From: Chloroflexi bacterium OLB13
Lineage (GTDB): Bacteria > Chloroflexota > Anaerolineae > Aggregatilineales > Phototrophicaceae
DNA length: 64,000 nt
Assembly (NCBI GenBank): GCA_001567485.1
Contig: JZRA01000120.1
Location: forward strand, 1 to 64,000
Direction of reading: 5' to 3'
Position numbers and translations under genes: made by a program. The notes beneath the pieces were generated by a model. That model was not told the origin of the DNA. It made no database searches and saw nothing but the letters and a program-made list of their open reading frames with translations. Below, in pieces: positions 1-64,000 of this stretch. Positions within the stretch are counted from its first letter, which is position 1. Every line of letters starts with the position of its first letter.

Positions 1-1
1 T

Positions 2-97
2 TTGAGCAAGGACTATGAAGCGCTGTCGGAGAGCAGTGAGAGTTGGATTTATGCCGCCATGATTCATCTGATGGCCCGCCGTTTAGCCCAAACTTGA
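2..97 (+). CDS. IS5-family transposase, C-terminal end only (cut by window start)
   Basis: An open frame runs from the window edge to a TGA at 95-97. The last residues read SKDYEALSESSESWIY followed by AAMIHLMARRLA. This is the characteristic C-terminal tail of IS5-group DDE transposases (KDYE-LPETSEA-IY-AMI-LM-RRLA). Only about 31 residues are visible, so it cannot be said whether the element is intact upstream. A fragment of the dispersed intergenic repeat follows at 112-145. Recognition is by motif memory; no other family comes to mind. Confidence 0.6.
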   Translation: MSKDYEALSESSESWIYAAMIHLMARRLAQT

Positions 98-111
98 CTT
101 TCAAAACACGC

Positions 112-145
112 TCTCATCACTCAACACTTTCAACTTCGCGCTTAG
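112..145 (+). repeat. Fragment A of dispersed ~100-bp intergenic repeat
   Basis: These 34 bases match the right end of the full copy at 36458-36565 (its bases 36532-36565) at 32 of 34 positions, ending in CTTCGCGCTTAG. Only this end is present, just downstream of the transposase tail. The rest of 98-260 holds no gene that I can support. Confidence 0.7.
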
Positions 146-260
146 AAGACCGGCTCTGTATGGAGTGAACTGCCTGCATCGCCGTTGATGATCGGCATTG
201 TGCTGTTCGGTGCTTCGTAACCCGACGGCTCCGTTGGTGCAGCGGACGCTAGATGGCGGT

Positions 261-275
261 TTCCGCATCATGGAA
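261..275. promoter_or_regulatory. Candidate IclR operator, site 1
   Basis: The site is TTCCGCATCATGGAA, an interrupted inverted repeat (TTCC-N7-GGAA). Fourteen of its 15 bases recur at 11947-11961 in front of nanE. It ends 7 bp upstream of the -35 box of the iclR promoter, a position suited to activation or autoregulation. The IclR link is inferred from the shared site and the adjacent iclR gene. Confidence 0.55.
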
Positions 276-282
276 ATAGAAA

Positions 283-312
283 TTGACATGCGAAAATTCA
301 CGGTGTTACGCT
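283..312 (+). promoter_or_regulatory. Sigma-70-type promoter of iclR
   Basis: A perfect -35 box TTGACA (283-288) is followed after 18 bp by TACGCT (307-312). Transcription would start near 319, leaving about 25 nt of leader before the ATG at 344. Confidence 0.5.
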
Positions 313-343
313 GTCCGCAAGATAGTGTGTGGATTTCTTGTTG

Positions 344-1111
344 ATGTCGAGACCTGTTCAATCCGTTGAACGCGCCCTAGGTATTCTCGAACTGCTCGGG
401 AACGCAGACTATCATCTTGGCATCTCGGAGATCGCAGAGATCAGCGACCTCCCCCTCTCCACCGCGCACCGCCTGCTCTCGACGCTCATGCAGTTGGGCT
501 ACGTCGAGCAGAACCCCGAAACGAACAAATACACCCTCGGCGTGCGCATTTTGCAGCTTCGCGGCGCGGCCATCGGCCACCTGACGCTCGGCGTCCACGC
601 CATGCCCGTGATGAAGTCGCTCATGAATCGGGTCAACGAGACGGTGCATCTTGCCATCCTCAACGAAGGCGAGGTGGTCTACATCGAGCGCGTCGAAGGG
701 TTGAAGACGCAGGGCATGTACACGCGGATCGGCAAGCGCGCCCCGGCCCACTGCACAGCGCTCGGCAAAGTGATGCTCGCCTTCACGCCGCAGCACGTCT
801 GGTACGACGATGTCATCAAGCGGCGCGGCTTGAAGCGTTTCTCGGCCACGACGATCACGACCGAAGCGCGGCTGCTGGACGAGCTGAACACCATTCGCCA
901 GCAGGGATACGCCGTGGACAACGGAGAGACCGGCGAGATCGTGCGTTGTGTCGCCGGGCCGATCTACGACTACACTGGCGGTGTGGTCGCCGCGCTCAGC
1001 GTGTCCGGCCCGCAGGCGCAGGTGACGACCGCACGCGTCCCGGAGCTGAGCAAGGCGGTGCTGTGGGCCTGCCACGCCGTCTCTGAAAAGCTGGGTTATC
1101 GCAGGGAGTGA
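344..1111 (+). CDS. IclR-family transcriptional regulator
   Basis: A DNA-binding regulator of 255 residues, the usual IclR length. The N-terminal winged helix (about residues 5-60) opens with the family hallmark RPVQSVERALGILELLG and has a recognition helix LPLSTAHRLLSTL. The effector domain fills residues 75-250, with typical segments HCTALGKVMLAF and GIEVRC-like GEIVRCVAGPI. I chose the ATG at 344 because the family begins at MSRPVQSVER; a GTG at 329 would add five residues. Neither has a strong ribosome site. It heads the plus-strand importer/aldolase genes, and a shared 15-bp site suggests that it also controls the divergent-side nanE operon. The effector is unknown; a sialic-acid breakdown product is the natural guess from context. 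Confidence 0.9.
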   Translation: MSRPVQSVERALGILELLGNADYHLGISEIAEISDLPLSTAHRLLSTLMQLGYVEQNPETNKYTLGVRILQLRGAAIGHLTLGVHAMPVMKSLMNRVNETVHLAILNEGEVVYIERVEGLKTQGMYTRIGKRAPAHCTALGKVMLAFTPQHVWYDDVIKRRGLKRFSATTITTEARLLDELNTIRQQGYAVDNGETGEIVRCVAGPIYDYTGGVVAALSVSGPQAQVTTARVPELSKAVLWACHAVSEKLGYRRE

Positions 1112-1255
1112 TACTTGGAAGTGTCTCGCGCCGGCCGGCGCGTTGCATGATCGTCAGACGTAACCGAGAGGAGCCGCCTAGCATCAGAAGTCCGTTGTCC
1201 GACCCCACCCTGCCCGAATCCGGGCGCACGCTATGGTTTTCAAGGAGCTTCAGCG

Positions 1256-2833
1256 ATGTGGAATAGACGCCTTACACTGACCATCCTACTTGCACTTCTC
1301 CTCACGATTGTGCCCGTGCACGCGCAAGACGCGGGCGGCGGCGGCACCCTGATCGGCGCGTTCGACGTCGGCCCCGGCGGCGCTCCGAAGGCCATCCCGT
1401 TCATGGACACGGCCGGACGCACATGGCTCTCCAAGATTTGGAGCCCGCTCATCAGCTGGAACGCCGACATGAGCGCACTTGAGCCACAGCTGGCGACCGA
1501 GTGGTCGTCCAACGAGGACTCGACGGTCTGGACGTTCAAGCTGCGCGAGGGCGTGCTGTGGCACGATGGCGAGACCTTCGACGCCGACGATGTCGTGTTC
1601 TCGCTCAACCTTGCCCTGAACCCGGACGCGGCCACCAACTTCCCCGGCTTCTCGTCGCTCTCGCGTGAATCGGTGGCTTCGATCACTGCCGTTGACCCAT
1701 ACACCGTCGAGATCGTGCTGAACTCGCCCAACCCGCGCCTTCCGTTCTTCATGATCTTCGCGTGGGTGCTGCCGGAGCATGCGCTGAAGGACTTGAACCC
1801 GGCCGACTATCAGACCACCGATTGGTTCTTCACCAACCCGATTGGCACCGGCCCGTTCATGCACGACGAATACGTCGCCGACCAGTTCTGGGCGCTCGTC
1901 CCGAACCCGAACTACTTCCGCGGCGCGCCCAAGCTGGATCGCCTCATCAACCGTTACTTCGCCGATGAGACGTCCGCGCTGCTCGCCCTCGAAAGCGGTG
2001 AGATCAACTTCACCTACGTCAGCGGCGACGTGGCCCTGCGCTTGCAGGAAGAAGGCACGTATCAGATCTATGACGGCCCGTCGGGCGTCACCAACTACTT
2101 CATCTTCAACCTGCGCAATCCGGTCTTCCAGGACGTGCGCGTACGGCAGGCGTTCCTGTACGCCATCGACCGCAAGGCGATTGCGGAAACCGTGCTGAAA
2201 GGCACCGCGACCGTCGTCCCGTGCATCAGCGCCTTCCCGTCGATGTGGCCCGACGCCAGCGAGCTGAACGACTACGCCTATGACCCGGCGAAGGCGTCCG
2301 AGCTGCTGCAAGAGGCCGGCTATGACACCTCGGCGAGCTTCGAGCTGATGACGTATTACAACAACCAGTTCCACCTCGACGCGATGGCGGCGCAGCAGGC
2401 GTTCTTGGCCGCGGTGGGGATCAACATCGTTCCGGTGGCGCAGGACGTGCCGACCTACAACTCCTACTTCTACACCGGCGAGGGTTGGGACATCTCGTAC
2501 CGTGGCGTAGGCGTGAACGTCGGCAACTTCCCGTTCAGCTTCTATGAGCCGGGCGGCCAGCCCACCACCGACGGCGCGCCGTTGGCCGGTCAGCTGTTCC
2601 CTGAGCTTCAGGCGCTGATCGACGCCGCCCGTATCGAATCTGACGCGGACGCGTACCTCGGCCTGCTGCAAGACATCTGCAAGTTCCAAAACGAGAACGC
2701 GCTCGAAGGCTATATGTGGACGGCCGTGCGTTTCGGCGCCGGGACGAGCAATCTCCAAGACTTCTACTGGTTCCCGGCGGCAGGCGGCGGCCCGTATGAG
2801 GATCACGCCGAACTGTGGTCGGTGACTGAGTAA
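1256..2833 (+). CDS. ABC importer substrate-binding protein (SBP_bac_5, Dpp/Opp type)
   Basis: An extracytoplasmic solute receptor of 525 residues, the normal size for family 5 binding proteins. Residues 1-23 form a signal peptide with a Leu/Ile-rich core ending VPVHA before Gln; there is no lipobox Cys. The body has family segments such as LATEWSSNEDSTVWTFKLRE, WHDGETFDADDVVFS and DVRVRQAFLYAIDRKAI. AAGGAG lies 10 nt before the ATG. It is followed by a stem-loop and two permease genes, but no ATPase genes are nearby. The family binds peptides, but many Chloroflexota members serve sugars. Context with sialidase and NanE suggests an amino-sugar or sialic-acid derivative; this is inference. Confidence 0.9.
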   Translation: MWNRRLTLTILLALLLTIVPVHAQDAGGGGTLIGAFDVGPGGAPKAIPFMDTAGRTWLSKIWSPLISWNADMSALEPQLATEWSSNEDSTVWTFKLREGVLWHDGETFDADDVVFSLNLALNPDAATNFPGFSSLSRESVASITAVDPYTVEIVLNSPNPRLPFFMIFAWVLPEHALKDLNPADYQTTDWFFTNPIGTGPFMHDEYVADQFWALVPNPNYFRGAPKLDRLINRYFADETSALLALESGEINFTYVSGDVALRLQEEGTYQIYDGPSGVTNYFIFNLRNPVFQDVRVRQAFLYAIDRKAIAETVLKGTATVVPCISAFPSMWPDASELNDYAYDPAKASELLQEAGYDTSASFELMTYYNNQFHLDAMAAQQAFLAAVGINIVPVAQDVPTYNSYFYTGEGWDISYRGVGVNVGNFPFSFYEPGGQPTTDGAPLAGQLFPELQALIDAARIESDADAYLGLLQDICKFQNENALEGYMWTAVRFGAGTSNLQDFYWFPAAGGGPYEDHAELWSVTE

Positions 2834-2848
2834 ATCGCGTTAAGCTAT

Positions 2849-2875
2849 GGAGGGGAGAGCGCTGTTCTCCCCTCC
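2849..2875 (+). terminator. Stem-loop between binding-protein and permease genes
   Basis: A perfect 10-bp stem (GGAGGGGAGA / TCTCCCCTCC) with a 7-nt loop starts 16 nt after the binding-protein stop codon. There is no T-tract and the permease follows at once, so it looks like a 3' mRNA-stabilising or partial-attenuation hairpin rather than a full terminator. Equivalent hairpins occur at 23909-23935 and 62513-62542. Confidence 0.65.
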
Positions 2876-2904
2876 TTGCCAACCTAAAGCACGGGGTAAA
2901 CGCC

Positions 2905-3861
2905 ATGCTCAAGTATCTGGTGCGACGCATCCTCATCTCGGCTCCGGTGCTGTTGATGATTACCATCATCATCTTCGGGCTAACGGAGATCGCGCCCGGC
3001 GATGTGGTCGACTACTTCCGCAGCCCCGATCTGGAGATGACCGCAGAAGCAGAGGCCGCGCTGCGCACGCGCTTCGGCCTCGATCAACCGGCCGCCGTAC
3101 GCTATTTCAAGTGGTTAGGCAACGTCGCGCGGGGCGACTTCGGCTACCGCTTTACGGATGGTGAGCCGGTCGCCGTGGTCATCGGACGCCGCTTGAACGC
3201 CAGCCTGCTGCTGATGGGGACGGCGCTCGCTATCGGCGTGCTCGTCGGTGTGCCGCTTGGGGTCTTTATCGGCCAACGCCAATACTCCTTTTGGGATTTT
3301 TCGCTTACCGGTTTTTCATTCTTAGGCATCTCGACACCGTCTTTCGTCACCGGCATCGTGGCGCTGCTGGTGTTCGCTATCAACCTGCGATGGTTCCCGG
3401 CAGGCGGCATGCGCCCGGTCGACAGCGAAGCGACGCTCGGTTCCACGATTCATCACCTGCTGCTGCCGAGCATCGTGCTGAGCCTCAACTTCATCGCGAC
3501 GTTCATGCGCTACACGCGTTTCAGCATGCTCGAAGTGGTGCGCCTCGACTACGTCAACACGGCGCGCGCCAAAGGGCTTTCACCCACCGCCGTGACGTGG
3601 CGGCACATCGTTCCAAACGCGATTCTCCCCGTCATCACCGTCATTGGGCTGAGCGTCCCGACGCTCGTCGTCGGCGCTGTTTTTACCGAAACGATCTTTA
3701 GCTGGCCGGGCATGGGCAGTCTGTACCTCGACGCGGTGCGCGGCCGCGATGTTCCTCTGCTGATGGGCATGAATCTGGTGATCGCCCTGTTCGTGCTGGG
3801 CGCCAATATCCTGACTGACGTAGCCTATGCGGTCGTTGATCCGCGGATCCGCTATGACTGA
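2905..3861 (+). CDS. ABC importer permease, DppB/OppB type
   Basis: An inner-membrane channel subunit of 318 residues. It starts MLKYLVRRILISAPVLLMIT, with the first transmembrane helix at 9-29, a periplasmic region with GLDQPAAVRYFKWLGN, then five further helices. The cytoplasmic coupling (EAA) loop reads DYVNTARAKGLSPTAVTWRH near residues 213-233. All features match the BPD_transp_1 family at full length. The gene overlaps the next permease by 8 bases, which indicates translational coupling. Together with the neighbouring permease it should form the heterodimeric channel for the binding protein at 1256. The ATPases must come from elsewhere. Confidence 0.92.
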   Translation: MLKYLVRRILISAPVLLMITIIIFGLTEIAPGDVVDYFRSPDLEMTAEAEAALRTRFGLDQPAAVRYFKWLGNVARGDFGYRFTDGEPVAVVIGRRLNASLLLMGTALAIGVLVGVPLGVFIGQRQYSFWDFSLTGFSFLGISTPSFVTGIVALLVFAINLRWFPAGGMRPVDSEATLGSTIHHLLLPSIVLSLNFIATFMRYTRFSMLEVVRLDYVNTARAKGLSPTAVTWRHIVPNAILPVITVIGLSVPTLVVGAVFTETIFSWPGMGSLYLDAVRGRDVPLLMGMNLVIALFVLGANILTDVAYAVVDPRIRYD

Positions 3862-4765
3862 CGCGACCCGTACTCCTTCCAGCGCGGCGCAGGGCGTCAC
3901 GCAGCTCGATGTACACGATCGCCCGCAGAAGAACCGCGCGCTTCGCCGCTTCATGCGCCACCGGCTCGCGATCCTCGCCGTGATCGTGCTGGCCGTGATC
4001 GCTGCGACGTCGATCCTCGCGCCGGTGTTCGCGCCGTATCCATACGACAAGATCGACCTTGCGGCGACGGCACAGCCCCCTTCCGTTGCACATCTATTCG
4101 GCACCGACCGCGTCGGGCGTGATATCCTGACGCGCACCCTGTACGGCGGACAGGTCTCGCTGCTGGTGGGCATGGGCGCCACGGCCATCGCCACCCTGAT
4201 CGGCACGGTCATCGGCGCGCTGTCCGGCTACTATCGCGGCTGGGTCGACACGGTGTTGATGCGCATCACCGATACCGTGATGACGTTTCCGAGCATCGTC
4301 ATCATGCTGACGCTGGCGGCGCTGCTGCCGCGCAGTGTGTGGAACATCGTGCTGATTATCGGCTTGTTGAGCTGGCCGGGCGTCGCGCGCCTCGTCCGCG
4401 CTCAGTTCATGTCCCTGCGCGAGTCGGAGTTCGTGATGGCGGCGCGCTGTCTCGGCGTGCCTGACCGGCGCATCATCGTCGTGCATATCTTTCCTAACGT
4501 GCTCGCGCCGATGATCGCGCTCATCACGTTCAGCGTCGGCGGGGCAATCCTGACCGAAGCCGGCTTGAGCTTCCTCGGCCTCGGCGTCGCGCCGCCCACG
4601 CCGAGCTGGGGCAACATGCTCGAAGCCGCGCGCAACCTCGACATCCTGAAAAACCTGACGTGGACGTGGTTCCCACCCGCAGCGATGACGGTGCTCACCG
4701 TGCTGTGCGTGAATTTCGTCGGCGACGGCATTCGTGACGCAATCGACCCGAGACTAGTCCTCTGA
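3854..4765 (+). CDS. ABC importer permease, DppC/OppC type
   Basis: The second channel subunit, 303 residues from the ATG at 3854, which overlaps the dppB-type stop by 8 bases. An upstream in-frame start at 3827 lies deep in the previous gene and is unlikely. It has the DppC layout: a cytoplasmic N-terminus, helix 1 (HRLAILAVIVLAVIAATSIL), the conserved APPSVAHLFGTDRVGRDILTR-like stretch (AQPPSVAHLFGTDRVGRDIL), and the coupling loop SEFVMAARCLGVPDRRIIVVH. The end GDGIRDAIDPRL is diagnostic of the family. It completes the importer of the locus apart from the missing ATPase genes. Confidence 0.92.
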   Translation: MTDATRTPSSAAQGVTQLDVHDRPQKNRALRRFMRHRLAILAVIVLAVIAATSILAPVFAPYPYDKIDLAATAQPPSVAHLFGTDRVGRDILTRTLYGGQVSLLVGMGATAIATLIGTVIGALSGYYRGWVDTVLMRITDTVMTFPSIVIMLTLAALLPRSVWNIVLIIGLLSWPGVARLVRAQFMSLRESEFVMAARCLGVPDRRIIVVHIFPNVLAPMIALITFSVGGAILTEAGLSFLGLGVAPPTPSWGNMLEAARNLDILKNLTWTWFPPAAMTVLTVLCVNFVGDGIRDAIDPRLVL

Positions 4766-4784
4766 AAGCGCGAGATAAATTGAC

Positions 4785-5576
4785 ATGCGTGGTCAAGAAC
4801 TGAAGCAGCAGCTCAAGGCAGGCAAGCCCGTGTTCGGCGTGTGTATGGAAGGCTACGGACAGCCGCGCTGGCCGAAGTTCTTCGCAAACTACGCACCCAT
4901 CGACTATGTGTTCCTCGACAGCGAACACGCGCCCGCCAACCGTGAGACGATTGCATGGGCGTGCCAGTGTTACGCGGCGTACGGCATCGCGCCGCTGGTG
5001 CGCATCCCTGACATTTCGGCGTCTCAAGCCGCGATGGTGCTGGATGCCGGCGCGCACGGCGTGATCGTGCCGTATCTGGAGACGGTCGAGCAGGCGCGCG
5101 AAGTCGTCGGGGCGGCCAAATACCGCCCGTTGAAAGGCGCGGTACTGGCCGAAGCGGTCGCATCCGGAACGTTCCCGAACGCCGAGACCAAGCAGTATCT
5201 CGACGCCCGAAACGTCGACTCGGTGCTGGTGGTGATGATCGAGAGCGCGCCGGGCATCGCCAACCTGCCGGACATCCTCGCGGTCGGCGGGATCGACGCG
5301 GTGATGATTGGGCCGCACGACCTGTCGATCAACCTCGGCGTGCCTGAACAGTACGAGCATCCTCGCTTCATCGAGGCCCTCGACGCGGTGATCGGCGCGT
5401 GCAAGCGGGCAGGTGTCGGGGCCGGCATGCACATTCCCTACACCGATGCGAAGTCGTCCGCCGCTGTGTTCAATCGCGGCATGACCTTCATCAGCTTCCG
5501 CGGCGACACGCTGTTCATCGCGGAAGCGCTGCGCCACGAGCTTGGCTATCTTCGGTCGGCGATCAAGACCGTTTAA
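4785..5576 (+). CDS. HpcH/HpaI-family class II pyruvate aldolase
   Basis: A cytoplasmic metal-dependent aldolase of 263 residues, the usual size. The family splits or forms 2-keto-4-hydroxy acids, releasing pyruvate or glyoxylate. Landmarks are FGVCMEGYGQP, DYVFLDSEHAPANRETI (acid near residue 46), the Arg in PLVRIPD, the GAHGVIVPYLET strand, the metal-ligand Glu in MIESAPGIANL and the metal-ligand Asp in IGPHDLSINLG. It follows the permease by 19 nt and precedes the NanA-like lyase by 32 nt, so it is probably co-transcribed. The substrate is not readable from sequence. A 2-keto-3-deoxy sugar acid fits the neighbouring FAH-family and DapA-family enzymes. Confidence 0.85.
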   Translation: MRGQELKQQLKAGKPVFGVCMEGYGQPRWPKFFANYAPIDYVFLDSEHAPANRETIAWACQCYAAYGIAPLVRIPDISASQAAMVLDAGAHGVIVPYLETVEQAREVVGAAKYRPLKGAVLAEAVASGTFPNAETKQYLDARNVDSVLVVMIESAPGIANLPDILAVGGIDAVMIGPHDLSINLGVPEQYEHPRFIEALDAVIGACKRAGVGAGMHIPYTDAKSSAAVFNRGMTFISFRGDTLFIAEALRHELGYLRSAIKTV

Positions 5577-5608
5577 CTCTCGAAGTCTGGTTGTGGAAGA
5601 AGGACATC

Positions 5609-6499
5609 ATGAACACTTTCAGTGGGATTTGGCCGGCGCTCGTTACGCCATCGAACGCGGATGGCTCGGTCAACTTCGACAGTCTGTACGCGCTGATCGA
5701 CTACCTGATCGGCAAGGGCGTACACGGCTTCTATGTTGGAGGCACGACCGGCGAGGGCGTCTTCACGTCCTTCGCTGAGCGCCAGAAGCTCGTCGAGTCC
5801 GCGCTGCGTCACATCAACGGGCGCGTGCCGGTGATCGTGCACGTTGGCGCGGTGGCCGCAGGCGACGCGGAGGCATACGCCCGGCACGCCTACGATCACG
5901 GCGCGGCGGCGATCAGCAGCATCATCCCACCGCTGTACGAGTCGCTCGAAAGCATTGGCAGCTATTACCGCACAATCGCCGCCGCGACCCCCGACATCCC
6001 GCTGCTGATCTATCTGCTCAACCCGCGCCTCGACAGCGTCGCACTCATGCGCAGCGTGATGGACATCCCGAACCTCGGCGGCGCCAAGTACACCGGCCCC
6101 AATATGTACGAGCTGCGCAGCATCATCGACTTGGGCGGCGGCGCGTGGACATTGTTCTCCGGCATGGACGAGCAGGCGACGTTCGGCCTGATGACCGGCG
6201 CCAACGGCTTGATCGGCTCGACGCTTAACTTCATGCCGGGCGTGTATCTCAGTATCTACCGCGCCGTGCAGGAAGGCCGCTTTGCCGACGCGCACGCGCT
6301 CCAACTGCGCGCCAACCGCGTCACGTCCGCGATGATCGAGATCGGCTTCAGCGGCGCGCTCAAGACCGTGTTGAGCGGTCTCGTCGGCGTAGAGATGGGC
6401 AGTCCGCGGCTTCCCGGCCTGCCGCTCTCAGCCGAAAAGCGCGGCAAACTGCGCGACGCGCTGGCACGCACCGATTTCGACCAGCTTGTGGCGTTGTAA
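5609..6499 (+). CDS. DapA/NanA-family Schiff-base aldolase, probable N-acetylneuraminate lyase
   Basis: A 296-residue (beta/alpha)8 class I aldolase. Visible family motifs are the phosphate/carboxylate-binding loop GGTTGEG (near residue 44), the Tyr in LIYLLNPR and the Schiff-base Lys in GGAKYTGPNMYE. The long insertion FMPGVYLSIYRAVQEGR is also typical. The ATG at 5609 follows GAAGAAGGAC. The subfamily includes dihydrodipicolinate synthase, N-acetylneuraminate lyase and keto-deoxy sugar-acid aldolases. LYE- and KYTG-type motifs plus sialidase and NanE nearby favour sialic-acid lyase (Neu5Ac to ManNAc plus pyruvate), but a KDG-type substrate cannot be excluded. It ends 10 bp from the convergent FAH gene. 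Confidence 0.8.
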   Translation: MNTFSGIWPALVTPSNADGSVNFDSLYALIDYLIGKGVHGFYVGGTTGEGVFTSFAERQKLVESALRHINGRVPVIVHVGAVAAGDAEAYARHAYDHGAAAISSIIPPLYESLESIGSYYRTIAAATPDIPLLIYLLNPRLDSVALMRSVMDIPNLGGAKYTGPNMYELRSIIDLGGGAWTLFSGMDEQATFGLMTGANGLIGSTLNFMPGVYLSIYRAVQEGRFADAHALQLRANRVTSAMIEIGFSGALKTVLSGLVGVEMGSPRLPGLPLSAEKRGKLRDALARTDFDQLVAL

Positions 6500-6508
6500 C
6501 ACAGGCCG

Positions 6509-8296
6509 CTATCCGAGCGAGAACGTCACGCGGCCAAGTCCGTCGATTTCTGCGTAACCCGTCAGACTTGCGCCGCGTGACACGGCATCGGGCAGCACGA
6601 GTTCATCCCCCAGCGGCCCAAGCGCCAGCACATCGCCGGGGAACAGCGTGATATAGCGCGTGATGTACGCGATCACCTGCGCGGCGCTGAACAGATAATC
6701 GGCGGTGTTCGTCTCGACCGTCCCGACGCCTTCGACAGCGATCCTGCACACCTTACCCCGCCACGCGTCGTCATCGACGGACGTCAGCGCGCCTATGACA
6801 TTGAACCCATCCGCCCAGCGCGCATAAACCGCCGGTAGGTGGCGTTCCTGCGGCGACGCCGGCTCGACCACGGCATCCTTGAACGACGAGTCGCGGAGGA
6901 CGGTCATTGGCGCGACTCCGAGGATGGCGCGGGCCGCGTCTTCGACCGAGGCCCGGCTTGTCACCCGCCCGATCACACACGCCAGCTCGCAGCCAACCGT
7001 CAGCGTGTGCGCGCGCAGCGGGATGTGCACCCCCGCCCCGTCTGCGGCCAGCGCGGTGTTCGGCGCAGCCAAGAAACGCGGATACGGGCGGCGTGTCAGC
7101 CCCTCTTTTCGATCAGCCATCGAGTAATTCCCGAACACCGTCCAGAAATGCCGCGCATGATCGACCGACCACGCGCCGGGCGACGGGATCGACTCGTCCG
7201 GCGTTCCGATGAGCGCGCGCGCCGCCGACGGCAGCAGGTCGACCGGCGCGACATCGACCCGGCCCGACTCCGGCTTGGGCAGATACGTCACGGGGTTACG
7301 CAGCACGCCGAGCCGTTCGATCTCGCTCTCGATCACGTCACCGTCCAACGGTTCGAACGGAAACGGTGAACCGTCATAGCCCATCGTCCCCATGTGGATC
7401 ACATCGCCCGGATGCAGCGCGCGGAACGACGACAGCCAGCTCACCGTCCGCTCGATCCCGATGTTCATCGCGCCGGTGTGCGACCGGTCACGCAAGTAGC
7501 CCGATTGGCGCGTGTAGCACAGCAAATCGTACGGATTGCCGATCTCGTCCAGCGTGACCAGATACGGCCCCATCGGAAAGCGCGAGTCGGACTTCTTGTC
7601 GCCCCACGAGGTCATGGCGTCCTCGAACCAGTCCCACGGCTCAGGCTGTGCGAACATATCGCGGCGGAAATAGTCAACCGTGACATCGGACACGATGGTC
7701 AACCCCGCGACGTGCGCCATCGCCTGCGAGACCGGGATATCGCGCCCGCCCGTGCCGATCACGACGGCCAGTTCAGGGTTCCAGCCTCCGCTCACCCGCG
7801 CCGAGTACGGCAGCACAATCGGTTCACCCGGATCGATCACTGCGCCCTGTGGGCGTTGATGCCCCTGCGGGAACACGTTGAGGTGCTGGCGATCCGGCAC
7901 ATGCCGCCACGCCGTCGGGCTGTTCTGCACAAGGCCGAAGATCAAGCGCGGGCGCAGGATCGGCGCGCGCAGTTTCACCTCAGCGACGCGATGGCCGGCC
8001 CCAAGCAGAATGAACGTGTCGTTCTTGGCGAGGAAGCTCAGCAGGAAATCTTGAAACCGGCGCATCCGCGCCATGCCGTCCGCGCCCGATTCGAGAAAGC
8101 CGATCATGCTGGTCGGCGGCGACTCCCAGAACACCGGGCGGGTGGCGACATACGGAGACGTGCCGCGCTTGGCGTATTCTGCAAGCCGCATCTGCGACGG
8201 CCCCGGCTCGAAGACCCACTCTTCACCGGTCAGTGGATGCGCGAGCACCAGCCCCAATCGTTCCGCGCCGTGTGCGTCGAACGTCGCCAGCTTCAT
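6509..8296 (-). CDS. Tandem fumarylacetoacetate hydrolase (FAH)-family protein
   Basis: A 595-residue protein carrying two FAH-like halves: about residues 110-345 (GWNPELAVVIG, HVAGLTIVSDVTV, GDVIHMGT) and 395-595 (VGCELACVIGRV, MTVLRDSSFKDA, PGDVLALGPLGDE). FAH proteins cleave or hydrate beta-diketo and 2-keto acids using a divalent metal. Duplicated FAH proteins are known (HpaG/HpcE type) but are shorter. The canonical E-x-E metal pair appears reduced in both halves, so activity is uncertain. It starts 6 nt after the sialidase stop and is the last gene of the nanE-oxidoreductase-sialidase operon. A role in handling a keto-acid intermediate of sugar-acid breakdown is inference. Confidence 0.75.
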   Translation of the reverse strand: MKLATFDAHGAERLGLVLAHPLTGEEWVFEPGPSQMRLAEYAKRGTSPYVATRPVFWESPPTSMIGFLESGADGMARMRRFQDFLLSFLAKNDTFILLGAGHRVAEVKLRAPILRPRLIFGLVQNSPTAWRHVPDRQHLNVFPQGHQRPQGAVIDPGEPIVLPYSARVSGGWNPELAVVIGTGGRDIPVSQAMAHVAGLTIVSDVTVDYFRRDMFAQPEPWDWFEDAMTSWGDKKSDSRFPMGPYLVTLDEIGNPYDLLCYTRQSGYLRDRSHTGAMNIGIERTVSWLSSFRALHPGDVIHMGTMGYDGSPFPFEPLDGDVIESEIERLGVLRNPVTYLPKPESGRVDVAPVDLLPSAARALIGTPDESIPSPGAWSVDHARHFWTVFGNYSMADRKEGLTRRPYPRFLAAPNTALAADGAGVHIPLRAHTLTVGCELACVIGRVTSRASVEDAARAILGVAPMTVLRDSSFKDAVVEPASPQERHLPAVYARWADGFNVIGALTSVDDDAWRGKVCRIAVEGVGTVETNTADYLFSAAQVIAYITRYITLFPGDVLALGPLGDELVLPDAVSRGASLTGYAEIDGLGRVTFSLG

Positions 8297-8302
8297 GTCG
8301 TC

Positions 8303-10168
8303 TTATCCTTGCTTGGAGAAATTTTCGCCGTGAAACAACTCGTCGAGATCGAAATTGACGTAGGCGATCCCGCCCTGATTACCGCGCTCGTACAGCACGC
8401 CGATCTTACCGTCCGCCTGCTGCACGAGGTCGCTGTACGAAGCCGGCCCGGGATCGATCTCGCGGGAGGCCGGCCAGTGGTGTCCATTATCGGTGCTGAC
8501 GCGCACGGTCAGTCGCCGCCGCGCCGTGGGATGCGCCGGGTTGCAGAACAGCAAGCGGGTATCGAGCTTCAGCATACTGGCCTGTACGGCGGAGTCGATC
8601 AGCGTGTTATGGTATTTCACCGGAAAGTAGAGTACGCGCCCGTCAGGCAGGAATTTCGCCTGTACCTGCGCCCGCCGGCCCGCCGGTTCGCCGACAATGT
8701 ACGCCCGGCTGTTGATGAGCACGGCGCCGTCATCCAGCACCGCGCCGGTCGCCTCGTTGAGTCCAATCGTCCAGCAAGGCTCGGCATGACGCCACGTCCG
8801 GCCGAGGTCATCCGACCAGATGAGGACGTTCTGCGAATCGAACACGCTCGAATCGCCGATGGTGATCGTGCTGACGTGGATGATACGGCCGTCGGAACGC
8901 TGTACGGCATGGCCCAGCATCGGCCGCTGAATACGCCACTCCGGCCGGCCGATCTCGTCGCTGATGTCACGCGGGGCGCTCCACGTCGCGCCGTGGTCTT
9001 CGCTGATGATGCAGTACGTATGGTTGCGGCCTTCCCCACGCGCCAGCGCCCACTCGTCCGCCGTCATCAGGTTGTAGAGCAGGATCACGCGGCCTGTCTT
9101 GCGCGCCGTATCGACCACGGGCGAGGCGTTCATCAGCGCGTACTCGCCGCCGTCGTGGGTGTGCCGCGCGACGATGTGCAGCGGCCCCCATGTCGCGCCG
9201 TTGTCCGTGCTGCGCTTGCATACGATGCGGATGACCGGCGTCGAGTCGCTGCACGAATCGCGCCGGCCCTCGGCGAACGCGAGCAGATCGCCGTCCGCCG
9301 CGCATACGATGCTCGGAATCCGATAGCACGCGTGCCCCTCTGCCCCGTTGACGAATACCGGCACGCGCCTCAGCGGATCAGCCGCGCCCGCCAATATCAC
9401 CGCCGCCTGCGCCACCGTCTGCTGGTAGCCAGCGCCGATCGCCACGGCGCGCACGCTGTACTCGCCAGCGTAGGCGAAACGATGCACGATGATACGGCCG
9501 ATCGCGCTAGAACCGTCGCCGAAGTCCCAGACGATCGCGCGTGCGTCAGCAGAGCCGACAGCCTCAAAATAGACATCACATGGGGCCTCGCCATCCGCCC
9601 GCCAGACGATCTGAACAACCGGCGGCTCGCCGGAGACCGCCGCCAACTCCGCGAGGTCATCCTCCGCCAGCACACGGTCGTACAGGCGCACGTCATCCGC
9701 CCAGCCCGTTCCGCCGCGTCCGAATGTGTGGTCATAATGTCCGCCGGCAGGATCGGTGTATCCGCCGACGATCAACAGAGTCGGCGTCACTCCGGCGCTG
9801 TCGACCCTCACAAGCGCGTGGGTTGTACCGGCCGTCAGCCGCATCGTGCCGGCCGCGGAGTCCATCGTCAGCGCGGCGAAAACCCACCGCTCGAACGCGA
9901 CCGCTTGGCCGTCAACCCGCGCCGCGGCCGACTCCGCCGTGCCGAACTCGGCCGACAACCGCCCGCCGTCCAGCACGAGACTCCACCCCGGTGCTTCCAG
10001 CGCGTTCAACCGGACAACGACCTGCCGCCCCGCCGACCGGACGGGATACAACCACGCCGTGATCGTGAACGAATGCGGCCGCGCGTCTAGCCGGGTGCGG
10101 AAGCTCGCCTCGTCCAGCGTGCCGATCTCGTCAATCGTCCAGCGCGCCTTCGGCGTGAGGTCAGCCAT
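8303..10168 (-). CDS. Exo-alpha-sialidase (BNR) with N-terminal LamG-like and PKD domains
   Basis: A 621-residue glycoside hydrolase of the sialidase superfamily (GH33-like). Domains in order: LamG/concanavalin-like (about 20-185; WADDVRLYDRVL), PKD (about 190-270; VWDFGDGSSA, YAGEYSVRAVA), then a six-bladed propeller from 275. The propeller shows the Arg motif YRIPS, the acid region AEGRRDSCSDS, four Asp boxes (STDNGATW, SEDHGATW, SDDLGRTW, STDNGHHW) and the C-terminal YSDLVQQADGKIGVLYERGN with the candidate Tyr/Glu pair. It should release sialic acid, or 2,7-anhydro-sialic acid if of the intramolecular-trans type. No signal peptide is visible at MADLTPKARW, which is odd for a protein with carbohydrate-binding modules. 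It sits 3 nt after the oxidoreductase stop. Confidence 0.88.
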   Translation of the reverse strand: MADLTPKARWTIDEIGTLDEASFRTRLDARPHSFTITAWLYPVRSAGRQVVVRLNALEAPGWSLVLDGGRLSAEFGTAESAAARVDGQAVAFERWVFAALTMDSAAGTMRLTAGTTHALVRVDSAGVTPTLLIVGGYTDPAGGHYDHTFGRGGTGWADDVRLYDRVLAEDDLAELAAVSGEPPVVQIVWRADGEAPCDVYFEAVGSADARAIVWDFGDGSSAIGRIIVHRFAYAGEYSVRAVAIGAGYQQTVAQAAVILAGAADPLRRVPVFVNGAEGHACYRIPSIVCAADGDLLAFAEGRRDSCSDSTPVIRIVCKRSTDNGATWGPLHIVARHTHDGGEYALMNASPVVDTARKTGRVILLYNLMTADEWALARGEGRNHTYCIISEDHGATWSAPRDISDEIGRPEWRIQRPMLGHAVQRSDGRIIHVSTITIGDSSVFDSQNVLIWSDDLGRTWRHAEPCWTIGLNEATGAVLDDGAVLINSRAYIVGEPAGRRAQVQAKFLPDGRVLYFPVKYHNTLIDSAVQASMLKLDTRLLFCNPAHPTARRRLTVRVSTDNGHHWPASREIDPGPASYSDLVQQADGKIGVLYERGNQGGIAYVNFDLDELFHGENFSKQG

Positions 10169-10171
10169 CGA

Positions 10172-11179
10172 TCAGTCCGGCGTCCACAGCGGCGCAATCA
10201 CGACCTCGGACTTGCGCGCGCTCGACTCTTCGGCGGCGAACATGATCTGCATGATGTGCAGCGCGAAATCGGCCGGGACAGGCGGGGGCGCGCCGCTGTC
10301 CAACGCGTCCAAGAACCCGATCCACTCGCCAACGAGCGCCTCAAGCATCCAGTCCCCCTGCGGCGCCGACTCCGACACCGTGCGCCATACGCCGCCCCGG
10401 CCGATGCTCACGCCGCTTACATAGTCGATGTTCATCGTCCCGCGTGTGCAGACCAGCTCGGTCAGATGCTTCGGCGCGCCATCCGAGTACCCGACCGAGA
10501 CGACCGTCCCGGCCGCGCCGCTGGCATACCGCAGGAACGCCATGCCGGTGTCATCCGCCTGCTGGTCGTAGAAGCGCGTCGACAACTGCGCCGAGACCTG
10601 CGTCACCGGCGAGCCGATCAGCCACGTCATGCGGTCGACCGGATGCACGCCGACCGTCAGCCACACCCCGCCGCCAACCGACCGGTCGAGATGCCACTCG
10701 CGCCGGTTCGACTCCATCCACTGCTTCTGCATGGTCGCCGTGCCCAGCACCACCTCGCCCATCTCGCCCGACTCAAGGATCGACTTGGCGACCCGATAAG
10801 CCGGCGCGAAGTGGTTGACATGGCCGAGCATCAGCTGCACGCCGTTCTCGCGCGCGGCGTCGGCGATCTGCTGACATTCGGCCAGCGTCGGGGCCATCGG
10901 CTTTTCGAGCAGGATATGTTTGCCGGCCTGCGCCGCCGCGACCGCGATATTCGTATGCAAATGATGCGGCGTGGCGATCACCACCGCATCGACCGCCGGG
11001 TCGCGCAAAAGCTGCGCGTAGTCGGTATAGCCCGTCCCGCCGTAACAGTCGGTGAAGTCGCGCAGGGCGTCGGCATGAGTGCGGGACGCCGCCGTGACCA
11101 CCGCGCGATCGATCTGCGCCAGCGCCCGCGCGTGCTGTTCGCCGTAATGCCCCGCGCCGATGATCCCGATTCGCCACAT
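10172..11179 (-). CDS. Gfo/Idh/MocA-family NAD(P)-dependent oxidoreductase
   Basis: A cytoplasmic dehydrogenase of 335 residues. The Rossmann motif is at the very N-terminus (MWRIGIIGAGHYGEQHA), followed by the family signature GKHILLEKPMAPTLAECQQI, whose EKP Lys is catalytic. The C-terminal alpha/beta domain contains GGVWLTVGVHPVDRMTWL with the usual His. The start at 11179 follows GGAGGG; a longer frame upstream overlaps nanE and is not coding-like. The gene lies between nanE (23 nt) and sialidase (3 nt). Members of this family convert 2,7-anhydro-Neu5Ac to Neu5Ac in E. coli and Ruminococcus gnavus, so that role fits here. Other sugar or inositol substrates remain possible. Confidence 0.88.
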   Translation of the reverse strand: MWRIGIIGAGHYGEQHARALAQIDRAVVTAASRTHADALRDFTDCYGGTGYTDYAQLLRDPAVDAVVIATPHHLHTNIAVAAAQAGKHILLEKPMAPTLAECQQIADAARENGVQLMLGHVNHFAPAYRVAKSILESGEMGEVVLGTATMQKQWMESNRREWHLDRSVGGGVWLTVGVHPVDRMTWLIGSPVTQVSAQLSTRFYDQQADDTGMAFLRYASGAAGTVVSVGYSDGAPKHLTELVCTRGTMNIDYVSGVSIGRGGVWRTVSESAPQGDWMLEALVGEWIGFLDALDSGAPPPVPADFALHIMQIMFAAEESSARKSEVVIAPLWTPD

Positions 11180-11202
11180 ACGGCCACCCTCCACGCTCGC
11201 GC

Positions 11203-11871
11203 TTATGTCGCAGCCCCGCGCATGAAATACTCGACGATCTTCCACGGCCGCGTAATCGCCGAGCCGATGACAACCGCGTGCGCGCCCGCATCGAACGCGC
11301 GGCGCACGTCCTGCGGCGTCCAGAAGTTGCCCTCGGCGACGACCGGCACGCCGTAACGCTGTACAAGTTCCGAGATCAGCGCGATATCCGGCACATAGTC
11401 TGGCAAGTCCCAAACCGAAAGCGTCGTCGCAAGCGCATCCGCGCCAGCTTCGAGCGCCGCTTCGGCGTCTGACGCCGCCCGTAAGTCCGCCAGCGCCAGC
11501 GCGCCGCGCGCATGGATCTCACCGGCGATCTCCGCCAGCGACGAGGGCCGCGCACGCGGCGTCGCATCGAACGCGACGATCTGCGCGCCGGCGTCCGTCA
11601 GTGGCGCGACCAAACGCCGATCGCCCGTGATCAACACCGGCGCATCAGGCGTGTACTGTTTGTGAATCCCGACGATGGGAAGGGTGATGCCCGCCGAACG
11701 AACGGCGGCGACATGATCCGCCCCGGCCAACCGCAGGCCCGCCGCGCCGCCAAGCGCAGCAGATTGGGCAAACGCCACGATCATGCTGGTGTGATCGGTG
11801 GGCGTACCGACCTCCGCCTGACACGAGACGATGATCGAATGCAGGGGGATGAGCGAAGCGATGGTTGACAT
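11203..11871 (-). CDS. nanE: N-acetylmannosamine-6-phosphate 2-epimerase
   Basis: A 222-residue TIM-barrel enzyme of the NanE family, which converts ManNAc-6-P to GlcNAc-6-P in sialic-acid catabolism. Signature segments are LIVSCQA-like IIVSCQAEV, LPIVGIHK (catalytic Lys region), IVAFDATPR, ALADLRAASDAEAAL, VVAEGNFWTPQDVRRA and VVIGSAITRPWKI. The length and all motifs match. It is first in a minus-strand operon with the oxidoreductase, sialidase and FAH genes. The 123-bp gap upstream holds a candidate IclR operator (11947-11961) and a TACAAT -10 box (11910-11915). Its product GlcNAc-6-P would be used by NagA, encoded at the far end of the window. Confidence 0.93.
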   Translation of the reverse strand: MSTIASLIPLHSIIVSCQAEVGTPTDHTSMIVAFAQSAALGGAAGLRLAGADHVAAVRSAGITLPIVGIHKQYTPDAPVLITGDRRLVAPLTDAGAQIVAFDATPRARPSSLAEIAGEIHARGALALADLRAASDAEAALEAGADALATTLSVWDLPDYVPDIALISELVQRYGVPVVAEGNFWTPQDVRRAFDAGAHAVVIGSAITRPWKIVEYFMRGAAT

Positions 11872-11946
11872 AATGACCGTGCGCCGAACCTCCGACTCTG
11901 TGTCCTTCTATTGTACGCAGGTTCGACGGCGGAGCGCCGGCCGCGA

Positions 11947-11961
11947 TTCCGCATCGTGGAA
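11947..11961. promoter_or_regulatory. Candidate IclR operator, site 2 (nanE promoter)
   Basis: TTCCGCATCGTGGAA differs from the site before iclR (261-275) at one base. On the minus strand it ends 8 bp upstream of where the -35 box would lie for the TACAAT at 11910-11915. This is nearly the same spacing as at iclR (7 bp). The -35 itself is poor, as expected for an activated promoter. Confidence 0.55.
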
Positions 11962-11994
11962 ACGCCGCCAACCGGCCGCGGCGCCGGTGCGGAC

Positions 11995-13491
11995 TCACAT
12001 CAGGCCATCGCGCACGCGGCGGTAGACCTGTAGGCGCTCACGATACACGGCGGTCGCCGCCGGGTCGGGCGTGATCGTCTCACGACACGATGCCCATGCC
12101 TGCACGGCCTCCACCGCGCTGTACAGACCGACTCCATCCCCAGCCAGCGCCGCCGCACCGACCGCCGACTGATCCTCCGCCGCAAGCCAGCACGCCGGCA
12201 GCGCGAAGGCATCGGCCAACATCCGCCGCCAGACCGCGATATGCGCCCCGCCGCCGGACACGACGAATCGGCGCGGCCGCGCGCCCAGCGCCTCGAACGC
12301 CGCATATCCGTCCAGCAGTGCCAGCGCCACCCCCTCCAGCACCGCGCGCACAAGTTCAGGCTGACCGTGTTCAGCCGACAGCCCGTGGAACACGCCGCGC
12401 GCATGGGGATCACGGCGGGGGGTGCGCTCCCCCACCAGTGCCGGCACGAACGTCAATCCCTTCGCGCCCGGCTCAACCGCCCCGGCCGACTCAAGCATCG
12501 CGTCGCGTTCGCCCGCCGAGCGCACGCCAACCACGCGCTCCAAGGCCCAGTTGAGCGCCAATCCCGCGGCCAGCGGCCCGCCCAACACATACCACCCCGC
12601 CGCGCCGCTTATCGGGTCGAGCGCCGAGCAGAACGTATACACACGCCCGGCAGTGTCGATCGTCGCGTCATGCTGCGGCCACACCATCTGCCCGCCTGTG
12701 CTGAGCGTGACCAGCAGGGTGTCCGGCGACGTGGCGGCGGCGCACAACACGCTGCACGCCGTATCGGCCGCGCCGTTCACGACCGGAAGCCCGCGCGGCA
12801 GGCCGAGCGCATCGGCCGCGGCCGGCTGAAGCCTTCCCATGACCGCCCGCGACGGCTGAATCTCCGGCAGCATCCACGGGTGAACATCTGCGGCAGCGCA
12901 CACCTCCGCCGACCACGCCCGCGCGCGGATGTCGAGCAAACCGCTTCCGCACGCGTCGCTGGGATCGGTCGCCATCACGCCCGTCAGCCGCCAGCGGATA
13001 TAGTCCTTCGGCAGCAGCATGTGACGGGTTCGCGCCCACTCCGCCGGCTCGTGCGTCTGGATCCAGCGCGCCGTAGCGATCTGAAATCCCGTCGCGGGCA
13101 GGCCGCCCGTGTGTGCGAGGAACCACGCTTCGCCGTACGCCGACAAAAGCGCATCGACCTCGCGTGATGCGCGCTGATCGGGCCAGATGACCGCCGGCCG
13201 CAGCGGTGCGCCGCGTTCGTCGAGCAGCACCGTCCCGTGCATCTGCCCGCTGAGGCCGGCGGCGGCGATCATCGACGAGTCCGGCAGGTGATCCACGACG
13301 CCGCGCACCGCGGCCACGACCGCGTCCCACCACGCGGCGGGGTCTTGCTCTGCGAAGCCAGACTGCGGGCGCAGGATCGGATAGGCCGCAGCGCCGTTCG
13401 CCACGACCCGGCCGTGCCGATCCACCGCGACTGCCTTCACCGATGAGGTGCCGAGGTCAATCCCTAACGTCAGCTCCGTCACACCGTCCAT
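11995..13491 (-). CDS. FGGY-family carbohydrate kinase (xylulokinase-like)
   Basis: A 498-residue sugar kinase. The N-terminal phosphate-1 loop reads LGIDLGTSSVKAVAVD. Further marks are SGQMHGTVLLD, VIWPDQRA, the substrate segment GGLPATGFQIATARWI, PKDYIRWRLTG with TDPSDACGSGLLD, the ADP-binding VTLSTGGQMV and the C-terminal RFVVSGGGAHIAVWRRMLAD. These resemble xylulokinase (XylB) most. The ATG at 13491 follows GGAGAAGG; an upstream extension lacks support. It lies 123 bp upstream of nanE in the same direction. D-xylulose would tie it to the xylose isomerase at 32.3 kb. In this locus it could instead phosphorylate an amino sugar, as no ROK-type NanK is present. The substrate is unproven. Confidence 0.85.
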   Translation of the reverse strand: MDGVTELTLGIDLGTSSVKAVAVDRHGRVVANGAAAYPILRPQSGFAEQDPAAWWDAVVAAVRGVVDHLPDSSMIAAAGLSGQMHGTVLLDERGAPLRPAVIWPDQRASREVDALLSAYGEAWFLAHTGGLPATGFQIATARWIQTHEPAEWARTRHMLLPKDYIRWRLTGVMATDPSDACGSGLLDIRARAWSAEVCAAADVHPWMLPEIQPSRAVMGRLQPAAADALGLPRGLPVVNGAADTACSVLCAAATSPDTLLVTLSTGGQMVWPQHDATIDTAGRVYTFCSALDPISGAAGWYVLGGPLAAGLALNWALERVVGVRSAGERDAMLESAGAVEPGAKGLTFVPALVGERTPRRDPHARGVFHGLSAEHGQPELVRAVLEGVALALLDGYAAFEALGARPRRFVVSGGGAHIAVWRRMLADAFALPACWLAAEDQSAVGAAALAGDGVGLYSAVEAVQAWASCRETITPDPAATAVYRERLQVYRRVRDGLM

Positions 13492-13670
13492 AACGCGCCT
13501 TCTCCAGCCGATCTGAACCTTTCCGCGTTTCATCCGGCCCGCTGACCGGCGCATCCCGCAGACGCCGCGCATTGTAATCGGAATCACGGCACGACGCCCC
13601 GGACACCCCCGGCTGGACGATGTGATTCCGTATGCGCAAAGGCGCGGATCTCGCCTATCATTGGGCGACT

Positions 13671-14147
13671 ATGTGTGTGCTAACACTGCCCATCGACAGA
13701 CGTGACCGCGAACTGGAGTCCATCCCCTCCGCCCCCGGCACATACGTGCTGATCCTGCGCGTCGAGGCGAGCGTGCGCCTTCAGATCGGCAGGCTAGGCC
13801 GCTTCGACGTGCCGCCGGGAGGGTACGCGTATGTCGGGAGCGCGTTCGGCAGCGGCGGGCTGCGCGGGCGGCTCCGGCATCATCTCGCGCCGGTGCGCAG
13901 GCCGCACTGGCACATCGACTGGTTCCGAACGGCGGCTTCTGTGTGCGAGGTGTGGGTCGCCGAGGGCGCGGCCGTGGAACACGCATGGGCCGGCCACCTG
14001 CTTGAACAGCCCGGCGCGTTCGCGCCCATCCCGCGTTTCGGCGCGTCAGACTGCGGGTGCGCTACGCATCTGATCGGGTTTCCGCAGCCGATCCAGTACG
14101 CCGGCGTCATCGCCGACAGCATGGCGGCGCACATCCCCGGCCGATAA
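13671..14147 (+). CDS. DUF123 / GIY-YIG-like small protein
   Basis: A 158-residue cytoplasmic protein of the DUF123 family, related to the GIY-YIG nuclease fold. Residues 23-150 carry the family pattern: PGTYVLILRVE, QIGRLGRFDVPPGGYAYVGS, GGLRGRLRHHL, HWHIDWFRTAA, and the Cys/His-containing tail PRFGASDCGCATHL. The function of the family is not established; a nuclease relationship is structural inference. The start is uncertain: ATG 13671 or ATG 13632, 13 codons earlier, neither with a clear ribosome site. It is divergent from the kinase gene and seems a stand-alone housekeeping gene. Confidence 0.75.
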   Translation: MCVLTLPIDRRDRELESIPSAPGTYVLILRVEASVRLQIGRLGRFDVPPGGYAYVGSAFGSGGLRGRLRHHLAPVRRPHWHIDWFRTAASVCEVWVAEGAAVEHAWAGHLLEQPGAFAPIPRFGASDCGCATHLIGFPQPIQYAGVIADSMAAHIPGR

Positions 14148-14160
14148 CCACGCGCTTGCT

Positions 14161-14724
14161 CTAAATTCTGCGACTGCGAAACTGGAACATCGCCCCGATG
14201 ATCGTCAGCGCGATGATCACCACCAGCGAGATGACGCTGTTCGAGGCGCCGCCGCCGAAGCGGATCAGCGGCAGGGTATTCGCCAGCGTGCCGATTCCGA
14301 GCACAACCGCCGTCGCGCCGCCGAATGCCGAGCCGATCACGATCACCGGAGCTTTGAGCAGCGAGCCGACTATCGCGCCGAGCACCGCGCCGATGACCAC
14401 GACCAGCAGCCCCCCGATTCCCGTCACGGTGAGGATCGACAGCAGGACGATCCCGAACGCCGCCCCGAGGATCGCGCCGAACAGCGCGAACGCGAGCCGG
14501 TAAAACCAGTACAGCAGCGCGCCAACGAGAATCGCACCGACGATGCCGAAGAGGAGCTGCGTGGTGCCGGTCTGGTTGATCGCGCCGGCGACGACGTGGC
14601 CCGCGCCCCATCCGAGCACAATGCCCGACAAACCGAGCACGATCCGCGAGAACGACTTGCCGAAGAACATCGCAATCAGGCCGACTGCGATCGAAATCAC
14701 GGCCAAAATCTGTGTGCTATCCAT
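14161..14724 (-). CDS. Multi-pass membrane protein (DUF4203-like)
   Basis: A 187-residue integral membrane protein with about seven Gly/Ala/Ile-rich helices and short loops, ending in a basic tail FQFRSRRI. The repeated pattern GIVLGWGAGHV, GAILVGALLYWFYRLAFALFG and GAVLGAIVGSLL resembles the TMEM198/DUF4203 family, whose function in bacteria is unknown. The ATG at 14724 was chosen for the GGGG stretch upstream; ATG 14733 or GTG 14739 are alternatives. It has its own promoter at 14804-14831. It ends 13 bp from the convergent DUF123 gene. Confidence 0.7.
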   Translation of the reverse strand: MDSTQILAVISIAVGLIAMFFGKSFSRIVLGLSGIVLGWGAGHVVAGAINQTGTTQLLFGIVGAILVGALLYWFYRLAFALFGAILGAAFGIVLLSILTVTGIGGLLVVVIGAVLGAIVGSLLKAPVIVIGSAFGGATAVVLGIGTLANTLPLIRFGGGASNSVISLVVIIALTIIGAMFQFRSRRI

Positions 14725-14803
14725 AAAGCCCATCCCCACGCGTTATCAACCCGCGAGCGCCAACCGCCGGATGCGCGGTGATCGAGCGCGCCTCCACGGC
14801 GTG

Positions 14804-14831
14804 AGTATAGCGCGGCGGCGCGGCGTGGCAA
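14804..14831 (-). promoter_or_regulatory. Promoter of the DUF4203-like gene
   Basis: Read on the minus strand: TTGCCA (14831-14826), 16 bp, TATACT (14809-14804). It lies about 80 bp upstream of the gene start. The 14740-15056 gap otherwise holds this promoter, the divergent promoter of the next gene and two leader hairpins; there is no ORF that I believe. Confidence 0.55.
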
Positions 14832-14909
14832 CGTCCGTAGAAGGCCGTGCGGCGCAGGCGTCGTGACCGTCCAAATCGGCTAGCTTGTCCCGTGCGTGTC
14901 GGGGTTAAG

Positions 14910-14938
14910 TTGGCATCGTATATCATCTTGGTTACAAT
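14910..14938 (+). promoter_or_regulatory. Promoter of the MalT-BTAD regulator
   Basis: TTGGCA (14910-14915), a 17-bp spacer and TACAAT (14933-14938) form a near-consensus sigma-70 promoter. The transcript would start near 14945 and carry a leader of about 110 nt with two hairpins: ACCGTG/CACGGT (14945-14960) and the palindrome TGCAACG-GGC-CGTTGCA (14971-14987). Confidence 0.6.
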
Positions 14939-15056
14939 TGCTCAACCGTGAGTCCACGGTGTATTTAGCGTGCAACGGGCCGTTGCATGTTCGCTGTCGT
15001 GGAGACTCCGGCGCTGCCCCGGGGGATCGGGTCTACGCCGGACAGAAGCGTGGGCT

Positions 15057-18000
15057 ATGAATAGTAAGGCGACCAGCCCCAACCTACACAACCCCGACAT
15101 TCCTGTCTATGGGGTGGTGGCTGATCGCGCCTCGCTCCACGCCGTCCTTGAGAACATCCGCCACCACCGCCTGACCCTCGTCAGCGCCCCGCCGGGTTAC
15201 GGCAAGACAACCGCCGTCGCACAGTTCGTCCACGATACCGATCTGCTGACCGCGTGGCACGGCTTGCAGGAACGCGAGCGCGACCTTCCGGCCCTGTTCT
15301 GGCACAGCCTACAGGCGTTGGAGTTCGCTGCGCCCGGTATTTCGGTCGCGGCAGAGAGCGTCACCGGCGCGGACGAGTGCGCCGCCTATATCGCGGACTA
15401 CCTGCGCGATCACCTCTCCGAGCACATCATCTACGTGCTGGACGATCTACACTATCTGGCCTCTGCGCCGCAAGCCGAGCGCTGGCTGCGCGAACTGGTG
15501 CGCCTGATTCCACCGACGTGCCACCTCGTCCTGATCAGCCGTGCGCTGCCCGATCTGCCCCTAGCGGAACTCATCGCTCGGGGCGATGTTTTCGCTATCG
15601 GGCAGGAACAGCTCAAGTTCACGGCCGAGGACGCCAGCCAGCTCGCCAATAAGGTCGGGTCAGACCTGCCGGACGGCGTGCTCAAGGCGCGTGTCCGCCA
15701 GCTCGAAGGATGGCCTGTCGGCGTGGCGATGTCCCTGCGTCCGCTGCCGGAAGACATCGAGATCGGGTCGCTGCGCGGAAGCGGCGGGCCAGAAGGGTTG
15801 TTCGAGGCGCTCGCCAACGGCATCCTGCGGTCACTGTCCCCGATGCTCAGCGATTTTCTGCTCGCGGCATCGACGTTCGCGCGCGTCACCCCCGAGGTAT
15901 GCACCGACGTGCTCGGCATGCCGCAAAGCACGCTGATGATGATCGACATCGTGCGCCGCAACCTGTTCGTGTCGCAGGTGTCCGGCGGTGTGATGATGCA
16001 CCGCTTGTTTCGCAACTTCTTGCAGCGCCGGCTCAGCGAGGCCGACCCTGAGCGATACGTCAGCTTGCACGCGCGCGCCGCCGAATGGCTCAGGCAGCGC
16101 AATCAGGACGACGAAGCGTTCCACCATTACGTGGCGGCAGGCTGCATCGATGAAGCGCTTGAGATCGTGCAGCGCACCCACCATGCGTACTATCAGCAGG
16201 GCAACATGGAAACACTGCTCGGCTGGCGCACGGCGCTCGGCAAACATGCGGAGCGGATCCCGCACTTCCTCCACACCTGTGCGCTGATCCTGACCGATCG
16301 TTACCTGTACACGGACGCGATTGCGGAACTGGACTTGGCCGAGGCCGGTTTCGCGGCGATGGACGAGCCGGGGTGGGTCGCGGAAGCGCGTCTCCAGCGC
16401 GCGATGATCCATATCTGGCGCGCCGAGTACGCCGAAGCGCGTGCGCTGGCCGAACCCGTCTCGGTCAATACGCTGCTTAACGAGGCCGCCGTGGGACGTG
16501 CGCGGCATCTGATGGCCTTGGTCGAAATGGCGATCGGCAATCTCGATACCGCCATCGACCATCTTGAGGCTATCCTGCCGTTCTTTGAGCGCAGCAACGC
16601 GTCCTATTACGTCTCGGCAGTGCTGCAAGACCTCGCTATCGCATACGCACGCAGCGGCAGCATGGCCTCCGCCAGCCACTTTTTGCAGCGGTTGGTGTCC
16701 ATCCGGCGCACGTTGGGCCAGACCAACGCGCTGGCGCTGGCGCTCAACAACCTCGGCTACCACTATCACGAGATGGGCGACTACGAACTGGCGCTGTCGA
16801 CGCTGGAAGAAGGGCTGCACATCGTCTCGCAGTCGCAGAACCAGCGCGCAGAGAGCTATATCCGCTGGTCGATCGGTGACCTTCAGCGCGACCTCGGCAA
16901 TACCGACGCGGCGCTCCGCCTCTACGAAGGCGCGTATGAGCTGAGCGCCGGCACCGAGCCGGTGCTTCAGCAGTCGGTGGCGCTGAGCATGGCGGCGTTG
17001 TACCGCTGGCGCGGGGACATGCGGCTCGCGCAGTGGCTCGTGCGCGACGTGAACGACACCATCCGAAAGCTGGACGCATCCGACGCCTCAATCAACCGGC
17101 TCGCGCGCGCTCATCAGCTGATGATCGACCTGATCAGCGGCGACACAAAGAAGGCGGCAGCGCAGTTAGGCGCGATGTGGGAAGAGGTCTCCGAGCACCC
17201 GTTCTCCGCCGAGCTGATGCAGATCGCGATGTTCGCTGCAGTCGCTGCGCTGCGCGTCGGTCAGCAAGCGCGCGCCACGACCCTCCTCGAACGCTGCGCG
17301 AAAGCGTGTGAGATCGGCGTTGGCCGCAACATCGCCGCCATCGAAATCTTCAATTCGGGAGAGCTGGCCGAGTGCGTGCAGCGCAGCCCGCAGCTGAAAC
17401 CGCTGGCCGATGCGCTGGATCGCCTGCGCGCGGCGCGCACCGCCTCCGCCGGGCCAGAGCGTGCTGAAGGGCAAGTCGCCAACGACGCGACGTTCGGACT
17501 GCGCGTTTATGCGCTGGGCGACGAGACCATCGAACGCGACGGAGTCACCGTCTCGACTCACGAGTGGCGGTCGAGCCGCGCCAAAGAGTTCTTCCTCTAT
17601 CTGCTGTTCGAGGGCGCAAGCAGCAGAGAAAAGTTGAGCCTGATCTTTTGGCCCGACAGCTCCTCCAGCAAAGTGCGGTCGAACTTCCATACCACGCTGT
17701 ATCGCGCCCGTCGCGCGCTAGGCGAAAACGTCATCCTGTTCGAGAACGACATTTACCGCATCAACCCGGGCGTGTCGATCTGGTGCGACGCGCTCGTGTT
17801 CCGCCGTTATGTGCAGGAAGCGAAGATGCTGCCCTACCTCGACGCGCGCACCGACGACCTCTATCGTAAGGCGATTGCGTTGTATCGCGGCGAGTTCCTG
17901 CCGGGGCTGGATACCGAGTGGACGATGGCGCATCGCGAGGCGCTCTATGAGATGCACATTAGCGCGTTGATCGGCTCAGGCCATTGCGCACGCGCGCGCG

Positions 18001-18227
18001 GCGAGTTCAATGACGCGATCATCCAGTTCAAGCAGGCGCTCAAGATCGACCCGTACCGCGAAGAAGCGTATCGCGCGACGTTCACCTGCTATGCCGGCAT
18101 GGGCGAACTTAACTCCGTCCTCAAGCAGTACAACGTGATGTCCGCTATGTTCCAGACAGAATTGGGCATCAAACCTTCGCTGGAAACCGTGCGGCACGTC
18201 CAGCAGCTCACCCAGCGTATCTCCTAA
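15057..18227 (+). CDS. MalT-type ATPase / TPR / BTAD (SARP) transcriptional activator
   Basis: A 1056-residue regulator. Residues 25-330 form a MalT-like STAND ATPase with the P-loop APPGYGKTT (about 45-52) and the Walker B-like VLDDLHYL (about 130). Residues 350-780 are helical repeats (TPR-like; NNLGYHYHEMGDYELALSTLEEGL). Residues 812-900 are an OmpR-type winged helix with RSSRAKEFFLYLLFEG and SNFHTTLYRARRALGE, followed by a bacterial transcriptional activator domain (908-1053; YRGEFLPGLDTEW, DPYREEAYRA). Such proteins switch on nearby operons when an inducer triggers the ATPase. This one lies directly upstream of three small genes in the same direction. ATG 15057 is preferred over 14970, which would overlap the leader hairpins. 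Confidence 0.9.
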   Translation: MNSKATSPNLHNPDIPVYGVVADRASLHAVLENIRHHRLTLVSAPPGYGKTTAVAQFVHDTDLLTAWHGLQERERDLPALFWHSLQALEFAAPGISVAAESVTGADECAAYIADYLRDHLSEHIIYVLDDLHYLASAPQAERWLRELVRLIPPTCHLVLISRALPDLPLAELIARGDVFAIGQEQLKFTAEDASQLANKVGSDLPDGVLKARVRQLEGWPVGVAMSLRPLPEDIEIGSLRGSGGPEGLFEALANGILRSLSPMLSDFLLAASTFARVTPEVCTDVLGMPQSTLMMIDIVRRNLFVSQVSGGVMMHRLFRNFLQRRLSEADPERYVSLHARAAEWLRQRNQDDEAFHHYVAAGCIDEALEIVQRTHHAYYQQGNMETLLGWRTALGKHAERIPHFLHTCALILTDRYLYTDAIAELDLAEAGFAAMDEPGWVAEARLQRAMIHIWRAEYAEARALAEPVSVNTLLNEAAVGRARHLMALVEMAIGNLDTAIDHLEAILPFFERSNASYYVSAVLQDLAIAYARSGSMASASHFLQRLVSIRRTLGQTNALALALNNLGYHYHEMGDYELALSTLEEGLHIVSQSQNQRAESYIRWSIGDLQRDLGNTDAALRLYEGAYELSAGTEPVLQQSVALSMAALYRWRGDMRLAQWLVRDVNDTIRKLDASDASINRLARAHQLMIDLISGDTKKAAAQLGAMWEEVSEHPFSAELMQIAMFAAVAALRVGQQARATTLLERCAKACEIGVGRNIAAIEIFNSGELAECVQRSPQLKPLADALDRLRAARTASAGPERAEGQVANDATFGLRVYALGDETIERDGVTVSTHEWRSSRAKEFFLYLLFEGASSREKLSLIFWPDSSSSKVRSNFHTTLYRARRALGENVILFENDIYRINPGVSIWCDALVFRRYVQEAKMLPYLDARTDDLYRKAIALYRGEFLPGLDTEWTMAHREALYEMHISALIGSGHCARARGEFNDAIIQFKQALKIDPYREEAYRATFTCYAGMGELNSVLKQYNVMSAMFQTELGIKPSLETVRHVQQLTQRIS

Positions 18228-18627
18228 CAGAGTCGCCCACAGCGGCAGATTCCGGACGTCGGCCGCGCGCTCGGCCATACTGCCCTCTCACCGTCAATAT
18301 CGACCCGTCCAACGCACATAGGGCGGCGCGAGTCGTTATCCTATAGTTAATTGGTACCGGTCGTTCAGACTCGTCTTGAAGGTCTTTATTCTTTTGCGTT
18401 AGGATTCTGTAATCACAGGGGTTCGCAGCAGCGATTATCCACTGCCGGAACCCGACCTGCGCCCACCTTATCCCCCTTATTGGCGCGGGAATCCCACACC
18501 ATCGTCTGCGTTTGTGCGCTGATCTTACTGTGTTTTCGTTTGGTAAGCAGTTTGTTGCACACCCACCGCAATACTCATCGCAATTGGCAATTCCATTTCG
18601 TTGTGCGTCTGTTCACGGAGGTCTGTC
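18228..18627 (+). promoter_or_regulatory. 400-bp leader/promoter region of the small-peptide genes
   Basis: This gap is AT-richer than its surroundings and holds no believable gene. A possible promoter is TTGAAG (18376-18381), 18 bp, TAGGAT (18400-18405). Just downstream, 18419-18453 can fold into a hairpin with stems GGGTTC/GAACCC and GCAG/CTGC. If transcription starts near 18412, the peptide mRNA has a structured leader of about 215 nt. It is a plausible target region for the adjacent BTAD activator, but direct repeats typical of SARP sites were not obvious. Confidence 0.4.
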
Positions 18628-18795
18628 ATGTTCACTTACGCTTTGAATTCCCTCGGTCTGTTTTCGGTCAACAAGCGCGTTCTGGTCATCGTCTTCACCG
18701 CCGTCCTGCTCACCATCGCCCTGATGGCGATCTCCGGCACCGTCTTCGCTGGCCCGGCCACCTCGCCCAGCGCCTGCGGCATGTGCTCTGGCTAG
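18628..18795 (+). CDS. Small secreted CxxC peptide precursor, 55 residues
   Basis: I do not recognise a family. The ATG at 18628 follows GGAGG with 7-nt spacing. The product has a short N-terminus with NKR, one strongly hydrophobic helix (residues 18-36, VLVIVFTAVLLTIALMAIS), a signal-peptidase-like VFA site at 39-41, and a tail GPATSPSACGMCSG. Cleavage would release a 14-residue peptide with two cysteines in a CGMC arrangement, suited to a disulfide, thioether or metal site. Uncleaved, it would be a membrane-anchored CxxC tail. The gene lies between a BTAD activator and a protein resembling RiPP leader domains, so a peptide natural product, signal or redox role is possible. No function is claimed. 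Confidence 0.6.
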   Translation: MFTYALNSLGLFSVNKRVLVIVFTAVLLTIALMAISGTVFAGPATSPSACGMCSG

Positions 18796-18842
18796 ACATC
18801 ACGCATCGACTTTTGAAATTTGCGAGTGCACAGGAGTCAACA

Positions 18843-19157
18843 ATGAACGCTCATCGTCTTCCCCAGGACATGGTTCTGGACATCACCTCGGTCGGTGGCA
18901 AGCGCGGGTTTACCGGCGCCGATGAATGGTGGAGCCATGTGCGCAATCAGGACGAACGCCGCCGCCTCGACAACCTGCTCGGTGTCGCGCTGCTCGACGA
19001 AAACGTGCGCCGCCGTCTGGTCGACAACCGCGACGACGAACTGCTCAACGCGTTCGGCCTGTCCGAGTCGACAAAGTGGTGGATCGGCACGCTTTCCGCC
19101 AGCTCGCTCAGTGACATCGCCCGCGAAGTCGCCGCCAACTTCCAGAAGAGCGCATAG
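18843..19157 (+). CDS. Small protein resembling RiPP leader / LigA-like domain
   Basis: A 104-residue cytoplasmic protein; the ATG is preceded by AGGAG at 8 nt. Residues 40-100 read LDNLLGVALLDENVRRRLV, then LLNAFGLSES and SASSLSDIAREVAANF. This spacing (short helix, A-x-x-D-x-x-x-R-x-x-L, FGLS, then a Leu/Ala helix) resembles the LigA-like fold found in Franean1_4349-type RiPP precursors common in Chloroflexota and Actinobacteria. The N-terminal 35 residues are different (GGKRGFTGADEWW). It has no Cys, so if it is a precursor the core is not an obvious lanthipeptide. It lies 47 bp after the CxxC peptide and is probably co-transcribed. The resemblance is from memory of the pattern. Confidence 0.6.
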   Translation: MNAHRLPQDMVLDITSVGGKRGFTGADEWWSHVRNQDERRRLDNLLGVALLDENVRRRLVDNRDDELLNAFGLSESTKWWIGTLSASSLSDIAREVAANFQKSA

Positions 19158-19267
19158 CGATGAACGCGCTGCGTAGTCCCCAAAACGGGCGGCGTATCGA
19201 CACACGCCGACACACAGGGACGACCGAACCATTAGGGCCACCGGCGAGAACTGAGGACAGATTGCAG

Positions 19268-19756
19268 ATGGGTTCGAAAACCATCTCTATCAATCGAGAC
19301 GTCTCGGTGCAGCGCATGCTGCGGCTGGACGCGCCAGACAATCTGCTCATCAATGGGTTCGACTCGCTGTGGAAATGTCACGCGATGCTGCAGTCGCGCC
19401 TTAGCAGCACCGACCGGCACGACATCCGCATCCATCTCCGGCCCGAGCTGCTCAACGCAAACGCTGAACAGTACGCCCAGTTCGCCCGTGACGGGTTGAA
19501 GATATGGGTCTGGCAGGATGATCCGGCCTCGGACTTCCGACCGTCATCGAACGTAACGGTGGTCAACGCCCCGCACGCGCCGGCGACGGCCGAGGGCTTC
19601 CTCGTCATCAACACGCCGTCTTGGAGCCGTGTGCTAGCTGCGTGGATCGACGAGGATGGCAATTTGGCGGGCGTGCTCGTCACCAACCCGCAGACGATTG
19701 ACGAGGTTTCGAGCTACTTGGATGCGATGGTTCAGTCAGCTTCCGTTCGGACGTAG
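19268..19756 (+). CDS. Hypothetical protein, 162 residues
   Basis: No family recognised. From ATG 19268 (preceded by GAGGACA) the product is a soluble alpha/beta protein without signal peptide or membrane helix. Segments include RMLRLDAPDNLLINGFDSLW, IHLRPELLNANAEQYAQFA, LKIWVWQDDPASDFRP and TPSWSRVLAAWIDEDG, ending in a helix TIDEVSSYLDAMV. An in-frame ATG at 19160, two bases after the previous stop, would add 36 basic, low-complexity residues. That stretch opens MNALRSPQ, strikingly like the MNAHRLPQ start of the preceding gene. It is the last of three small genes after the BTAD activator and overlaps the convergent receiver gene by 25 bp. Confidence 0.6.
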   Translation: MGSKTISINRDVSVQRMLRLDAPDNLLINGFDSLWKCHAMLQSRLSSTDRHDIRIHLRPELLNANAEQYAQFARDGLKIWVWQDDPASDFRPSSNVTVVNAPHAPATAEGFLVINTPSWSRVLAAWIDEDGNLAGVLVTNPQTIDEVSSYLDAMVQSASVRT

Positions 19757-20139
19757 TCGCGCCGCCGCGACACACGCTGCGCGACGTGGGTCAACAGTTC
19801 GTCAAGGACGATCGGTCGGGAGAGGCTCACCGACCACGGATCACGGCTATCGCGCCTCGCGGTATCGGCGACAATCACGGCGTTGGCCGGCTGGTGTGCA
19901 GAGGTTTCGCGGATCGCAGGTGCGCCACGCACAACCGCCGTCAGCGCGTCGACAAGCTCTGACGCGCAAATCACAACCTGCACCCGGACATGATTCAGGA
20001 CATGGCGCGCGTCAAGCATCCCTGCCGTCGCCATCACCTGATAGCCCGCGCGACTGAGCAGTTCTTTGAGATCAAGCCGTATACCGGCATCGGGTTCAAC
20101 AATAAGAACCTGACACTCGTTACGCATAAACAAATCCAT
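19732..20139 (-). CDS. Degenerate response-regulator receiver protein
   Basis: A 135-residue stand-alone CheY-like domain. The N-terminal strand and acidic pocket are recognisable (CQVLIVEPDAGIRLDLKELLSRAGY), but at the end of strand 3 the phosphoacceptor Asp is absent (VQVVICASELVDA), and the conserved Lys before Pro is Arg (LSRPIVLDELL). It is therefore probably a pseudo-receiver that does not accept phosphate. It has a good promoter of its own (20160-20188). The start may be ATG 20127 (MRNECQV) rather than 20139; neither has a clear ribosome site. It is convergent with, and overlaps, the last small gene of the BTAD cluster. Confidence 0.7.
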   Translation of the reverse strand: MDLFMRNECQVLIVEPDAGIRLDLKELLSRAGYQVMATAGMLDARHVLNHVRVQVVICASELVDALTAVVRGAPAIRETSAHQPANAVIVADTARRDSRDPWSVSLSRPIVLDELLTHVAQRVSRRRDYVRTEAD

Positions 20140-20159
20140 CGGAAAAACGCCACCCTTCT

Positions 20160-20188
20160 AATATACAAAACTCTAACAACACTTACAA
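20160..20188 (-). promoter_or_regulatory. Promoter of the receiver gene
   Basis: Minus-strand TTGTAA (20188-20183), 17 bp, TATATT (20165-20160). The two hexamers and the spacing are the same as in the mscL promoter at 48264-48292, which supports both. The leader would be only 15-25 nt. Confidence 0.55.
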
Positions 20189-20271
20189 TTAGAGTAATGG
20201 TCCGGATTGCAGACCCATCTTCTCATAATTCGATTCGACGTCCCTCGACATTTCCCCTCTCGCCCCCGCCC

Positions 20272-21057
20272 TCATGGGACGTACGCGCGTCTGATCAGGG
20301 CATGTAGTACGTCGTGAATGTGTCCATTTGACGCCAGCAGACCTGTTTTCTTGGGGGGCGCGCCGTCGCGCACGTCGCTGATCCGGCCGCCTGCTTCCTC
20401 GACCAAGAGGGTGCCAGCGGCGACATCCCACGCGCTCAGCCCGTACTCCCAGAACGCCTCGACGCGGCCGCTTGCCACCTGTGCGAGATCGAACGCAGCC
20501 GACCCCGACCGCCGCAGGTCGGCGATCTGCGGCAGCGCCGCGGTCACTTCGGCGAGGTTGTTGTCCGGATCGGTCGCTTTCGTGGTCGGAAACCCGGTCG
20601 TGATCAGCGCGTCCGGCAGCTCGGCCACGGTCGAGACGCGCAGTCGGTGCTCACCGAGGTAGGCGCCATGCCCGCGCCGCGCGGTGTACAGCTCGCCGAG
20701 CGCCGGCACATGCACAGCGCCCCATTCGGTCACGCCGTCAACCTTGAAGGCAATCGACACGCTGAACAACGGGTAACGATGGGCAAAGTTCATCGTGCCG
20801 TCCAGCGGGTCGATCACCCACTGATAATGCGGATCGCCGTTCGTCTCGCCCGATTCCTCGGCGAGCACCGAATGATCCGGGTACGCACCACGGATGCGCG
20901 AAATGATCAACGCTTCGGCGCGGCGGTCGAACTCGGTGACGAGATCCTGCCGGTTGGCTTTCGAACCGATCTGAAAGTTCGTGCCGCGCCCTTCTAACAG
21001 CAGCGCCCCTGCCGCCAGCGCGGCCTCAGTCCCCAACGCGATGACATCGCCGATCAT
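20272..21057 (-). CDS. Inositol-monophosphatase-family phosphatase (SuhB-like)
   Basis: A 261-residue metal-dependent phosphatase. Metal and substrate motifs are complete: Glu pair in SVLAEESGE (about 66-71), motif A WVIDPLDGTMNFAHRYP, and motif B SAWDVAAGTLLVEEAGG near residue 215. The family hydrolyses inositol phosphates, fructose-1,6-bisphosphate, histidinol phosphate or PAP. It is translationally coupled (ATGA overlap) to the ABC ATPase upstream, so it probably acts on a phosphorylated compound brought in by that importer. This operon link is the best clue to substrate. Confidence 0.9.
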   Translation of the reverse strand: MIGDVIALGTEAALAAGALLLEGRGTNFQIGSKANRQDLVTEFDRRAEALIISRIRGAYPDHSVLAEESGETNGDPHYQWVIDPLDGTMNFAHRYPLFSVSIAFKVDGVTEWGAVHVPALGELYTARRGHGAYLGEHRLRVSTVAELPDALITTGFPTTKATDPDNNLAEVTAALPQIADLRRSGSAAFDLAQVASGRVEAFWEYGLSAWDVAAGTLLVEEAGGRISDVRDGAPPKKTGLLASNGHIHDVLHALIRRAYVP

Positions 21058-22139
21058 GCTTCTGCGCCCAGAAGATGCACGGACGATGGGTCGAGCGCCA
21101 TCCCAACCTGCCGCCCCTCCGCATAAAAGCGGCCGATGCGCGGGCTGGTATCGACAACGACCAGTTGATGATCGCCGAAGTTGACGACGTACTCGGTCTC
21201 TGAGCCGAGATACATCGCCTGTGTAACCGTGACCTGCGGCAGCGATGGATCGTCGGCCAAGTCGATGGTCTCAGGCCGGATCATCGCCGTCAGCGCTGCG
21301 CCGCGGCCGTGTTGGAACGAGTTGGCGACGTTCATCCGCTGGCCGAGGATGTCGACATCGGCCGTTTCGCCGGATGATTCAAGCAGGGTGGCAGGCAAGA
21401 AGTTGGCGCGGCCGATGAAGTCGGCGACGAACCGTGTTCTCGGCAGATGATAGATCTCCTGCGGCGTCCCGACCTGTTCGATGCGCCCCGCGTTCATCAC
21501 GATAATGCGGTCAGACAGCGCCATCGCCTCGATCTGGTCATGCGTGACATACACGCTGGTGATGCCGAGACGCCGCTGCAAGCCGTGGATCTCGGCGCGC
21601 ATCTGCACGCGCAGTTTGGCGTCCAAGTTCGACAGCGGCTCGTCGAACAGCAGGATACGCGGCTCCATGACCAAACACCGCGCCAGCGCGACGCGCTGCT
21701 GCTGCCCGCCGGAGAGCTGATTGGGCCGCCGTTCCTCCAGCCCGTGCAGCCCGATGGACGTCAGCATGTCGCTGACCTTGCGGCGGATTTCGGCTTTGGG
21801 CAGGCCGCGCGTTTGCAGCCCATACGCGACGTTGTCCGCCACGCTCATGTGCGGGAACAGCGCATAATTCTGGAACACCAGTGCCATATCGCGCTTGTTG
21901 GGCGGCAGGTTGGTGACGTTGCCCCCGTCAAGCAGGATTTCGCCCCCCGACGGCAGCTCGAAGCCAGCGATCAGGCGTAGGGTCGTCGTCTTGCCGCAGC
22001 CCGACGGGCCAAGCAGCGTGACGAATTCGCCCGACGCGATCTCAAGGGAGACATCGTCTACGGCGCGCAGGACTCCGCCGCCGCCCCGCGCCGGAAAGAC
22101 CTTAACCAGATTCCTGAGGATCAACCGCGCATTGCTCAT
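21054..22139 (-). CDS. ABC importer ATPase, PotA/FbpC type
   Basis: A 361-residue nucleotide-binding subunit. Residues 5-240 form the ABC domain: Walker A GPSGCGKTT, Q-loop ALVFQNYALFPHM, signature LSGGQQQRVALAR, Walker B ILLFDEPLSNLDAKLR, H-loop VYVTHDQIEAM. A C-terminal TOBE domain (about 280-355) is typical of the iron, polyamine and hexose-phosphate importer group. It overlaps the permease stop and the phosphatase start by four bases each (ATGA), so permease, ATPase and phosphatase form one tightly coupled unit. Confidence 0.93.
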   Translation of the reverse strand: MSNARLILRNLVKVFPARGGGGVLRAVDDVSLEIASGEFVTLLGPSGCGKTTTLRLIAGFELPSGGEILLDGGNVTNLPPNKRDMALVFQNYALFPHMSVADNVAYGLQTRGLPKAEIRRKVSDMLTSIGLHGLEERRPNQLSGGQQQRVALARCLVMEPRILLFDEPLSNLDAKLRVQMRAEIHGLQRRLGITSVYVTHDQIEAMALSDRIIVMNAGRIEQVGTPQEIYHLPRTRFVADFIGRANFLPATLLESSGETADVDILGQRMNVANSFQHGRGAALTAMIRPETIDLADDPSLPQVTVTQAMYLGSETEYVVNFGDHQLVVVDTSPRIGRFYAEGRQVGMALDPSSVHLLGAEA

Positions 22140-23878
22140 TGCCCACCTCCTTCGATGCGCCGTTCTGCACCCGTGCGTGAGCCGACAAGCGCGTACATGA
22201 TGCCAATCGCCACCATCACAATGCCGATCAGGATGACGCAGTACGCAAACGCGTTCCCATAGCGTCCATTCTCAACTTCGTTGAGGATCCCCTGTGTCAT
22301 AATCTTCGTCTGCGGCGTGGTCAGGAACACCACCGCCGAGATGGTCGTCATCGAGCGCGCGAACGCGAAGATCAAGCCGGCCAAGAATGCCGGGCGGATC
22401 AGCGGCAGGGTGATGCGCCGGAACGTCCGTGCGTTATCTGCGCCGAGGCTGATCGACGCCTCCTCGATCGCCGGATCAATTTGCGAGAGCGCGGCGGCGC
22501 CTGTTCGCAGCGCCGCCGGCGTACTTCGGATAACATAGACGATGATGATCGCCAGCGCGCCGCCCAACAACCCCTGTCCGCCAGTCAGCTTTGGGATCAG
22601 CGTGATCTCGCCGAGGATCGGCAGCGTCGCGGTAATCGGGCCGTTGAAGCTCAACACATAGCCGATGCCGATGATCGTCCCCGGCACGGCGATCCCCAAC
22701 ATCACGCCGAAGTCGAGCGCCTGCCGGCCGAGGAACTCTTTGCGGACGACCAAGAATGCGACCACCATCCCGATCAAGCCGGCCAGCGGCGTCGCCACGA
22801 TCGAGAGCAGCGTCGTGTCCTGTATGGCCTCAGCGCCGATCCCGTTCAAGACAAAGTCAAAGTGCGACAGCGTGAAATCGTTGCGCACACCCGGCACGTT
22901 CACGAATGCGCCGTGGAAGATCGTCCCGTAGATCAGCAGGATCAGCAGGCACAGGAACATCACAACGCCGAACAGCCCCCACCGGACAGGCGCGAATTTG
23001 ATCGTGTCGGGACGCCCGGCCGGTTTCCCCGTGACGGAGACAACGCTCGCCCGGCTGACCCAATACCGCTGCACCATAAAGACCGTCAGCGACGGGACGA
23101 GCAGGATCACCGACAAGACCGCCGCCGCGGTGGTGTCGTACAGACCGATGACGCTCACGTAGATGCGCGTCGCCAACACCTCGTAGTTGCCGCCCAGCAC
23201 CAGCGGATTGCCGAGGTCGGCGATGCTCTCGACGAAGATCAGCAGAAACGACGACGCGATCCCCGGAATGAGCATCGGCAGCGTAACGCGGAAGAACGTG
23301 CGCAGCTTGCCCGCGCCCAAATTGGCCGACGCCTCGTCCAGCGCTGGATCGAGCGCCTCCATCATGCCTTTGAGGTTGAGATAGGCGACGGTGAACAGCG
23401 AGAGCGCCAGCGCCAGCGTCAGGCCGTCGAGTCCGTAGATGTCATACCGCACGCCGAATATCCCGCGCGAGATCATGCCGCTGCGTCCGAACAGCACGAT
23501 GGTCGCTGTGGCGACCGCGAACGGCGGAGAGATCACCGGCAGCAGCGCCATGACGTGCATGAAACGCTTGAACGGCACATCGAGCTTGACCTGCACGAAC
23601 GCGAACAGGAAGCCGACCAGCGTCCCTACCGCGCCGACCACGACCCCCATCACCAGCGTGTTGGAGATGATGGTCTGATACACCGGGCTGCCGAGATAAT
23701 CGCGAAACTTGACCGCGCCCTCGGTCGACACGCTTTCACCGATCATCGCCAGCAGCGGTAGGATGATCGTCAAGCCGACGAAGATCACGCTGCCGACCAA
23801 CGCGACCGCGAGGATCGGGTCTTGCAAGATGCGCCTGAACTGCGCCCCGACGCTGGGCCTTGCGCGTACATTCTGCAT
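22136..23878 (-). CDS. ABC importer permease, FbpB/AfuB type (fused two-domain)
   Basis: A 580-residue inner-membrane protein with about 12 helices in two homologous halves, each with a permease coupling loop: ALDEASANLGAGKLRTFFRV (near residue 190) and AIEEASISLGADNARTFRRI (near residue 470). This fused arrangement is the rule in Fbp/Sfu/Afu importers for ferric iron, 2-aminoethylphosphonate or hexose phosphates. The gene follows the binding-protein gene after a stem-loop and overlaps the ATPase by four bases. Confidence 0.92.
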   Translation of the reverse strand: MQNVRARPSVGAQFRRILQDPILAVALVGSVIFVGLTIILPLLAMIGESVSTEGAVKFRDYLGSPVYQTIISNTLVMGVVVGAVGTLVGFLFAFVQVKLDVPFKRFMHVMALLPVISPPFAVATATIVLFGRSGMISRGIFGVRYDIYGLDGLTLALALSLFTVAYLNLKGMMEALDPALDEASANLGAGKLRTFFRVTLPMLIPGIASSFLLIFVESIADLGNPLVLGGNYEVLATRIYVSVIGLYDTTAAAVLSVILLVPSLTVFMVQRYWVSRASVVSVTGKPAGRPDTIKFAPVRWGLFGVVMFLCLLILLIYGTIFHGAFVNVPGVRNDFTLSHFDFVLNGIGAEAIQDTTLLSIVATPLAGLIGMVVAFLVVRKEFLGRQALDFGVMLGIAVPGTIIGIGYVLSFNGPITATLPILGEITLIPKLTGGQGLLGGALAIIIVYVIRSTPAALRTGAAALSQIDPAIEEASISLGADNARTFRRITLPLIRPAFLAGLIFAFARSMTTISAVVFLTTPQTKIMTQGILNEVENGRYGNAFAYCVILIGIVMVAIGIMYALVGSRTGAERRIEGGGQ

Positions 23879-23908
23879 AACGTCTAGATTCCGTAAACCA
23901 AAATAAGC

Positions 23909-23935
23909 GCCCCCGGAGATACACAGTCCGGGGGC
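23909..23935 (-). terminator. Stem-loop between binding-protein and permease genes
   Basis: GCCCCCGGA (23909-23917) pairs perfectly with TCCGGGGGC (23927-23935) over a 9-nt loop. It lies between the binding-protein stop (23963) and the permease start (23878), the same location as in the other two importer operons of the window. Confidence 0.65.
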
Positions 23936-23962
23936 ATTGTAGGGCAGTGCGTCTGTCAGCGC

Positions 23963-25051
23963 CTATTCGGTCGGGGCCGGCGCGATTTCCGCATCGAAGC
24001 GTTCCGTGATCTCGATACGATGAGCGCCCGCCGCTTGGAAGTTGTAGTCTACGACGAGGATGTCACCCAGCTTGACCGCCAGCGGGGAGACCTCGGCATC
24101 GGGATTGGTCGGAAGCTGCAAGCTGTTGACCGTCGGGCCGATCTCCTGTGCTTCCTTGGACAGCGCCCAATCGAACCACACCTTGGCGGCCTCAAGTTCC
24201 GGCGCGCCCTTGATGATGCCCATGCCACCGATCTCGTAGCCGGTGCCTTCTTCGGGGAAGGTCGTCGTCAAGATTCCTTCGTAGCCTTCTTGTTGCAGTT
24301 TCACACAGTCGTGCGAGAAGATGATCGCGACGGCGATCTCACCCTGCCCTGCCAGCGATCCGGGGGCCGAGCCGCTGCGAGTGTACTGAAGGATGTTCTG
24401 ATGCAGCGCGGCGTAGTACTCGAAGGCATTGTCGACCGCAGCTTCGGTCGGGGAACCTTCTTCGTCATAGCCCGTGCCTTCTTCTTCGGCCTCAAGCTTG
24501 TCAGCCTCGAGGGTCACGATCGTCCAGAACGCGGTGAACGCCGTGCCGGACGTCGCCGGGTGCGCCATCGCAACGAAGCCCTTCAGCTCAGGCGCGAGCA
24601 GGTCTTCCCAGCTCGTCGGCGCTTCGACGCCCAGTTCTTCGAGGACATCGACGTTCGAGCAAAAGCCGAGCGCGCCAACATATACACCGACCCAGTTGGC
24701 GTCGAGATCCTTATACGTGTCGGGGATCGCCTCAGCGGCCTCGGAGTCGTAGTCTTCGAGCAGCCCTTCTTCGTTAGCGGCGATAAACGCGTCCGCCGGG
24801 CCGCCCCACCAGACCGAGAACTCAGGGTTTTCGGCGCTCGCGCGGATACGGGCCAGCGCCTCGCCAGACGACAGGCGGACGTACGACGTCTGGATGCCGG
24901 TCGCTTCTTGGAACGCCTGAGTCTGCGCGACGCACCAGTCTTCTTGCGGCGTGCACAATACGGTCAACGTCTCTTGCGCGACTGCTCCGTTGAGCAGCAC
25001 GGCAGCGAGACAAACGAGCAGTGAGATACGCAGTAATGAACGCACAAACAT
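23963..25051 (-). CDS. ABC importer substrate-binding protein, FbpA/AfuA type
   Basis: A 362-residue extracytoplasmic receptor. ATG 25051 follows AGAGGAG; an upstream start (25114) would bury the signal peptide. Residues 1-26 are a signal peptide ending AVA before Gln, with no lipobox. The body fits family 1/6 binding proteins (FSVWWGGPADAFIAANEEGLL, VGALGFCSN, APTSWEDLL, GEIAVAIIFSHDC). Ferric-iron members normally carry a tandem Tyr in the C-terminal lobe; here the comparable stretch reads IIFSHDCVKLQQ with no Tyr pair. A phosphorylated organic ligand, as in AfuA, is therefore as likely as iron, and the coupled phosphatase supports it. Confidence 0.87.
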   Translation of the reverse strand: MFVRSLLRISLLVCLAAVLLNGAVAQETLTVLCTPQEDWCVAQTQAFQEATGIQTSYVRLSSGEALARIRASAENPEFSVWWGGPADAFIAANEEGLLEDYDSEAAEAIPDTYKDLDANWVGVYVGALGFCSNVDVLEELGVEAPTSWEDLLAPELKGFVAMAHPATSGTAFTAFWTIVTLEADKLEAEEEGTGYDEEGSPTEAAVDNAFEYYAALHQNILQYTRSGSAPGSLAGQGEIAVAIIFSHDCVKLQQEGYEGILTTTFPEEGTGYEIGGMGIIKGAPELEAAKVWFDWALSKEAQEIGPTVNSLQLPTNPDAEVSPLAVKLGDILVVDYNFQAAGAHRIEITERFDAEIAPAPTE

Positions 25052-25192
25052 GGTGGAACTCCTCTGGACAATGTCATGGGTATTGGTGATACCGCCCATC
25101 GCATATTTGAGCAAGTCTTAACATTTCTCGCAACTGTTCACATTTTATTTTCGCCTTTGAGTTCGCCCTAGCCGGGTTCGGGAGGCTGGCCC

Positions 25193-25222
25193 TTGCGCAA
25201 CCTCGTGGCGGCGCGTTATGCT
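25193..25222 (+). promoter_or_regulatory. Possible promoter of pepF
   Basis: TTGCGC (25193-25198), 18 bp, TATGCT (25217-25222), about 35 bp before the gene start. The -35 is imperfect. Confidence 0.35.
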
Positions 25223-25265
25223 CACCTCTTGAATTTTTTCAAATGGATACAAGGACTCGAATATC

Positions 25266-27077
<1,812 letters not shown>

Positions 27078-27103
27078 TTCGATTTCAGCACGAGAAACTA
27101 CGA

Positions 27104-27145
27104 CCTCACCCCCGGCCCACTCCCTAACTTGGCGCGGGGGTGGGG
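27104..27145. terminator. Stem-loop with long GC stem after pepF
   Basis: CCTCACCCCCG (27104-27114) pairs with CGGGGGTGGGG (27135-27145) in an 11-bp stem with one G-T pair. It lies between the convergent pepF and anti-sigma genes. The sequence resembles the CCTCACCCCCGGCCC-type intergenic repeat seen in many Chloroflexota genomes. It may act as a bidirectional terminator. Confidence 0.5.
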
Positions 27146-27186
27146 TTGGCTTTCTCGCAGACACCCCGGATCAGGTCAGAGTTTGT

Positions 27187-27861
27187 TTAGGATGATTGCC
27201 AGCGGACGACCGGGTCGGATGTCGGGCCGGGGCTGCCGTTCAGCGGTTCGCGCGTCACGCCGAGGACGTCGAACGTGTCCCCCAGCAGCGTCGCGTCGAA
27301 CGCCAGCATACCCCGCCCGGTCTCGTCAACGCGAAACACGCCGAGGCTGAGCAGCATCTCGCCCCGCCGCACCCACGCCTGATACGCTGCATCCGGCGTC
27401 AGTTCGGGGAAGTTCTGCGCGATCAGCACCGCTTCGCCCCAGTCTGCCGTCCAGATCACGCGGCCGGTCGCTCCGGTCGCCTCGCCTTCGGCCGCCGTGG
27501 GAAGCGTCATCTCGCGCAGCGCGGGCGCGGACGGACGGCTCAGCCAGAACACGTTGGTGACGATCAGCAGCAGAACGGCAGCGGCGGCGACCGCCCACCC
27601 CAACCCGCTGCGTGAACGACGGCGGGACATCCGTGCGGCCTGAAGCACCGTCCCGAGCAAATGCGGCGGCGGCGCGACCTGCCGGACACGGCCGGCGATC
27701 TCTCCGTCCAGCCCACGCAGCGCCGCCCACTCCTCGGCCAAGTCCGGGCAATCGCTCAGGCCCGCCTCGATCCGCTTGGCTTCATCGTCATCGGCCGCGC
27801 CGATCGCGTAAGCTGCCAGCAGATCGCGGAGTTCGTCACAAAGGTCGCTGCGTTCGTTCAT
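27187..27861 (-). CDS. RskA-type anti-sigma factor
   Basis: A 224-residue membrane anti-sigma protein. The N-terminal cytoplasmic part (LCDELRDLLAAYAIGAADDDEAKRIEAGL) would hold the sigma factor. A single helix follows at about 100-118 (GWAVAAAAVLLLIVTNVFWL), then an extracytoplasmic RskA domain (AYQAWVRRGEMLLSLGVFRV). The zinc-binding HxxxCxxC of classical ZAS domains is missing, as in RskA proteins. ATG 27861 is preferred over 27888. It starts 50 bp after the sigma gene, forming a standard sigma/anti-sigma operon. Confidence 0.85.
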   Translation of the reverse strand: MNERSDLCDELRDLLAAYAIGAADDDEAKRIEAGLSDCPDLAEEWAALRGLDGEIAGRVRQVAPPPHLLGTVLQAARMSRRRSRSGLGWAVAAAAVLLLIVTNVFWLSRPSAPALREMTLPTAAEGEATGATGRVIWTADWGEAVLIAQNFPELTPDAAYQAWVRRGEMLLSLGVFRVDETGRGMLAFDATLLGDTFDVLGVTREPLNGSPGPTSDPVVRWQSS

Positions 27862-27911
27862 GCTGCTGTCAAGTCTCGTGCGCCACACTATCTATCGTCA
27901 TGCCGAAGCCT

Positions 27912-28466
27912 TCAGGATTTGTCGCTGAGCATCGCACGCAGCTTGTGCAGGCCAAGACGCAAACGGGTCTTGACCGTCCCAAGCGGCAGGTTCAGCCGCG
28001 CGGCCAATTCACTGTGCTTCAATCCCCGGAAATACGCCAGCCGGATCACGTCGCGCTGTTCGGCTGGCAGGTCGTTCAACAGCGCGCGCAGCTCGTCCGC
28101 TTCGACGGCCGCGGCCGACTCATCGCGATCGGCCTGAAGTTCTTCAAACAGCGCGATATCCCGGCCGTTCGCGCGCACCTCTCTGCGCAGGAGGTCAATG
28201 GCCGTATAGCGCGCCAGCGTCAGCAGCCAGCTGTGAAACTGCCCCTTCGACGCGTCCCACGCCTGCGGATTATTCCACACCTTGATGAATGTATCCTGCG
28301 TCGCTTCCTGAGCGAGCGCCTCGTCATGCACCACGTACAGGATGAGGCTGTATACACGGGCGCCGTACTGCGCGAACAGCACAGCAAGGGCCGAGTCGTC
28401 CCCGTGGGCTATTCGTTTGAGCAGTTCAGCAACCTCTAATCTCATCGGCCTGTCTGACAAATCCAT
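27912..28466 (-). CDS. ECF-family RNA polymerase sigma factor (SigK/RpoE-like)
   Basis: A 184-residue sigma factor. Region 2 covers about 25-90 (FAQYGARVYSLILYVVHDEALAQEATQDTFIKVW, WLLTLARYTAIDLLRR) and region 4 about 128-180 (LPAEQRDVIRLAYFRGLKHSELAARL, GTVKTRLRLGLHKLR). It directs polymerase to stress promoters when released by the anti-sigma factor encoded next. ATG 28466 follows AGGAT. It is divergent from the PF03640 gene, which has an ECF-like promoter, so that gene is the likely target. Confidence 0.92.
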   Translation of the reverse strand: MDLSDRPMRLEVAELLKRIAHGDDSALAVLFAQYGARVYSLILYVVHDEALAQEATQDTFIKVWNNPQAWDASKGQFHSWLLTLARYTAIDLLRREVRANGRDIALFEELQADRDESAAAVEADELRALLNDLPAEQRDVIRLAYFRGLKHSELAARLNLPLGTVKTRLRLGLHKLRAMLSDKS

Positions 28467-28492
28467 ACCGCATCCTACAACGATAGCTTAGT

Positions 28493-28518
28493 GGAAGCGA
28501 TCCTTCCAACCTTGCGTT
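28493..28518 (+). promoter_or_regulatory. Candidate ECF-sigma promoter
   Basis: GGAAGC (28493-28498), 16 bp, CGTT (28515-28518) has the GGAA...CGT form and spacing of ECF promoters and lies 28 bp before the start of the PF03640 gene. The first part also forms an inverted repeat, GGAAG-CGATC-CTTCC. Confidence 0.4.
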
Positions 28519-28545
28519 TCACGTTCAAGTACCGAGGAGAGCCCT

Positions 28546-29298
28546 ATGTTTCGCCGTCTAGTTATCGTTGGTTTTCTTGCACTCTTGCTGGCCCTTCTGC
28601 TCGCGCCGGTGAGCGCACAGGAGATGCTGCCGGCCACCCTCAACGTCTCCGGCGGCCCCGGCGGTGTTGGGATGTATTTAGTCGCCAACAACGGTATGAC
28701 CGTCTATGCGTTCAAGCGTGACGGCCTCGGCGTATCGAACTGCGTAGACAACTGCGCCGCGGCATGGCCCCCATACACGGTCGAGAGCGCCGATGGATTG
28801 ACCCTCGGCGAAGGCATCCCCGGCGAGATCGGCACAGCCGCCCGCGCCGACGGCTCACTGCAAGTCACCTACAACGGTATGCCGCTGTACTTCTGGCAGA
28901 ATGACGCCGCGCCCGGTGATGTCACCGGCCACAACTTCCGCACCGTGTGGCTGGTTGTGCCGCCTGCTGACGTCTATGCACAGAATACCGCCGAACACGG
29001 GATCGTGCTGGTCGGGGCCAACGGCTTCACACTGTATACCCTGTCCGCCGACTCCCCGAATGCCAGCGTGTGCGCCGATCAGTGCGCCGCCAACTGGCCT
29101 CCGGTGACGGTCGAAGACCCCAACGCGCTCGTCACCGCGACCAATCTGCCCGGCATCTTCTCGACGTTTGAGCGCGCCGACGGCACGATTCAGGTCGCCT
29201 ATAACGGCGCGCCGCTGTACTACTTCGTGAATGACGCCGCGCGCGGCGACACGACCGGCCACCTTGTGCAGGATGTGTGGTTCGTCGCAAAGCCGTGA
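28546..29298 (+). CDS. Secreted-repeat protein (PF03640/COG4315 type)
   Basis: A 250-residue exported protein with a signal peptide (residues 1-24, ending PVSA before Gln). It consists of two homologous halves, each with a YAF/YTL strand, a two-Cys motif (NCVDNCAAAWPP and VCADQCAANWPP), a YNG-PLY strand and D-x-TGH before VW. These match the lipoprotein-15 repeat of unknown function, often found beside ECF sigma/anti-sigma pairs. Here it is divergent from such a pair. The four Cys could form disulfides or bind a ligand. ATG 28546 follows GAGGAG, and a strong terminator follows. Confidence 0.85.
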   Translation: MFRRLVIVGFLALLLALLLAPVSAQEMLPATLNVSGGPGGVGMYLVANNGMTVYAFKRDGLGVSNCVDNCAAAWPPYTVESADGLTLGEGIPGEIGTAARADGSLQVTYNGMPLYFWQNDAAPGDVTGHNFRTVWLVVPPADVYAQNTAEHGIVLVGANGFTLYTLSADSPNASVCADQCAANWPPVTVEDPNALVTATNLPGIFSTFERADGTIQVAYNGAPLYYFVNDAARGDTTGHLVQDVWFVAKP

Positions 29299-29331
29299 TG
29301 CGCCCTTAGGCAGGCGCGAACGGCAAATCAG

Positions 29332-29365
29332 CCGGGGGTGCAGCGCGCGCCCCCGGTTTTCTTTT
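29332..29365 (+). terminator. Rho-independent terminator
   Basis: CCGGGGG (29332-29338) pairs with CCCCCGG (29350-29356), followed by TTTTCTTTT. It lies 33 bp after the PF03640 gene. Confidence 0.8.
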
Positions 29366-29368
29366 GGC

Positions 29369-30175
29369 TCACACAGGCATCAGCGTCCACGCCTGATCGA
29401 CAACCGGCGCGGCGGTCAGCGCGGCCCGCGGATCAGGCGTCCCCGGCTCGATCCAGCGCCCGCCGACACTCACCGTAAGCGGCGCGTCGCGGAACGGGTA
29501 CGGATCCAGCGTCACGCATCCATCGCCCGCCGGCGTCAGCACGATATCGACCTCATCCCCGACTGAACGCGGCGTCCTCGCAAACGTGTACGGCTTTTGC
29601 TGTGTGGGGTGCCGCAGGTTCAAGATCACGGCCAGCGCGTCGACAAACTGTAAACGCCGGTAGTTCGCCATCAGCGCTTCGGGCGTGCAGAGCGCGGCGA
29701 GGGCCGGATCGTCCGCGCAGATGTCCCGCAGGCGGGCCTGGCGCGCGTCCTCCGCCGCGAGCATCGCCTCGGCGGCCGGGCGCAGTGCGTCCGGTATGAT
29801 GTCGATCGACGCGCTCATCACGCCGTAACGCCCGTTGTACAGGCCGGTCGTGTGCATCGACACGAGCAGTCCACAGTACGGGTGGTACGCTTCCGCCACC
29901 TCCGGCGAGATCGCGTGCGGGCGCATCAGCGTCGGCCACGGGGTGTCGGCGAGGTTATACGGCAGGTTCGTTTCCGGGTCGATCAGCGGGTCGGAATCGA
30001 TCTCAAGCCATCCGTCGTCGTGGTGCGCGGCCACCCACACCATCAGGTCGGCTGGTGCGAGGGGGTCAAACGCGCCGCCGCCGAACGCCTGCGCGAATTT
30101 GCCGCTCATCGCCGCATGATCGACATGCCGGATGACCAATCGCGGCATCCCCGCGGGCGCTGTCTGTACGATCAT
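29369..30175 (-). CDS. DUF3891 family protein
   Basis: A 268-residue soluble protein matching DUF3891: an N-terminal MIVQTAPAGMPRLVIRHVDHAAMSG, then VAAHHDDGW near residue 55 and the central HPYCGLLVSMHTTGLY. The conserved His/Asp cluster (HVDH, HHDDGW) recalls HD-type metal sites, but activity is unknown. ATG 30175 fits the family start better than 30202. It stands alone. The stretch 30203-30352 has no feature that I can name. Confidence 0.8.
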   Translation of the reverse strand: MIVQTAPAGMPRLVIRHVDHAAMSGKFAQAFGGGAFDPLAPADLMVWVAAHHDDGWLEIDSDPLIDPETNLPYNLADTPWPTLMRPHAISPEVAEAYHPYCGLLVSMHTTGLYNGRYGVMSASIDIIPDALRPAAEAMLAAEDARQARLRDICADDPALAALCTPEALMANYRRLQFVDALAVILNLRHPTQQKPYTFARTPRSVGDEVDIVLTPAGDGCVTLDPYPFRDAPLTVSVGGRWIEPGTPDPRAALTAAPVVDQAWTLMPV

Positions 30176-30352
30176 CGCAGAAATGCTCTCTTTCCATGCC
30201 ATTCGCCGACGCGGGCTACGTCAGGTGCGTGCCGCGTGCCGACTCATCCAAGCCCACAGCCTCATGTGCTGTGCCGGCGTTCCAGAAGTCCATTCACTGG
30301 TTCTACCCGATGGCGTTGAAATCCACAATGGATATCCCGTGCCGATCAGCCT

Positions 30353-32107
30353 CTACTCGCCGGCGAGCGCGTTCACGGCACACAACAGCGCGGACAGATT
30401 GTGCTGCACGGTGTCGATGCGGATGTCATAACCGTACAGTTCATCGGCGAATCCGCCCAGCGCCCGCGCCGGATCGGCCAGATAGATCGTATCATCCGCT
30501 GTGATCTGAGTCTGGAGTTGGAAGGCGACGCCGGCCAGCACGACATCGCGCACATCGGCGGCAATCAACGCATCCTCCCCGGCCAGAATCGGCAGTACGG
30601 CGCACAAGCCTTCACTGCGGATAGCGGTCGGTGTCGAGGCCGGTGGGCTGAAGTAACCACCGATCCACGAGTCCGGCACGCGCACGCGGTGCTGCGCTTG
30701 CGTGATGACCCATGCCAGCCGACGGACGTAATCGCGGTCGACCGCGTCTGGATCGATCTCATGCAGCACAGAGAGCGCATACAACAGCCAGTGGTCGTGC
30801 GGCAGGTCATCGTCGGCAGTGTCCGCGTTCGCTGCGATGATCGCGCCGACTGCGCGTTGGGCGGTCTCAAGCCAGCGCGGGTCGGGATCGAGCAGGTACA
30901 GCCGAAGCAGCCCGAACGCCGCCTCGCCGGGGTAATAGCTCGACTCGAAATCGCGCACCTGCCCGCTTCGCGCATCGACGATATGGACGAACGTCCCGTC
31001 GGCGGACTGCGCGCCCGCGATCCACTCGGCCAGCGCGCGCATCTCCGGCATGTACTGCGCGTCCCCCGTGACCTCGGCATACTCGGTCAACGCGAGCAGC
31101 AGCAGCCCTTGACCGCCCAGCTTGATCTCGTCGTCCTCGATCAGACAGGCGGCCTCCGCGCGGCTGACAGGCGCAACGCACGGCCCGACATGCGCCAGCG
31201 CGTAACGCAGCGCCCGACCGATCGCGGCGCGGCGCACTGGATCGGGCGATTCGCGCTCCAGCTCGATCATCGCGTACATCGTTCCCGCATGGCGCAGCAT
31301 GTTGTAGTCCTGTGACAGATCGCCTGTCCCGGCGTCGTACAGGTAGTCGAACTGTCCGTCCGGCCGCACACTGCGCGCCAGATAGTCGCCGGCGGCGCGC
31401 GCCGAGTCGCGCAGGATCGCAGGCGTGAGCGATTCGGCATACAGGCGTGACGATTCGAGAAGCGCGGCAGGTTCGCCGGGGCGCTGAACTGCCGTCACGG
31501 TCTGAAAACGGTAGACGTTAAGCGGCGAGAACGTCAGCGCTTCCGCCAGTCCGTCGGCGTCGAACCCGCGCTCGGTGGCATAGTCGATCCACCGTTCACG
31601 ATCCATGATGCCGTTTGCGTCGAACAACTGGCGCGCTTCGATCTCGGCGGGCAGCGCAATTCCGAACGTGATCGGGTCGAACGCCAACCCCCACGCGTCG
31701 CCGCTCCGGCTGGTACGGAACTCCGGCGCGGCCAATCGTTCACGCACCGGCCCGTAGGCGACATCGACACGCACACCGGCCGTGTCGGGGATCGTCGGGA
31801 GGATGCGAGTCCACGCCTCCATCACCGCTTGCGCATCGGCAGCCGTGGCCCACACGACATCAGCCGGCGCGCCCGCCGTCATAACAGTCAGCGCTGCCCA
31901 CACCTCGGTCGCCTGTACGTCGGGCAGCGGCGGTGCTGCGTCAGTATTTCGCACCGCATCGGTCAGCGCAAGCGCCAACGCCCCCGCCTCGGCCTGTTCG
32001 GGGAGCGTGAACGGCGGCGCGGCTTGCGGCTGAGCCGCTGCAATCCCGCACACGATCCACAGCCACAGCAGGACGCACAGCAGACGCGTGATGCGGTTAT
32101 CGTTCAC
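30353..32107 (-). CDS. Exported six-hairpin (alpha/alpha-barrel) protein of unknown activity
   Basis: About 584 residues. A GTG at 32107 gives a proper signal peptide (core LLCVLLWLWIVCGIAAA, then Gln); the longer TTG start at 32134 is less likely. Residues 240-580 show an alpha-barrel repeat pattern with DYNMLRHAGTMYAMIELE, KLGGQGLLLLALTEYAEVTGD, SSYYPGEAAFGLLRLYLLDPD and HDHWLLYALSVLHEID. These recall glycosidase/epimerase-type (alpha/alpha)6 barrels such as the glucuronyl C5-epimerase C-terminal fold. The N-terminal 200 residues are unassigned. It is divergent from xylose isomerase. A carbohydrate role is likely but unproven. Confidence 0.65.
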   Translation of the reverse strand: MNDNRITRLLCVLLWLWIVCGIAAAQPQAAPPFTLPEQAEAGALALALTDAVRNTDAAPPLPDVQATEVWAALTVMTAGAPADVVWATAADAQAVMEAWTRILPTIPDTAGVRVDVAYGPVRERLAAPEFRTSRSGDAWGLAFDPITFGIALPAEIEARQLFDANGIMDRERWIDYATERGFDADGLAEALTFSPLNVYRFQTVTAVQRPGEPAALLESSRLYAESLTPAILRDSARAAGDYLARSVRPDGQFDYLYDAGTGDLSQDYNMLRHAGTMYAMIELERESPDPVRRAAIGRALRYALAHVGPCVAPVSRAEAACLIEDDEIKLGGQGLLLLALTEYAEVTGDAQYMPEMRALAEWIAGAQSADGTFVHIVDARSGQVRDFESSYYPGEAAFGLLRLYLLDPDPRWLETAQRAVGAIIAANADTADDDLPHDHWLLYALSVLHEIDPDAVDRDYVRRLAWVITQAQHRVRVPDSWIGGYFSPPASTPTAIRSEGLCAVLPILAGEDALIAADVRDVVLAGVAFQLQTQITADDTIYLADPARALGGFADELYGYDIRIDTVQHNLSALLCAVNALAGE

Positions 32108-32270
32108 AGTGACCTCGCGGGGTGAATCGAACAAGCACCGCCTACGTTATCACGCGAATGGATTTGATGCCGCCCCGCGATCTCGCTGCCACAACCACCG
32201 CGCGGCGCTACAATCTGTACGAAACCGCCGGACATCCAACCGGCGCGGAACTCAACAGGGGATGCGTGTC

Positions 32271-33430
32271 ATGTACGAACCGAAACCGGAACATCGTTTT
32301 ACGTTTGGCATGTGGACGGTCGGCAGCGTCGGCCGTGACCCGTTCGGCCTGCCCACCCGCGAGCCGGTCGACTACCGGCAGATTTGCGAGCTTCTCGGAG
32401 AGGTTGGCGCGTGGGGCGTCAACTTCCACGACAACGATCTCATCCCCATCGACGCGACCGCCGCAGAACGGGCCGCGCTGGTCAAGGGCTTCAAGCAAGC
32501 GATGACCGACAACGGCATCGTCTGCCCGATGGCGACGACCAACCTGTTCACCGATCCGGCATTCAAGGACGGCGCGTTTACCAGCAGCGCCCCGAAAGTA
32601 CGCGCTACGCACGTCAAAAGGTGCTGCGGACGATGGACGACGCGGCCGAGCTGGGCGCGAAGGTGTTCGTGTTCTGGGGCGGGCGCGAAGGCGTCGAGAC
32701 CGACGCGCCGAAAAGCGCGCTCGACTCGATCAAGCACACCCGCGACGCGCTAAACTTCTTCTGCGAGTACGTGATCGACAATGGATACGACCTCAAACTG
32801 GCGCTCGAACCCAAGCCCAACGAGCCGCGCGGCGATCTCTACTTTCCCACCGTCGGCAGCATGTTGGCACTGATCGCCACGCTCGACCACCCGGAGCGCG
32901 TCGGCGTGAATCCGGAGGTCGCGCACGAGCACATGGCCGGCCTGAACTTCATGCACGCGGTCGCGCAGGCATGGGACGCCGGCAAGCTGTTCCATATCGA
33001 CCTCAACGATCAGTTGTTCGGCCGCTACGATCAGGACTTCCGCTTCGGCGCGGTGATGATTAAGCAGGCATTCCATCTCGTCAAATTCCTCGAAGACGTG
33101 GGATACAGCGGAAGCAGGCACTTCGACGCGCACGCCTACCGCACCGCCGATACCGCCGATGTCAAGGCGTTCGCAAAGGGCTGCATGCGCACGTACCTGA
33201 TCCTCAAGGAGAAGGCTGCGCAGTTCAACGCCGACGCGGAGATTCAGGCACTGCTCGCGGAAATCCATGCCGACAGCGGCGATCAGGCTGACGTGCTGGG
33301 CCGGTACAGCCGCGAAGCCGCCGCCAAACTCAAGGCGATCAATTACGACCGCGCAGCGCTCGCCAAGCGAAGCCTGCCCTACGAACGGCTCGATCAGCTC
33401 ACCGTCGAGCTGCTGCTCGGCGTGCGGTAA
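32271..33430 (+). pseudogene. xylA: Xylose isomerase, interrupted by one single-base frameshift
   Basis: Two frames join into a 386-residue class I-like xylose isomerase after adding one base near 32604. Before the shift: [28 protein letters not shown] (catalytic His and Asp), [10 protein letters not shown]. After it: [36 protein letters not shown] (metal Glu, Lys), [14 protein letters not shown] (Glu, His), HIDLNDQ (Asp pair) and HFDAHAYRT. Every active-site residue is intact, so loss is recent or the base is missing from the sequence only. ATG 32271 follows AGGGG. It would feed D-xylulose to the FGGY kinase at 12-13.5 kb. Confidence 0.88.
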
Positions 33431-33489
33431 CGGGATACGGTTAGAGACGAACGGTGGGACGCGCTGGCTGCTTGACGTCGCCGCATAAA

Positions 33490-33504
33490 GCTAATATCAT
33501 TAGC
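33490..33504. promoter_or_regulatory. TetR operator, proximal half of a twin site
   Basis: Perfect inverted repeat GCTAAT-ATC-ATTAGC. A second, related palindrome lies with its centre 22 bp downstream (two helical turns), immediately before the DUF4260/TetR genes. Confidence 0.65.
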
Positions 33505-33511
33505 CTTGAAC

Positions 33512-33526
33512 GCTAACGCCGTTAGC
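33512..33526. promoter_or_regulatory. TetR operator, second half of a twin site
   Basis: Perfect inverted repeat GCTAAC-GCC-GTTAGC, 17 bp before the DUF4260 start, with the same GCTAA/TTAGC arms as the first site. Confidence 0.65.
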
Positions 33527-33542
33527 TTTGAGGGCTTTCGCC

Positions 33543-33917
33543 ATGATGACCCAACCACCTAATCCTCCATCCATCAGCCGCTGGCTGCGCGTCGAACACG
33601 CCGCCCTGCTGGCGCTCGTCGTCGTGATCTACGGCCGGGTTTCCGGCGATTGGCTGGCGTTCGCGCTGCTGCTTCTGCTGCCGGACATCTCGATGATCGG
33701 CTATGTGCGTGGCTCGACACTCGGCAGCGTTACGTACAACGCCGGCCACATGCTCGCCGCGGCACTCGCCGTGATCGCGCTGGGCGCTGTCACGGCAAGC
33801 CTGCCGGTCGTGCAAATTGGCCTGATTTGGGCCGCCCACATCCTGCTCGACCGCGCGCTCGGTTATGGGCTAAAGTATCCGACCCACTTCAAAGATACCC
33901 ACCTCCAGCGGGTGTAG
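33543..33917 (+). CDS. DUF4260 family membrane protein
   Basis: A 124-residue membrane protein with four helices, matching DUF4260: RWLRVEHAALLALVVVIY, LLLLLPDISMIGYVRGS, VTYNAGHMLAAALAVIALG, and the highly conserved end HILLDRALGYGLKYPTHFKD. The function is unknown. ATG 33543 was chosen; a TTG at 33528 would add five residues. It is followed after three bases by a TetR regulator, and the twin palindrome lies just upstream, so it is very probably repressed by that regulator. Confidence 0.85.
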   Translation: MMTQPPNPPSISRWLRVEHAALLALVVVIYGRVSGDWLAFALLLLLPDISMIGYVRGSTLGSVTYNAGHMLAAALAVIALGAVTASLPVVQIGLIWAAHILLDRALGYGLKYPTHFKDTHLQRV

Positions 33918-33920
33918 CCG

Positions 33921-34484
33921 ATGCCCTATCCCTCACAAGTGACCGGCACGACCATCATCGAGACCGCCACGGCCTTGATCGAGCGCGACGGCGTGGAGTC
34001 CCTCTCACTGGCACGTATCGCCACCGCTCTGGGGATTCGCGCGCCGTCGCTGTACCGCTATTTCGACAGCAAGTCCGCGCTGCTGCAAGCCGTGAACCTG
34101 CAAACGACTCAAGACCTGATCGCCGCGCTGATCGAGGCCGCCGCCAGTTCGTCGCAAACGCATGCCGACCGTATCATGGCGTTGGCTCACGCCTACCGGG
34201 CGTTCGCCCATGCGCATCCACGCGCCTATGCCCTCGCTTACAGCATGACCGATCCAGCTGCCCAGCCTGATCCGGCGGCACTTGCCGCGCTCGCACAGCA
34301 GGTTCAGGCCGTCGTCGCACCCATTACGGGCGAGGCGGCCTCACTGGCCGCGCTGCGCGGATTGTGGGCGCTCGTCCACGGCTTCGTCATCCTCGAACTC
34401 GCCGGCCAGTTCCAGCGCGGCGGCGACCTGACCTCGGCGTACACCTCCGCTGTCGAGGCGTATGTGCGAGGGCTAAGCGAGTAG
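33921..34484 (+). CDS. TetR/AcrR-family transcriptional regulator
   Basis: A 187-residue repressor. The helix-turn-helix spans about 10-55 (TIIETATALIERDGVESLSL, ATALGIRAPSLYRYFDSKSAL). The C-terminal ligand domain resembles the WHG type (YRAFAHAHPRAYALAYSM, LRGLWALVHGFVILELAGQF). Its ATG lies 3 nt after the DUF4260 stop, so the two genes form an operon that the regulator should control through the palindromes at 33490-33526. The inducer is unknown. Confidence 0.9.
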   Translation: MPYPSQVTGTTIIETATALIERDGVESLSLARIATALGIRAPSLYRYFDSKSALLQAVNLQTTQDLIAALIEAAASSSQTHADRIMALAHAYRAFAHAHPRAYALAYSMTDPAAQPDPAALAALAQQVQAVVAPITGEAASLAALRGLWALVHGFVILELAGQFQRGGDLTSAYTSAVEAYVRGLSE

Positions 34485-34598
34485 TTGAAAGTGCCAAGTG
34501 ATGAGTGATGAGGTAACGAGATACAGTATCGCTCAATGACCACTGCGTCATAGAACACGGAATCTCTCGACTTTCGCACAACGGCTTGGCCCTCGCTG
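34485..34598 (-). repeat. Dispersed intergenic repeat, copy D (diverged)
   Basis: Directly after the tetR stop. On the minus strand it reads AAGCCGTTGTGCGAAAGTCG then AGAGATTC at one end and CTCATCACTCATC...CTTTCAA at the other. These correspond to the two ends of copies B and C. The middle is diverged and the terminal CTTCGCGCTTAG is missing. Confidence 0.5.
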
Positions 34599-34695
34599 CC
34601 GACTGAGCGCGGCGATGTAACTTTTGCGGCCGTGCCCGCGTCTGAGGAGATGAACGCGCTATGGTTTTAGAGCGCTTGGCAACTGGAGGTTCATC

Positions 34696-34917
34696 GTGAA
34701 TTTCGTAAAGTTTATGGCAAGCAGCACAGGGAGACGGGTTAGAATTGGCGCCGGCATTGTGCTTATCTTGATCGGCCTGCTGGTCGTCAAAGGCACGGGC
34801 GGTACGATCCTCGCGATAGTCGGACTCGTCCCACTGCTCGCCGGATCGCTCGACTTCTGCATCGCCGCGCCGCTGTTGGGCTATCCGTTCCGCGGGCCGG
34901 ATATCCGCGCCAAGTAG
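34696..34917 (+). CDS. DUF2892 (YgaP-type) small membrane protein
   Basis: A 73-residue protein with two helices (VRIGAGIVLILIGLLVVKG and ILAIVGLVPLLAGSLDF) and the family-typical CIAAPLLGYPF end. It starts with GTG 34696 after a good GGAGG. In E. coli YgaP this module is fused to a rhodanese domain; here two free rhodanese genes lie 1-2 kb downstream. DUF2892 proteins are otherwise uncharacterised membrane partners of sulfur-transfer enzymes. Confidence 0.8.
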   Translation: MNFVKFMASSTGRRVRIGAGIVLILIGLLVVKGTGGTILAIVGLVPLLAGSLDFCIAAPLLGYPFRGPDIRAK

Positions 34918-35044
34918 ACGCGCGCACCGGGTTCCCGAACACATCCGCTGCGCCGATGCCACTCAAACGCTGGCGCAGTTCGATACCTGCTGTGCTCGCC
35001 GGAACGGGTTCAGTTCCCGGCTGTTGATTGGGTTTGCCGGCGTA

Positions 35045-35878
35045 TCACCGCGCGGACAGCACCGGCGCGGTCATCGTGTCGGGCCGCGCGAGGCCGAGCA
35101 GACTCAGCACGGTCGGCGCGACGGACAACTGCGAGACCGGCTCTTCGATGCGCCCGCAGCCCGTCATATCCGGCGGCAAGAAGTACAGCGGCACGCGCCG
35201 GGCCTGCGCCAGCGGGCCGCCGTGCACTCCCCCGACACCGACCGCCGCACTGTCGCTGATGCCGTGATCGCCGGTGACCAGCACGGTATAACCCAGCGCA
35301 TGCGCCTTCGGCAGCATTGAACTGATCTTGTCGTCATGATAGATAACCTGCTTGCGATAGGCTTGGCTGTCCCCACCCTCGCGCTCGCCGATCAGATCCA
35401 GCCCCCCCGGATGAATCAGCAGATAGTCCGGCGTGAAGCGCGTCATCAGCATCGCGCCCAGCGCAAAGAGTTCGAGGTCGGGGAACTCGTCACTACGGTA
35501 GAAACGCCCGTGCTGGATCGGCAGCGACTCGTCGTCGGTCTGAAAGTCACGCACGATGTCATACGGCGCGCGGTTGTATAACTCCGAGAAGAAATAGTAG
35601 GCAGCAGCGGCGGTCGTCTTGCCAGCTTCGACAGCCAGCTTGAACACGTTGGGCATGATCGACGTGCGCGCAACGGAGTTATTGACGACGCCGTGTACGC
35701 TGGATGTCACGCCGGTATGCAGGGTTTCGTACATTGGCCGCGACATGCTCGGCAGCTCGCCGATCACCGTCCAGCGTGTCGCTTTCTTGGCTTCGACGAG
35801 GTGCTCAAGATAGCCCATGTGCTGGGCCGCGATGTCATCGCGCAGCGCATCACACACGAATAGGATAACCTTAGACAT
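35045..35878 (-). CDS. Alkaline-phosphatase-superfamily phosphodiesterase/nucleotide pyrophosphatase
   Basis: A 277-residue protein of the type I phosphodiesterase superfamily. The N-terminal metal Asp lies in VILFVCDALRDD, the candidate nucleophile Ser/Thr in LPSMSRPMYETLHTG, and later metal ligands in HPGGLDLIGE and VLVTGDHGISD. These are the expected order and spacing, although D-x-x-x-H in the third site reads GLDLIGE without the usual following His. There is no signal peptide. It is about 100 residues shorter than most relatives. The substrate cannot be told. It is divergent from the membrane rhodanese gene. Confidence 0.75.
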   Translation of the reverse strand: MSKVILFVCDALRDDIAAQHMGYLEHLVEAKKATRWTVIGELPSMSRPMYETLHTGVTSSVHGVVNNSVARTSIMPNVFKLAVEAGKTTAAAAYYFFSELYNRAPYDIVRDFQTDDESLPIQHGRFYRSDEFPDLELFALGAMLMTRFTPDYLLIHPGGLDLIGEREGGDSQAYRKQVIYHDDKISSMLPKAHALGYTVLVTGDHGISDSAAVGVGGVHGGPLAQARRVPLYFLPPDMTGCGRIEEPVSQLSVAPTVLSLLGLARPDTMTAPVLSAR

Positions 35879-36012
35879 GGAGACGTCGATCCTTTCCCGG
35901 CCGGCCTATAAGTAAACCCGATGGCACGCGTAAGCACTTCACAGTCGCTCTCCGCGCGAACCCCCGATAAAGTGTACGCATCACCGTCCAACGTTACGAG
36001 AACCAAGTCGCT

Positions 36013-36459
36013 ATGGCCAAGCAGTCGAAAACCCGCAAAGCAAACGCACGCCTTCCGCTGCTGTTGATCGCGGCCGTTGGCGCGGCGCTGATTGTCGCAG
36101 CAGCTGCGCTGTTCGCGGGCCGGGGCGCGCCAGCGGTAGAAACCGGCGCGCGGATGCTCTCGCCGTCCGGTTACCGGGCGCAGTTCGGTGACAACACGCC
36201 GCACGTTCTGCTGGATGTCCGCACGCCGGCCGAGTTCGCCGAGGGTCATATCCCCGGCGCGGTCAACATCCCGGTCGACGCGCTGCAAAGCCGGCTCTCG
36301 GAAGTGCCGTCCGACGTGCCGGTGGTGGTCTACTGCCGCAGTGGCAACCGCAGTGCGACCGCCTCGCAAATCCTCGACCGAGCGGGCTATGAAACCGTGT
36401 ACGATCTCGGCGGAATTATCGCGTGGTCTGCGCAGGGTCTGCCCGTCACGTCGGACTAG
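36013..36459 (+). CDS. Membrane-anchored rhodanese-domain protein
   Basis: A 148-residue sulfurtransferase-type protein. An N-terminal helix (residues 15-36, LPLLLIAAVGAALIVAAAAL) anchors it, leaving a rhodanese domain outside (about 45-146): LLDVRTPAEFAEGHIPGAVN, then VVVYCRSGNRS with the persulfide-forming Cys in a full active-site loop. Such domains carry sulfane sulfur from thiosulfate or persulfides. It is followed at once by repeat copy B and then by a second rhodanese gene. Confidence 0.9.
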   Translation: MAKQSKTRKANARLPLLLIAAVGAALIVAAAALFAGRGAPAVETGARMLSPSGYRAQFGDNTPHVLLDVRTPAEFAEGHIPGAVNIPVDALQSRLSEVPSDVPVVVYCRSGNRSATASQILDRAGYETVYDLGGIIAWSAQGLPVTSD

Positions 36460-36565
36460 GCCGGTGTTCGTAAGTCAAGAGATTCGGTCTCCCATCATGC
36501 AGCATTAGTCGAGCTATACGGCACGGCGTTTTCTCATCACTCATCGCTTTCAACTTCGCGCTTAG
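36458..36565 (+). repeat. Dispersed intergenic repeat, copy B (full)
   Basis: About 108 bp starting at the rhodanese stop codon (TAG then GCCGGTGTT). It matches the reverse complement of copy C (44921-45021) over nearly its whole length, including GAGATTCGGTCTCCCA, GTCGAGCTATACGG and TTTTCTCATCAC. Its right end matches fragment A (112-145). GAGA-TTCGG-TCTC can form a small hairpin. No ORF. Confidence 0.75.
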
Positions 36566-36598
36566 CACGATCTCCCAACCTCAGGAGCATAACCGCCC

Positions 36599-36940
36599 AT
36601 GCAATTCTTCAAGACGCTGTTTCAGCCGGACGCCTCCAGCATCAGCGCGGCCGAGGCCAACGAGCGCATCACCAGCGGCGCGGCCGTGATCGACGTCCGG
36701 CAGGCACAGGAATACGCCGACGGACACATTCAAGGCGCCACGCTGATCCCGCTGAATGAGCTGCACAACCGGTTGGCCGAGCTGCCGAAAGACCGTGAAC
36801 TGGTCATCGTCTGCCGGTCGGGCGCGCGCAGCGGCATCGCCACCCACCAGCTCAAGGCCGCCGGCTATCAGGCGCTGAACCTCAGCGGTGGCATGATCGC
36901 GTGGAGCCGCGCACGCCTGCCGATCACGCGCGGACGTTGA
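36599..36940 (+). CDS. Single-domain rhodanese
   Basis: A 113-residue cytoplasmic rhodanese-like protein, all one domain: VIDVRQAQEYADGHIQGATL, then LVIVCRSGARS with the active Cys near residue 66, ending MIAWSRARLPITRGR. It resembles GlpE/PspE-type sulfurtransferases. It lies 139 bp after the membrane rhodanese and 40 bp before the GT-C gene. With the upstream DUF2892 gene it makes up the parts of a YgaP-like system. Confidence 0.9.
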   Translation: MQFFKTLFQPDASSISAAEANERITSGAAVIDVRQAQEYADGHIQGATLIPLNELHNRLAELPKDRELVIVCRSGARSGIATHQLKAAGYQALNLSGGMIAWSRARLPITRGR

Positions 36941-36980
36941 GCCCGCGACGACACTCCGCCCTCAACCACCGGCAAACGTT

Positions 36981-38573
36981 GTGGTACATTCGCGGCCTGT
37001 TCGATCCCGGATAGGCCGTTTTGCGTTGACCCGTTCTCGACTCGTCCTCATCGTGCTGACCCTGTGCGTCGCCCTCGTTCCCGCGATCATGGCGGCGGCG
37101 CTGCTGCGGCAGTACAACCAAGCCACGCTGTTCGACCTGATCCCGGCCCAAAGCGACGAGATCATGTTCTGGCGCCAGTCGGCCACGTTCGCCGAGGTCG
37201 GATTCGCCGGCGGTTACTACACGGCCTACGAACTGACTCCGCGCGTGGGCGGATTCTATGCGTGGGGGCTGGCCGCGCCGGTGTTCTACGGGTCGATCGG
37301 CGCGGTGTTCGGCTGGCCGCTGTGGGCCATCGCCGTAATCAACCTCGTCGCGCTGGCCGCCGCGGTCGTCGTCTACGCTTGGCTGATCCGCGCCTCGCTC
37401 GAACAGATGGCATGGCTCGGCGTGTTCCTCGCGCTGTATCACCCGCTCAACAACTACGCGCCGACCGGTTACATCGAAGTGCTGAATATGGCGCTGGCGC
37501 TCGTGCTTGCCGGCGGATTTGTGCGGCTCCTGCGGGCATGGCGCGACGGTCAGCCCGTGCCGCGCGGCGCGGCGCTCATCACCGGCGCGGTTTTGCTCTA
37601 CGCGGCGCTGCTGCGCGCGCCGTGGGCGGTGCTGTTCCTGCCGCTGCTACTGCTGATCGACCGGCCCGCGACGTGGCGGCGGACGCTGTGGACAGCGGCC
37701 AAGTCCGTCGCGGTGGCGCTGATCCCGGTCGCGCTGTACGCCCTGACGTCCGCCCCCTACCCCGAAACGATCCTGAGCCGGATCGCGCGCAACCCGTCCC
37801 TTGACCGGCTCGTGCGCATCACCGGACGCAACATCGCGCGCAACATGGCGCTGTTCATGGACGGCGATCACCTCGAACTGCACGTGCGCGTCGCTGCGGC
37901 CGTGATCACGCTCGCGCTGACTGCTGTCGTGTTGTACGTCGGCTGGCGGTGGGTGCGCCGGCGCGGTATCCCGACCCGCTGGCAGCTGCCGGTGGCCGAG
38001 GCGTCGCTGGCGTGGTTCACGCTCGCAACACTGCTGGCGTTCATCATCGTCGTCTATGACATCCACGGCTTGCGCGGCTACCGGATGCTCGCCGGCGCGC
38101 TGCTGATGGCCTTCGGCGTCACGCTGGCGTTCAGGCGGCGCTGGCTGATCGTGCCGGCGGTGGCGCTGCTCGCGGTGGCGTTCCCGTACAGCACGCACTT
38201 CTACGACCTGAATACCAACTTCCAGACCGCGCCGGAGAAGCACGCCCGCTATGCGGAGTACAAGCCGCTGCTCGCCGACGCGCTGGTGTACGATCCTTCG
38301 CTGCCGAGCCGCTGGTGCAACACCGTGCTGTTCGATCTGTACTACCTGCTCGGCGAGACGTCGGTGATGGTGTCCGCGCCGCCCGGCTTCGGCACGTCGA
38401 TCACCGAGGCCGTGCCAGAGGGTCAGATGCCGATCCCGCCGGAATCGCGTTACCTCGGCCTGCGCGACACGACGTATGCCCTATATGCCGACCAGCTCAA
38501 CGTCGAGGCCGTGCTGCCCCTGCCGGAAGGCATGTTGTACCGCAACCTTGACGCCGACTGCTCGGCTCAGTAA
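36981..38573 (+). CDS. GT-C-type membrane protein, possible lipid-linked glycosyltransferase
   Basis: A 530-residue protein with about 10-11 transmembrane helices. After helix 1 comes an acidic pair in DEIMFWRQSATFAEVGF, the place where ArnT/PMT-like GT-C enzymes keep their catalytic acid. A soluble C-terminal part of about 130 residues (after YSTHFYDLNTNF) faces outside. There is no close family match that I can name. The start is uncertain: GTG 36981 or TTG 37026, with no clear ribosome site. It overlaps the convergent alkA gene by 7 bp. Confidence 0.6.
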   Translation: MVHSRPVRSRIGRFALTRSRLVLIVLTLCVALVPAIMAAALLRQYNQATLFDLIPAQSDEIMFWRQSATFAEVGFAGGYYTAYELTPRVGGFYAWGLAAPVFYGSIGAVFGWPLWAIAVINLVALAAAVVVYAWLIRASLEQMAWLGVFLALYHPLNNYAPTGYIEVLNMALALVLAGGFVRLLRAWRDGQPVPRGAALITGAVLLYAALLRAPWAVLFLPLLLLIDRPATWRRTLWTAAKSVAVALIPVALYALTSAPYPETILSRIARNPSLDRLVRITGRNIARNMALFMDGDHLELHVRVAAAVITLALTAVVLYVGWRWVRRRGIPTRWQLPVAEASLAWFTLATLLAFIIVVYDIHGLRGYRMLAGALLMAFGVTLAFRRRWLIVPAVALLAVAFPYSTHFYDLNTNFQTAPEKHARYAEYKPLLADALVYDPSLPSRWCNTVLFDLYYLLGETSVMVSAPPGFGTSITEAVPEGQMPIPPESRYLGLRDTTYALYADQLNVEAVLPLPEGMLYRNLDADCSAQ

Positions 38574-39474
38574 CGGTCGATCACGTAGCGCGACAGGATC
38601 AGCGCGGCCGCCGAGCCAGCGTACATGCCATACGGGCTGAACGCCGCTGCGATTGGATCAGGCGCGCCGGCGTGTTCGGGCAAATACCGCCGGACAGCCG
38701 CCCGGAGCGCCACGTCATTCGACGGCGCGAGCTGAGCCGGCCCGACGCCCGCATGTGGGTCATGAGCGCCGTCCACGGCCCGATCCCCTTGATCGCCCGC
38801 AGCCATGCCAACCGCGCTGGCTCATCCATCTTGTGCAGCGCGTCGAGGTCAAGCCGGCCGTCGACGATCTCCTGTGCGAGGCGAATCAACAGGCCCGAAC
38901 GCCGGTCGGTGATCTTGAGCGGCTTGAGATCGGCCGTCGTCAGCGCCGCCAATGCCGCTGGTTCCGGCGCGCACCAGTACGTCACGCCGTCATAGCTGAT
39001 GGACACGCCGGCGAGTTCGCAGAGGATCCGCTGTGCACGCTGCGCCCCGACCCACGAGATCTGCTGTTCGACGATGGTGTAGAGAAGCGCCTCGAACACC
39101 ATGTCCGACCGGGGCAGCGGCAGTCCCCAGATCGGCTCAAACGGCGCGCGTAATGAGTCCGGCGCATCATCGGCCCACCGCCAGAACGCGCTCAACGGCG
39201 AATCGAGCGCCAGCACCCACCGCGCGCGGGCCGCCAATTCGGACAGGTCGGCGTCCGCCCCGGCCAGCGCATGCACACGCAGCCGATCCTTCGCGGCCTG
39301 CTGAACTTCGATCAGCACCGGCCCGCGCGGCGTCACAAACGCGCGCCGGAACGCGCCGTCTACCGTGTGATCGACGGTCGGGCTGCGCCAGCGCGAAAGC
39401 AGCGTCAGCAAGCGGTCGAACCGGTATGCCGGCGTAATCAGGAGATCGTGGCTGTGCGAATCGGGCATGGGCAT
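38567..39474 (-). pseudogene. AlkA-type DNA-3-methyladenine glycosylase, one single-base frameshift
   Basis: Adding one base in the GGGCC run near 38739-38743 joins two frames into a 302-residue HhH-GPD glycosylase. The first part has EQQISWVGAQRAQRIL, the helix-hairpin-helix IKGIGPWTALMTHMRA and the end of the first frame. The second frame continues with PAQLAPSNDVALRAAVRRYL, which supplies the catalytic Asp (SND), and ends SPYGMYAGSAAALIL. The enzyme excises alkylated bases. All key residues survive, so the break may be a sequence error. It is convergent with the GT-C gene. Confidence 0.85.
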
Positions 39475-39599
39475 GAGTGTAACGCGAACGGGGACTCACG
39501 GGTATCCGGTTTCACAGCGGGTTATCTTTGTACTCAGCCCTAGCTCAGGGACGCGCGTTAAGGTGGCCCGCCCGAACGTCAGCGTGAGGAGCCCGATCT

Positions 39600-40084
39600 G
39601 TGACGAACCGTTCTCAGTCCACCGCAAAGCAGGGCGTCGGCGTGGGAGACATCGCGCCTGACTTTGAACTCTGTGACCAGAATGGCAGCCCCGTGCGCCT
39701 GAGCGCGTGGCGCGGCTGCAAGAATGTCGTCCTGTTCTTCTACCCGAGGCCAACTCGGCGGGCTGCACCGTCGAGGCGTGCGCATTCCGCGATCAGTACG
39801 AGTCCTTTGCCGATGCCGGCGCGGTCGTCGTCGGCATCAGCATGGATCCGGTCGATGCGCTAGCGGCCTTCGCCCACCGCAACCGTCTGCCTTTTACCCT
39901 GCTCGCTGACCCCGACGGCGCCGCTGCCCGTGCCTACGGCGTCCCGAATTGGATGGGGGTGTTCCGCGGGCGTGTCACGTATGTCATCGACCGCGAGGGG
40001 GTCATTCAACACGTGTTCAACAGCCAGATACGGCTGCACGATCACGTCAAAGCGGCGCTCAAGACACTCAAACGGCTGTCTTGA
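39600..40084 (+). pseudogene. Peroxiredoxin (BCP/PrxQ type), one single-base frameshift
   Basis: One base added near 39747-39750 joins VGVGDIAPDFELCDQNGSP...VVLFFYP with ANSAGCTVEACAFRDQYE and gives a 161-residue thiol peroxidase. The peroxidatic and resolving cysteines are in GCTVEAC, the PrxQ C-x4-C arrangement. Further landmarks are VVVGISMDPVDALAAFA, LPFTLLADPDGAAARAYGV and VTYVIDREGVIQHVF. GTG 39600 follows GAGGAG. It removes hydroperoxides using thioredoxin. The Cys site lies right at the break. Confidence 0.87.
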
Positions 40085-40153
40085 CATCCGCCGGCCCGTC
40101 GCCGCCATGCAGCACGGCAGTGGTCGTGAATCGTGACGTTTAACACATATCAA

Positions 40154-40169
40154 TGTGACTTAGATCACA
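40154..40169. promoter_or_regulatory. CRP/FNR-family operator
   Basis: TGTGACTTAGATCACA is a perfect match to the TGTGA-N6-TCACA consensus of CRP-type regulators, with flanking AA on each side. It lies 70 bp after prxQ and about 245 bp before the kinase operon, upstream of the structured segment 40227-40372. No CRP gene is in the window. Confidence 0.65.
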
Positions 40170-40226
40170 ACCATTACCCGTACCGGCATGAGACAATCAG
40201 GTCAACCCGTACGCTCTACGTACCAT

Positions 40227-40372
40227 CGCACTAAGGTGCGTGCGGAACCGCAGCATCCGATGACGCCGTAGGAAAATATCCCAACGGGCTTCCCTTCGTC
40301 AGTTGGATGTTCGGTCAGCGCCCGATGTCCGTGCAGCCCAATCCCCGGTGTGGTTGCAAGGCATCGGGCGCT
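40227..40372 (+). ncRNA. Candidate structured leader RNA or small RNA
   Basis: The 329-bp gap 40085-40413 has no credible ORF but is rich in pairing. 40317-40327 (AGCGCCCGATG) pairs perfectly with 40362-40372, enclosing a second helix TGCAGCC/GGTTGCA (40332-40338 with 40352-40358), and is followed by AATTTTCC. Upstream are GCAC-TAAG-GTGC, GCGG-AA-CCGC and CATCC...GGATG pairings. It does not match a riboswitch class that I know. It could be an attenuator of the kinase operon or an independent CRP-controlled RNA ending at the hairpin. Confidence 0.35.
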
Positions 40373-40413
40373 AATTTTCCCCAACTTTGCCAGATATCGC
40401 TATACTTTCCGGC

Positions 40414-41493
40414 ATGGAATACGTGCTGAGACCCCTGAATATCACGCGTCAGGTCACAATTCTCGCCACCGGCGCGGGTGTGCTGGCCGGCGTTTGCGGC
40501 CTGATCGCCGACCGCGTCATCGGTGGAAACGGCGGCAGTCCGATCTGGGCCGTCGTGGTGATCGCCGGAGTCGCCGCGTTGTGCGCGCTGGGGGTCGGGT
40601 TCTTCTTCCGCCAGCGGCTCGCTGATTTGTGGCAGCTCGTGATCGCCGCGCGTCGCATGGGTCAGGGTGATTTGACGACGCCGATCACAACCCGCGGCAC
40701 CCTGTCCGAAGTCTATTCGCTCGCGGTCGTCCTCGAACAAAACCGCCAGCGAATCTCCACCATGCTCGGCGAGTTGGAAGCCGCGAAAGAGTGGAGCGAC
40801 TCCCAGCGCAGCGTGCAGGCGTACTTCCTTGCCAACATCTCACACGAGTTTCGCACACCGCTGGCCGGCATGCAGGTGACGGTCGAACTGCTGCGCGAGA
40901 ACGCGCACCGCCTCCCCCCTGAGGAACTGGACGAGCTGCTCGGCGCGCTGCATCTCAGCATCGCCAGCATGGGCCAGCTCATCGACAATCTGCTCGAAAG
41001 CTCGAAGATCGAGGCCGATCAGCTCGTGCTTCGCCGGCAGAGCATTGAGGCCGAGCAGTTGATATCGGAAGCCGCCCGTCTGGTGCTGCCGTTTTTGTCG
41101 CGCCGGCGACAGCAGCTGACGCTCGACATGCCGCTTGAGGCGCCCGTGGTTTCGGCGGATCGCGGGCGCTTGGTGCAGGTGCTGGTCAATCTCATCGCCA
41201 ACGCCAGCAAGTACAGCCCGCCCGGCAGCACCATCGACATCGGCCTTGCCCGCAGCGGAGACACCGTGCGGCTGTCCGTCAGCGACCGTGGGCCGGGCAT
41301 CCCGGAAGACAAGCGCGACGGCGTCTTCAAACGGTTCGTAAGGCTGGGCGCCACGGCGTCAGAGGACTACGGCGCCGGCCTCGGGCTGTCCGTCGTCAAG
41401 GCCATCGTCGCGGCGCACGGCGGCGTGGTCGGCGTCGATGCCCGGCCCGGCGGAGGCTCGCAGTTTTGGGTGGAATTATGTACACAGGCATGA
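40414..41493 (+). CDS. Two-component sensor histidine kinase
   Basis: A 359-residue membrane kinase. Two helices (about 14-33 and 44-66) frame a very short outer loop, followed by a HAMP-like linker (QLVIAARRMGQGDLTTPI), HisKA with the phospho-His in FLANISHEFRTPLAGM (near 145), and HATPase: NLIANASKYSPP (N), DRGPGIPED (G1), GAGLGLSVVKAIVAAHGG (G2). With almost no sensor domain it probably reads membrane or cytosolic cues. ATG 40414 has no ribosome site; a TATACT box 8 bp upstream suggests a leaderless mRNA. TTG 40387 is the alternative start. It overlaps the response-regulator gene. Confidence 0.9.
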   Translation: MEYVLRPLNITRQVTILATGAGVLAGVCGLIADRVIGGNGGSPIWAVVVIAGVAALCALGVGFFFRQRLADLWQLVIAARRMGQGDLTTPITTRGTLSEVYSLAVVLEQNRQRISTMLGELEAAKEWSDSQRSVQAYFLANISHEFRTPLAGMQVTVELLRENAHRLPPEELDELLGALHLSIASMGQLIDNLLESSKIEADQLVLRRQSIEAEQLISEAARLVLPFLSRRRQQLTLDMPLEAPVVSADRGRLVQVLVNLIANASKYSPPGSTIDIGLARSGDTVRLSVSDRGPGIPEDKRDGVFKRFVRLGATASEDYGAGLGLSVVKAIVAAHGGVVGVDARPGGGSQFWVELCTQA

Positions 41494-42167
41494 AGGCGCT
41501 TGTCGTCGACGACGATCTCATTCTGGCGGACGGCGTCGGCCGGCTGTTGAAGCTGTCCGGCTTCGAGGTCTCGTTGGCTCACGACGGCAAGACGGCGTTG
41601 AGCACCTTTGCAAGTCTGCGACCAGACATCGTGATCCTCGACGTTCAAATCCCGGAGCCGGACGGCTTCGCGGTGTGCCGCGCGATCCGCGATCAGGCCA
41701 ATACGCCGATCATCATGCTGACCGTGCGCGACACCGATACCGACGTCGTCGCCGGGCTGGGGTTCGGCGCGGACGACTACATGACCAAACCCTTCAGCAG
41801 TGTGCAGCTGCTGGCGCGTGTACAGGCTGTGCTGCGGCGCGCCGCCCCTACATCTTCCAACCACGTCGCGCTGAACGGCTGCACGCTTGATACCGAACGC
41901 AATACGCTCACCCTGCCCGACCGGCCGTCGATTCAGCTCACGCCGCTGGAGGTGCGCATGCTCGAATCGCTGATGACCAAGCCCGGCCAAGTGGTCAAGA
42001 CGCAGGCGCTCATCGACCTCGTATATGGCCCCGGCGGCGGCGACAAGGCGATGCTCAAGCAGCTCGTATATCGGCTGCGGCGCAAAATCGAAGGCGACGA
42101 CGGCCACGCGCCGCTGGTGATCGAGGCTGTGCCGGGCGTCGGATACGCCCTCGTCGCCCCCGCATGA
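41478..42167 (+). CDS. OmpR/PhoB-family response regulator
   Basis: A 229-residue regulator. The receiver (about 5-120) has acid pocket VVDDD, phospho-Asp in VILDVQIPEPDG, Thr/Ser in MLTVRD and Lys in MTKPFS. The winged-helix domain (130-225) has LTPLEVRMLESLMTKPGQVV, LKQLVYRLRRKIE and VPGVGYAL. The start at 41478 follows GGTGGA; ATG 41490, which forms an ATGA overlap with the kinase stop, is an equal alternative. It is the cognate partner of the upstream kinase and is coupled by ATGA to the next gene. Confidence 0.92.
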   Translation: MYTGMKALVVDDDLILADGVGRLLKLSGFEVSLAHDGKTALSTFASLRPDIVILDVQIPEPDGFAVCRAIRDQANTPIIMLTVRDTDTDVVAGLGFGADDYMTKPFSSVQLLARVQAVLRRAAPTSSNHVALNGCTLDTERNTLTLPDRPSIQLTPLEVRMLESLMTKPGQVVKTQALIDLVYGPGGGDKAMLKQLVYRLRRKIEGDDGHAPLVIEAVPGVGYALVAPA

Positions 42168-43099
42168 ACGCGCCGCTGCTGCATCTGGCCGACATCGACA
42201 TCGACCCGGCGCTGGTGCGGCGGCTGCCCAGCCATCTCGCCTACTTCCACGTCGCGCTGCCCATCGCCGAGGACGACGACACCCTCACGGTCGCCTTCGC
42301 CCAGCCTGACAACCGCGCCACGCGTGAACTGATCGAGGGCGCGTTGGGATCCCCGATTGTCGCGGTGCGCAGCCGTTCCGACGACATCCTCGGCGTGCTC
42401 GACCGCGTGTGGCAGGATGTCGACCTGCCGGAACGGGCGATTTACCTGTGGAGTTCCGACCCGCTGCGCCTGCAAACGCTGTCGTCGTATGTCGCGCGCG
42501 TGGTGACACCGGCCTATCCCGAACTGCCGATGTACGCCGCGCCACTGGGCAGCGCCATCGGCCACACACCCGACACGCGCGCCGTGCTGCTCGTCGCGCA
42601 TTCCGACACGCCAGAGGGACGGCGCGATCTCGTCCTGCGTGCGCCGGCGGCGGTATGGCTGGTGCGCGATCTCGCCTCACGCCCACGCAAGGTCTTGGCC
42701 GTATTGCGCGGGACACAACCTGACCGTCAGCTTCTGACGTGGCTCCCGGCCCTCTCACAGAACCTGCCGATCGAAATCACCGTGCTGGCCGCCGCGACCC
42801 CGGCCGCCGACGCCTCCGGCAGCCCACTCATCAGCCGGTTCGCGGTGATGCTCTCGCCGGACACACCGCTGGGCGCGCACCTCGCGTCGATGCGCCAAGC
42901 CTTCGCGCGGGCACGGATTCACGGTCGCGTGCTGCTGCGTGAAGGCACGTTGGCCGAGGCCGTCTACGGGGCCGTCCGCGACTCACCGGTTGACATCATG
43001 GTGCTGGCGGCCGAATCTCAGGGCGCCACGTCCATTGACGTCGTGGAACACGTGTGGGGACGCATCGGGGCGGCGCTGGTCATCAAGGCGCACGCATAG
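42164..43099 (+). CDS. MshEN-domain / universal-stress-like fusion protein
   Basis: A 311-residue soluble protein. Residues 10-75 (ALVRRLPSHLAYFHVALPI, LTVAFAQPDNRATRELIEGA, IVAVRSRSDDI) match the N-terminal domain of type II secretion/MshE ATPases, a known nucleotide and cyclic-di-GMP binding module. There is no ATPase domain. Instead the C-terminal half (about 150-310) looks like universal stress/alpha-beta nucleotide-binding folds: PRKVLAVLRGTQ, EITVLAAATP, VDIMVLAAESQG and GAALVIKA. It is coupled by ATGA to the response-regulator gene, so it probably acts in the same signalling pathway. Confidence 0.65.
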   Translation: MNAPLLHLADIDIDPALVRRLPSHLAYFHVALPIAEDDDTLTVAFAQPDNRATRELIEGALGSPIVAVRSRSDDILGVLDRVWQDVDLPERAIYLWSSDPLRLQTLSSYVARVVTPAYPELPMYAAPLGSAIGHTPDTRAVLLVAHSDTPEGRRDLVLRAPAAVWLVRDLASRPRKVLAVLRGTQPDRQLLTWLPALSQNLPIEITVLAAATPAADASGSPLISRFAVMLSPDTPLGAHLASMRQAFARARIHGRVLLREGTLAEAVYGAVRDSPVDIMVLAAESQGATSIDVVEHVWGRIGAALVIKAHA

Positions 43100-43213
43100 A
43101 TCAGGCGGTGGCCGTCGACCGGCAGATCCGCCGCTCGCAAGAAGCCTCTCATGGAACACACACGCGGCACGGCGTATACTCATCCGATCCGCGATTGAGT
43201 CAGGGCCGCCGCT

Positions 43214-44814
43214 GTGACATCACCTGCCGCCAATCACGCAGCATCACAAGCATCCGCCGAGCCGATCCCCGCGCTTGCCCGCGATCTGAGCCGCTTGTCG
43301 GGCATGGTGCGCACGCTCGCGCCGCGTGCGCCAATGACGATCACATCGCCGCTGGATGGGCGGGTCATCGGGTCGGTGCCGATGTGCGCGGCCGAGGATG
43401 TCGCACACGCCGTCGGGGTCGCGCGCGCGGCGCAAGCGGCGTGGGCCGCCCTGCCTGTCCGTGAGCGCGTCAAACCGTTTCGCCGTTTCAACGGCGTGCT
43501 GCTCGACCGCCGATTCGACATCGCCGATCTGATCCAGCTTGAGAACGGCAAGGTGCGCGCCAACGCCCTCGAAGACGTGTTCGATACGTGCATCAATACG
43601 CGCTTCTACAGCTATCACGGCCCGTCACTGCTGCGGCCGCGGCGCAAGGCGGGCGCGGTGCCACTGCTCACGTCATCCACCGTCTACCCCAAACCGTTCG
43701 GCGTCGTCGGGCTGATCGAGGCATGGAATTACCCGTTCAACCTGCCGATGCAGGACGCCATTGCCGCGCTGATCGCCGGCAACACCGTGGTGATCAAGGT
43801 GTCGGAGCTGACTCCATTCTCGGCCTTGTTCGGATTACAGCTGCTGCGCGAGTGCGGCCTGCCGGACGACGTGCTTCAGATCGTCACCGGAGACGGCCGC
43901 GTAGCTGGCGCGGCGTTGATTGACCACGTCGACACGGTGATGTTCACCGGCAGCACGGCGACCGGTCGCAAGATCGCCGCGCACTGCGCCGAACGGCTGA
44001 TCCCGTGCTCGCTCGAACTGGGCGGTAAGAATCCGGTGATCCTGCTCGATGACGCCGATGTCGCCAAGGCGCTCGACGTCTTGGTCGACAGCACGCTCGC
44101 GTCCGCCGGACAGATGTGCGTGTCGTTTGAACGCCTCTTCATCCACGACGCGATCTATGATGCGGTGCGCGATGGGCTGGCGAAACGCTACGAGTCACTC
44201 CCGATGGGGGTTCGGTGCGGCGCGTGGGATGACGAAATGAGCGTGCTCACGTCCGCCAATCAGCTTGCGCATGTGCAGCGGCACATCGAAGACGCCGTCG
44301 CGAAGGCGCGCGCGTCATCACCGGCGGCAGCGCGCGGCCCGACATCGCACCATACGCATTCGAGCCGACCCTGCTCGAAAACGTCACGCCGGAGATGGTG
44401 GTTTACGACGGGGAGAGTTTCGGGCCGGTGGTGTCGCTGTACCGCTTCAACGATGTCGACGACGCGATCCGCCGCGCCAACGCGAGCCTGTACGGACTGA
44501 ACGCGGCGGTGTTCGGCCGTGACGTAAAGCGCGCGCATGAGGTCGCCAGCCGCATCCAGTGTGGAACGGTGACGGTCAACGAAGGGCATAAGGCAGCGTG
44601 GGCGTCGGTGCGTGCCCCGCAGGGCGGTTGGAAGCAGTCAGGTTACGGACGCCGTCACGGGGCCGAAGGCATTCTCAAATTCACCCAGTCGCAGTCGATC
44701 AGCGTGCAGCGGTTCATGGTTTACGCGCGGGGCGAGCGCATGTCCGTGCGGATGTTCGACCGCATCTACGCGACGCTGATGCGCGTGCTGCCGTGGCTTC
44801 CGGGCCTCCGGTGA
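43214..44814 (+). pseudogene. Aldehyde dehydrogenase family protein, one single-base frameshift
   Basis: One base added near 44305-44308 joins two frames into a 533-residue NAD(P)-dependent aldehyde dehydrogenase. Landmarks are GLIEAWNYPFNLPMQDAIAA, the cofactor motif FTGSTATGRKIA, catalytic Glu in LELGGKNPVI and catalytic Cys in SAGQMCVSFERL. After the shift come RVITGGSARPDIAPYAFEPT, ESFGPVVSLYRF and GGWKQSGYGRRHGAEG. The C-terminal extension after QSISVQRF is typical of the succinate-semialdehyde dehydrogenase-like branch found in actinobacteria. The substrate is unknown. All catalytic residues are intact. GTG 43214 start. Confidence 0.85.
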
Positions 44815-44920
44815 GGAACAGCCAGCCGTTGGGCGTGATGAGTCTCAATCGTGCTGCGGACGGGTTCACAAGCAGAAATCCTGCATCTGGATTGACGCCT
44901 GACACCTTCCGGCTGCTGGC

Positions 44921-45021
44921 CTAAGCACGAAGTTGAACGTGATGAGAAAACACCACACCGTATAGCTCGACTAACGCTGCAAGGTGGGAGACCGAATCTC
45001 TCGACTTCCAAACACCGGCCT
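44921..45021 (-). repeat. Dispersed intergenic repeat, copy C (full)
   Basis: About 101 bp that match copy B (36458-36565) in reverse complement. As in copy B, the element begins exactly at the stop codon of a gene (here tauE, TAG then GCCGGTGTT) and ends CTTCGTGCTTAG. The remaining 44815-44920 has nothing that I can name. Confidence 0.75.
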
Positions 45022-45772
45022 AGACTGCGAGCCGGCCGAGGTTATCCACAAGCAGGATCAGCGCCAGAGCGATCACGAACACGGCGAACCCCTTGCGCAG
45101 CGCATCCGCACCGAGCCGTGCGTTAAGCCGTGTGCCGACGTACGTGCCGGCGAAACCCGCCAGCGCGAACGTGCCGATCAGCGCCCAGTCGAGCGACGCG
45201 CCGCCGAGATGACCGGCCAGACCGGCCGCGCTGTTCATGGCAATCACGATCAAGGACGTCCCGACCGCCTGCGCCATCGGCAGCCCGACCCACATCACCA
45301 GCGCCGGCACGATCAGGAACCCGCCGCCAACCCCCAGCACACCGGTCAGCGTGCCCACGCCCGCCCCGACCGCGACCACCTTCACCGGCTGACTGCGCGG
45401 CGCTTCGTCACGTTCCATGTGCCGCCCTGCGATCATCATGCCCCCGACCACCAGCATGAGCAGCGCGAACATCAGCATCAACACGGCCGATGGGATGTTC
45501 GCCGCGAGGTTGGCGGTCACATACGCCGCAGCCATGCCCGACAGCCCGAACAGCAGCGCGACCGCGAGGTTGAGGCTGCCTGATCCCCGGCGCATCGTCG
45601 CGCCAAAGGCCGAGCTGCTGCCGACGATCACCAGCGAGGCCGTCACGGCGGCTTGTGCGGGCTGTCCGAGGACGTAGACCAGCGCGGGCACGGTGAGGAT
45701 GGATCCGCCGCCGCCAAGCAAGCCGAGCAGAAGGCCAATGATCAGGCCCAACACAATTTCGAGAATCAGCAT
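45020..45772 (-). CDS. TauE/SafE-family sulfite/anion exporter
   Basis: A 250-residue membrane protein with eight helices in two repeats, each carrying the family glycine motif: GLLLGLLGGGGSILTVPALV and GTLTGVLGVGGGFLIVPALV. It is of the kind that exports sulfite or other sulfur anions. It begins 6 nt after the MBL-rhodanese stop, so it would remove the sulfite made by that persulfide dioxygenase-like enzyme. ATG 45772. Confidence 0.9.
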   Translation of the reverse strand: MLILEIVLGLIIGLLLGLLGGGGSILTVPALVYVLGQPAQAAVTASLVIVGSSSAFGATMRRGSGSLNLAVALLFGLSGMAAAYVTANLAANIPSAVLMLMFALLMLVVGGMMIAGRHMERDEAPRSQPVKVVAVGAGVGTLTGVLGVGGGFLIVPALVMWVGLPMAQAVGTSLIVIAMNSAAGLAGHLGGASLDWALIGTFALAGFAGTYVGTRLNARLGADALRKGFAVFVIALALILLVDNLGRLAV

Positions 45773-45778
45773 CAGATG

Positions 45779-47200
45779 TTACGCCGTTTGCAGTTCCGTG
45801 CCGGATCCGGTCGGAAGGGCTTCCGACCAGACGGAGTCAGGTTCGCCCATAAGCACCGCGCGGTTGAACCCGTTGGCGCGCAGCCAACTCACCGCCACCT
45901 GAGCGCGATATCCACTGGCGCAGTACACCGCAAATGGACGCGATTCCGGCAGTTCGCCGGCGCGCCGGTGCAGTTCCGTCAATGGGACATGCTGCGCCCC
46001 GGAGACATGCCGATCCAGCCACTCGCTGAGGTTCCGGATATCGAGAACGGCGGTTGATCCCGATGCCAGCCCATCGGCCAGCGCGCGGGCGGTCATCTGC
46101 GGCAGCGCGTCAAGATCACCGCCGAGGCCGTCCGCCCACAGCACGCCGGCGATCCGGTCGACGCCGACGGCCCGCAGCGCAGGGATCACCTCGTCCAGCA
46201 CCGCATCGTCCGGCACGATTAACGCCACCGGCACGCGAAAGTCGTACAGCGAGCCGACGTAGGTCGAGACTTTGGACGAGGTCGCCGGTGTGCTGATCGT
46301 GCCGGGGATGTGCCCGGCCGCGAACGCGTCGCGGTCGCGCACGTCGACCACGAACGCGCCGGCCTCGATCAGCGCGTCGATGTCCGCACGGGTCAGCGAT
46401 TGGATCTCCGGAAGGTCAGCGAGCAGCGCCGGGCCGTCACGGTTCACCTGCTTCATCTGCGCGAAATACCGCGGCGGCTCAGGCTGCCCGTCGAGCAGCC
46501 ACGCGACAAACGCGTCCTCGTCATGTATTTGGAACGCCGGATTGAACAGCTTTTCGTAGCCAAGCGTCGTGGAGGGCACAGCGCCGAGCGCCTTTCCGCA
46601 CGCGCTGCCTGCGCCGTGACCGGGCCAAAGCTGCAAATAATCGGGCAGCGACTTGAAGCGCTGCACGGTTCCGAACTGCTGGCGCGCCCCCGTATCGGCG
46701 CTGCCCACCACGCCAGCCGCCGCTTCGAGCAGGTCGGGCCGGCCGATGTCGCCGACAAAGACCGCGTCGCCGGTGAAAATGCCCATCGGCTTATCAGCGG
46801 CGGCGGTGTCGGTGATGACGAACGCGATGTGTTCGGGCGTGTGCCCCGGCGTGTGCAAAACCTCGACGCTGACGTTACCGACCATGAACGTATCGCCGTT
46901 CATCACCCGGACGACGCCGGGTTCGCCGACATACGCGTACTGCCAGTCCGGGCCGCCCTCGCCGCTGACGATCAACAGCGCGCCGGTCGCCGCGGCCAGC
47001 TCACGGCCACCGCTGACGAAATCGGCGTGGATGTGCGTCTCTGCGATATGGCTGATACGCACGCCCTCGCGCTCCGCGGCGTCCATGTAGGTCTGAACCG
47101 CGCGCGCGGGGTCGACGATCAACGCCTCGCCCGTTTTAGCGCATCCGACCAGATACGAGGCTTGGGCGAGCCGTTCGTCATAGAAGTAGCGAAGGATCAT
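45779..47200 (-). CDS. MBL-fold / double rhodanese protein, persulfide dioxygenase-like (CstB/BlhA type)
   Basis: A 473-residue cytoplasmic enzyme. Residues 1-240 are a glyoxalase-II-like metallo-beta-lactamase with iron-binding ETHIHADFVSG, HTPGHTPEHIAFV, TGDAVFVGDIGRPDL and WPGHGAGSACG. Two rhodanese domains follow. The first (about 275-365; VDVRDRDAFAAGHIPGT) lacks an active Cys (IVPDDAVLDE). The second (375-460; LDIRNLSEWLDRHVSGAQHV) has Cys in FAVYCASGYRAQVA. This layout fits enzymes that oxidise glutathione or coenzyme persulfides to sulfite. GGAGACC precedes the ATG. It is in an operon with tauE and divergent from a LysR gene. Confidence 0.9.
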   Translation of the reverse strand: MILRYFYDERLAQASYLVGCAKTGEALIVDPARAVQTYMDAAEREGVRISHIAETHIHADFVSGGRELAAATGALLIVSGEGGPDWQYAYVGEPGVVRVMNGDTFMVGNVSVEVLHTPGHTPEHIAFVITDTAAADKPMGIFTGDAVFVGDIGRPDLLEAAAGVVGSADTGARQQFGTVQRFKSLPDYLQLWPGHGAGSACGKALGAVPSTTLGYEKLFNPAFQIHDEDAFVAWLLDGQPEPPRYFAQMKQVNRDGPALLADLPEIQSLTRADIDALIEAGAFVVDVRDRDAFAAGHIPGTISTPATSSKVSTYVGSLYDFRVPVALIVPDDAVLDEVIPALRAVGVDRIAGVLWADGLGGDLDALPQMTARALADGLASGSTAVLDIRNLSEWLDRHVSGAQHVPLTELHRRAGELPESRPFAVYCASGYRAQVAVSWLRANGFNRAVLMGEPDSVWSEALPTGSGTELQTA

Positions 47201-47305
47201 GTGCGGTCTCCCAATCGAGCGAGGCCAGCGAATACCCCGCCGGGTGTATGGCTCAAGCCTACCTGATTTTTCACCGGCAAGTTGTGCTCAGCCCGTGATT
47301 GATGG

Positions 47306-47323
47306 TATAAGTCGGCGCTTATA
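47306..47323. promoter_or_regulatory. LysR-type operator palindrome
   Basis: TATAAG-TCGGCG-CTTATA is a perfect 18-bp inverted repeat with the T-N11-A core of LysR-family sites. It lies between the divergent lysR and MBL-rhodanese genes, just upstream of the lysR ribosome site, which suits autorepression and divergent control. Confidence 0.6.
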
Positions 47324-47340
47324 GCAAAGGAGAAGCGCGG

Positions 47341-48252
47341 ATGCTCGATCTCCGCAAACTGCAAATCTTCATCTCCGTCGTGCAGGCCGGCAGCTTCAGC
47401 GGCGCCGCCGAACGCCTGCTGATGACTCAGTCCGGGGTCAGCCAGCACATCCAAGACCTGGAGCGCGGCTTCTCAACCATCCTGTTCGAGCGGCGTGCAC
47501 GCGGCGTCACGTTGACCAACGCCGGCCATCTGCTGCTGGGTTACGCCGAGCAGCTACTCCAAATTGCGCACGAGGCCGAACTCGCGCTAACCACAGTAAC
47601 ACCGACGACCCGCGCCGCGATGCGGCTGGGCGCGACGCCGGGGGTTGGAACCTACGTGCTGCCGACCTGCCTCACCGGGTTTCAGGCGCGCTACCCGCAG
47701 GTGCACATCGACCTGACGACGCGCACCACTCCGCAGATCGTCGAGGCGGTTCTGTCCGGCGTGTGCGACCTCGGCATCATCGAGGGCGAACCGGACACGC
47801 ACGATCCCGCCGTCCGCATCCGGCGTCTTGTGTCCGTGTCGCAGTGGCTGGTGATCGGCCCGCAGCACGAATGGTGGAACCGCGAGTCGGTGGCGCTGGC
47901 GGAACTCTCACAGACCGCGCTCATCACCCGACAGCGCGGAAGCCATTCACGGCAGTGGCTCGAACGCGAGCTGGCGTCGCTCGGCCTGAGCGTCCGAATC
48001 GCAGCGGAATTCGACAACGTCGAGTCGATCAAGCGGGCGGTGGCAGGGGGCAAGGCGGCAGCGATCCTGCCGCGTTACGCCTTCGAGCAGGAAGCGGCGT
48101 TCGGGCTTCTGCGCCCTGTACCGATCACCGGCGTCGATCTGCGCCGCCACCTCAGCGCGATCTGGTCGAGCGCGTCGCCACCGGGGCCGGTCGCCAGCGC
48201 GTTTCTGTCGAACGTCACCCGGACGCTGGAGCAAGCACATGGGTCACCGTAA
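47341..48252 (+). CDS. LysR-family transcriptional regulator
   Basis: A 303-residue regulator. The helix-turn-helix covers residues 1-60 (LRKLQIFISVVQAGSFSGAAERLLMTQSGVSQHIQDLE) and the two-lobed ligand domain about 90-295 (LGATPGVGTYVLPTCLTGFQ, SVSQWLVIGPQHEWW, SIKRAVAGGKAAAILPRYA). The ligand-domain style is CysB/CbbR-like. AAGGAG precedes the ATG. It is divergent from the MBL-rhodanese/tauE operon and shares the palindrome at 47306-47323, so it probably senses a sulfur compound and controls that operon. Confidence 0.92.
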   Translation: MLDLRKLQIFISVVQAGSFSGAAERLLMTQSGVSQHIQDLERGFSTILFERRARGVTLTNAGHLLLGYAEQLLQIAHEAELALTTVTPTTRAAMRLGATPGVGTYVLPTCLTGFQARYPQVHIDLTTRTTPQIVEAVLSGVCDLGIIEGEPDTHDPAVRIRRLVSVSQWLVIGPQHEWWNRESVALAELSQTALITRQRGSHSRQWLERELASLGLSVRIAAEFDNVESIKRAVAGGKAAAILPRYAFEQEAAFGLLRPVPITGVDLRRHLSAIWSSASPPGPVASAFLSNVTRTLEQAHGSP

Positions 48253-48263
48253 GCCGGGATTGT

Positions 48264-48292
48264 TTGTAAGCATAGCCCTAATGGACTATATT
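48264..48292 (+). promoter_or_regulatory. Promoter of mscL
   Basis: TTGTAA (48264-48269), 17 bp, TATATT (48287-48292). The leader of about 55 nt ends in GAGGAGG before the ATG. Confidence 0.6.
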
Positions 48293-48353
48293 CTCATACG
48301 ACACCGCGCGACATGGAGCACGCGGGCGCATAGATCCACTGAGGAGGATTAGA

Positions 48354-48773
48354 ATGCTCCAAGAGTTCCGCAAGTTTATTATGCGTGGCAACGTGATTGA
48401 TCTTGCCGTTGGCGTGATCATTGGCGCGGCCTTTGGCGCTGTCGTCACCAGTCTCGTCAACGACGTCATCATGCCGCCCATCGGCTTGATCGTCGGCGGG
48501 ATCGACTTCTCCGACATCAAGATCATCCTGAAGGCTGCCGAGGGTGAAGCGCCAGAGGTCGCCATCAATATCGGCATCTTCTTGAACGCCGTCATCAACT
48601 TCCTGATTGTGGCGCTGGCGATCTTCTTCTTAATCCGGGGCGTCAACCGCTTGCAAGAGATGGCCGAGGGCAAGAAGGAAGAAGCGCCCGCCGCCCCGCC
48701 CGCCCCGACCACCGAGGAACTCATGCTGGCCGAGCTGAAGGCTATGCGCTCGGCGATGGAAAAGCAGAAGTAG
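48354..48773 (+). CDS. mscL: Large-conductance mechanosensitive channel
   Basis: A 139-residue channel subunit, the normal MscL length. It begins MLQEFRKFIMRGNVIDLAVG with the conserved N-terminal amphipathic helix and TM1 (GVIIGAAFGAVVTSLVNDVI), then the outer loop, TM2 (VINFLIVALAIFFLIRGVN) and a charged cytoplasmic helix. It opens as a pentamer under membrane tension to release solutes on hypo-osmotic shock. The 3' end overlaps the convergent sensor-kinase gene by 32 bp. Confidence 0.95.
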   Translation: MLQEFRKFIMRGNVIDLAVGVIIGAAFGAVVTSLVNDVIMPPIGLIVGGIDFSDIKIILKAAEGEAPEVAINIGIFLNAVINFLIVALAIFFLIRGVNRLQEMAEGKKEEAPAAPPAPTTEELMLAELKAMRSAMEKQK

Positions 48774-50658
48774 GCCGTTCAATATACGCCCGCCTAACAT
48801 CGCGCGCTGTGAGGTTAGCGGGTGTGGTTTCTAGTTCCGGCACAATCACCGCCGGCAGCTTAAACTTGAACGTGCTGCCGACGCCCAATTCGCTTTCGAG
48901 TTCGATTGCCCCACCGTGCCGGTCAATGATGGCCTTCGCGAGTGACAGGCCGATCCCGGCCCCGCCGCTTTCGGTGCTGCGCGCCCGGTCGACACGGAAA
49001 AAGCGGTCATACACTTTAGGTTGATCGGCCGGGCTGATCCCGATCCCGGTGTCGGCGACTTCCATCACGACCGAGGGGCCGTCGCGATACGTCCGGACGA
49101 CGACCTTGCCCCCCTCTCGATTGAATTGCAGCGCATTGAGCACGAGGGCGTCGACAGCGCGCTTCAGACGCTGACGATCCGCGTAGACGGGCGGCAGCGC
49201 CTCGGCCAGTTCGGTGCTGAGCGCAACCGTCCGGCGCTCGGCATCCTCCACACGGGCCTTCACGATGGTTGAGACGAGTTCGTTGAGGTCGATGTTATCA
49301 CGCTCAAGCACGTTGGACGTATCGAGTTCCGAAAGCTCAATCATCGCCGACAGGATCGACCACAACCGCTTGGCGGCGTCGTCGGACGCCACAGCTCGGT
49401 CACGCATCTTGCCTGACAGGTCAATCGCTTCCTCGATCACCCCGGCGTAGATCGCCGGCAGCTTGGGGTGCAGCCCGGCCAGCGTCGCTACCTGCCGGTC
49501 GGCGAGCCGGCGCGTGAGATACGCCGACGATTGCAGTACGCTCATCGGCGTGCGCAGATCGTGCGAAGCGTCACGGATGAAGCGCTGAAGCACGAGGATA
49601 CGTTCGCGCTCGGCGATGAGGTTGAACGCTGCGCGCTGCGCCGTCACGTCGTTCACCAACAAAACGCGCCCGGCAGGATGGCCGCGCACGTCGGCCAATT
49701 GAGTCACGTCGACCTCGAACGTCGTCTGGCCGAGGTACTCAGGATAGGCGACGTCGAACTTCGCGGCGCCGGACTCCAACTGCTCCTGAAATTCCGGCCA
49801 TTCACGGACAATGTCCATAATCGACAGCCCGATCATGCGCTCGCCTGACCACAGCGGGCCGAATACACGCCGCGCAGACTGGTTCGAGTCGAGCACACGG
49901 CCCGCAAAGTCAACCACGATCACCGCATCGGCAATCGCGTCAAAGACATGTTCACGAGCGACCGGGAGCATGCCGAGCTGTTGATAACGGTACAAGCCGT
50001 ACATGAAAATGACGGTCGCAGGGATGAACAGCAGCACGCCCGATCTCAGCGGCGAGATCGGGTTAGCGGCCAATAAATCCATGAGGTTGCCGGTGAGTAT
50101 TACCAGTAAGCCTACGACCAGCATCCCAACCTGCGTGCGATGACCGGGCAGCGCACTGCGCACGGATTCGATCAACAGCACCAACGCGATCGTATAGATA
50201 AAGTAGAAGTAGACAGTCGAGATGGCGATCCACGGCCCACGCTGCGTCACGATCACGCGCAGCCCGAACACCGTGTCGATGGTCGTGAACTCGCGCACGA
50301 GGGGTAAGTCGACGAATCCCAGCAGCAGAGTGATAAGCGGAACGATTGAGAGAAGGGCCGTCAACCGCCAGTGAGTCCAAATCTTCTGCCGGTAAACCTC
50401 ATAACCGAGGGTCAGCACCGCCAGTGGAAGCGCCACCACGCCAGCCTGACGCAGGTTGTACCACAGCAGCTTATCCGCATCGGCCGCCAGCAGCTCAATG
50501 AGATAAGCCGCGCACCGCACGAGCATGCAGCAGATTATCGCGACCAGCGGCGCGCCCCCCGGCAGATCGCGCCGGCGCAGCGCCACACCGACAAGTGCCA
50601 TGCCGAGAATGGTCGACAGGCCAAGCACTATGAGATACGCTGCGCCAACCCACGTCAT
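48742..50658 (-). CDS. Sensor histidine kinase with 7TM N-terminal domain and PAS
   Basis: A 638-residue kinase. Residues 1-230 contain about seven helices (histidine-kinase 7TM type; GAAYLIVLGLSTILGMALVG to FMYGLYRYQQLGMLPV), then a PAS domain (about 240-350; ADAVIVVDFAGRVLDSNQSA), HisKA (FIRDASHDLRTPMSVLQSSA, phospho-His near 375) and HATPase (VLNALQFNREGG, VADTGIGISPADQ, GAGIGLSLAKAIIDRHGG). No response regulator is adjacent, so it is an orphan, possibly read through from the muropeptide operon ending 80 bp upstream. Confidence 0.9.
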   Translation of the reverse strand: MTWVGAAYLIVLGLSTILGMALVGVALRRRDLPGGAPLVAIICCMLVRCAAYLIELLAADADKLLWYNLRQAGVVALPLAVLTLGYEVYRQKIWTHWRLTALLSIVPLITLLLGFVDLPLVREFTTIDTVFGLRVIVTQRGPWIAISTVYFYFIYTIALVLLIESVRSALPGHRTQVGMLVVGLLVILTGNLMDLLAANPISPLRSGVLLFIPATVIFMYGLYRYQQLGMLPVAREHVFDAIADAVIVVDFAGRVLDSNQSARRVFGPLWSGERMIGLSIMDIVREWPEFQEQLESGAAKFDVAYPEYLGQTTFEVDVTQLADVRGHPAGRVLLVNDVTAQRAAFNLIAERERILVLQRFIRDASHDLRTPMSVLQSSAYLTRRLADRQVATLAGLHPKLPAIYAGVIEEAIDLSGKMRDRAVASDDAAKRLWSILSAMIELSELDTSNVLERDNIDLNELVSTIVKARVEDAERRTVALSTELAEALPPVYADRQRLKRAVDALVLNALQFNREGGKVVVRTYRDGPSVVMEVADTGIGISPADQPKVYDRFFRVDRARSTESGGAGIGLSLAKAIIDRHGGAIELESELGVGSTFKFKLPAVIVPELETTPANLTARDVRRAYIERPTSAFPSPSA

Positions 50659-50738
50659 GCAAGAAATCCGTTATCTGAGTCCTTGACACTAGTGTATGGC
50701 CGATTACCCCTACGCGGCGTAAAGCTGCGCCGCTGGCA

Positions 50739-51212
50739 TTACGACCGCAGCATTCCGGCGTAGACGCTCGGCGTGCTGTCGGGGATCACGACCGCCCCGC
50801 ACACTTTCGTGTAGAACTCGACCGGGCCAACGCCGCCGATGATACCGTAGGCATAGCCGTTGAATCGCATATCGTGAAGGGCCGCGAGCAGCAGCGCCGC
50901 GCCTGTCTTGCGCCCGCGTGCCGCCTCGCTGACGCCGGTCGGGCCGAAGAACCCGCGCGCCACGACATCCCAGCAGGCGAATCCAAGCAGTGTCCCGCCC
51001 TCGTGCGCCACCCACACCGACAGCGGAAGCCGGCTGAAAGCGACATCAGTCTCGCTCACCCAGTAGGGGCTGAAGTGCTGCCCGATCCACGCCAGTACAT
51101 TGTGTTTCTCAGGCGGGATGGCGCGCCGGATCGTGATGCCGTGCTCGGCCTGCCCGGCGATTGCCGGCTCCAGCGGGGGCAGTTCATAGAGTTTCACCAG
51201 CATGTCCGTCAT
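50739..51212 (-). CDS. GNAT-family acetyltransferase
   Basis: A 157-residue N-acetyltransferase. The acetyl-CoA site is visible as GPTGVSEAARGRKTGAALLLAALHDM near residue 95, a variant of the R/Q-x-x-G-x-G/A loop, followed by YGIIGGVGPVEFYTKVCGAV. ATG 51212 overlaps the nagA stop (ATGA), fixing the start and making it the last gene of the muropeptide operon. A GNAT here could acetylate a released amino sugar or amino acid, or modify an operon enzyme. The substrate is unknown. Confidence 0.8.
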   Translation of the reverse strand: MTDMLVKLYELPPLEPAIAGQAEHGITIRRAIPPEKHNVLAWIGQHFSPYWVSETDVAFSRLPLSVWVAHEGGTLLGFACWDVVARGFFGPTGVSEAARGRKTGAALLLAALHDMRFNGYAYGIIGGVGPVEFYTKVCGAVVIPDSTPSVYAGMLRS

Positions 51213-52363
51213 GCGCGATACACCACCTCTCCGGCGACAATCGTCGCCTGAACCCCACCGTCGTCGTTCAGCAGCACGAAGTCGGCATCCCAACCAATGC
51301 GGACTGCCCCTTTACGTTTGTCGAGTCCAATGGCGCGCACGGCCGGCATTGCGGCGCTGCGTGCCACAGCATAGATCGATTGGCCGGTGGCCCGCGCGAA
51401 GTTCACCACGCCGCGATCCAACGTAAGCGTGCTGCCGGCCAGCGTCCCGTCCTCAAGCCGGGCCACCCCGCCGCGGACGTAAATCGTGCGCTCATCCACC
51501 GGGTAATCGCCATCCGGCATGCCGGCCGCGCGAATGGCATCGCTGATGAGCACGATGTTGTTCGACTTGGCCTTCCACAGCGCGCGGATCGCGCCCGGAT
51601 GGATGTGAATGTTATCGGCGATCAGTTCACAGCGCACGCGGTCGTCGCCCATAGCGGCCCCGACCACGCCGGGGGCGCGGTGCTGTAACGGCGACATCGC
51701 GTTGAACGTGTGCGTCGCGTGGGTCACACCCGCCTCGATGCCCTGCACAGCCTGATCGTAGGTCGCGTCGGTATGCCCCATGCTGACCGTGATCCCGCGC
51801 GACCGGCATTCGTGGATGAACCACGCGTTTTCCTCGAACTCCGGCGCGACCGTGACCAAGCGGATGACACCATGCTCCAGCCACGGGATCGCTTCATCGC
51901 GGTCGGCCCGGCGGATCAGGTCGAGGTTTTGCGCGCCGCCGCGTACCGCGTTCAGATACGGGCCTTCGAGATGCGCGCCCAACAGCGTGCTGCCGCCGGG
52001 CATCCGGCCCACACACTGCGCGATCGTTTTCAGTGCGGCGTCGATGCGCGGGCGCGTATCCGTCCACGTCGTCGCCAAAAAGCCCGTCACGCCGTGGCTG
52101 GCGTAGAAGCGGGCCATCGCGATCAGCGCGTCCGGGTCGGCGTCCATCGTGTCGCAGCCCATCCCGCCGTGTACGTGCACATCAACATACCCCGGCGCGA
52201 GCAGCAGCCCCCCGCCGTCAAACGACGCGGCCCCACCGGCAGCGGGCGCATCCCCCGCACCACCATCGACGATCACGCCGTTTTCGACGCGCAGCCACCC
52301 CGCCAATGGGCGATCATCCGCGCCGTGCAAGTAGCGTACGTTCGCAACCAGAAGATCGCTCAT
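51209..52363 (-). CDS. nagA: N-acetylglucosamine-6-phosphate deacetylase
   Basis: A 384-residue amidohydrolase converting GlcNAc-6-P to GlcN-6-P and acetate. It shows metal site HVHGGMGCDTMD, Glu in LEGPYLNAVRGG, metal His in SMGHTDATYDQ and THATHTFNAMSP, substrate-binding HRAPGVVGAAM, IADNIHIHPG and catalytic Asp in VLISDAIRAAG. It overlaps murQ by four bases (ATGA) and gnat likewise. It receives GlcNAc-6-P from MurQ, from the kinase and also from NanE of the sialic-acid locus. NagB is not in the window. Confidence 0.95.
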   Translation of the reverse strand: MSDLLVANVRYLHGADDRPLAGWLRVENGVIVDGGAGDAPAAGGAASFDGGGLLLAPGYVDVHVHGGMGCDTMDADPDALIAMARFYASHGVTGFLATTWTDTRPRIDAALKTIAQCVGRMPGGSTLLGAHLEGPYLNAVRGGAQNLDLIRRADRDEAIPWLEHGVIRLVTVAPEFEENAWFIHECRSRGITVSMGHTDATYDQAVQGIEAGVTHATHTFNAMSPLQHRAPGVVGAAMGDDRVRCELIADNIHIHPGAIRALWKAKSNNIVLISDAIRAAGMPDGDYPVDERTIYVRGGVARLEDGTLAGSTLTLDRGVVNFARATGQSIYAVARSAAMPAVRAIGLDKRKGAVRIGWDADFVLLNDDGGVQATIVAGEVVYRA

Positions 52364-53235
52364 CCGATGATCTCCCTCAGCCGGTCGTTGTGAGCCACGA
52401 GAAGCGCGCGCGCCTCCTGCGCATCCACACTGCGCGCGATCATGACAATGGCGGTTTTCGCGTGTCCACCGGCTTCTTTGAGCGCCGCATCCGCCGCCGT
52501 CGCGTCCGCGCCGCTGATCTGCATGACGATCCGGCGCGCGCGCGCCGCCAGCTTGGCGTTGGTGATCTGTACGTCCACCATCAAGTTACCGTAGACCTTG
52601 CCCAGCCCGACCATCACGGCCGTGCTGAGCATGTTGAGCACCATCTTCTGCGCGGTGCCGGCTTTGAGGCGGGTCGAGCCGGTCAGCACCTCGGGGCCGG
52701 CGGCAACCTCGATCCCGATCTCGGCCCGCAGCGTGATCGGCGCCTCGGTGTTGCACGCCACGCCGACCGTCAGCGCGCCGAGGGCCTTGGCGTATTCGAG
52801 CGCGCCGAGCACATACGGCGTGCTGCCGCTGGCCGCGATCCCGACCACGCTGTCGAGCGCACCGGCATTGTGCGCGGCCAAGTCACGACGGCCGCCGTCG
52901 GCGTCGTCCTCGGCGCCTTCCACAGCACGCATGAACGCACGGTCACCGCCAGCGATGATCCCCACGACCAGTTCGGGCGGCACGCCAAACGTCGGCACGC
53001 ACTCCACCGCATCAAGCACACCGAGCCGCCCGCTGGTGCCGGCGCCGATGTAGAGCAACCGCCCGCCGCGCCGCATACGCGCCGTGATCGCCTCGACCGC
53101 CGCGGCGATCTGCGGGAGCGCCTGCGCCACCGCGCGGGCAACGCTGGCGTCCTCCTCGTTCATCGTCTGCACAATTTGCAGCGGAGTCATCTGGTCAAGA
53201 TTGACCGTCCGCGGATTCTGCTGTTCGGTAAGCAT
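52360..53235 (-). CDS. murQ: N-acetylmuramic acid 6-phosphate etherase
   Basis: A 291-residue SIS-domain enzyme that removes the lactyl ether from MurNAc-6-P to give GlcNAc-6-P and D-lactate. The family signature is complete: RTVNLDQMTPLQIVQTMNEED, GRLLYIGAGTSGRLGVLDA, the catalytic Glu in VECVPTFG, GIAASGSTPYVLGAL, STRLKAGTAQKMVLNMLST and LMVDVQITNAKLAARA. It lies between the MurK-like kinase (52 bp) and nagA (overlap). Confidence 0.96.
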   Translation of the reverse strand: MLTEQQNPRTVNLDQMTPLQIVQTMNEEDASVARAVAQALPQIAAAVEAITARMRRGGRLLYIGAGTSGRLGVLDAVECVPTFGVPPELVVGIIAGGDRAFMRAVEGAEDDADGGRRDLAAHNAGALDSVVGIAASGSTPYVLGALEYAKALGALTVGVACNTEAPITLRAEIGIEVAAGPEVLTGSTRLKAGTAQKMVLNMLSTAVMVGLGKVYGNLMVDVQITNAKLAARARRIVMQISGADATAADAALKEAGGHAKTAIVMIARSVDAQEARALLVAHNDRLREIIG

Positions 53236-53287
53236 TACCCCTCAATTCCCCTCATCGAGCGCGGCTGCCAGATGCCTGCCGCGATAC

Positions 53288-54184
53288 TCAGAACGCTTGC
53301 GCGGCAAGCATAGCGGCGCCGATAGCCGGCGGATAGAGTGGGCGCGGGCGTTCTTCGATGTGAAGCCGCCGCATCAAGACTTCAACCAGCCGGTTGTCCG
53401 TCTCCAACAGGCCGCCTGCGAATGCAATCGGCCCGTCTTTCAGGTCAAGCCGCGCTTGGATACTGCGCACCAGATTCGCCAGTTCCGACGCAGCCCGCGC
53501 GACATATCCCTGCGCCACACGGTCGCCTTCCTCGCTGATCTGGATAAGCAGCGGGGCCAGCGCCGCAATCGCGCGCACCTGTACGCCCTGCCGGTACGTC
53601 CACGCGATGATGTCCCCCGCCGTCGCCGCCCCGATCTCTTTAAGCACACGCGGGGTGATCTGTGACTTTCCGGCGCGTCCGTCCAACTCGCGCAGCGCGT
53701 GGGCAAGCACTTCGCGCCCCATCCAATACCCGCTGCCTTCGTCGCCCAGCAGATAGCCAAACCCGCCCTGCCGCAGCTTGCGCCCGTCAACCGACACGCC
53801 AAAGGCCGCGCTTCCGGTGCCGGCGATGACGATAACGCCCTTGCGCTCGCCTACCGCGCCGACCAGCGCGATCTCGAAATCCGAGCTGGGCACAATCCGC
53901 GCGGTAGGCAGCACGATCTGAAGCATGTCGCGCACCCAATCGGCGCTGTGGTCGTCCGCCGCGCCCGCGATCCCCGCCGCCGCCGCCGTGATGTCCCCCG
54001 GCGTGAGGTTGGCGTCACTGATCGCCTGCCGCACGGCGGCCCGCACGCGCGCGCCGGATTCTTCACGCCCAATACTGCTCGGATTGACGTTGTCGCCGGT
54101 CGTTTGCGCCAACACGTTCATCTGCGCGTCCGTCACGACCACGCGGACGTGCGACCCGCCTCCATCAATACCCAGTAGTGCCAT
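53288..54184 (-). CDS. BadF/BadG-family amino-sugar kinase, MurK-like
   Basis: A 298-residue ASKHA kinase. The phosphate-1 loop is GIDGGGSHVRVVVTD, phosphate-2 VIVIAGTGSAAFGV, followed by GGFGYLLGDEGSGYWMG, and the adenosine motif IAFAGGLLETDN. The family includes eukaryotic GlcNAc kinase and MurK of Clostridium acetobutylicum, which phosphorylates MurNAc and GlcNAc at C6. Placement between the AmiE-like hydrolase and murQ argues for the same dual role here, replacing the PTS that phosphorylates MurNAc in Bacillus and E. coli. The specificity is inferred. Confidence 0.88.
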   Translation of the reverse strand: MALLGIDGGGSHVRVVVTDAQMNVLAQTTGDNVNPSSIGREESGARVRAAVRQAISDANLTPGDITAAAAGIAGAADDHSADWVRDMLQIVLPTARIVPSSDFEIALVGAVGERKGVIVIAGTGSAAFGVSVDGRKLRQGGFGYLLGDEGSGYWMGREVLAHALRELDGRAGKSQITPRVLKEIGAATAGDIIAWTYRQGVQVRAIAALAPLLIQISEEGDRVAQGYVARAASELANLVRSIQARLDLKDGPIAFAGGLLETDNRLVEVLMRRLHIEERPRPLYPPAIGAAMLAAQAF

Positions 54185-54195
54185 GCCATCCTCGC

Positions 54196-55431
54196 TTACG
54201 ACAGCGCTTCCGCCAAAAGGGTGTGCACCGCCCGCCGCAGTTCATACGTCCCCGGCAGGCCCCGGCCCGGATACACGCTGTTGGTGAGCAGCGCGACCAC
54301 CAGCTTACGCTGCGGGTCGATCCACAGCGATGTGCCGGTGAACCCGGTATGTCCAAACGTGTCCGGACTCATCACATCGCCGCAGTTGGCCCCTTCATGC
54401 GGCTTGATGACGAAGCCCAGCCCGCGGCGCAGGCCCTCCGATACAGCCTGTTCGCGGATCGCTTCCGCCGCCAGTTCCGGCGCGATGTTGAACTCGCCCG
54501 CCCCGTCAAGCCAGAGCTGTCCGAAGCGCGCGACCGTCTCGGCCGAGGCGAACAGCCCGGCATGTCCCGCGACACCGCCCGCCGCGCACGCGTTCTCGTC
54601 GTGGACTTCGCCGTGGACGCGGCGCTGGCGCCAATGCGCGTCGAATTCGGTCGGCACGATGTGGTCAAGCCCGATACGCTGATCGACCGGGTTGAACGTG
54701 ATCGGGTCTGGCAGAGTGCTGATGGCGGAGATAACCCGCGCGCGGATGCCGTTCTCCAGCGACTGACCGCCGATGCGGGCCACCGCTTCGCCCAAAAGCA
54801 TCAGGCCGATGTCGGTATAACGCACCTTGTCGCCCGGCAGCCCCGCGAAGTCGACAGCACACAGCGCGCCGAGCATCCGCGCCCAGCGCAGCTCACGCGG
54901 CATCGGGTCAAGCTGTCCTGGCGGCGTGGGCGGCGGCCCGGCGACGGCGTAGAACTGGCGCCACGGCGGCAGCCCCGATGTATGCGTGAGCAGTTGGCGC
55001 ATCGTCACCGAGGTCGGCGTCACGAGCTTGCCGACATGCGCCGGATCCATCGGCACGACCTTACGGTTGATCGGATCGTAGCTGTCCACGACCGAGCGCG
55101 GCGAGATCGCGGCGAACTCCGGCACGACGTCGGCCAGCGGCATATCGAGCGACGCCATGCCCGCGCTGACCTGCGCCAAGAACGCCGTCACGGTGAACAG
55201 CTTGGTCACGGACGCCAGATCGTACAAACAGCTCGGCTGGATCGGGGTTTGCGTTTCGGGGTCTTGCCACCCCCACCCGCCTTCATACACCAGCTCGCCA
55301 CGGTGCATGACCGCCAGCACCGCCGACGGCGTAACCCCGTCGCGGATGGCCGCCGTCACGACGCTGTCGAGCTGTTCCGCGGACGCCGCGGGGATGTTCC
55401 GCTGTCCGTCACTGCGTGGAATCTCAGTCAT
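54196..55431 (-). CDS. Serine hydrolase (class C beta-lactamase fold), AmiE/YbbE-like
   Basis: A 411-residue penicillin-binding-type hydrolase. The nucleophile motif is SVTK near residue 84 (S-x-x-K), the second motif YTDIG, the third GHTGF. A diagnostic block GEVHDENACAAGGVAGHAGLF matches the AmiE/YbbE group, which in Bacillus cleaves the peptide from MurNAc. No signal peptide is seen, unlike the Bacillus enzyme, so it should act in the cytoplasm on imported muropeptides. It overlaps the namZ stop by 8 bp and precedes the kinase by 11 bp. Confidence 0.85.
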   Translation of the reverse strand: MTEIPRSDGQRNIPAASAEQLDSVVTAAIRDGVTPSAVLAVMHRGELVYEGGWGWQDPETQTPIQPSCLYDLASVTKLFTVTAFLAQVSAGMASLDMPLADVVPEFAAISPRSVVDSYDPINRKVVPMDPAHVGKLVTPTSVTMRQLLTHTSGLPPWRQFYAVAGPPPTPPGQLDPMPRELRWARMLGALCAVDFAGLPGDKVRYTDIGLMLLGEAVARIGGQSLENGIRARVISAISTLPDPITFNPVDQRIGLDHIVPTEFDAHWRQRRVHGEVHDENACAAGGVAGHAGLFASAETVARFGQLWLDGAGEFNIAPELAAEAIREQAVSEGLRRGLGFVIKPHEGANCGDVMSPDTFGHTGFTGTSLWIDPQRKLVVALLTNSVYPGRGLPGTYELRRAVHTLLAEALS

Positions 55432-56590
55432 AGATCAAATACGGCTGACGCCGCTCCTCGAACTCAGCGCATACTTTACGCTCTTCGGCCAGAATGTCAG
55501 CCACGCGCGCGTCGTTGTCGATCATCGAGCGCGCCCAACGGTTGCCCATCAACAGGTCGAACATATACCGCCCGTTGTGCGGCTCGGCCCAACCGAACTC
55601 CTCTGGGAAGTATGCGCGTATCGTGACGATCACGTTCAACCACGTGCGCAGCGGGTCGTACATGCGCGGCTCGACGATGTGCGCTTGCACCCCCCGGCAG
55701 TCGATCCCGGCGTGCTTGCCGGTCGTCGGGCGAAACGCCGTGGGCCGGAACAACACGCCGCGCTGATGCTGCATGTTCAGCCGATGCGCAAGCTCGATCG
55801 GGTCGATGCCCGGCGAGCCGACGATCTCAAACGGAAGCGCTGTGCCGCGCCCTTCGCTCAACGTCGTGCCTTCGATCATCACCGACCCCGGATAGTGATC
55901 GGCGGTGGCGACTTTCGGGATCGCGGGCGACGGGGGGATCCACGTCAATCCGGTGTCGCGCCAACTCATCGACCGGCGCCATCCGCTAACCGCCAGCACC
56001 TTCACCAGATTCTCAGCGCCGGGGATAAGCGTGCTGTAGTATATCGCCAGTTCGCCGAGGGTCATGCCGTGCACAAGCGGCACGACGCTGTCATACCGGC
56101 CGACCATCGACGTGCAGTTCGGCTCGACCAGCAGCCCGCGCACGACAAGGCCGTTGAGGGGGTTGGGTCGGTCGAGCACCAGCATTTCAAGGCCGGCCTC
56201 GGCGCACGCCTCAAGCATGAGCGACATCGTCCACGCAAACGTGTAACAGCGCGCCCCGATGTCTTGCAGATCGACGACGATCAGGTCGAGGCCGTCGAGC
56301 ATCTCGCGCGCGGGTTTGGTGTGTTCGCTGTACAGGCTGTACACCGGCAGGCCGGTGCGCGCGTCCACCGAGTTGTTCACCAACTCGCCCTCACGCGCGC
56401 TGCCAAAGAAGCCGTGCTCCGGCGTGAACAGCGCCCGTACGTCCACCTCAGGCGAACCGGTGAGCAGCGAGTAGGTCGGGATCAACATCTCGCCGACGGC
56501 CGACAGATGGGTCAGCAGCCCGACCTTGCGACCACGAACGTGTTCGAAGTCGGCGCGGCGCAGGACATCGACACCGGCGTAGACCGTCAT
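55424..56590 (-). CDS. namZ: Exo-beta-N-acetylmuramidase (DUF1343, NamZ/GH171-like)
   Basis: A 388-residue DUF1343 protein. The family was shown in Bacillus to be an exo-muramidase cutting MurNAc from MurNAc-GlcNAc ends. Signature segments are KVGLLTHLSAVGEM, ALFTPEHGFFGS, PVYSLYSEHTKP, the acid-rich VDLQDIGARCYTFAWTM, VLDRPNPLNG and MIEGTTLSEGRGTALPFE. No signal peptide is visible. ATG 56590 directly follows the nagZ stop (TAGGATG) and a G-run. The neighbouring NagZ would cut the other type of bond, so the pair can reduce glycan strands to monomers. Confidence 0.9.
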   Translation of the reverse strand: MTVYAGVDVLRRADFEHVRGRKVGLLTHLSAVGEMLIPTYSLLTGSPEVDVRALFTPEHGFFGSAREGELVNNSVDARTGLPVYSLYSEHTKPAREMLDGLDLIVVDLQDIGARCYTFAWTMSLMLEACAEAGLEMLVLDRPNPLNGLVVRGLLVEPNCTSMVGRYDSVVPLVHGMTLGELAIYYSTLIPGAENLVKVLAVSGWRRSMSWRDTGLTWIPPSPAIPKVATADHYPGSVMIEGTTLSEGRGTALPFEIVGSPGIDPIELAHRLNMQHQRGVLFRPTAFRPTTGKHAGIDCRGVQAHIVEPRMYDPLRTWLNVIVTIRAYFPEEFGWAEPHNGRYMFDLLMGNRWARSMIDNDARVADILAEERKVCAEFEERRQPYLIYD

Positions 56591-56591
56591 C

Positions 56592-58127
56592 CTATCCCCC
56601 AAGCGTGACGGACGCGCTGCCGGTCGGCACGTAATCTCCGAGCAGCGCGCCGATCACCGCGTCCAACTGCGGCTCCGCCCCGCCGAACGAACACAGCGCC
56701 GCGTCAGCGTCAGGCAGAGCGCCCACGTCATACGGGTTGCGCAGCGCAACCAGCACGGAGATATGCGCGGCGCTGAGCACCGCATTCGCCACCCGCATGT
56801 GCTCAGGACTCAGATGCACGCTGCGGGTCGCAAGGATCGTCACCCCGGCGCTGCGTGCGGCGTCGAGCGCCTTCTCTACATCCTGTTCCGGCAGGCCGCG
56901 CGACAGCGCCACGACCGTGGTATCCGGCCGCCGCGCCAACAGCCGCGCCGCAAGCCCGGTTTGGCCGGTGGCGTCGAAGACGACACTGTCGTGGATCGAC
57001 GGGAACTCGACCAGCGCGACGCTGACATGATCGGGAAGCGGAACCACGCCCTGCGCCCGCACCAGTTGAATACCGGCCTGCGCCGCCGCAGTCACCGTCT
57101 CGATGTGCGCGGCGCTGCGAATCGCATCTAGATTCGGCGGTTCGGTGATGGCATACGCCTGTTTCATCGCCTGAATCCGGCGCAGCGACTCGACGCGGTT
57201 CTCCTCAGAGATTCGCCCGCTGCGCGCCGCCTCGATCAACCCGCGATACGCCTCCTCCTGCACCTCGCGCGTGTGGCTGAACAGGATCAGGTCGACACCG
57301 GCCGCTGCCGCCAGCGCCGCGGACTCGGCCGGCGCATGGTGTGCCGTGATCGCGCCCATTTCGAGGCAGTCGGTCATCGCCACACCGTCGAAACCGAGGA
57401 TCCCCCGCAGCAGGGTCGGGACGATGTTCGGGGACAGCGTGGCCGGAAGCGCCGGATCGAGCGCGGCGAAGATCGTATGTGTGGTCATGATCGACGCGAC
57501 GCCCGCTTCGATCACCGCGCGGTACGGCAGCAGGTCGGCGTCGATCAGGTCTTCAAGCGGTGTGTCGATGGAAGGCAGCGCGACATGCGTGTCGATGGCC
57601 GTGTTCCCCAAGCCGGGGAAGTGCTTGGCGCAAGCGGCGACTCCGGCCGCCTGATAGCCCGCGACCTGCGCCGCGGCGACATCCGCGACCCGCCGTGGAT
57701 CCGCCCCCGGTGAACGCGTCCCAACCGACGGATTCGCCGCGTTGTACGAGATATCGACCACCGGCGCGAAGTTCCAGTTGATCCCGAGTGCGCGCATCTC
57801 CTCACCGAGTACGCCGGCGACCGCTTCGGCATACTGACCGCCGCCCGCGGCAAGCGCCATCGCGGATGGCGCCTCGGTGAACCAGCCGCGCAGCCGTGCG
57901 ACTTCGCCGCCCTCTTGATCGATCCCGATCAGCAGCGGTGTGCGCGCCGCCGCGTGCAGCGATTGCGTCAGAGCCGCGAGCTGCTCCGGGTTTTCGACGT
58001 TGCGTTGAAACAGGATCACACCGCCGACACGCCCGGCCTCAAGCCACTCAAGAAGATAATCCGGCGCGGTCAGGCCGTGGAACCCGACGACCAACCGCTG
58101 CCCCATCTGCTGCTCGATAGAGTCCAT
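56592..58127 (-). CDS. nagZ: Beta-N-acetylglucosaminidase, GH3
   Basis: A 511-residue family 3 glycosidase. The catalytic domain (1-330) has LLIGIDQEGGEVARLRG, CAKHFPGLGNTAIDTHVALP with the Asp-His general acid/base pair of NagZ, and the nucleophile Asp in GVAMTDCLEMGAI. A C-terminal domain (about 345-511) makes it the long, Gram-positive-like form. There is no signal peptide. It releases GlcNAc from muropeptides. AGGGGG lies before ATG 58127. It is one base from namZ. Confidence 0.93.
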   Translation of the reverse strand: MDSIEQQMGQRLVVGFHGLTAPDYLLEWLEAGRVGGVILFQRNVENPEQLAALTQSLHAAARTPLLIGIDQEGGEVARLRGWFTEAPSAMALAAGGGQYAEAVAGVLGEEMRALGINWNFAPVVDISYNAANPSVGTRSPGADPRRVADVAAAQVAGYQAAGVAACAKHFPGLGNTAIDTHVALPSIDTPLEDLIDADLLPYRAVIEAGVASIMTTHTIFAALDPALPATLSPNIVPTLLRGILGFDGVAMTDCLEMGAITAHHAPAESAALAAAAGVDLILFSHTREVQEEAYRGLIEAARSGRISEENRVESLRRIQAMKQAYAITEPPNLDAIRSAAHIETVTAAAQAGIQLVRAQGVVPLPDHVSVALVEFPSIHDSVVFDATGQTGLAARLLARRPDTTVVALSRGLPEQDVEKALDAARSAGVTILATRSVHLSPEHMRVANAVLSAAHISVLVALRNPYDVGALPDADAALCSFGGAEPQLDAVIGALLGDYVPTGSASVTLGG

Positions 58128-58182
58128 TCGTTTCCCCCTGTGTAAAGTACAAGTCTAGCGCATCTGACGCAGCAGATCGCGC

Positions 58183-58377
58183 TCAGCGGCTAAAATACCG
58201 GTGCAATACGACAATCCCGACAACCAGCAGAAGACCGATGATCCCGCTGCACACACTGAGCACGAACTCCGGGCTTTCCCGTGGCTGAAACAGCGCGAGC
58301 ACGACCCCGCCCACGCCGACGAACACTCCGATACGCAAAAAGCCCTTGAGCGACTCGCCCAGCGCGTCACCCGGCAT
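58183..58377 (-). CDS. Small two-helix membrane protein
   Basis: A 64-residue ORF overlapping the ATPase gene by 11 bp and lying 55 bp before nagZ. It has two hydrophobic segments (FLRIGVFVGVGGVVLALF and LSVCSGIIGLLLVVGIVVLH) joined by QPRESPEF and a basic end HRYFSR. No family recognised. The coupling to its neighbours argues that it is real. It might assist the importer, but nothing in the sequence shows this. Confidence 0.5.
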   Translation of the reverse strand: MPGDALGESLKGFLRIGVFVGVGGVVLALFQPRESPEFVLSVCSGIIGLLLVVGIVVLHRYFSR

Positions 58378-59389
58378 ACGTCGTCAGCGGAAGCCCAAGT
58401 TCAAGCGGGGCGCACGCCGCCTCCTGATTGAATCCGCGCGCGACCGCCAGTTTCGGCACTTCGGCATCGCACAGGCCGGGCACGAAGAACGGACAGCGCG
58501 GGTGGAAGGCGCACCCATGCGGGATGTTCAGCAAGCCGGGAATATCCTCGCTGCGCAGCGGCATCTCCTCTTTGGCGCGGGTCACGTCCGGATCCGCCTC
58601 CGGCACCGCGGCCAGCAGCGCGCGGGTATACGGATGCGCCGGATTACCGATAACGTCAGGCGTGCGGCCGATCTCGACAATCCGCCCGAGGTACATCACG
58701 GCGATGCGCCCCTGCCACGCGAAGTACTTCGCCAGCGCGAGGTCGTGCGTGATGAACACGATGGCGATGTCGAGTTCTTCCTTGAGCCGCAGCAGCATCT
58801 TGAGGATGCCGATACGGATCGACACATCGACCATGCTCACCGCTTCGTCAGCCACGATCAGCTTGGGCTGAACGGTCAGCGCGCGCGCGATGCTCACCCG
58901 CTGGCGCTGGCCCCCGCTCAACTGGTGCGGGTACTTGTTGAGGATGTCCTGCGGCGGCGTCAGGTCGACCAGTTCCAGCAGTTCCAGCAGGCGCGCGGCC
59001 AGTTCGGTGCGGTTCTTCACCATCTTGTGCCGCAGCAGCGGAAAGCTCAGGATTTTGGCGATGGTGTGCGACGGATTGAGCGACGCGAACGGATCCTGAT
59101 GCACGATCTGGAACGTGCGGCGAAGATGCGCCTTCTCGCGCCGGTCGGAATAACTCGCCAGCGGGCGGCCTTGCACGTTGACCTCGCCGCCGGAGTGGTT
59201 CAACAGTCCTGCGATGATCTTGCCGGTGGTGGTCTTGCCACAGCCGGACTCGCCGACGAGGCACAGAATCTCGTTGGGATACACGTTCAGGTTGATGTCT
59301 TGCAGCACCTTGAGCGTGGCGTTGCCCTTGCGGAAAAAGCGATCGACGTGCTTGAGTTCAACCAGCGGCGCGCGTTGAGCCGTGCTCAT
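58367..59389 (-). CDS. ABC importer ATPase, OppF/DppF type
   Basis: A 340-residue nucleotide-binding subunit. It has Walker A GESGCGKTT, Q-loop FQIVHQDPFASLNPSH, signature LSGGQRQRVSIARAL, Walker B LIVADEAVSMVD, H-loop FITHDLA and the Opp-type C-terminal cysteine cluster GCAFHPRCPF...CDAEVP, which binds an Fe-S cluster in some relatives. Walker B reads ADEAVSMVD rather than the common CDEP, a variation seen in sugar-type Opp systems. ATG 59389 follows AAGGAG. It pairs with the OppD-type ATPase, with an ATGA overlap once the frameshift there is corrected. Confidence 0.92.
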   Translation of the reverse strand: MSTAQRAPLVELKHVDRFFRKGNATLKVLQDINLNVYPNEILCLVGESGCGKTTTGKIIAGLLNHSGGEVNVQGRPLASYSDRREKAHLRRTFQIVHQDPFASLNPSHTIAKILSFPLLRHKMVKNRTELAARLLELLELVDLTPPQDILNKYPHQLSGGQRQRVSIARALTVQPKLIVADEAVSMVDVSIRIGILKMLLRLKEELDIAIVFITHDLALAKYFAWQGRIAVMYLGRIVEIGRTPDVIGNPAHPYTRALLAAVPEADPDVTRAKEEMPLRSEDIPGLLNIPHGCAFHPRCPFFVPGLCDAEVPKLAVARGFNQEAACAPLELGLPLTTYAG

Positions 59390-60407
59390 GGGGCAAGCTC
59401 CTTCTGACGCGCGCGCAGGACTTCGTCGCTGTGATAGCACGCGACGACGTGGGTCATGTCGGCGACGACGCTTGCAGCGGCGGCTTCGTGGTCTTGCACT
59501 CGTCGGTGACAAAACGACAGCGCATGTGGAACTTACACCCTTTCGGCGGATCAATCAGGTCAGGCGGACTGCCGGGGATCGACATCAATTCCTCGGCGCC
59601 GGTGCTCAGGCGCGGCGCCGCTTCGAGCAGTCCGAGCGTATACGCGTGGCGCGGCCGGTAGAACACCTCGGAGACCGGCCCCTTCTCGATGATCTCGCCG
59701 GCGTACATGGTGGCGACCGTATCGGCGATCTCAGCGGCGACGGCCAAGTCGTGCGAGATGAAGATGACGCTGAAGTTCAGCTCCTCACGAAGCTGCTTGA
59801 GCACCTTAATGATCGACCGTTGAGTCAGGATATCGACGGCGGTCGTCGGCTCGTCCATGATGACGACTTGAGGTCGCAGCAGCAGGGCGGTCGCCAGCAG
59901 CACGCGCTGACGCATCCCGCCCGACAGCTCATGCGGATACGAGTTGAACACCCGCAGCGGGTCGAGGCGCACCTTCTCGAACAACGACAGCGCGCGCTTC
60001 TTCGCTTCGTCAGCACGCATGCCGTGCGCCCGCGCTGTGTCATAGATCATCGACGAGATCTTCAACACGGGGTTGAGCGAGTTGAGCGCGCCCTGAAACA
60101 CCATCGAGCACTCGTTCCACAGAAACTGGCGCATCTGTTCTTTGTTCAGGCCCAGCACGTCGATCAGGCGGCCATCGCGCCGGCGATACGTCACCTTGCC
60201 GGTGGTGATCTTACCGGTCTTGGGCAGCAGCCCGATCAGGCCCAGCACGATCGTCGATTTGCCGCAGCCCGACTCGCCGATCAGCGCGAGCGTCTCGCCC
60301 GCGTGCAGATCGAACGAGACGTTCGACACCGCCTGCACGATGCCGCGCTGGGTCGTGTAGGTGATCGAGATGTCCTCAACGGACAGGACGACACTTCCGT
60401 CAGCCAT
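59386..60407 (-). CDS. ABC importer ATPase, OppD/DppD type (single-base frameshift near 3' end)
   Basis: The first frame ends early (stop near 59454) at PPLQASSPT. Adding one base near 59470 continues VVADMTHVVACYHSDEV and ends in an ATGA overlap with the OppF-type start, giving 340 residues and the normal OppD tail (H-VACY). Otherwise complete: Walker A GESGCGKSTIVLG, Q-loop MVFQGALNSLNP, signature LSGGMRQRVLLATAL, Walker B VVIMDEPTTAVD, H-loop FISHDLA, and the C-terminal Cys-rich CKFHMRCRFVTDEC. As written, only the last 20 or so residues change, so it may function even if the shift is real. Confidence 0.9.
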
Positions 60408-60455
60408 TTATCTTCCTTCTAGCAGCGCCAACGATGGCGAACGCTTCGCACGGCA

Positions 60456-61391
60456 TCACACGCCCTGCCGCAGCCGGGGGTTGAACACCTCTTCTAGGCT
60501 GCGCGTGAACAGCACCAGCGACAGCTGAAACAGCGCAATCGCCAGCACCGGCGCTAGCAGCATCCATGCCGCCTCCGGGTTGGACAGGCTGCCCTGCTGC
60601 TTGCCGATAAAGATCATCATGCCCCAATCCGGCTCTGTGAGCGGAACCAGTCCGAGGAACATGAGGGCGATGATGAAGTACATCGCGCTGCGGATCGTGA
60701 AGATCATGTTGACCACGATGTACGAGATCATGTTGGGCAGCACCTCGCGCGTGGTGATGTGCCACAGGCCGAGGTCGAGCGCGAACGCCGCCTCGACGTA
60801 ATCGCGCGATTTCAGGCTCATCACCTGCGCGCGCACAGCCCGCATCAGCGTCGGCCAGTTGAGTACAGCCAGCAGCAGCGCCATGCCTAATCGGTTGTCG
60901 AAGGTGACGATCGTCGCCAAGACCAACAGCAGCGGAAACTGCGGGATCGTCAGGATGAAGTTGCTTGCTGCGGAGATAATCTGATCGATGAACCCGCCCA
61001 ACAACCCGGCCGCCGCGCCGAGCGCAACCGCCACGATGGTCGTGAGGATCCCGGCCTCCAGCGCCGTGAGGATCAGCGGGCCGCCGCCGTGTACGATATG
61101 ACTCAGCACGTCGCGGCCCTTCACGTCGAGGCCCAGCGGATGCTCGACCGAGGGCGGCGCGAACAGCGACCGCGCGCCGGGCCGCAGACGATCCAAGCGC
61201 GGGTCACCTTCGTAGGGAATCACCAGCGGCCCAAGAGTCGTCAGAATAATGAAGAACATCACCCCTAAAAAGCCGAGGAATCCGGCCTTGTTGCGCAGCA
61301 GCGCGCGAACCGTGCCGCGCGTGCCAGAACTCAGGCGCTGCACGAGCGACTTTTCGGAAAGCACTGCCCGGACATCGGCGCTGGCGCTCAT
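60456..61391 (-). CDS. ABC importer permease, DppC/OppC type
   Basis: A 311-residue channel subunit with six helices. It has a long cytoplasmic N-terminus, helix 1 (FLGFLGVMFFIILTTLGPLV), the family stretch APPSVEHPLGLDVKGRDVLS, coupling loop RDYVEAAFALDLGLWHITTR and C-terminal EEVFNPRLRQGV. The ATG overlaps the upstream permease stop (ATGA). It is 48 bp before the OppD-type gene. Confidence 0.92.
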   Translation of the reverse strand: MSASADVRAVLSEKSLVQRLSSGTRGTVRALLRNKAGFLGFLGVMFFIILTTLGPLVIPYEGDPRLDRLRPGARSLFAPPSVEHPLGLDVKGRDVLSHIVHGGGPLILTALEAGILTTIVAVALGAAAGLLGGFIDQIISAASNFILTIPQFPLLLVLATIVTFDNRLGMALLLAVLNWPTLMRAVRAQVMSLKSRDYVEAAFALDLGLWHITTREVLPNMISYIVVNMIFTIRSAMYFIIALMFLGLVPLTEPDWGMMIFIGKQQGSLSNPEAAWMLLAPVLAIALFQLSLVLFTRSLEEVFNPRLRQGV

Positions 61392-62506
61392 TCGGTCCCC
61401 TTGTCGCCACCGAGGCGCACGCGCGGATCGAGCCAGCCATACAGCAGGTCGGCCAGAATGTTGCTGACCACGACCGATATGGCGATCACGAGGAAAATAC
61501 CCTGCATGGTGGTATAGTCGCGCAGGCCAATCGCCAGCACGAGGTTGCGGCCGAGGCCGGGATACAGAAACAGCGTCTCGATAATCGCGCTGCCGCCAAC
61601 CACAAAACCGATGCTGATCGCCAAGCGGGTCATCAGCGGGAGCATCGCGTTACGTCCGACATACGCGGTGAGGAGCCGCCGTTCTGGCAGCCCGCGCGCC
61701 CGCGCCACGGTGATGTAGTCCTCCCCCAGTGTGCTGATCGTGCTGCTTTTCATCGTCAGCATCCAGCCGCCGATGGTCGCCAAGACGTAGGTGAACACTG
61801 GCAGAAACGCGTGTTTGAGCAGGTCGAGGATATATTCGACGGTAAAGCCGGGTTCGATTCCCTGTGTGCTGCCGCCGTACAATTCGCCCACCGGGATCAG
61901 CTTAAGCTGCACGCCGGCGACCATAATGAGCAGCAGCGCGATAATGTAGTCCGGGATGGCATAGATCACCGACGCAAACACGGTCATCACGTTGTCGAGG
62001 AGGCCGCCGCGCCAGTACGCCATCGCCAAGCCGACAAGGACGCCAAGCGAGAAGGCCACGAGCAGCGCGAGGCCAACACTGAACAGCGTCCACGGCAGGA
62101 ACCTGAGGATCTGCTCGGCAACAGGTGTTTCCGTTGACGTCAGCGAACGCCCCAAGTCGAAGCGCACGAGGTCGCTGAGATAGTCGACGTACTGCTCGAA
62201 CACAGGCTGATCGGGATCATAATTGAAAAGCGTCGCGACCTGCTGCCGTGCCTGATCCTCCGACATCCCGTAACGGTCTACATATTCGTCGATCTTGATT
62301 TGGGCGGGATTGCCGGGCATGAGACGAATCAAGAAGAAGGTAAAGGTCATCACCGCCCAGATAGTGATCAGTCCCTGCACGACGGTTCGGAACGTGTAGC
62401 TGCGTATCAGCTTGCGCATAGAAAAGCGCGAGCGCGGTTGTTCCGAAACCGAGGGGACACGCGCAGCTGGGGTTGTTTGTGCACTCATTGGATGAATCTG
62501 TTCCAT
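61388..62506 (-). CDS. ABC importer permease, DppB/OppB type
   Basis: A 372-residue channel subunit, with a 30-residue N-terminal extension (AQTTPAARVPSVSEQPRSRF) before helix 1 (TVVQGLITIWAVMTFTFFLI). It has MPGNPAQIKIDEY and YGMSEDQARQQVATLF, the outer-region helices typical of this group, then coupling loop EDYITVARARGLPERRLLTA and WLDPRVRLGG at the end. Start 62506 or 62488; neither has a clear ribosome site, which may lie in the stem-loop region. Confidence 0.9.
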   Translation of the reverse strand: MEQIHPMSAQTTPAARVPSVSEQPRSRFSMRKLIRSYTFRTVVQGLITIWAVMTFTFFLIRLMPGNPAQIKIDEYVDRYGMSEDQARQQVATLFNYDPDQPVFEQYVDYLSDLVRFDLGRSLTSTETPVAEQILRFLPWTLFSVGLALLVAFSLGVLVGLAMAYWRGGLLDNVMTVFASVIYAIPDYIIALLLIMVAGVQLKLIPVGELYGGSTQGIEPGFTVEYILDLLKHAFLPVFTYVLATIGGWMLTMKSSTISTLGEDYITVARARGLPERRLLTAYVGRNAMLPLMTRLAISIGFVVGGSAIIETLFLYPGLGRNLVLAIGLRDYTTMQGIFLVIAISVVVSNILADLLYGWLDPRVRLGGDKGTE

Positions 62507-62512
62507 GAACGT

Positions 62513-62542
62513 GGCTGGGGGAAGCGGCCGCTTCCCCCAGCC
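62513..62542 (-). terminator. 30-bp perfect palindrome between binding-protein and permease genes
   Basis: A perfect 30-bp inverted repeat (arms GGCTGGGGGAAGCGG and its complement, no loop bases needed on paper) lies 15 bp after the binding-protein stop and 6 bp before the permease start. As with the hairpins at 2849 and 23909, it probably protects or attenuates the mRNA after the binding-protein gene. Confidence 0.7.
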
Positions 62543-62557
62543 TAGGCGTATTGACGA

Positions 62558-64000
62558 TTAGCTGCCGGCGGGGCGAACCACACCCTCAAGCAGCAGCTTA
62601 AGCATCCACGCGTCATCCAGCGGCGCGGCATACAGCGGGTCGCCATCTGCCGGCGCGCCGGTCAGGATCGACTCGTTGAATGGCTGCGCCGCGCTGATGA
62701 TGTTCAGCGGGATGAACGGCATCAGGTCGTTGAGGATCAACGCCACGCGGCCCGCACGCTGCGCCTGCGCGTCACGATCGAAGCCCGACGACACATCATT
62801 GATGAGCGCGTCGAGGTTGATCATCTCGCCGTTGTACTCGAACTCCATCGGGAAGTTCATGCCCTTCTGGCCGTCAGACAGCCCGACGTAGTTGAAGCGC
62901 TGAATCGGCCCAAAGAACTGGCGCGACGCAAGCGGATTACCGCCGGCCCACGACCACACCGAAAGCTGGAAGTTGCCCTGACGGATGTCCTCCGCGGTCT
63001 GCTGCCACGGGATCGCGCGCAGCGTGATGTCGAAGCCGAACTCGTTGAGCTGTTCGACAGCGTTGGTGCTGGCGCCGAGGAAGTCGGCGAACTCGGCCGG
63101 AGCCTTGTATTCGACGCTGATTCGCTTGCCTTCAGCATCAACCCACTTGCCATCGGCGTCCCGCGTAAAGCCGGCGGTTTCCATCAATTCGGCCGCGCGA
63201 TCGACGTCGAAGTCGTAGTGGTTGAGCTTCGCGATGGAGTCGGCGTCAAGCAGCGTCGACACCATCGTGTCAAGCACGCCGGCCATGTATTCGGTGCCGG
63301 TGGCGCCGAAGCCGTTGGTGAAGAACGCGTTCTCGTCACGGTCAATCGCGTAGGCCATCGCCTGACGGACTTCCTTGATGTTGAACGGATAGGTGTCGTG
63401 CTGCATCAGCAGCGCGGCGCCGTAGCCAAGCGGCACATTCACAAGGCGGATGCCGGCATCCACGAACGCCTGCTGCGTGGCGGGCGGGTACACGTTGGTC
63501 GCCCACGCGATGTCACCGTTCAGCACCAGCGGCGTGGTCGACTCGGTCTCACCCTGCCACAGGCGGATTTCGCCGAACTGCACGGAACCGGAGTAGATGC
63601 TGTTGGGCTGCCAGTGCAGCGTCATGTAGCTGTCGCCGATGTCCTCGAGGCTGTAGGTGTACGGGCCGGAGGCCAGCAGCACGTCAGGCCGGAATTCGGC
63701 GATCTTGGTGGCAAGGTCGGTCCATTCCTGATCGTCGCTGGTCTTGCCGGCGGCGATCAGCGCGGTGGCCTCGTCAGCCAGCGCCTGATAGGTCGCGGCC
63801 GGGGCGATGCGCGTCTTCATAATGAGGCGTTCCGCCGTATAACCGGCGCCGGTCTCGTTGAAGATGAACTCGACGGTGCGGTCATCCACAGCGACGACAT
63901 CGCTGAGGTAGTTCCAGTCCGCCCAGTTCAGGATGCGGCCGATGGCGTAGGTGACAACGGCGTCATTCGCAGTCAGCGGCGTGCCGTCGCTCCATGTGCC
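62558..64000 (-). CDS. ABC importer substrate-binding protein (SBP_bac_5), N-terminus outside window
   Basis: About 480 residues are visible; the frame stays open to the window edge with GTWSDGTPLTANDAVVTYAI, the conserved N-terminal W-x-DG-x-P-x-TA-x-D stretch, so roughly 100 residues plus signal peptide are missing. Other segments are NIKEVRQAMAYAIDRDENA, AAELMETAGFTRDADGKW, WSWAGGNPLASRQFFG and LILNDLMPFIPLNIISAAQP. It is the first visible gene of the muropeptide operon and should capture the substrate for the permeases and ATPases that follow. MurNAc-peptide or disaccharide-peptide is inferred from the operon. Confidence 0.9.
   Translation of the reverse strand, partial: GTWSDGTPLTANDAVVTYAIGRILNWADWNYLSDVVAVDDRTVEFIFNETGAGYTAERLIMKTRIAPAATYQALADEATALIAAGKTSDDQEWTDLATKIAEFRPDVLLASGPYTYSLEDIGDSYMTLHWQPNSIYSGSVQFGEIRLWQGETESTTPLVLNGDIAWATNVYPPATQQAFVDAGIRLVNVPLGYGAALLMQHDTYPFNIKEVRQAMAYAIDRDENAFFTNGFGATGTEYMAGVLDTMVSTLLDADSIAKLNHYDFDVDRAAELMETAGFTRDADGKWVDAEGKRISVEYKAPAEFADFLGASTNAVEQLNEFGFDITLRAIPWQQTAEDIRQGNFQLSVWSWAGGNPLASRQFFGPIQRFNYVGLSDGQKGMNFPMEFEYNGEMINLDALINDVSSGFDRDAQAQRAGRVALILNDLMPFIPLNIISAAQPFNESILTGAPADGDPLYAAPLDDAWMLKLLLEGVVRPAGS

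Follow-up and report, generated by a model that had tools for sequence, protein, structure and literature searches.

Organization of the locus

What purpose is served by a large regulator that combines MalT-like and AfsR-like parts and is followed on the same strand by three small genes? The locus that raises this question lies in a 64,000-nt window (the whole stretch of DNA analysed) on the forward strand of contig JZRA01000120.1 from Chloroflexi bacterium OLB13 (GCA_001567485.1). An initial annotation had described it as a MalT-BTAD activator, a 400-bp AT-richer leader and three small same-strand genes. All four plus-strand ORFs, encoding the regulator, a micropeptide, protein B and protein C, were recovered at the places given for them (Table 1). 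The 400-bp gap between the regulator and the micropeptide (18228–18627) has a GC content of about 54–57% compared with 63–66% around it, which agrees with the leader as described, and it holds a conserved operator and −10 box.

Table 1. Features of the regulator–micropeptide locus (window coordinates; residue numbers for the domains of the regulator).
Feature	Position	Strand	Evidence
Regulator/receptor, 1056 aa	15057..18227	+	Pfam and structure-sequence matches
MalT-type STAND ATPase	residues ~24–364 of regulator		Match to MalT 8bob, E 7e-25
TPR sensor	residues ~390–760 of regulator		TPR_12, 61.8 bits (Pfam)
C-terminal AfsR/SARP-like winged helix and BTAD	residues ~804–1050 of regulator		BTAD PF03704, 65 bits; AfsR 8hvr
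Candidate regulator-binding operator TGGTAAGCAGTTTGTTGCACACCC, 24 bp, at −35 position	18541..18564	+	Conserved in loci
−10 box AATACT, exactly 5 bp past operator	18570..18575	+	Fixed offset in relatives
Ribosome-binding site GGAGGT of peptide gene	18617..18622	+	Read from sequence
Micropeptide precursor, 55 aa, ending ..VFAGPATSPSACGMCSG	18628..18795	+	Profile match, alignment, selection, synteny
Predicted mature tail GPATSPSACGMCSG, 14 aa, after VFA↓ (putative cleavage)	18751..18792	+	Aligned A-x-A↓G boundary
Protein B, 104 aa, all-helical, core-less relative of Os1348/NHLP-clan domain	18843..19157	+	Relatives, AF2 model
Protein C, 162 aa, local addition	19268..19756	+	One convincing relative
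Degenerate receiver-like protein, convergent with C	19732..20139	−	PF00072, 20.5 bits, below cut-off of 30.2

The matches to MalT and to AfsR (residues 804–1042 against 8hvr, E = 5e-4), combined with the BTAD and TPR domains, identify the regulator as a MalT-type STAND ATPase joined to a TPR sensor and a C-terminal SARP-like part. On the NF003420 model it scores 144 bits, below the equivalog cut-off of 537.

There are 43 loci in Anaerolineae where BTAD lies upstream of B, and the order BTAD-peptide-B was found in 40 of them. An automatic filter for small ORFs between BTAD and B that contain a hydrophobic segment and a short tail detected the peptide in 38 of these loci. On the reverse strand the filter detects 5/43, and Markov shuffles give an expectation of 3.95; the peptides of the window and of locus L135, which the filter alone missed, raise the count to 40. 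Metagenome-assembled genomes are the source of most of these loci, and several arrays seem to have broken the contig. Six genomes with 35 BTAD matches were also surveyed. Among the paralogues with a readable downstream region, only the B-linked BTAD has the micropeptide after it; in genome G163 the filter returns no micropeptide even at the B-linked gene. At another locus (L197), one hydrophobic ORF after BTAD is unlike the micropeptide family.

The full set of regulator, peptide, B and C is syntenic in genome G025. In relatives, the regulator, the peptide and B travel together at 40 of 43 loci, but C, which is shared with one relative only, does not belong to this set. Two congeners lack a clear B, with no B in G002 and only a weak match in G001, so the module is patchy. 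Genome comparison shows a conserved unit made up of the regulator, the predicted operator/−10 promoter, the micropeptide of exported type and B. In other families the cluster also includes a DUF5317 membrane protein; none was found in plasmids. As originally stated, the cassette has no gene for a modification enzyme or exporter beside it, which holds for the window and for those flanks of relatives that were read.

A candidate operator at the −35 position

The candidate operator, an imperfect repeat with a period of 11–12 bp, is located close to the peptide start in 29 of the 43 loci. A TAnnnT box follows exactly 5 bp 3′ of the operator in 24 of these 29 loci, with almost no other offset represented, and within the −10 box A2 is present in 29/29 and T6 in 27/29. 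Without mismatches, the operator is a single site, both across the window and throughout the genome that it comes from. When up to one mismatch was permitted, 25 of 154 order genomes had one occurrence each, while the reversed-pattern control gave 0; the micropeptide starts 31–100 bp downstream in 22 of these 25 genomes (exceptions are G141:C315, G104 and G024:C200). Matches with 2–3 mismatches, of which two were looked at, are modestly above the reversed-pattern control. No regulated target came to light outside the operon. It has been reported that SARP operators overlap the −35 region and have half-sites spaced by roughly one helical turn (PMC10972967, PMC5930380). Judged from its sequence, the element upstream of the peptide gene is an activator-type promoter with the candidate operator in place of the −35.

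The micropeptide and its tail

Direct family searches gave no family match for the micropeptide. The micropeptide profile, which includes the window's own peptide as one row, finds this peptide in its own genome (2.3e-10). Tandem copies are present at several loci, with five in L126, three in L130 and two each in L138 and L156. In genome G138, the tandem copies display many synonymous and few replacement differences (12 and 0 in one pair), and dN is below dS in the remaining copy pairs with a finite estimate. By this measure the micropeptide is a real gene under strong purifying selection. The initial annotation had made its proposal depend on conservation of the peptide ORF. Both this ORF and B are conserved, with a synteny that far exceeds chance.

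The precursor is composed of an N-terminal segment, a transmembrane/signal segment, an A-x-A↓G-type site and a short tail. In the micropeptide alignment (n = 21), position −1 is Ala in 20/20, position −3 is A, V, T or G in 18/20 and position +1 is Gly in 17/20 of the aligned relatives with a residue there. This aligned boundary resembles a signal-peptidase I site. With the position left free, an AXA follows the transmembrane segment in 38/43 peptides of the full set compared with 35/43 in shuffles, which is not above chance; it is the aligned position alone that stands out. Obvious cleavage sites are missing from some class-level peptides (e.g. L148, L149 and L164), and their tails could therefore stay membrane-bound.

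The tails comprise 6–19 residues, most often 8, and are Gly/Ser-rich, almost uncharged and mostly Cys-free. The CxxC motif, which the initial annotation had pointed out in the window's peptide, was rejected as a key feature, since most relatives' peptides contain no cysteine. The precursor of L135 encodes DGQAPGGSYTDGQAPGGSYTLDGQAPGGSYDQ, in which GQAPGGSY is repeated three times as identical units, and this unit differs little from the single GQASGGSG tail seen in L126. At the other end of the precursor, most aligned N-termini carry W-x-x-(S/A)-D-P-R-R, and the N-terminal segment has 31.5% identity, more than the transmembrane segment. The window's own peptide is devoid of this motif.

Protein B, protein C and the receiver

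Relatives of B are present in 44 of 154 order genomes and 100 of 396 class genomes, usually one per genome, and none was found in viral contigs. The window's B itself gave zero matches in family searches, NF038399 included. On NF038399 (Os1348 family, NHLP clan), which has a cut-off of 40, three class-level relatives reach 54.7–69.7 bits, and class-level relatives fall just under the Frankia_peptide (PF14407) cut-off. Through these relatives, the suggested likeness of B to RiPP leader/LigA domains is borne out at the clan level. The AF2 model of B is helical with a pLDDT of 79, and its fold has no confident match in the PDB (best E 3.4). No core region is present in B, and we treat it as a repurposed leader-like domain.

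For protein C, the sole convincing relative occupies the same position in G025 (locus L165). Direct family searches assigned C to no family, its profile matched nothing in the PDB, and its AF2 model (pLDDT 47) is unusable. With a presence in two genomes only, C was rejected as a core part. In most order-level loci a CheY-like receiver comes after B, with relatives' receivers scoring 36–94 bits; in the window, C and the degenerate receiver-like ORF occupy this position.

Co-variation between the parts

In Mantel tests, which are liberal and over-call for related sequences, the operator distance correlates with that of the winged helix/BTAD part after removal of ATPase and TPR (partial r 0.465, p 0.001, 21 loci), while tracking neither TPR nor ATPase over the same 21 loci. 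The tail distance correlates with that of the TPR sensor after removal of ATPase and BTAD (partial r about 0.2, p 0.001–0.002, 30 loci), and this correlation is stable to tail length; the signal segment also correlates with the TPR, more weakly. The distance of B follows ATPase/BTAD, not TPR, which is why B is perhaps a partner of the regulator. As the tests are liberal in this way, we regard the co-variation as supporting evidence and not as proof.

A proposed signalling module and its alternatives

The joint occurrence of activator, peptide and switch across Anaerolineae suggests a peptide-based cell signalling system. Our best reading, which we consider about evenly balanced between right and wrong, is an autoregulated module of an exported peptide and a TPR activator. 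In this module, the C-terminal SARP-like winged helix/BTAD would bind the 24-bp operator, and the bound regulator would recruit RNA polymerase to the peptide-B(-C) operon, as domain homology and co-variation indicate. The precursor would be inserted by Sec and cut by signal peptidase at A-x-A↓G, freeing a Gly-rich peptide of 8–14 residues. This peptide or a tail fragment may then return, probably via a general oligopeptide importer, and bind the TPR sensor, thereby switching the STAND ATPase; homology and co-variation again point to the meeting of tail and TPR. A positive feedback loop, i.e. autoinduction, would result, and B and the neighbouring receiver may carry or tune the output. A broader proposal, offered tentatively and as somewhat short of an even chance, is that Chloroflexota possess class-wide peptide quorum sensing, in which STAND/TPR/SARP activators directly receive re-imported peptides, an Os1348-type protein and a receiver act as dedicated partners, and RRNPP-like signalling evolved independently.

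The initial annotation had raised the possibility of a peptide product. In this explanation, which we rate as improbable, the exported peptide is itself the end product, a bacteriocin or RiPP modified by enzymes encoded elsewhere, with B as a leader-like helper. It would be in keeping with the matches of B relatives to the Os1348 NHLP-clan and Frankia_peptide models and with the frequent control of specialised products by SARP/BTAD regulators (PMC10972967), but neither a modification enzyme nor an exporter gene accompanies the cassette in the window and relatives' flanks read, B has no core, and the short, Gly/Ser-rich, almost uncharged and mostly Cys-free tails of 6–19 residues resemble oligopeptides released by signal peptidase. 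Moreover, the operator is unique to the cassette and the tail tracks the receptor TPR. Signalling is the better fit to the combined features: a TPR receptor encoded beside the peptide, precursors in tandem, tails that repeat, an autoregulatory operator and co-variation of the tail with the TPR. For lack of enzymes nearby and of a core in B, RiPP biosynthesis was rejected as the main explanation. Of the original interpretation, the regulator-plus-peptide system, the shared occurrence of the genes, the clan of B and the relevance of the leader region stand, while a RiPP product is not supported and C lies outside the conserved core.

A tethered sensor seems unlikely too, yet deserves more weight than a peptide product. 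Here, the micropeptide would stay in the membrane, its cytoplasmic W-x-x-(S/A)-D-P-R-R would recruit or hold the regulator or B, with the outer tail sensing an envelope condition. The conserved N-terminal cytoplasmic motif, with identity above that of the transmembrane segment, the relatives without an A-x-A site and the DUF5317 membrane protein that is part of the cluster in other families are all consistent with such a role. In contrast, the −1 Ala/+1 Gly boundary hardly varies within the window's order, tethering does not readily account for the tail repeats in one precursor or for five precursors in tandem, and the window's own peptide has no W..DPRR. That an ordinary regulator and unrelated small genes are together merely by chance or operon inertia is very improbable. 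The patchy distribution, with G002 lacking B and G001 matching weakly, would suit it, but it is contradicted by the class-wide BTAD-peptide-B order and its counts, the purifying selection, the operator's genome distribution, the domain-specific co-variation and the absence of the peptide at the BTAD paralogues with a readable downstream region.

Comparison with known systems

The proposed signalling module resembles the RRNPP(A) quorum-sensing systems (Rap-Phr, PlcR-PapR, NprR-NprX, Rgg-SHP and AimR-AimP). As reported, RRNPP pairs are recognized by a TPR receptor whose neighbour is a secreted propeptide containing intragenic duplications (PMC10075063), and the known pairs are from Bacillota, with receptors of 285–473 aa (PMC10075063, PMC11343458). 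Likewise, the gene of a putative TPR receptor here adjoins a propeptide gene within the 10–100 aa range whose product is a candidate for Sec export, the predicted mature peptide is short and C-terminal, and intragenic and tandem duplications of the putative pheromone are present (PMC10075063, PMC11343458). However, the putative receptor of 1056 aa exceeds the 250–500 aa of RRNPP receptors, and its DNA-binding part is C-terminal and SARP-like, whereas RRNPP receptors have an N-terminal HTH, or none, before the TPR. The MalT-type ATPase, the additional B protein and receiver, and the Chloroflexota host are further differences. As architecture and tandem repeats match while receptor size and DNA-binding domain differ, the module would work like RRNPP systems, using DNA-binding and ATPase parts unrelated to theirs, but is not a member.

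With AfsR/SARP and SARP-LAL (PimR) regulators it shares homologous winged helix and BTAD domains, the ATPase and TPR, and its candidate operator, located at the −35 position with a fixed −10, resembles theirs in layout, with half-sites spaced by roughly one helical turn (PMC10972967, PMC5930380). SARPs carry the DNA-binding part at the N-terminus, while it is C-terminal here, and the module's target is a linked exported-type peptide. SARP heptameric direct repeats have an 11-bp period just upstream of the −10, compared with imperfect half-sites at 11–12 bp in the module. MalT/STAND activators likewise possess an N-terminal NOD-type ATPase, homologous to that of the regulator, and a helical-repeat sensor; the module's output is SARP/BTAD instead of a C-terminal LuxR HTH, and its proposed inducer is a peptide instead of maltotriose. 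Class-level relatives of B exceed the NF038399 cut-off and thereby link B to the Os1348/NHLP-clan leader-like domains (NF038399; PF14407 Frankia_peptide). In contrast to these, the window's B has no match, the core peptide and the linked modification enzyme and/or exporter of a RiPP cluster are missing, and a BTAD regulator and a micropeptide are linked.

Literature searches on BTAD/TPR/peptide, Os1348, DUF5317 and TM0504, thin in subscription journals, returned nothing on the module. TPR-receptor peptide pheromones have been described for Bacillota and their phages, and none was found for Chloroflexota in the literature searched. If the proposed signalling is correct, it would provide a testable communication code for a large, mostly uncultured class and offer a function for BTAD/STAND regulators whose inducer is unknown. 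The operator and the predicted mature peptides are specific enough to be ordered as oligonucleotides and synthetic peptides. A possible parallel is found in Thermotoga maritima, where, as far as the citation of Johnson et al. 2005 in PMC4187201 conveys, a small peptide is tied to cell density; we take this density-dependent peptide as a lead only. T. maritima also has BTAD and DUF5317 genes.

DUF5317 membrane protein next to the micropeptide

In other Chloroflexota families, a gene for a DUF5317 membrane protein is situated between the micropeptide and B, a relative of the Os1348/NHLP-clan domain (104 residues in the window). The assignment was confirmed with Pfam at three loci and judged by eye at the remaining ones. 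No DUF5317 gene was found in the window's own genome. At these loci, most peptide tails (the predicted mature C-terminal parts) start with G-A-P directly after the hydrophobic segment. The DUF5317 protein is possibly a dedicated processing or export partner of the micropeptide.

DUF5317 membrane protein genes in Chloroflexota relatives
Locus	Coordinates	Strand	Position
L156	2758-3369	-	between micropeptide and B
L159	3635-4216		between micropeptide and B
L161	3870-4427		between micropeptide and B
L151, L154, L227, L230, L232, L244, L248			between micropeptide and B

BTAD and DUF5317 genes are both present in one of the control genomes, that of Thermotoga maritima, whose density-dependent peptide is presumably TM0504. 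Such a peptide has been published for this species (Johnson 2005, as cited in PMC4187201).

Variation of the module

One micropeptide precursor (L135, G150) contains GQAPGGSY three times, with TD/TLD linkers between the units, and thereby resembles multi-pheromone precursors. In two genomes, a small conserved ORF (MCRNIKTLYNFEPPATEDEVRAAA.., presumably DUF2277-like) is inserted between regulator and peptide (L060:5592-5873 and L061). Micropeptides or B are located at contig ends in three genomes (G024, G033 and G069), with their partners on other contigs; as tandem arrays probably break assemblies, the module is likely under-counted. In the window, convergent with C, the 162-residue protein after B, lies a degenerate receiver domain (19732-20139, minus strand; 20.5 bits, below the cut-off), at whose place relatives carry an intact CheY-like receiver.
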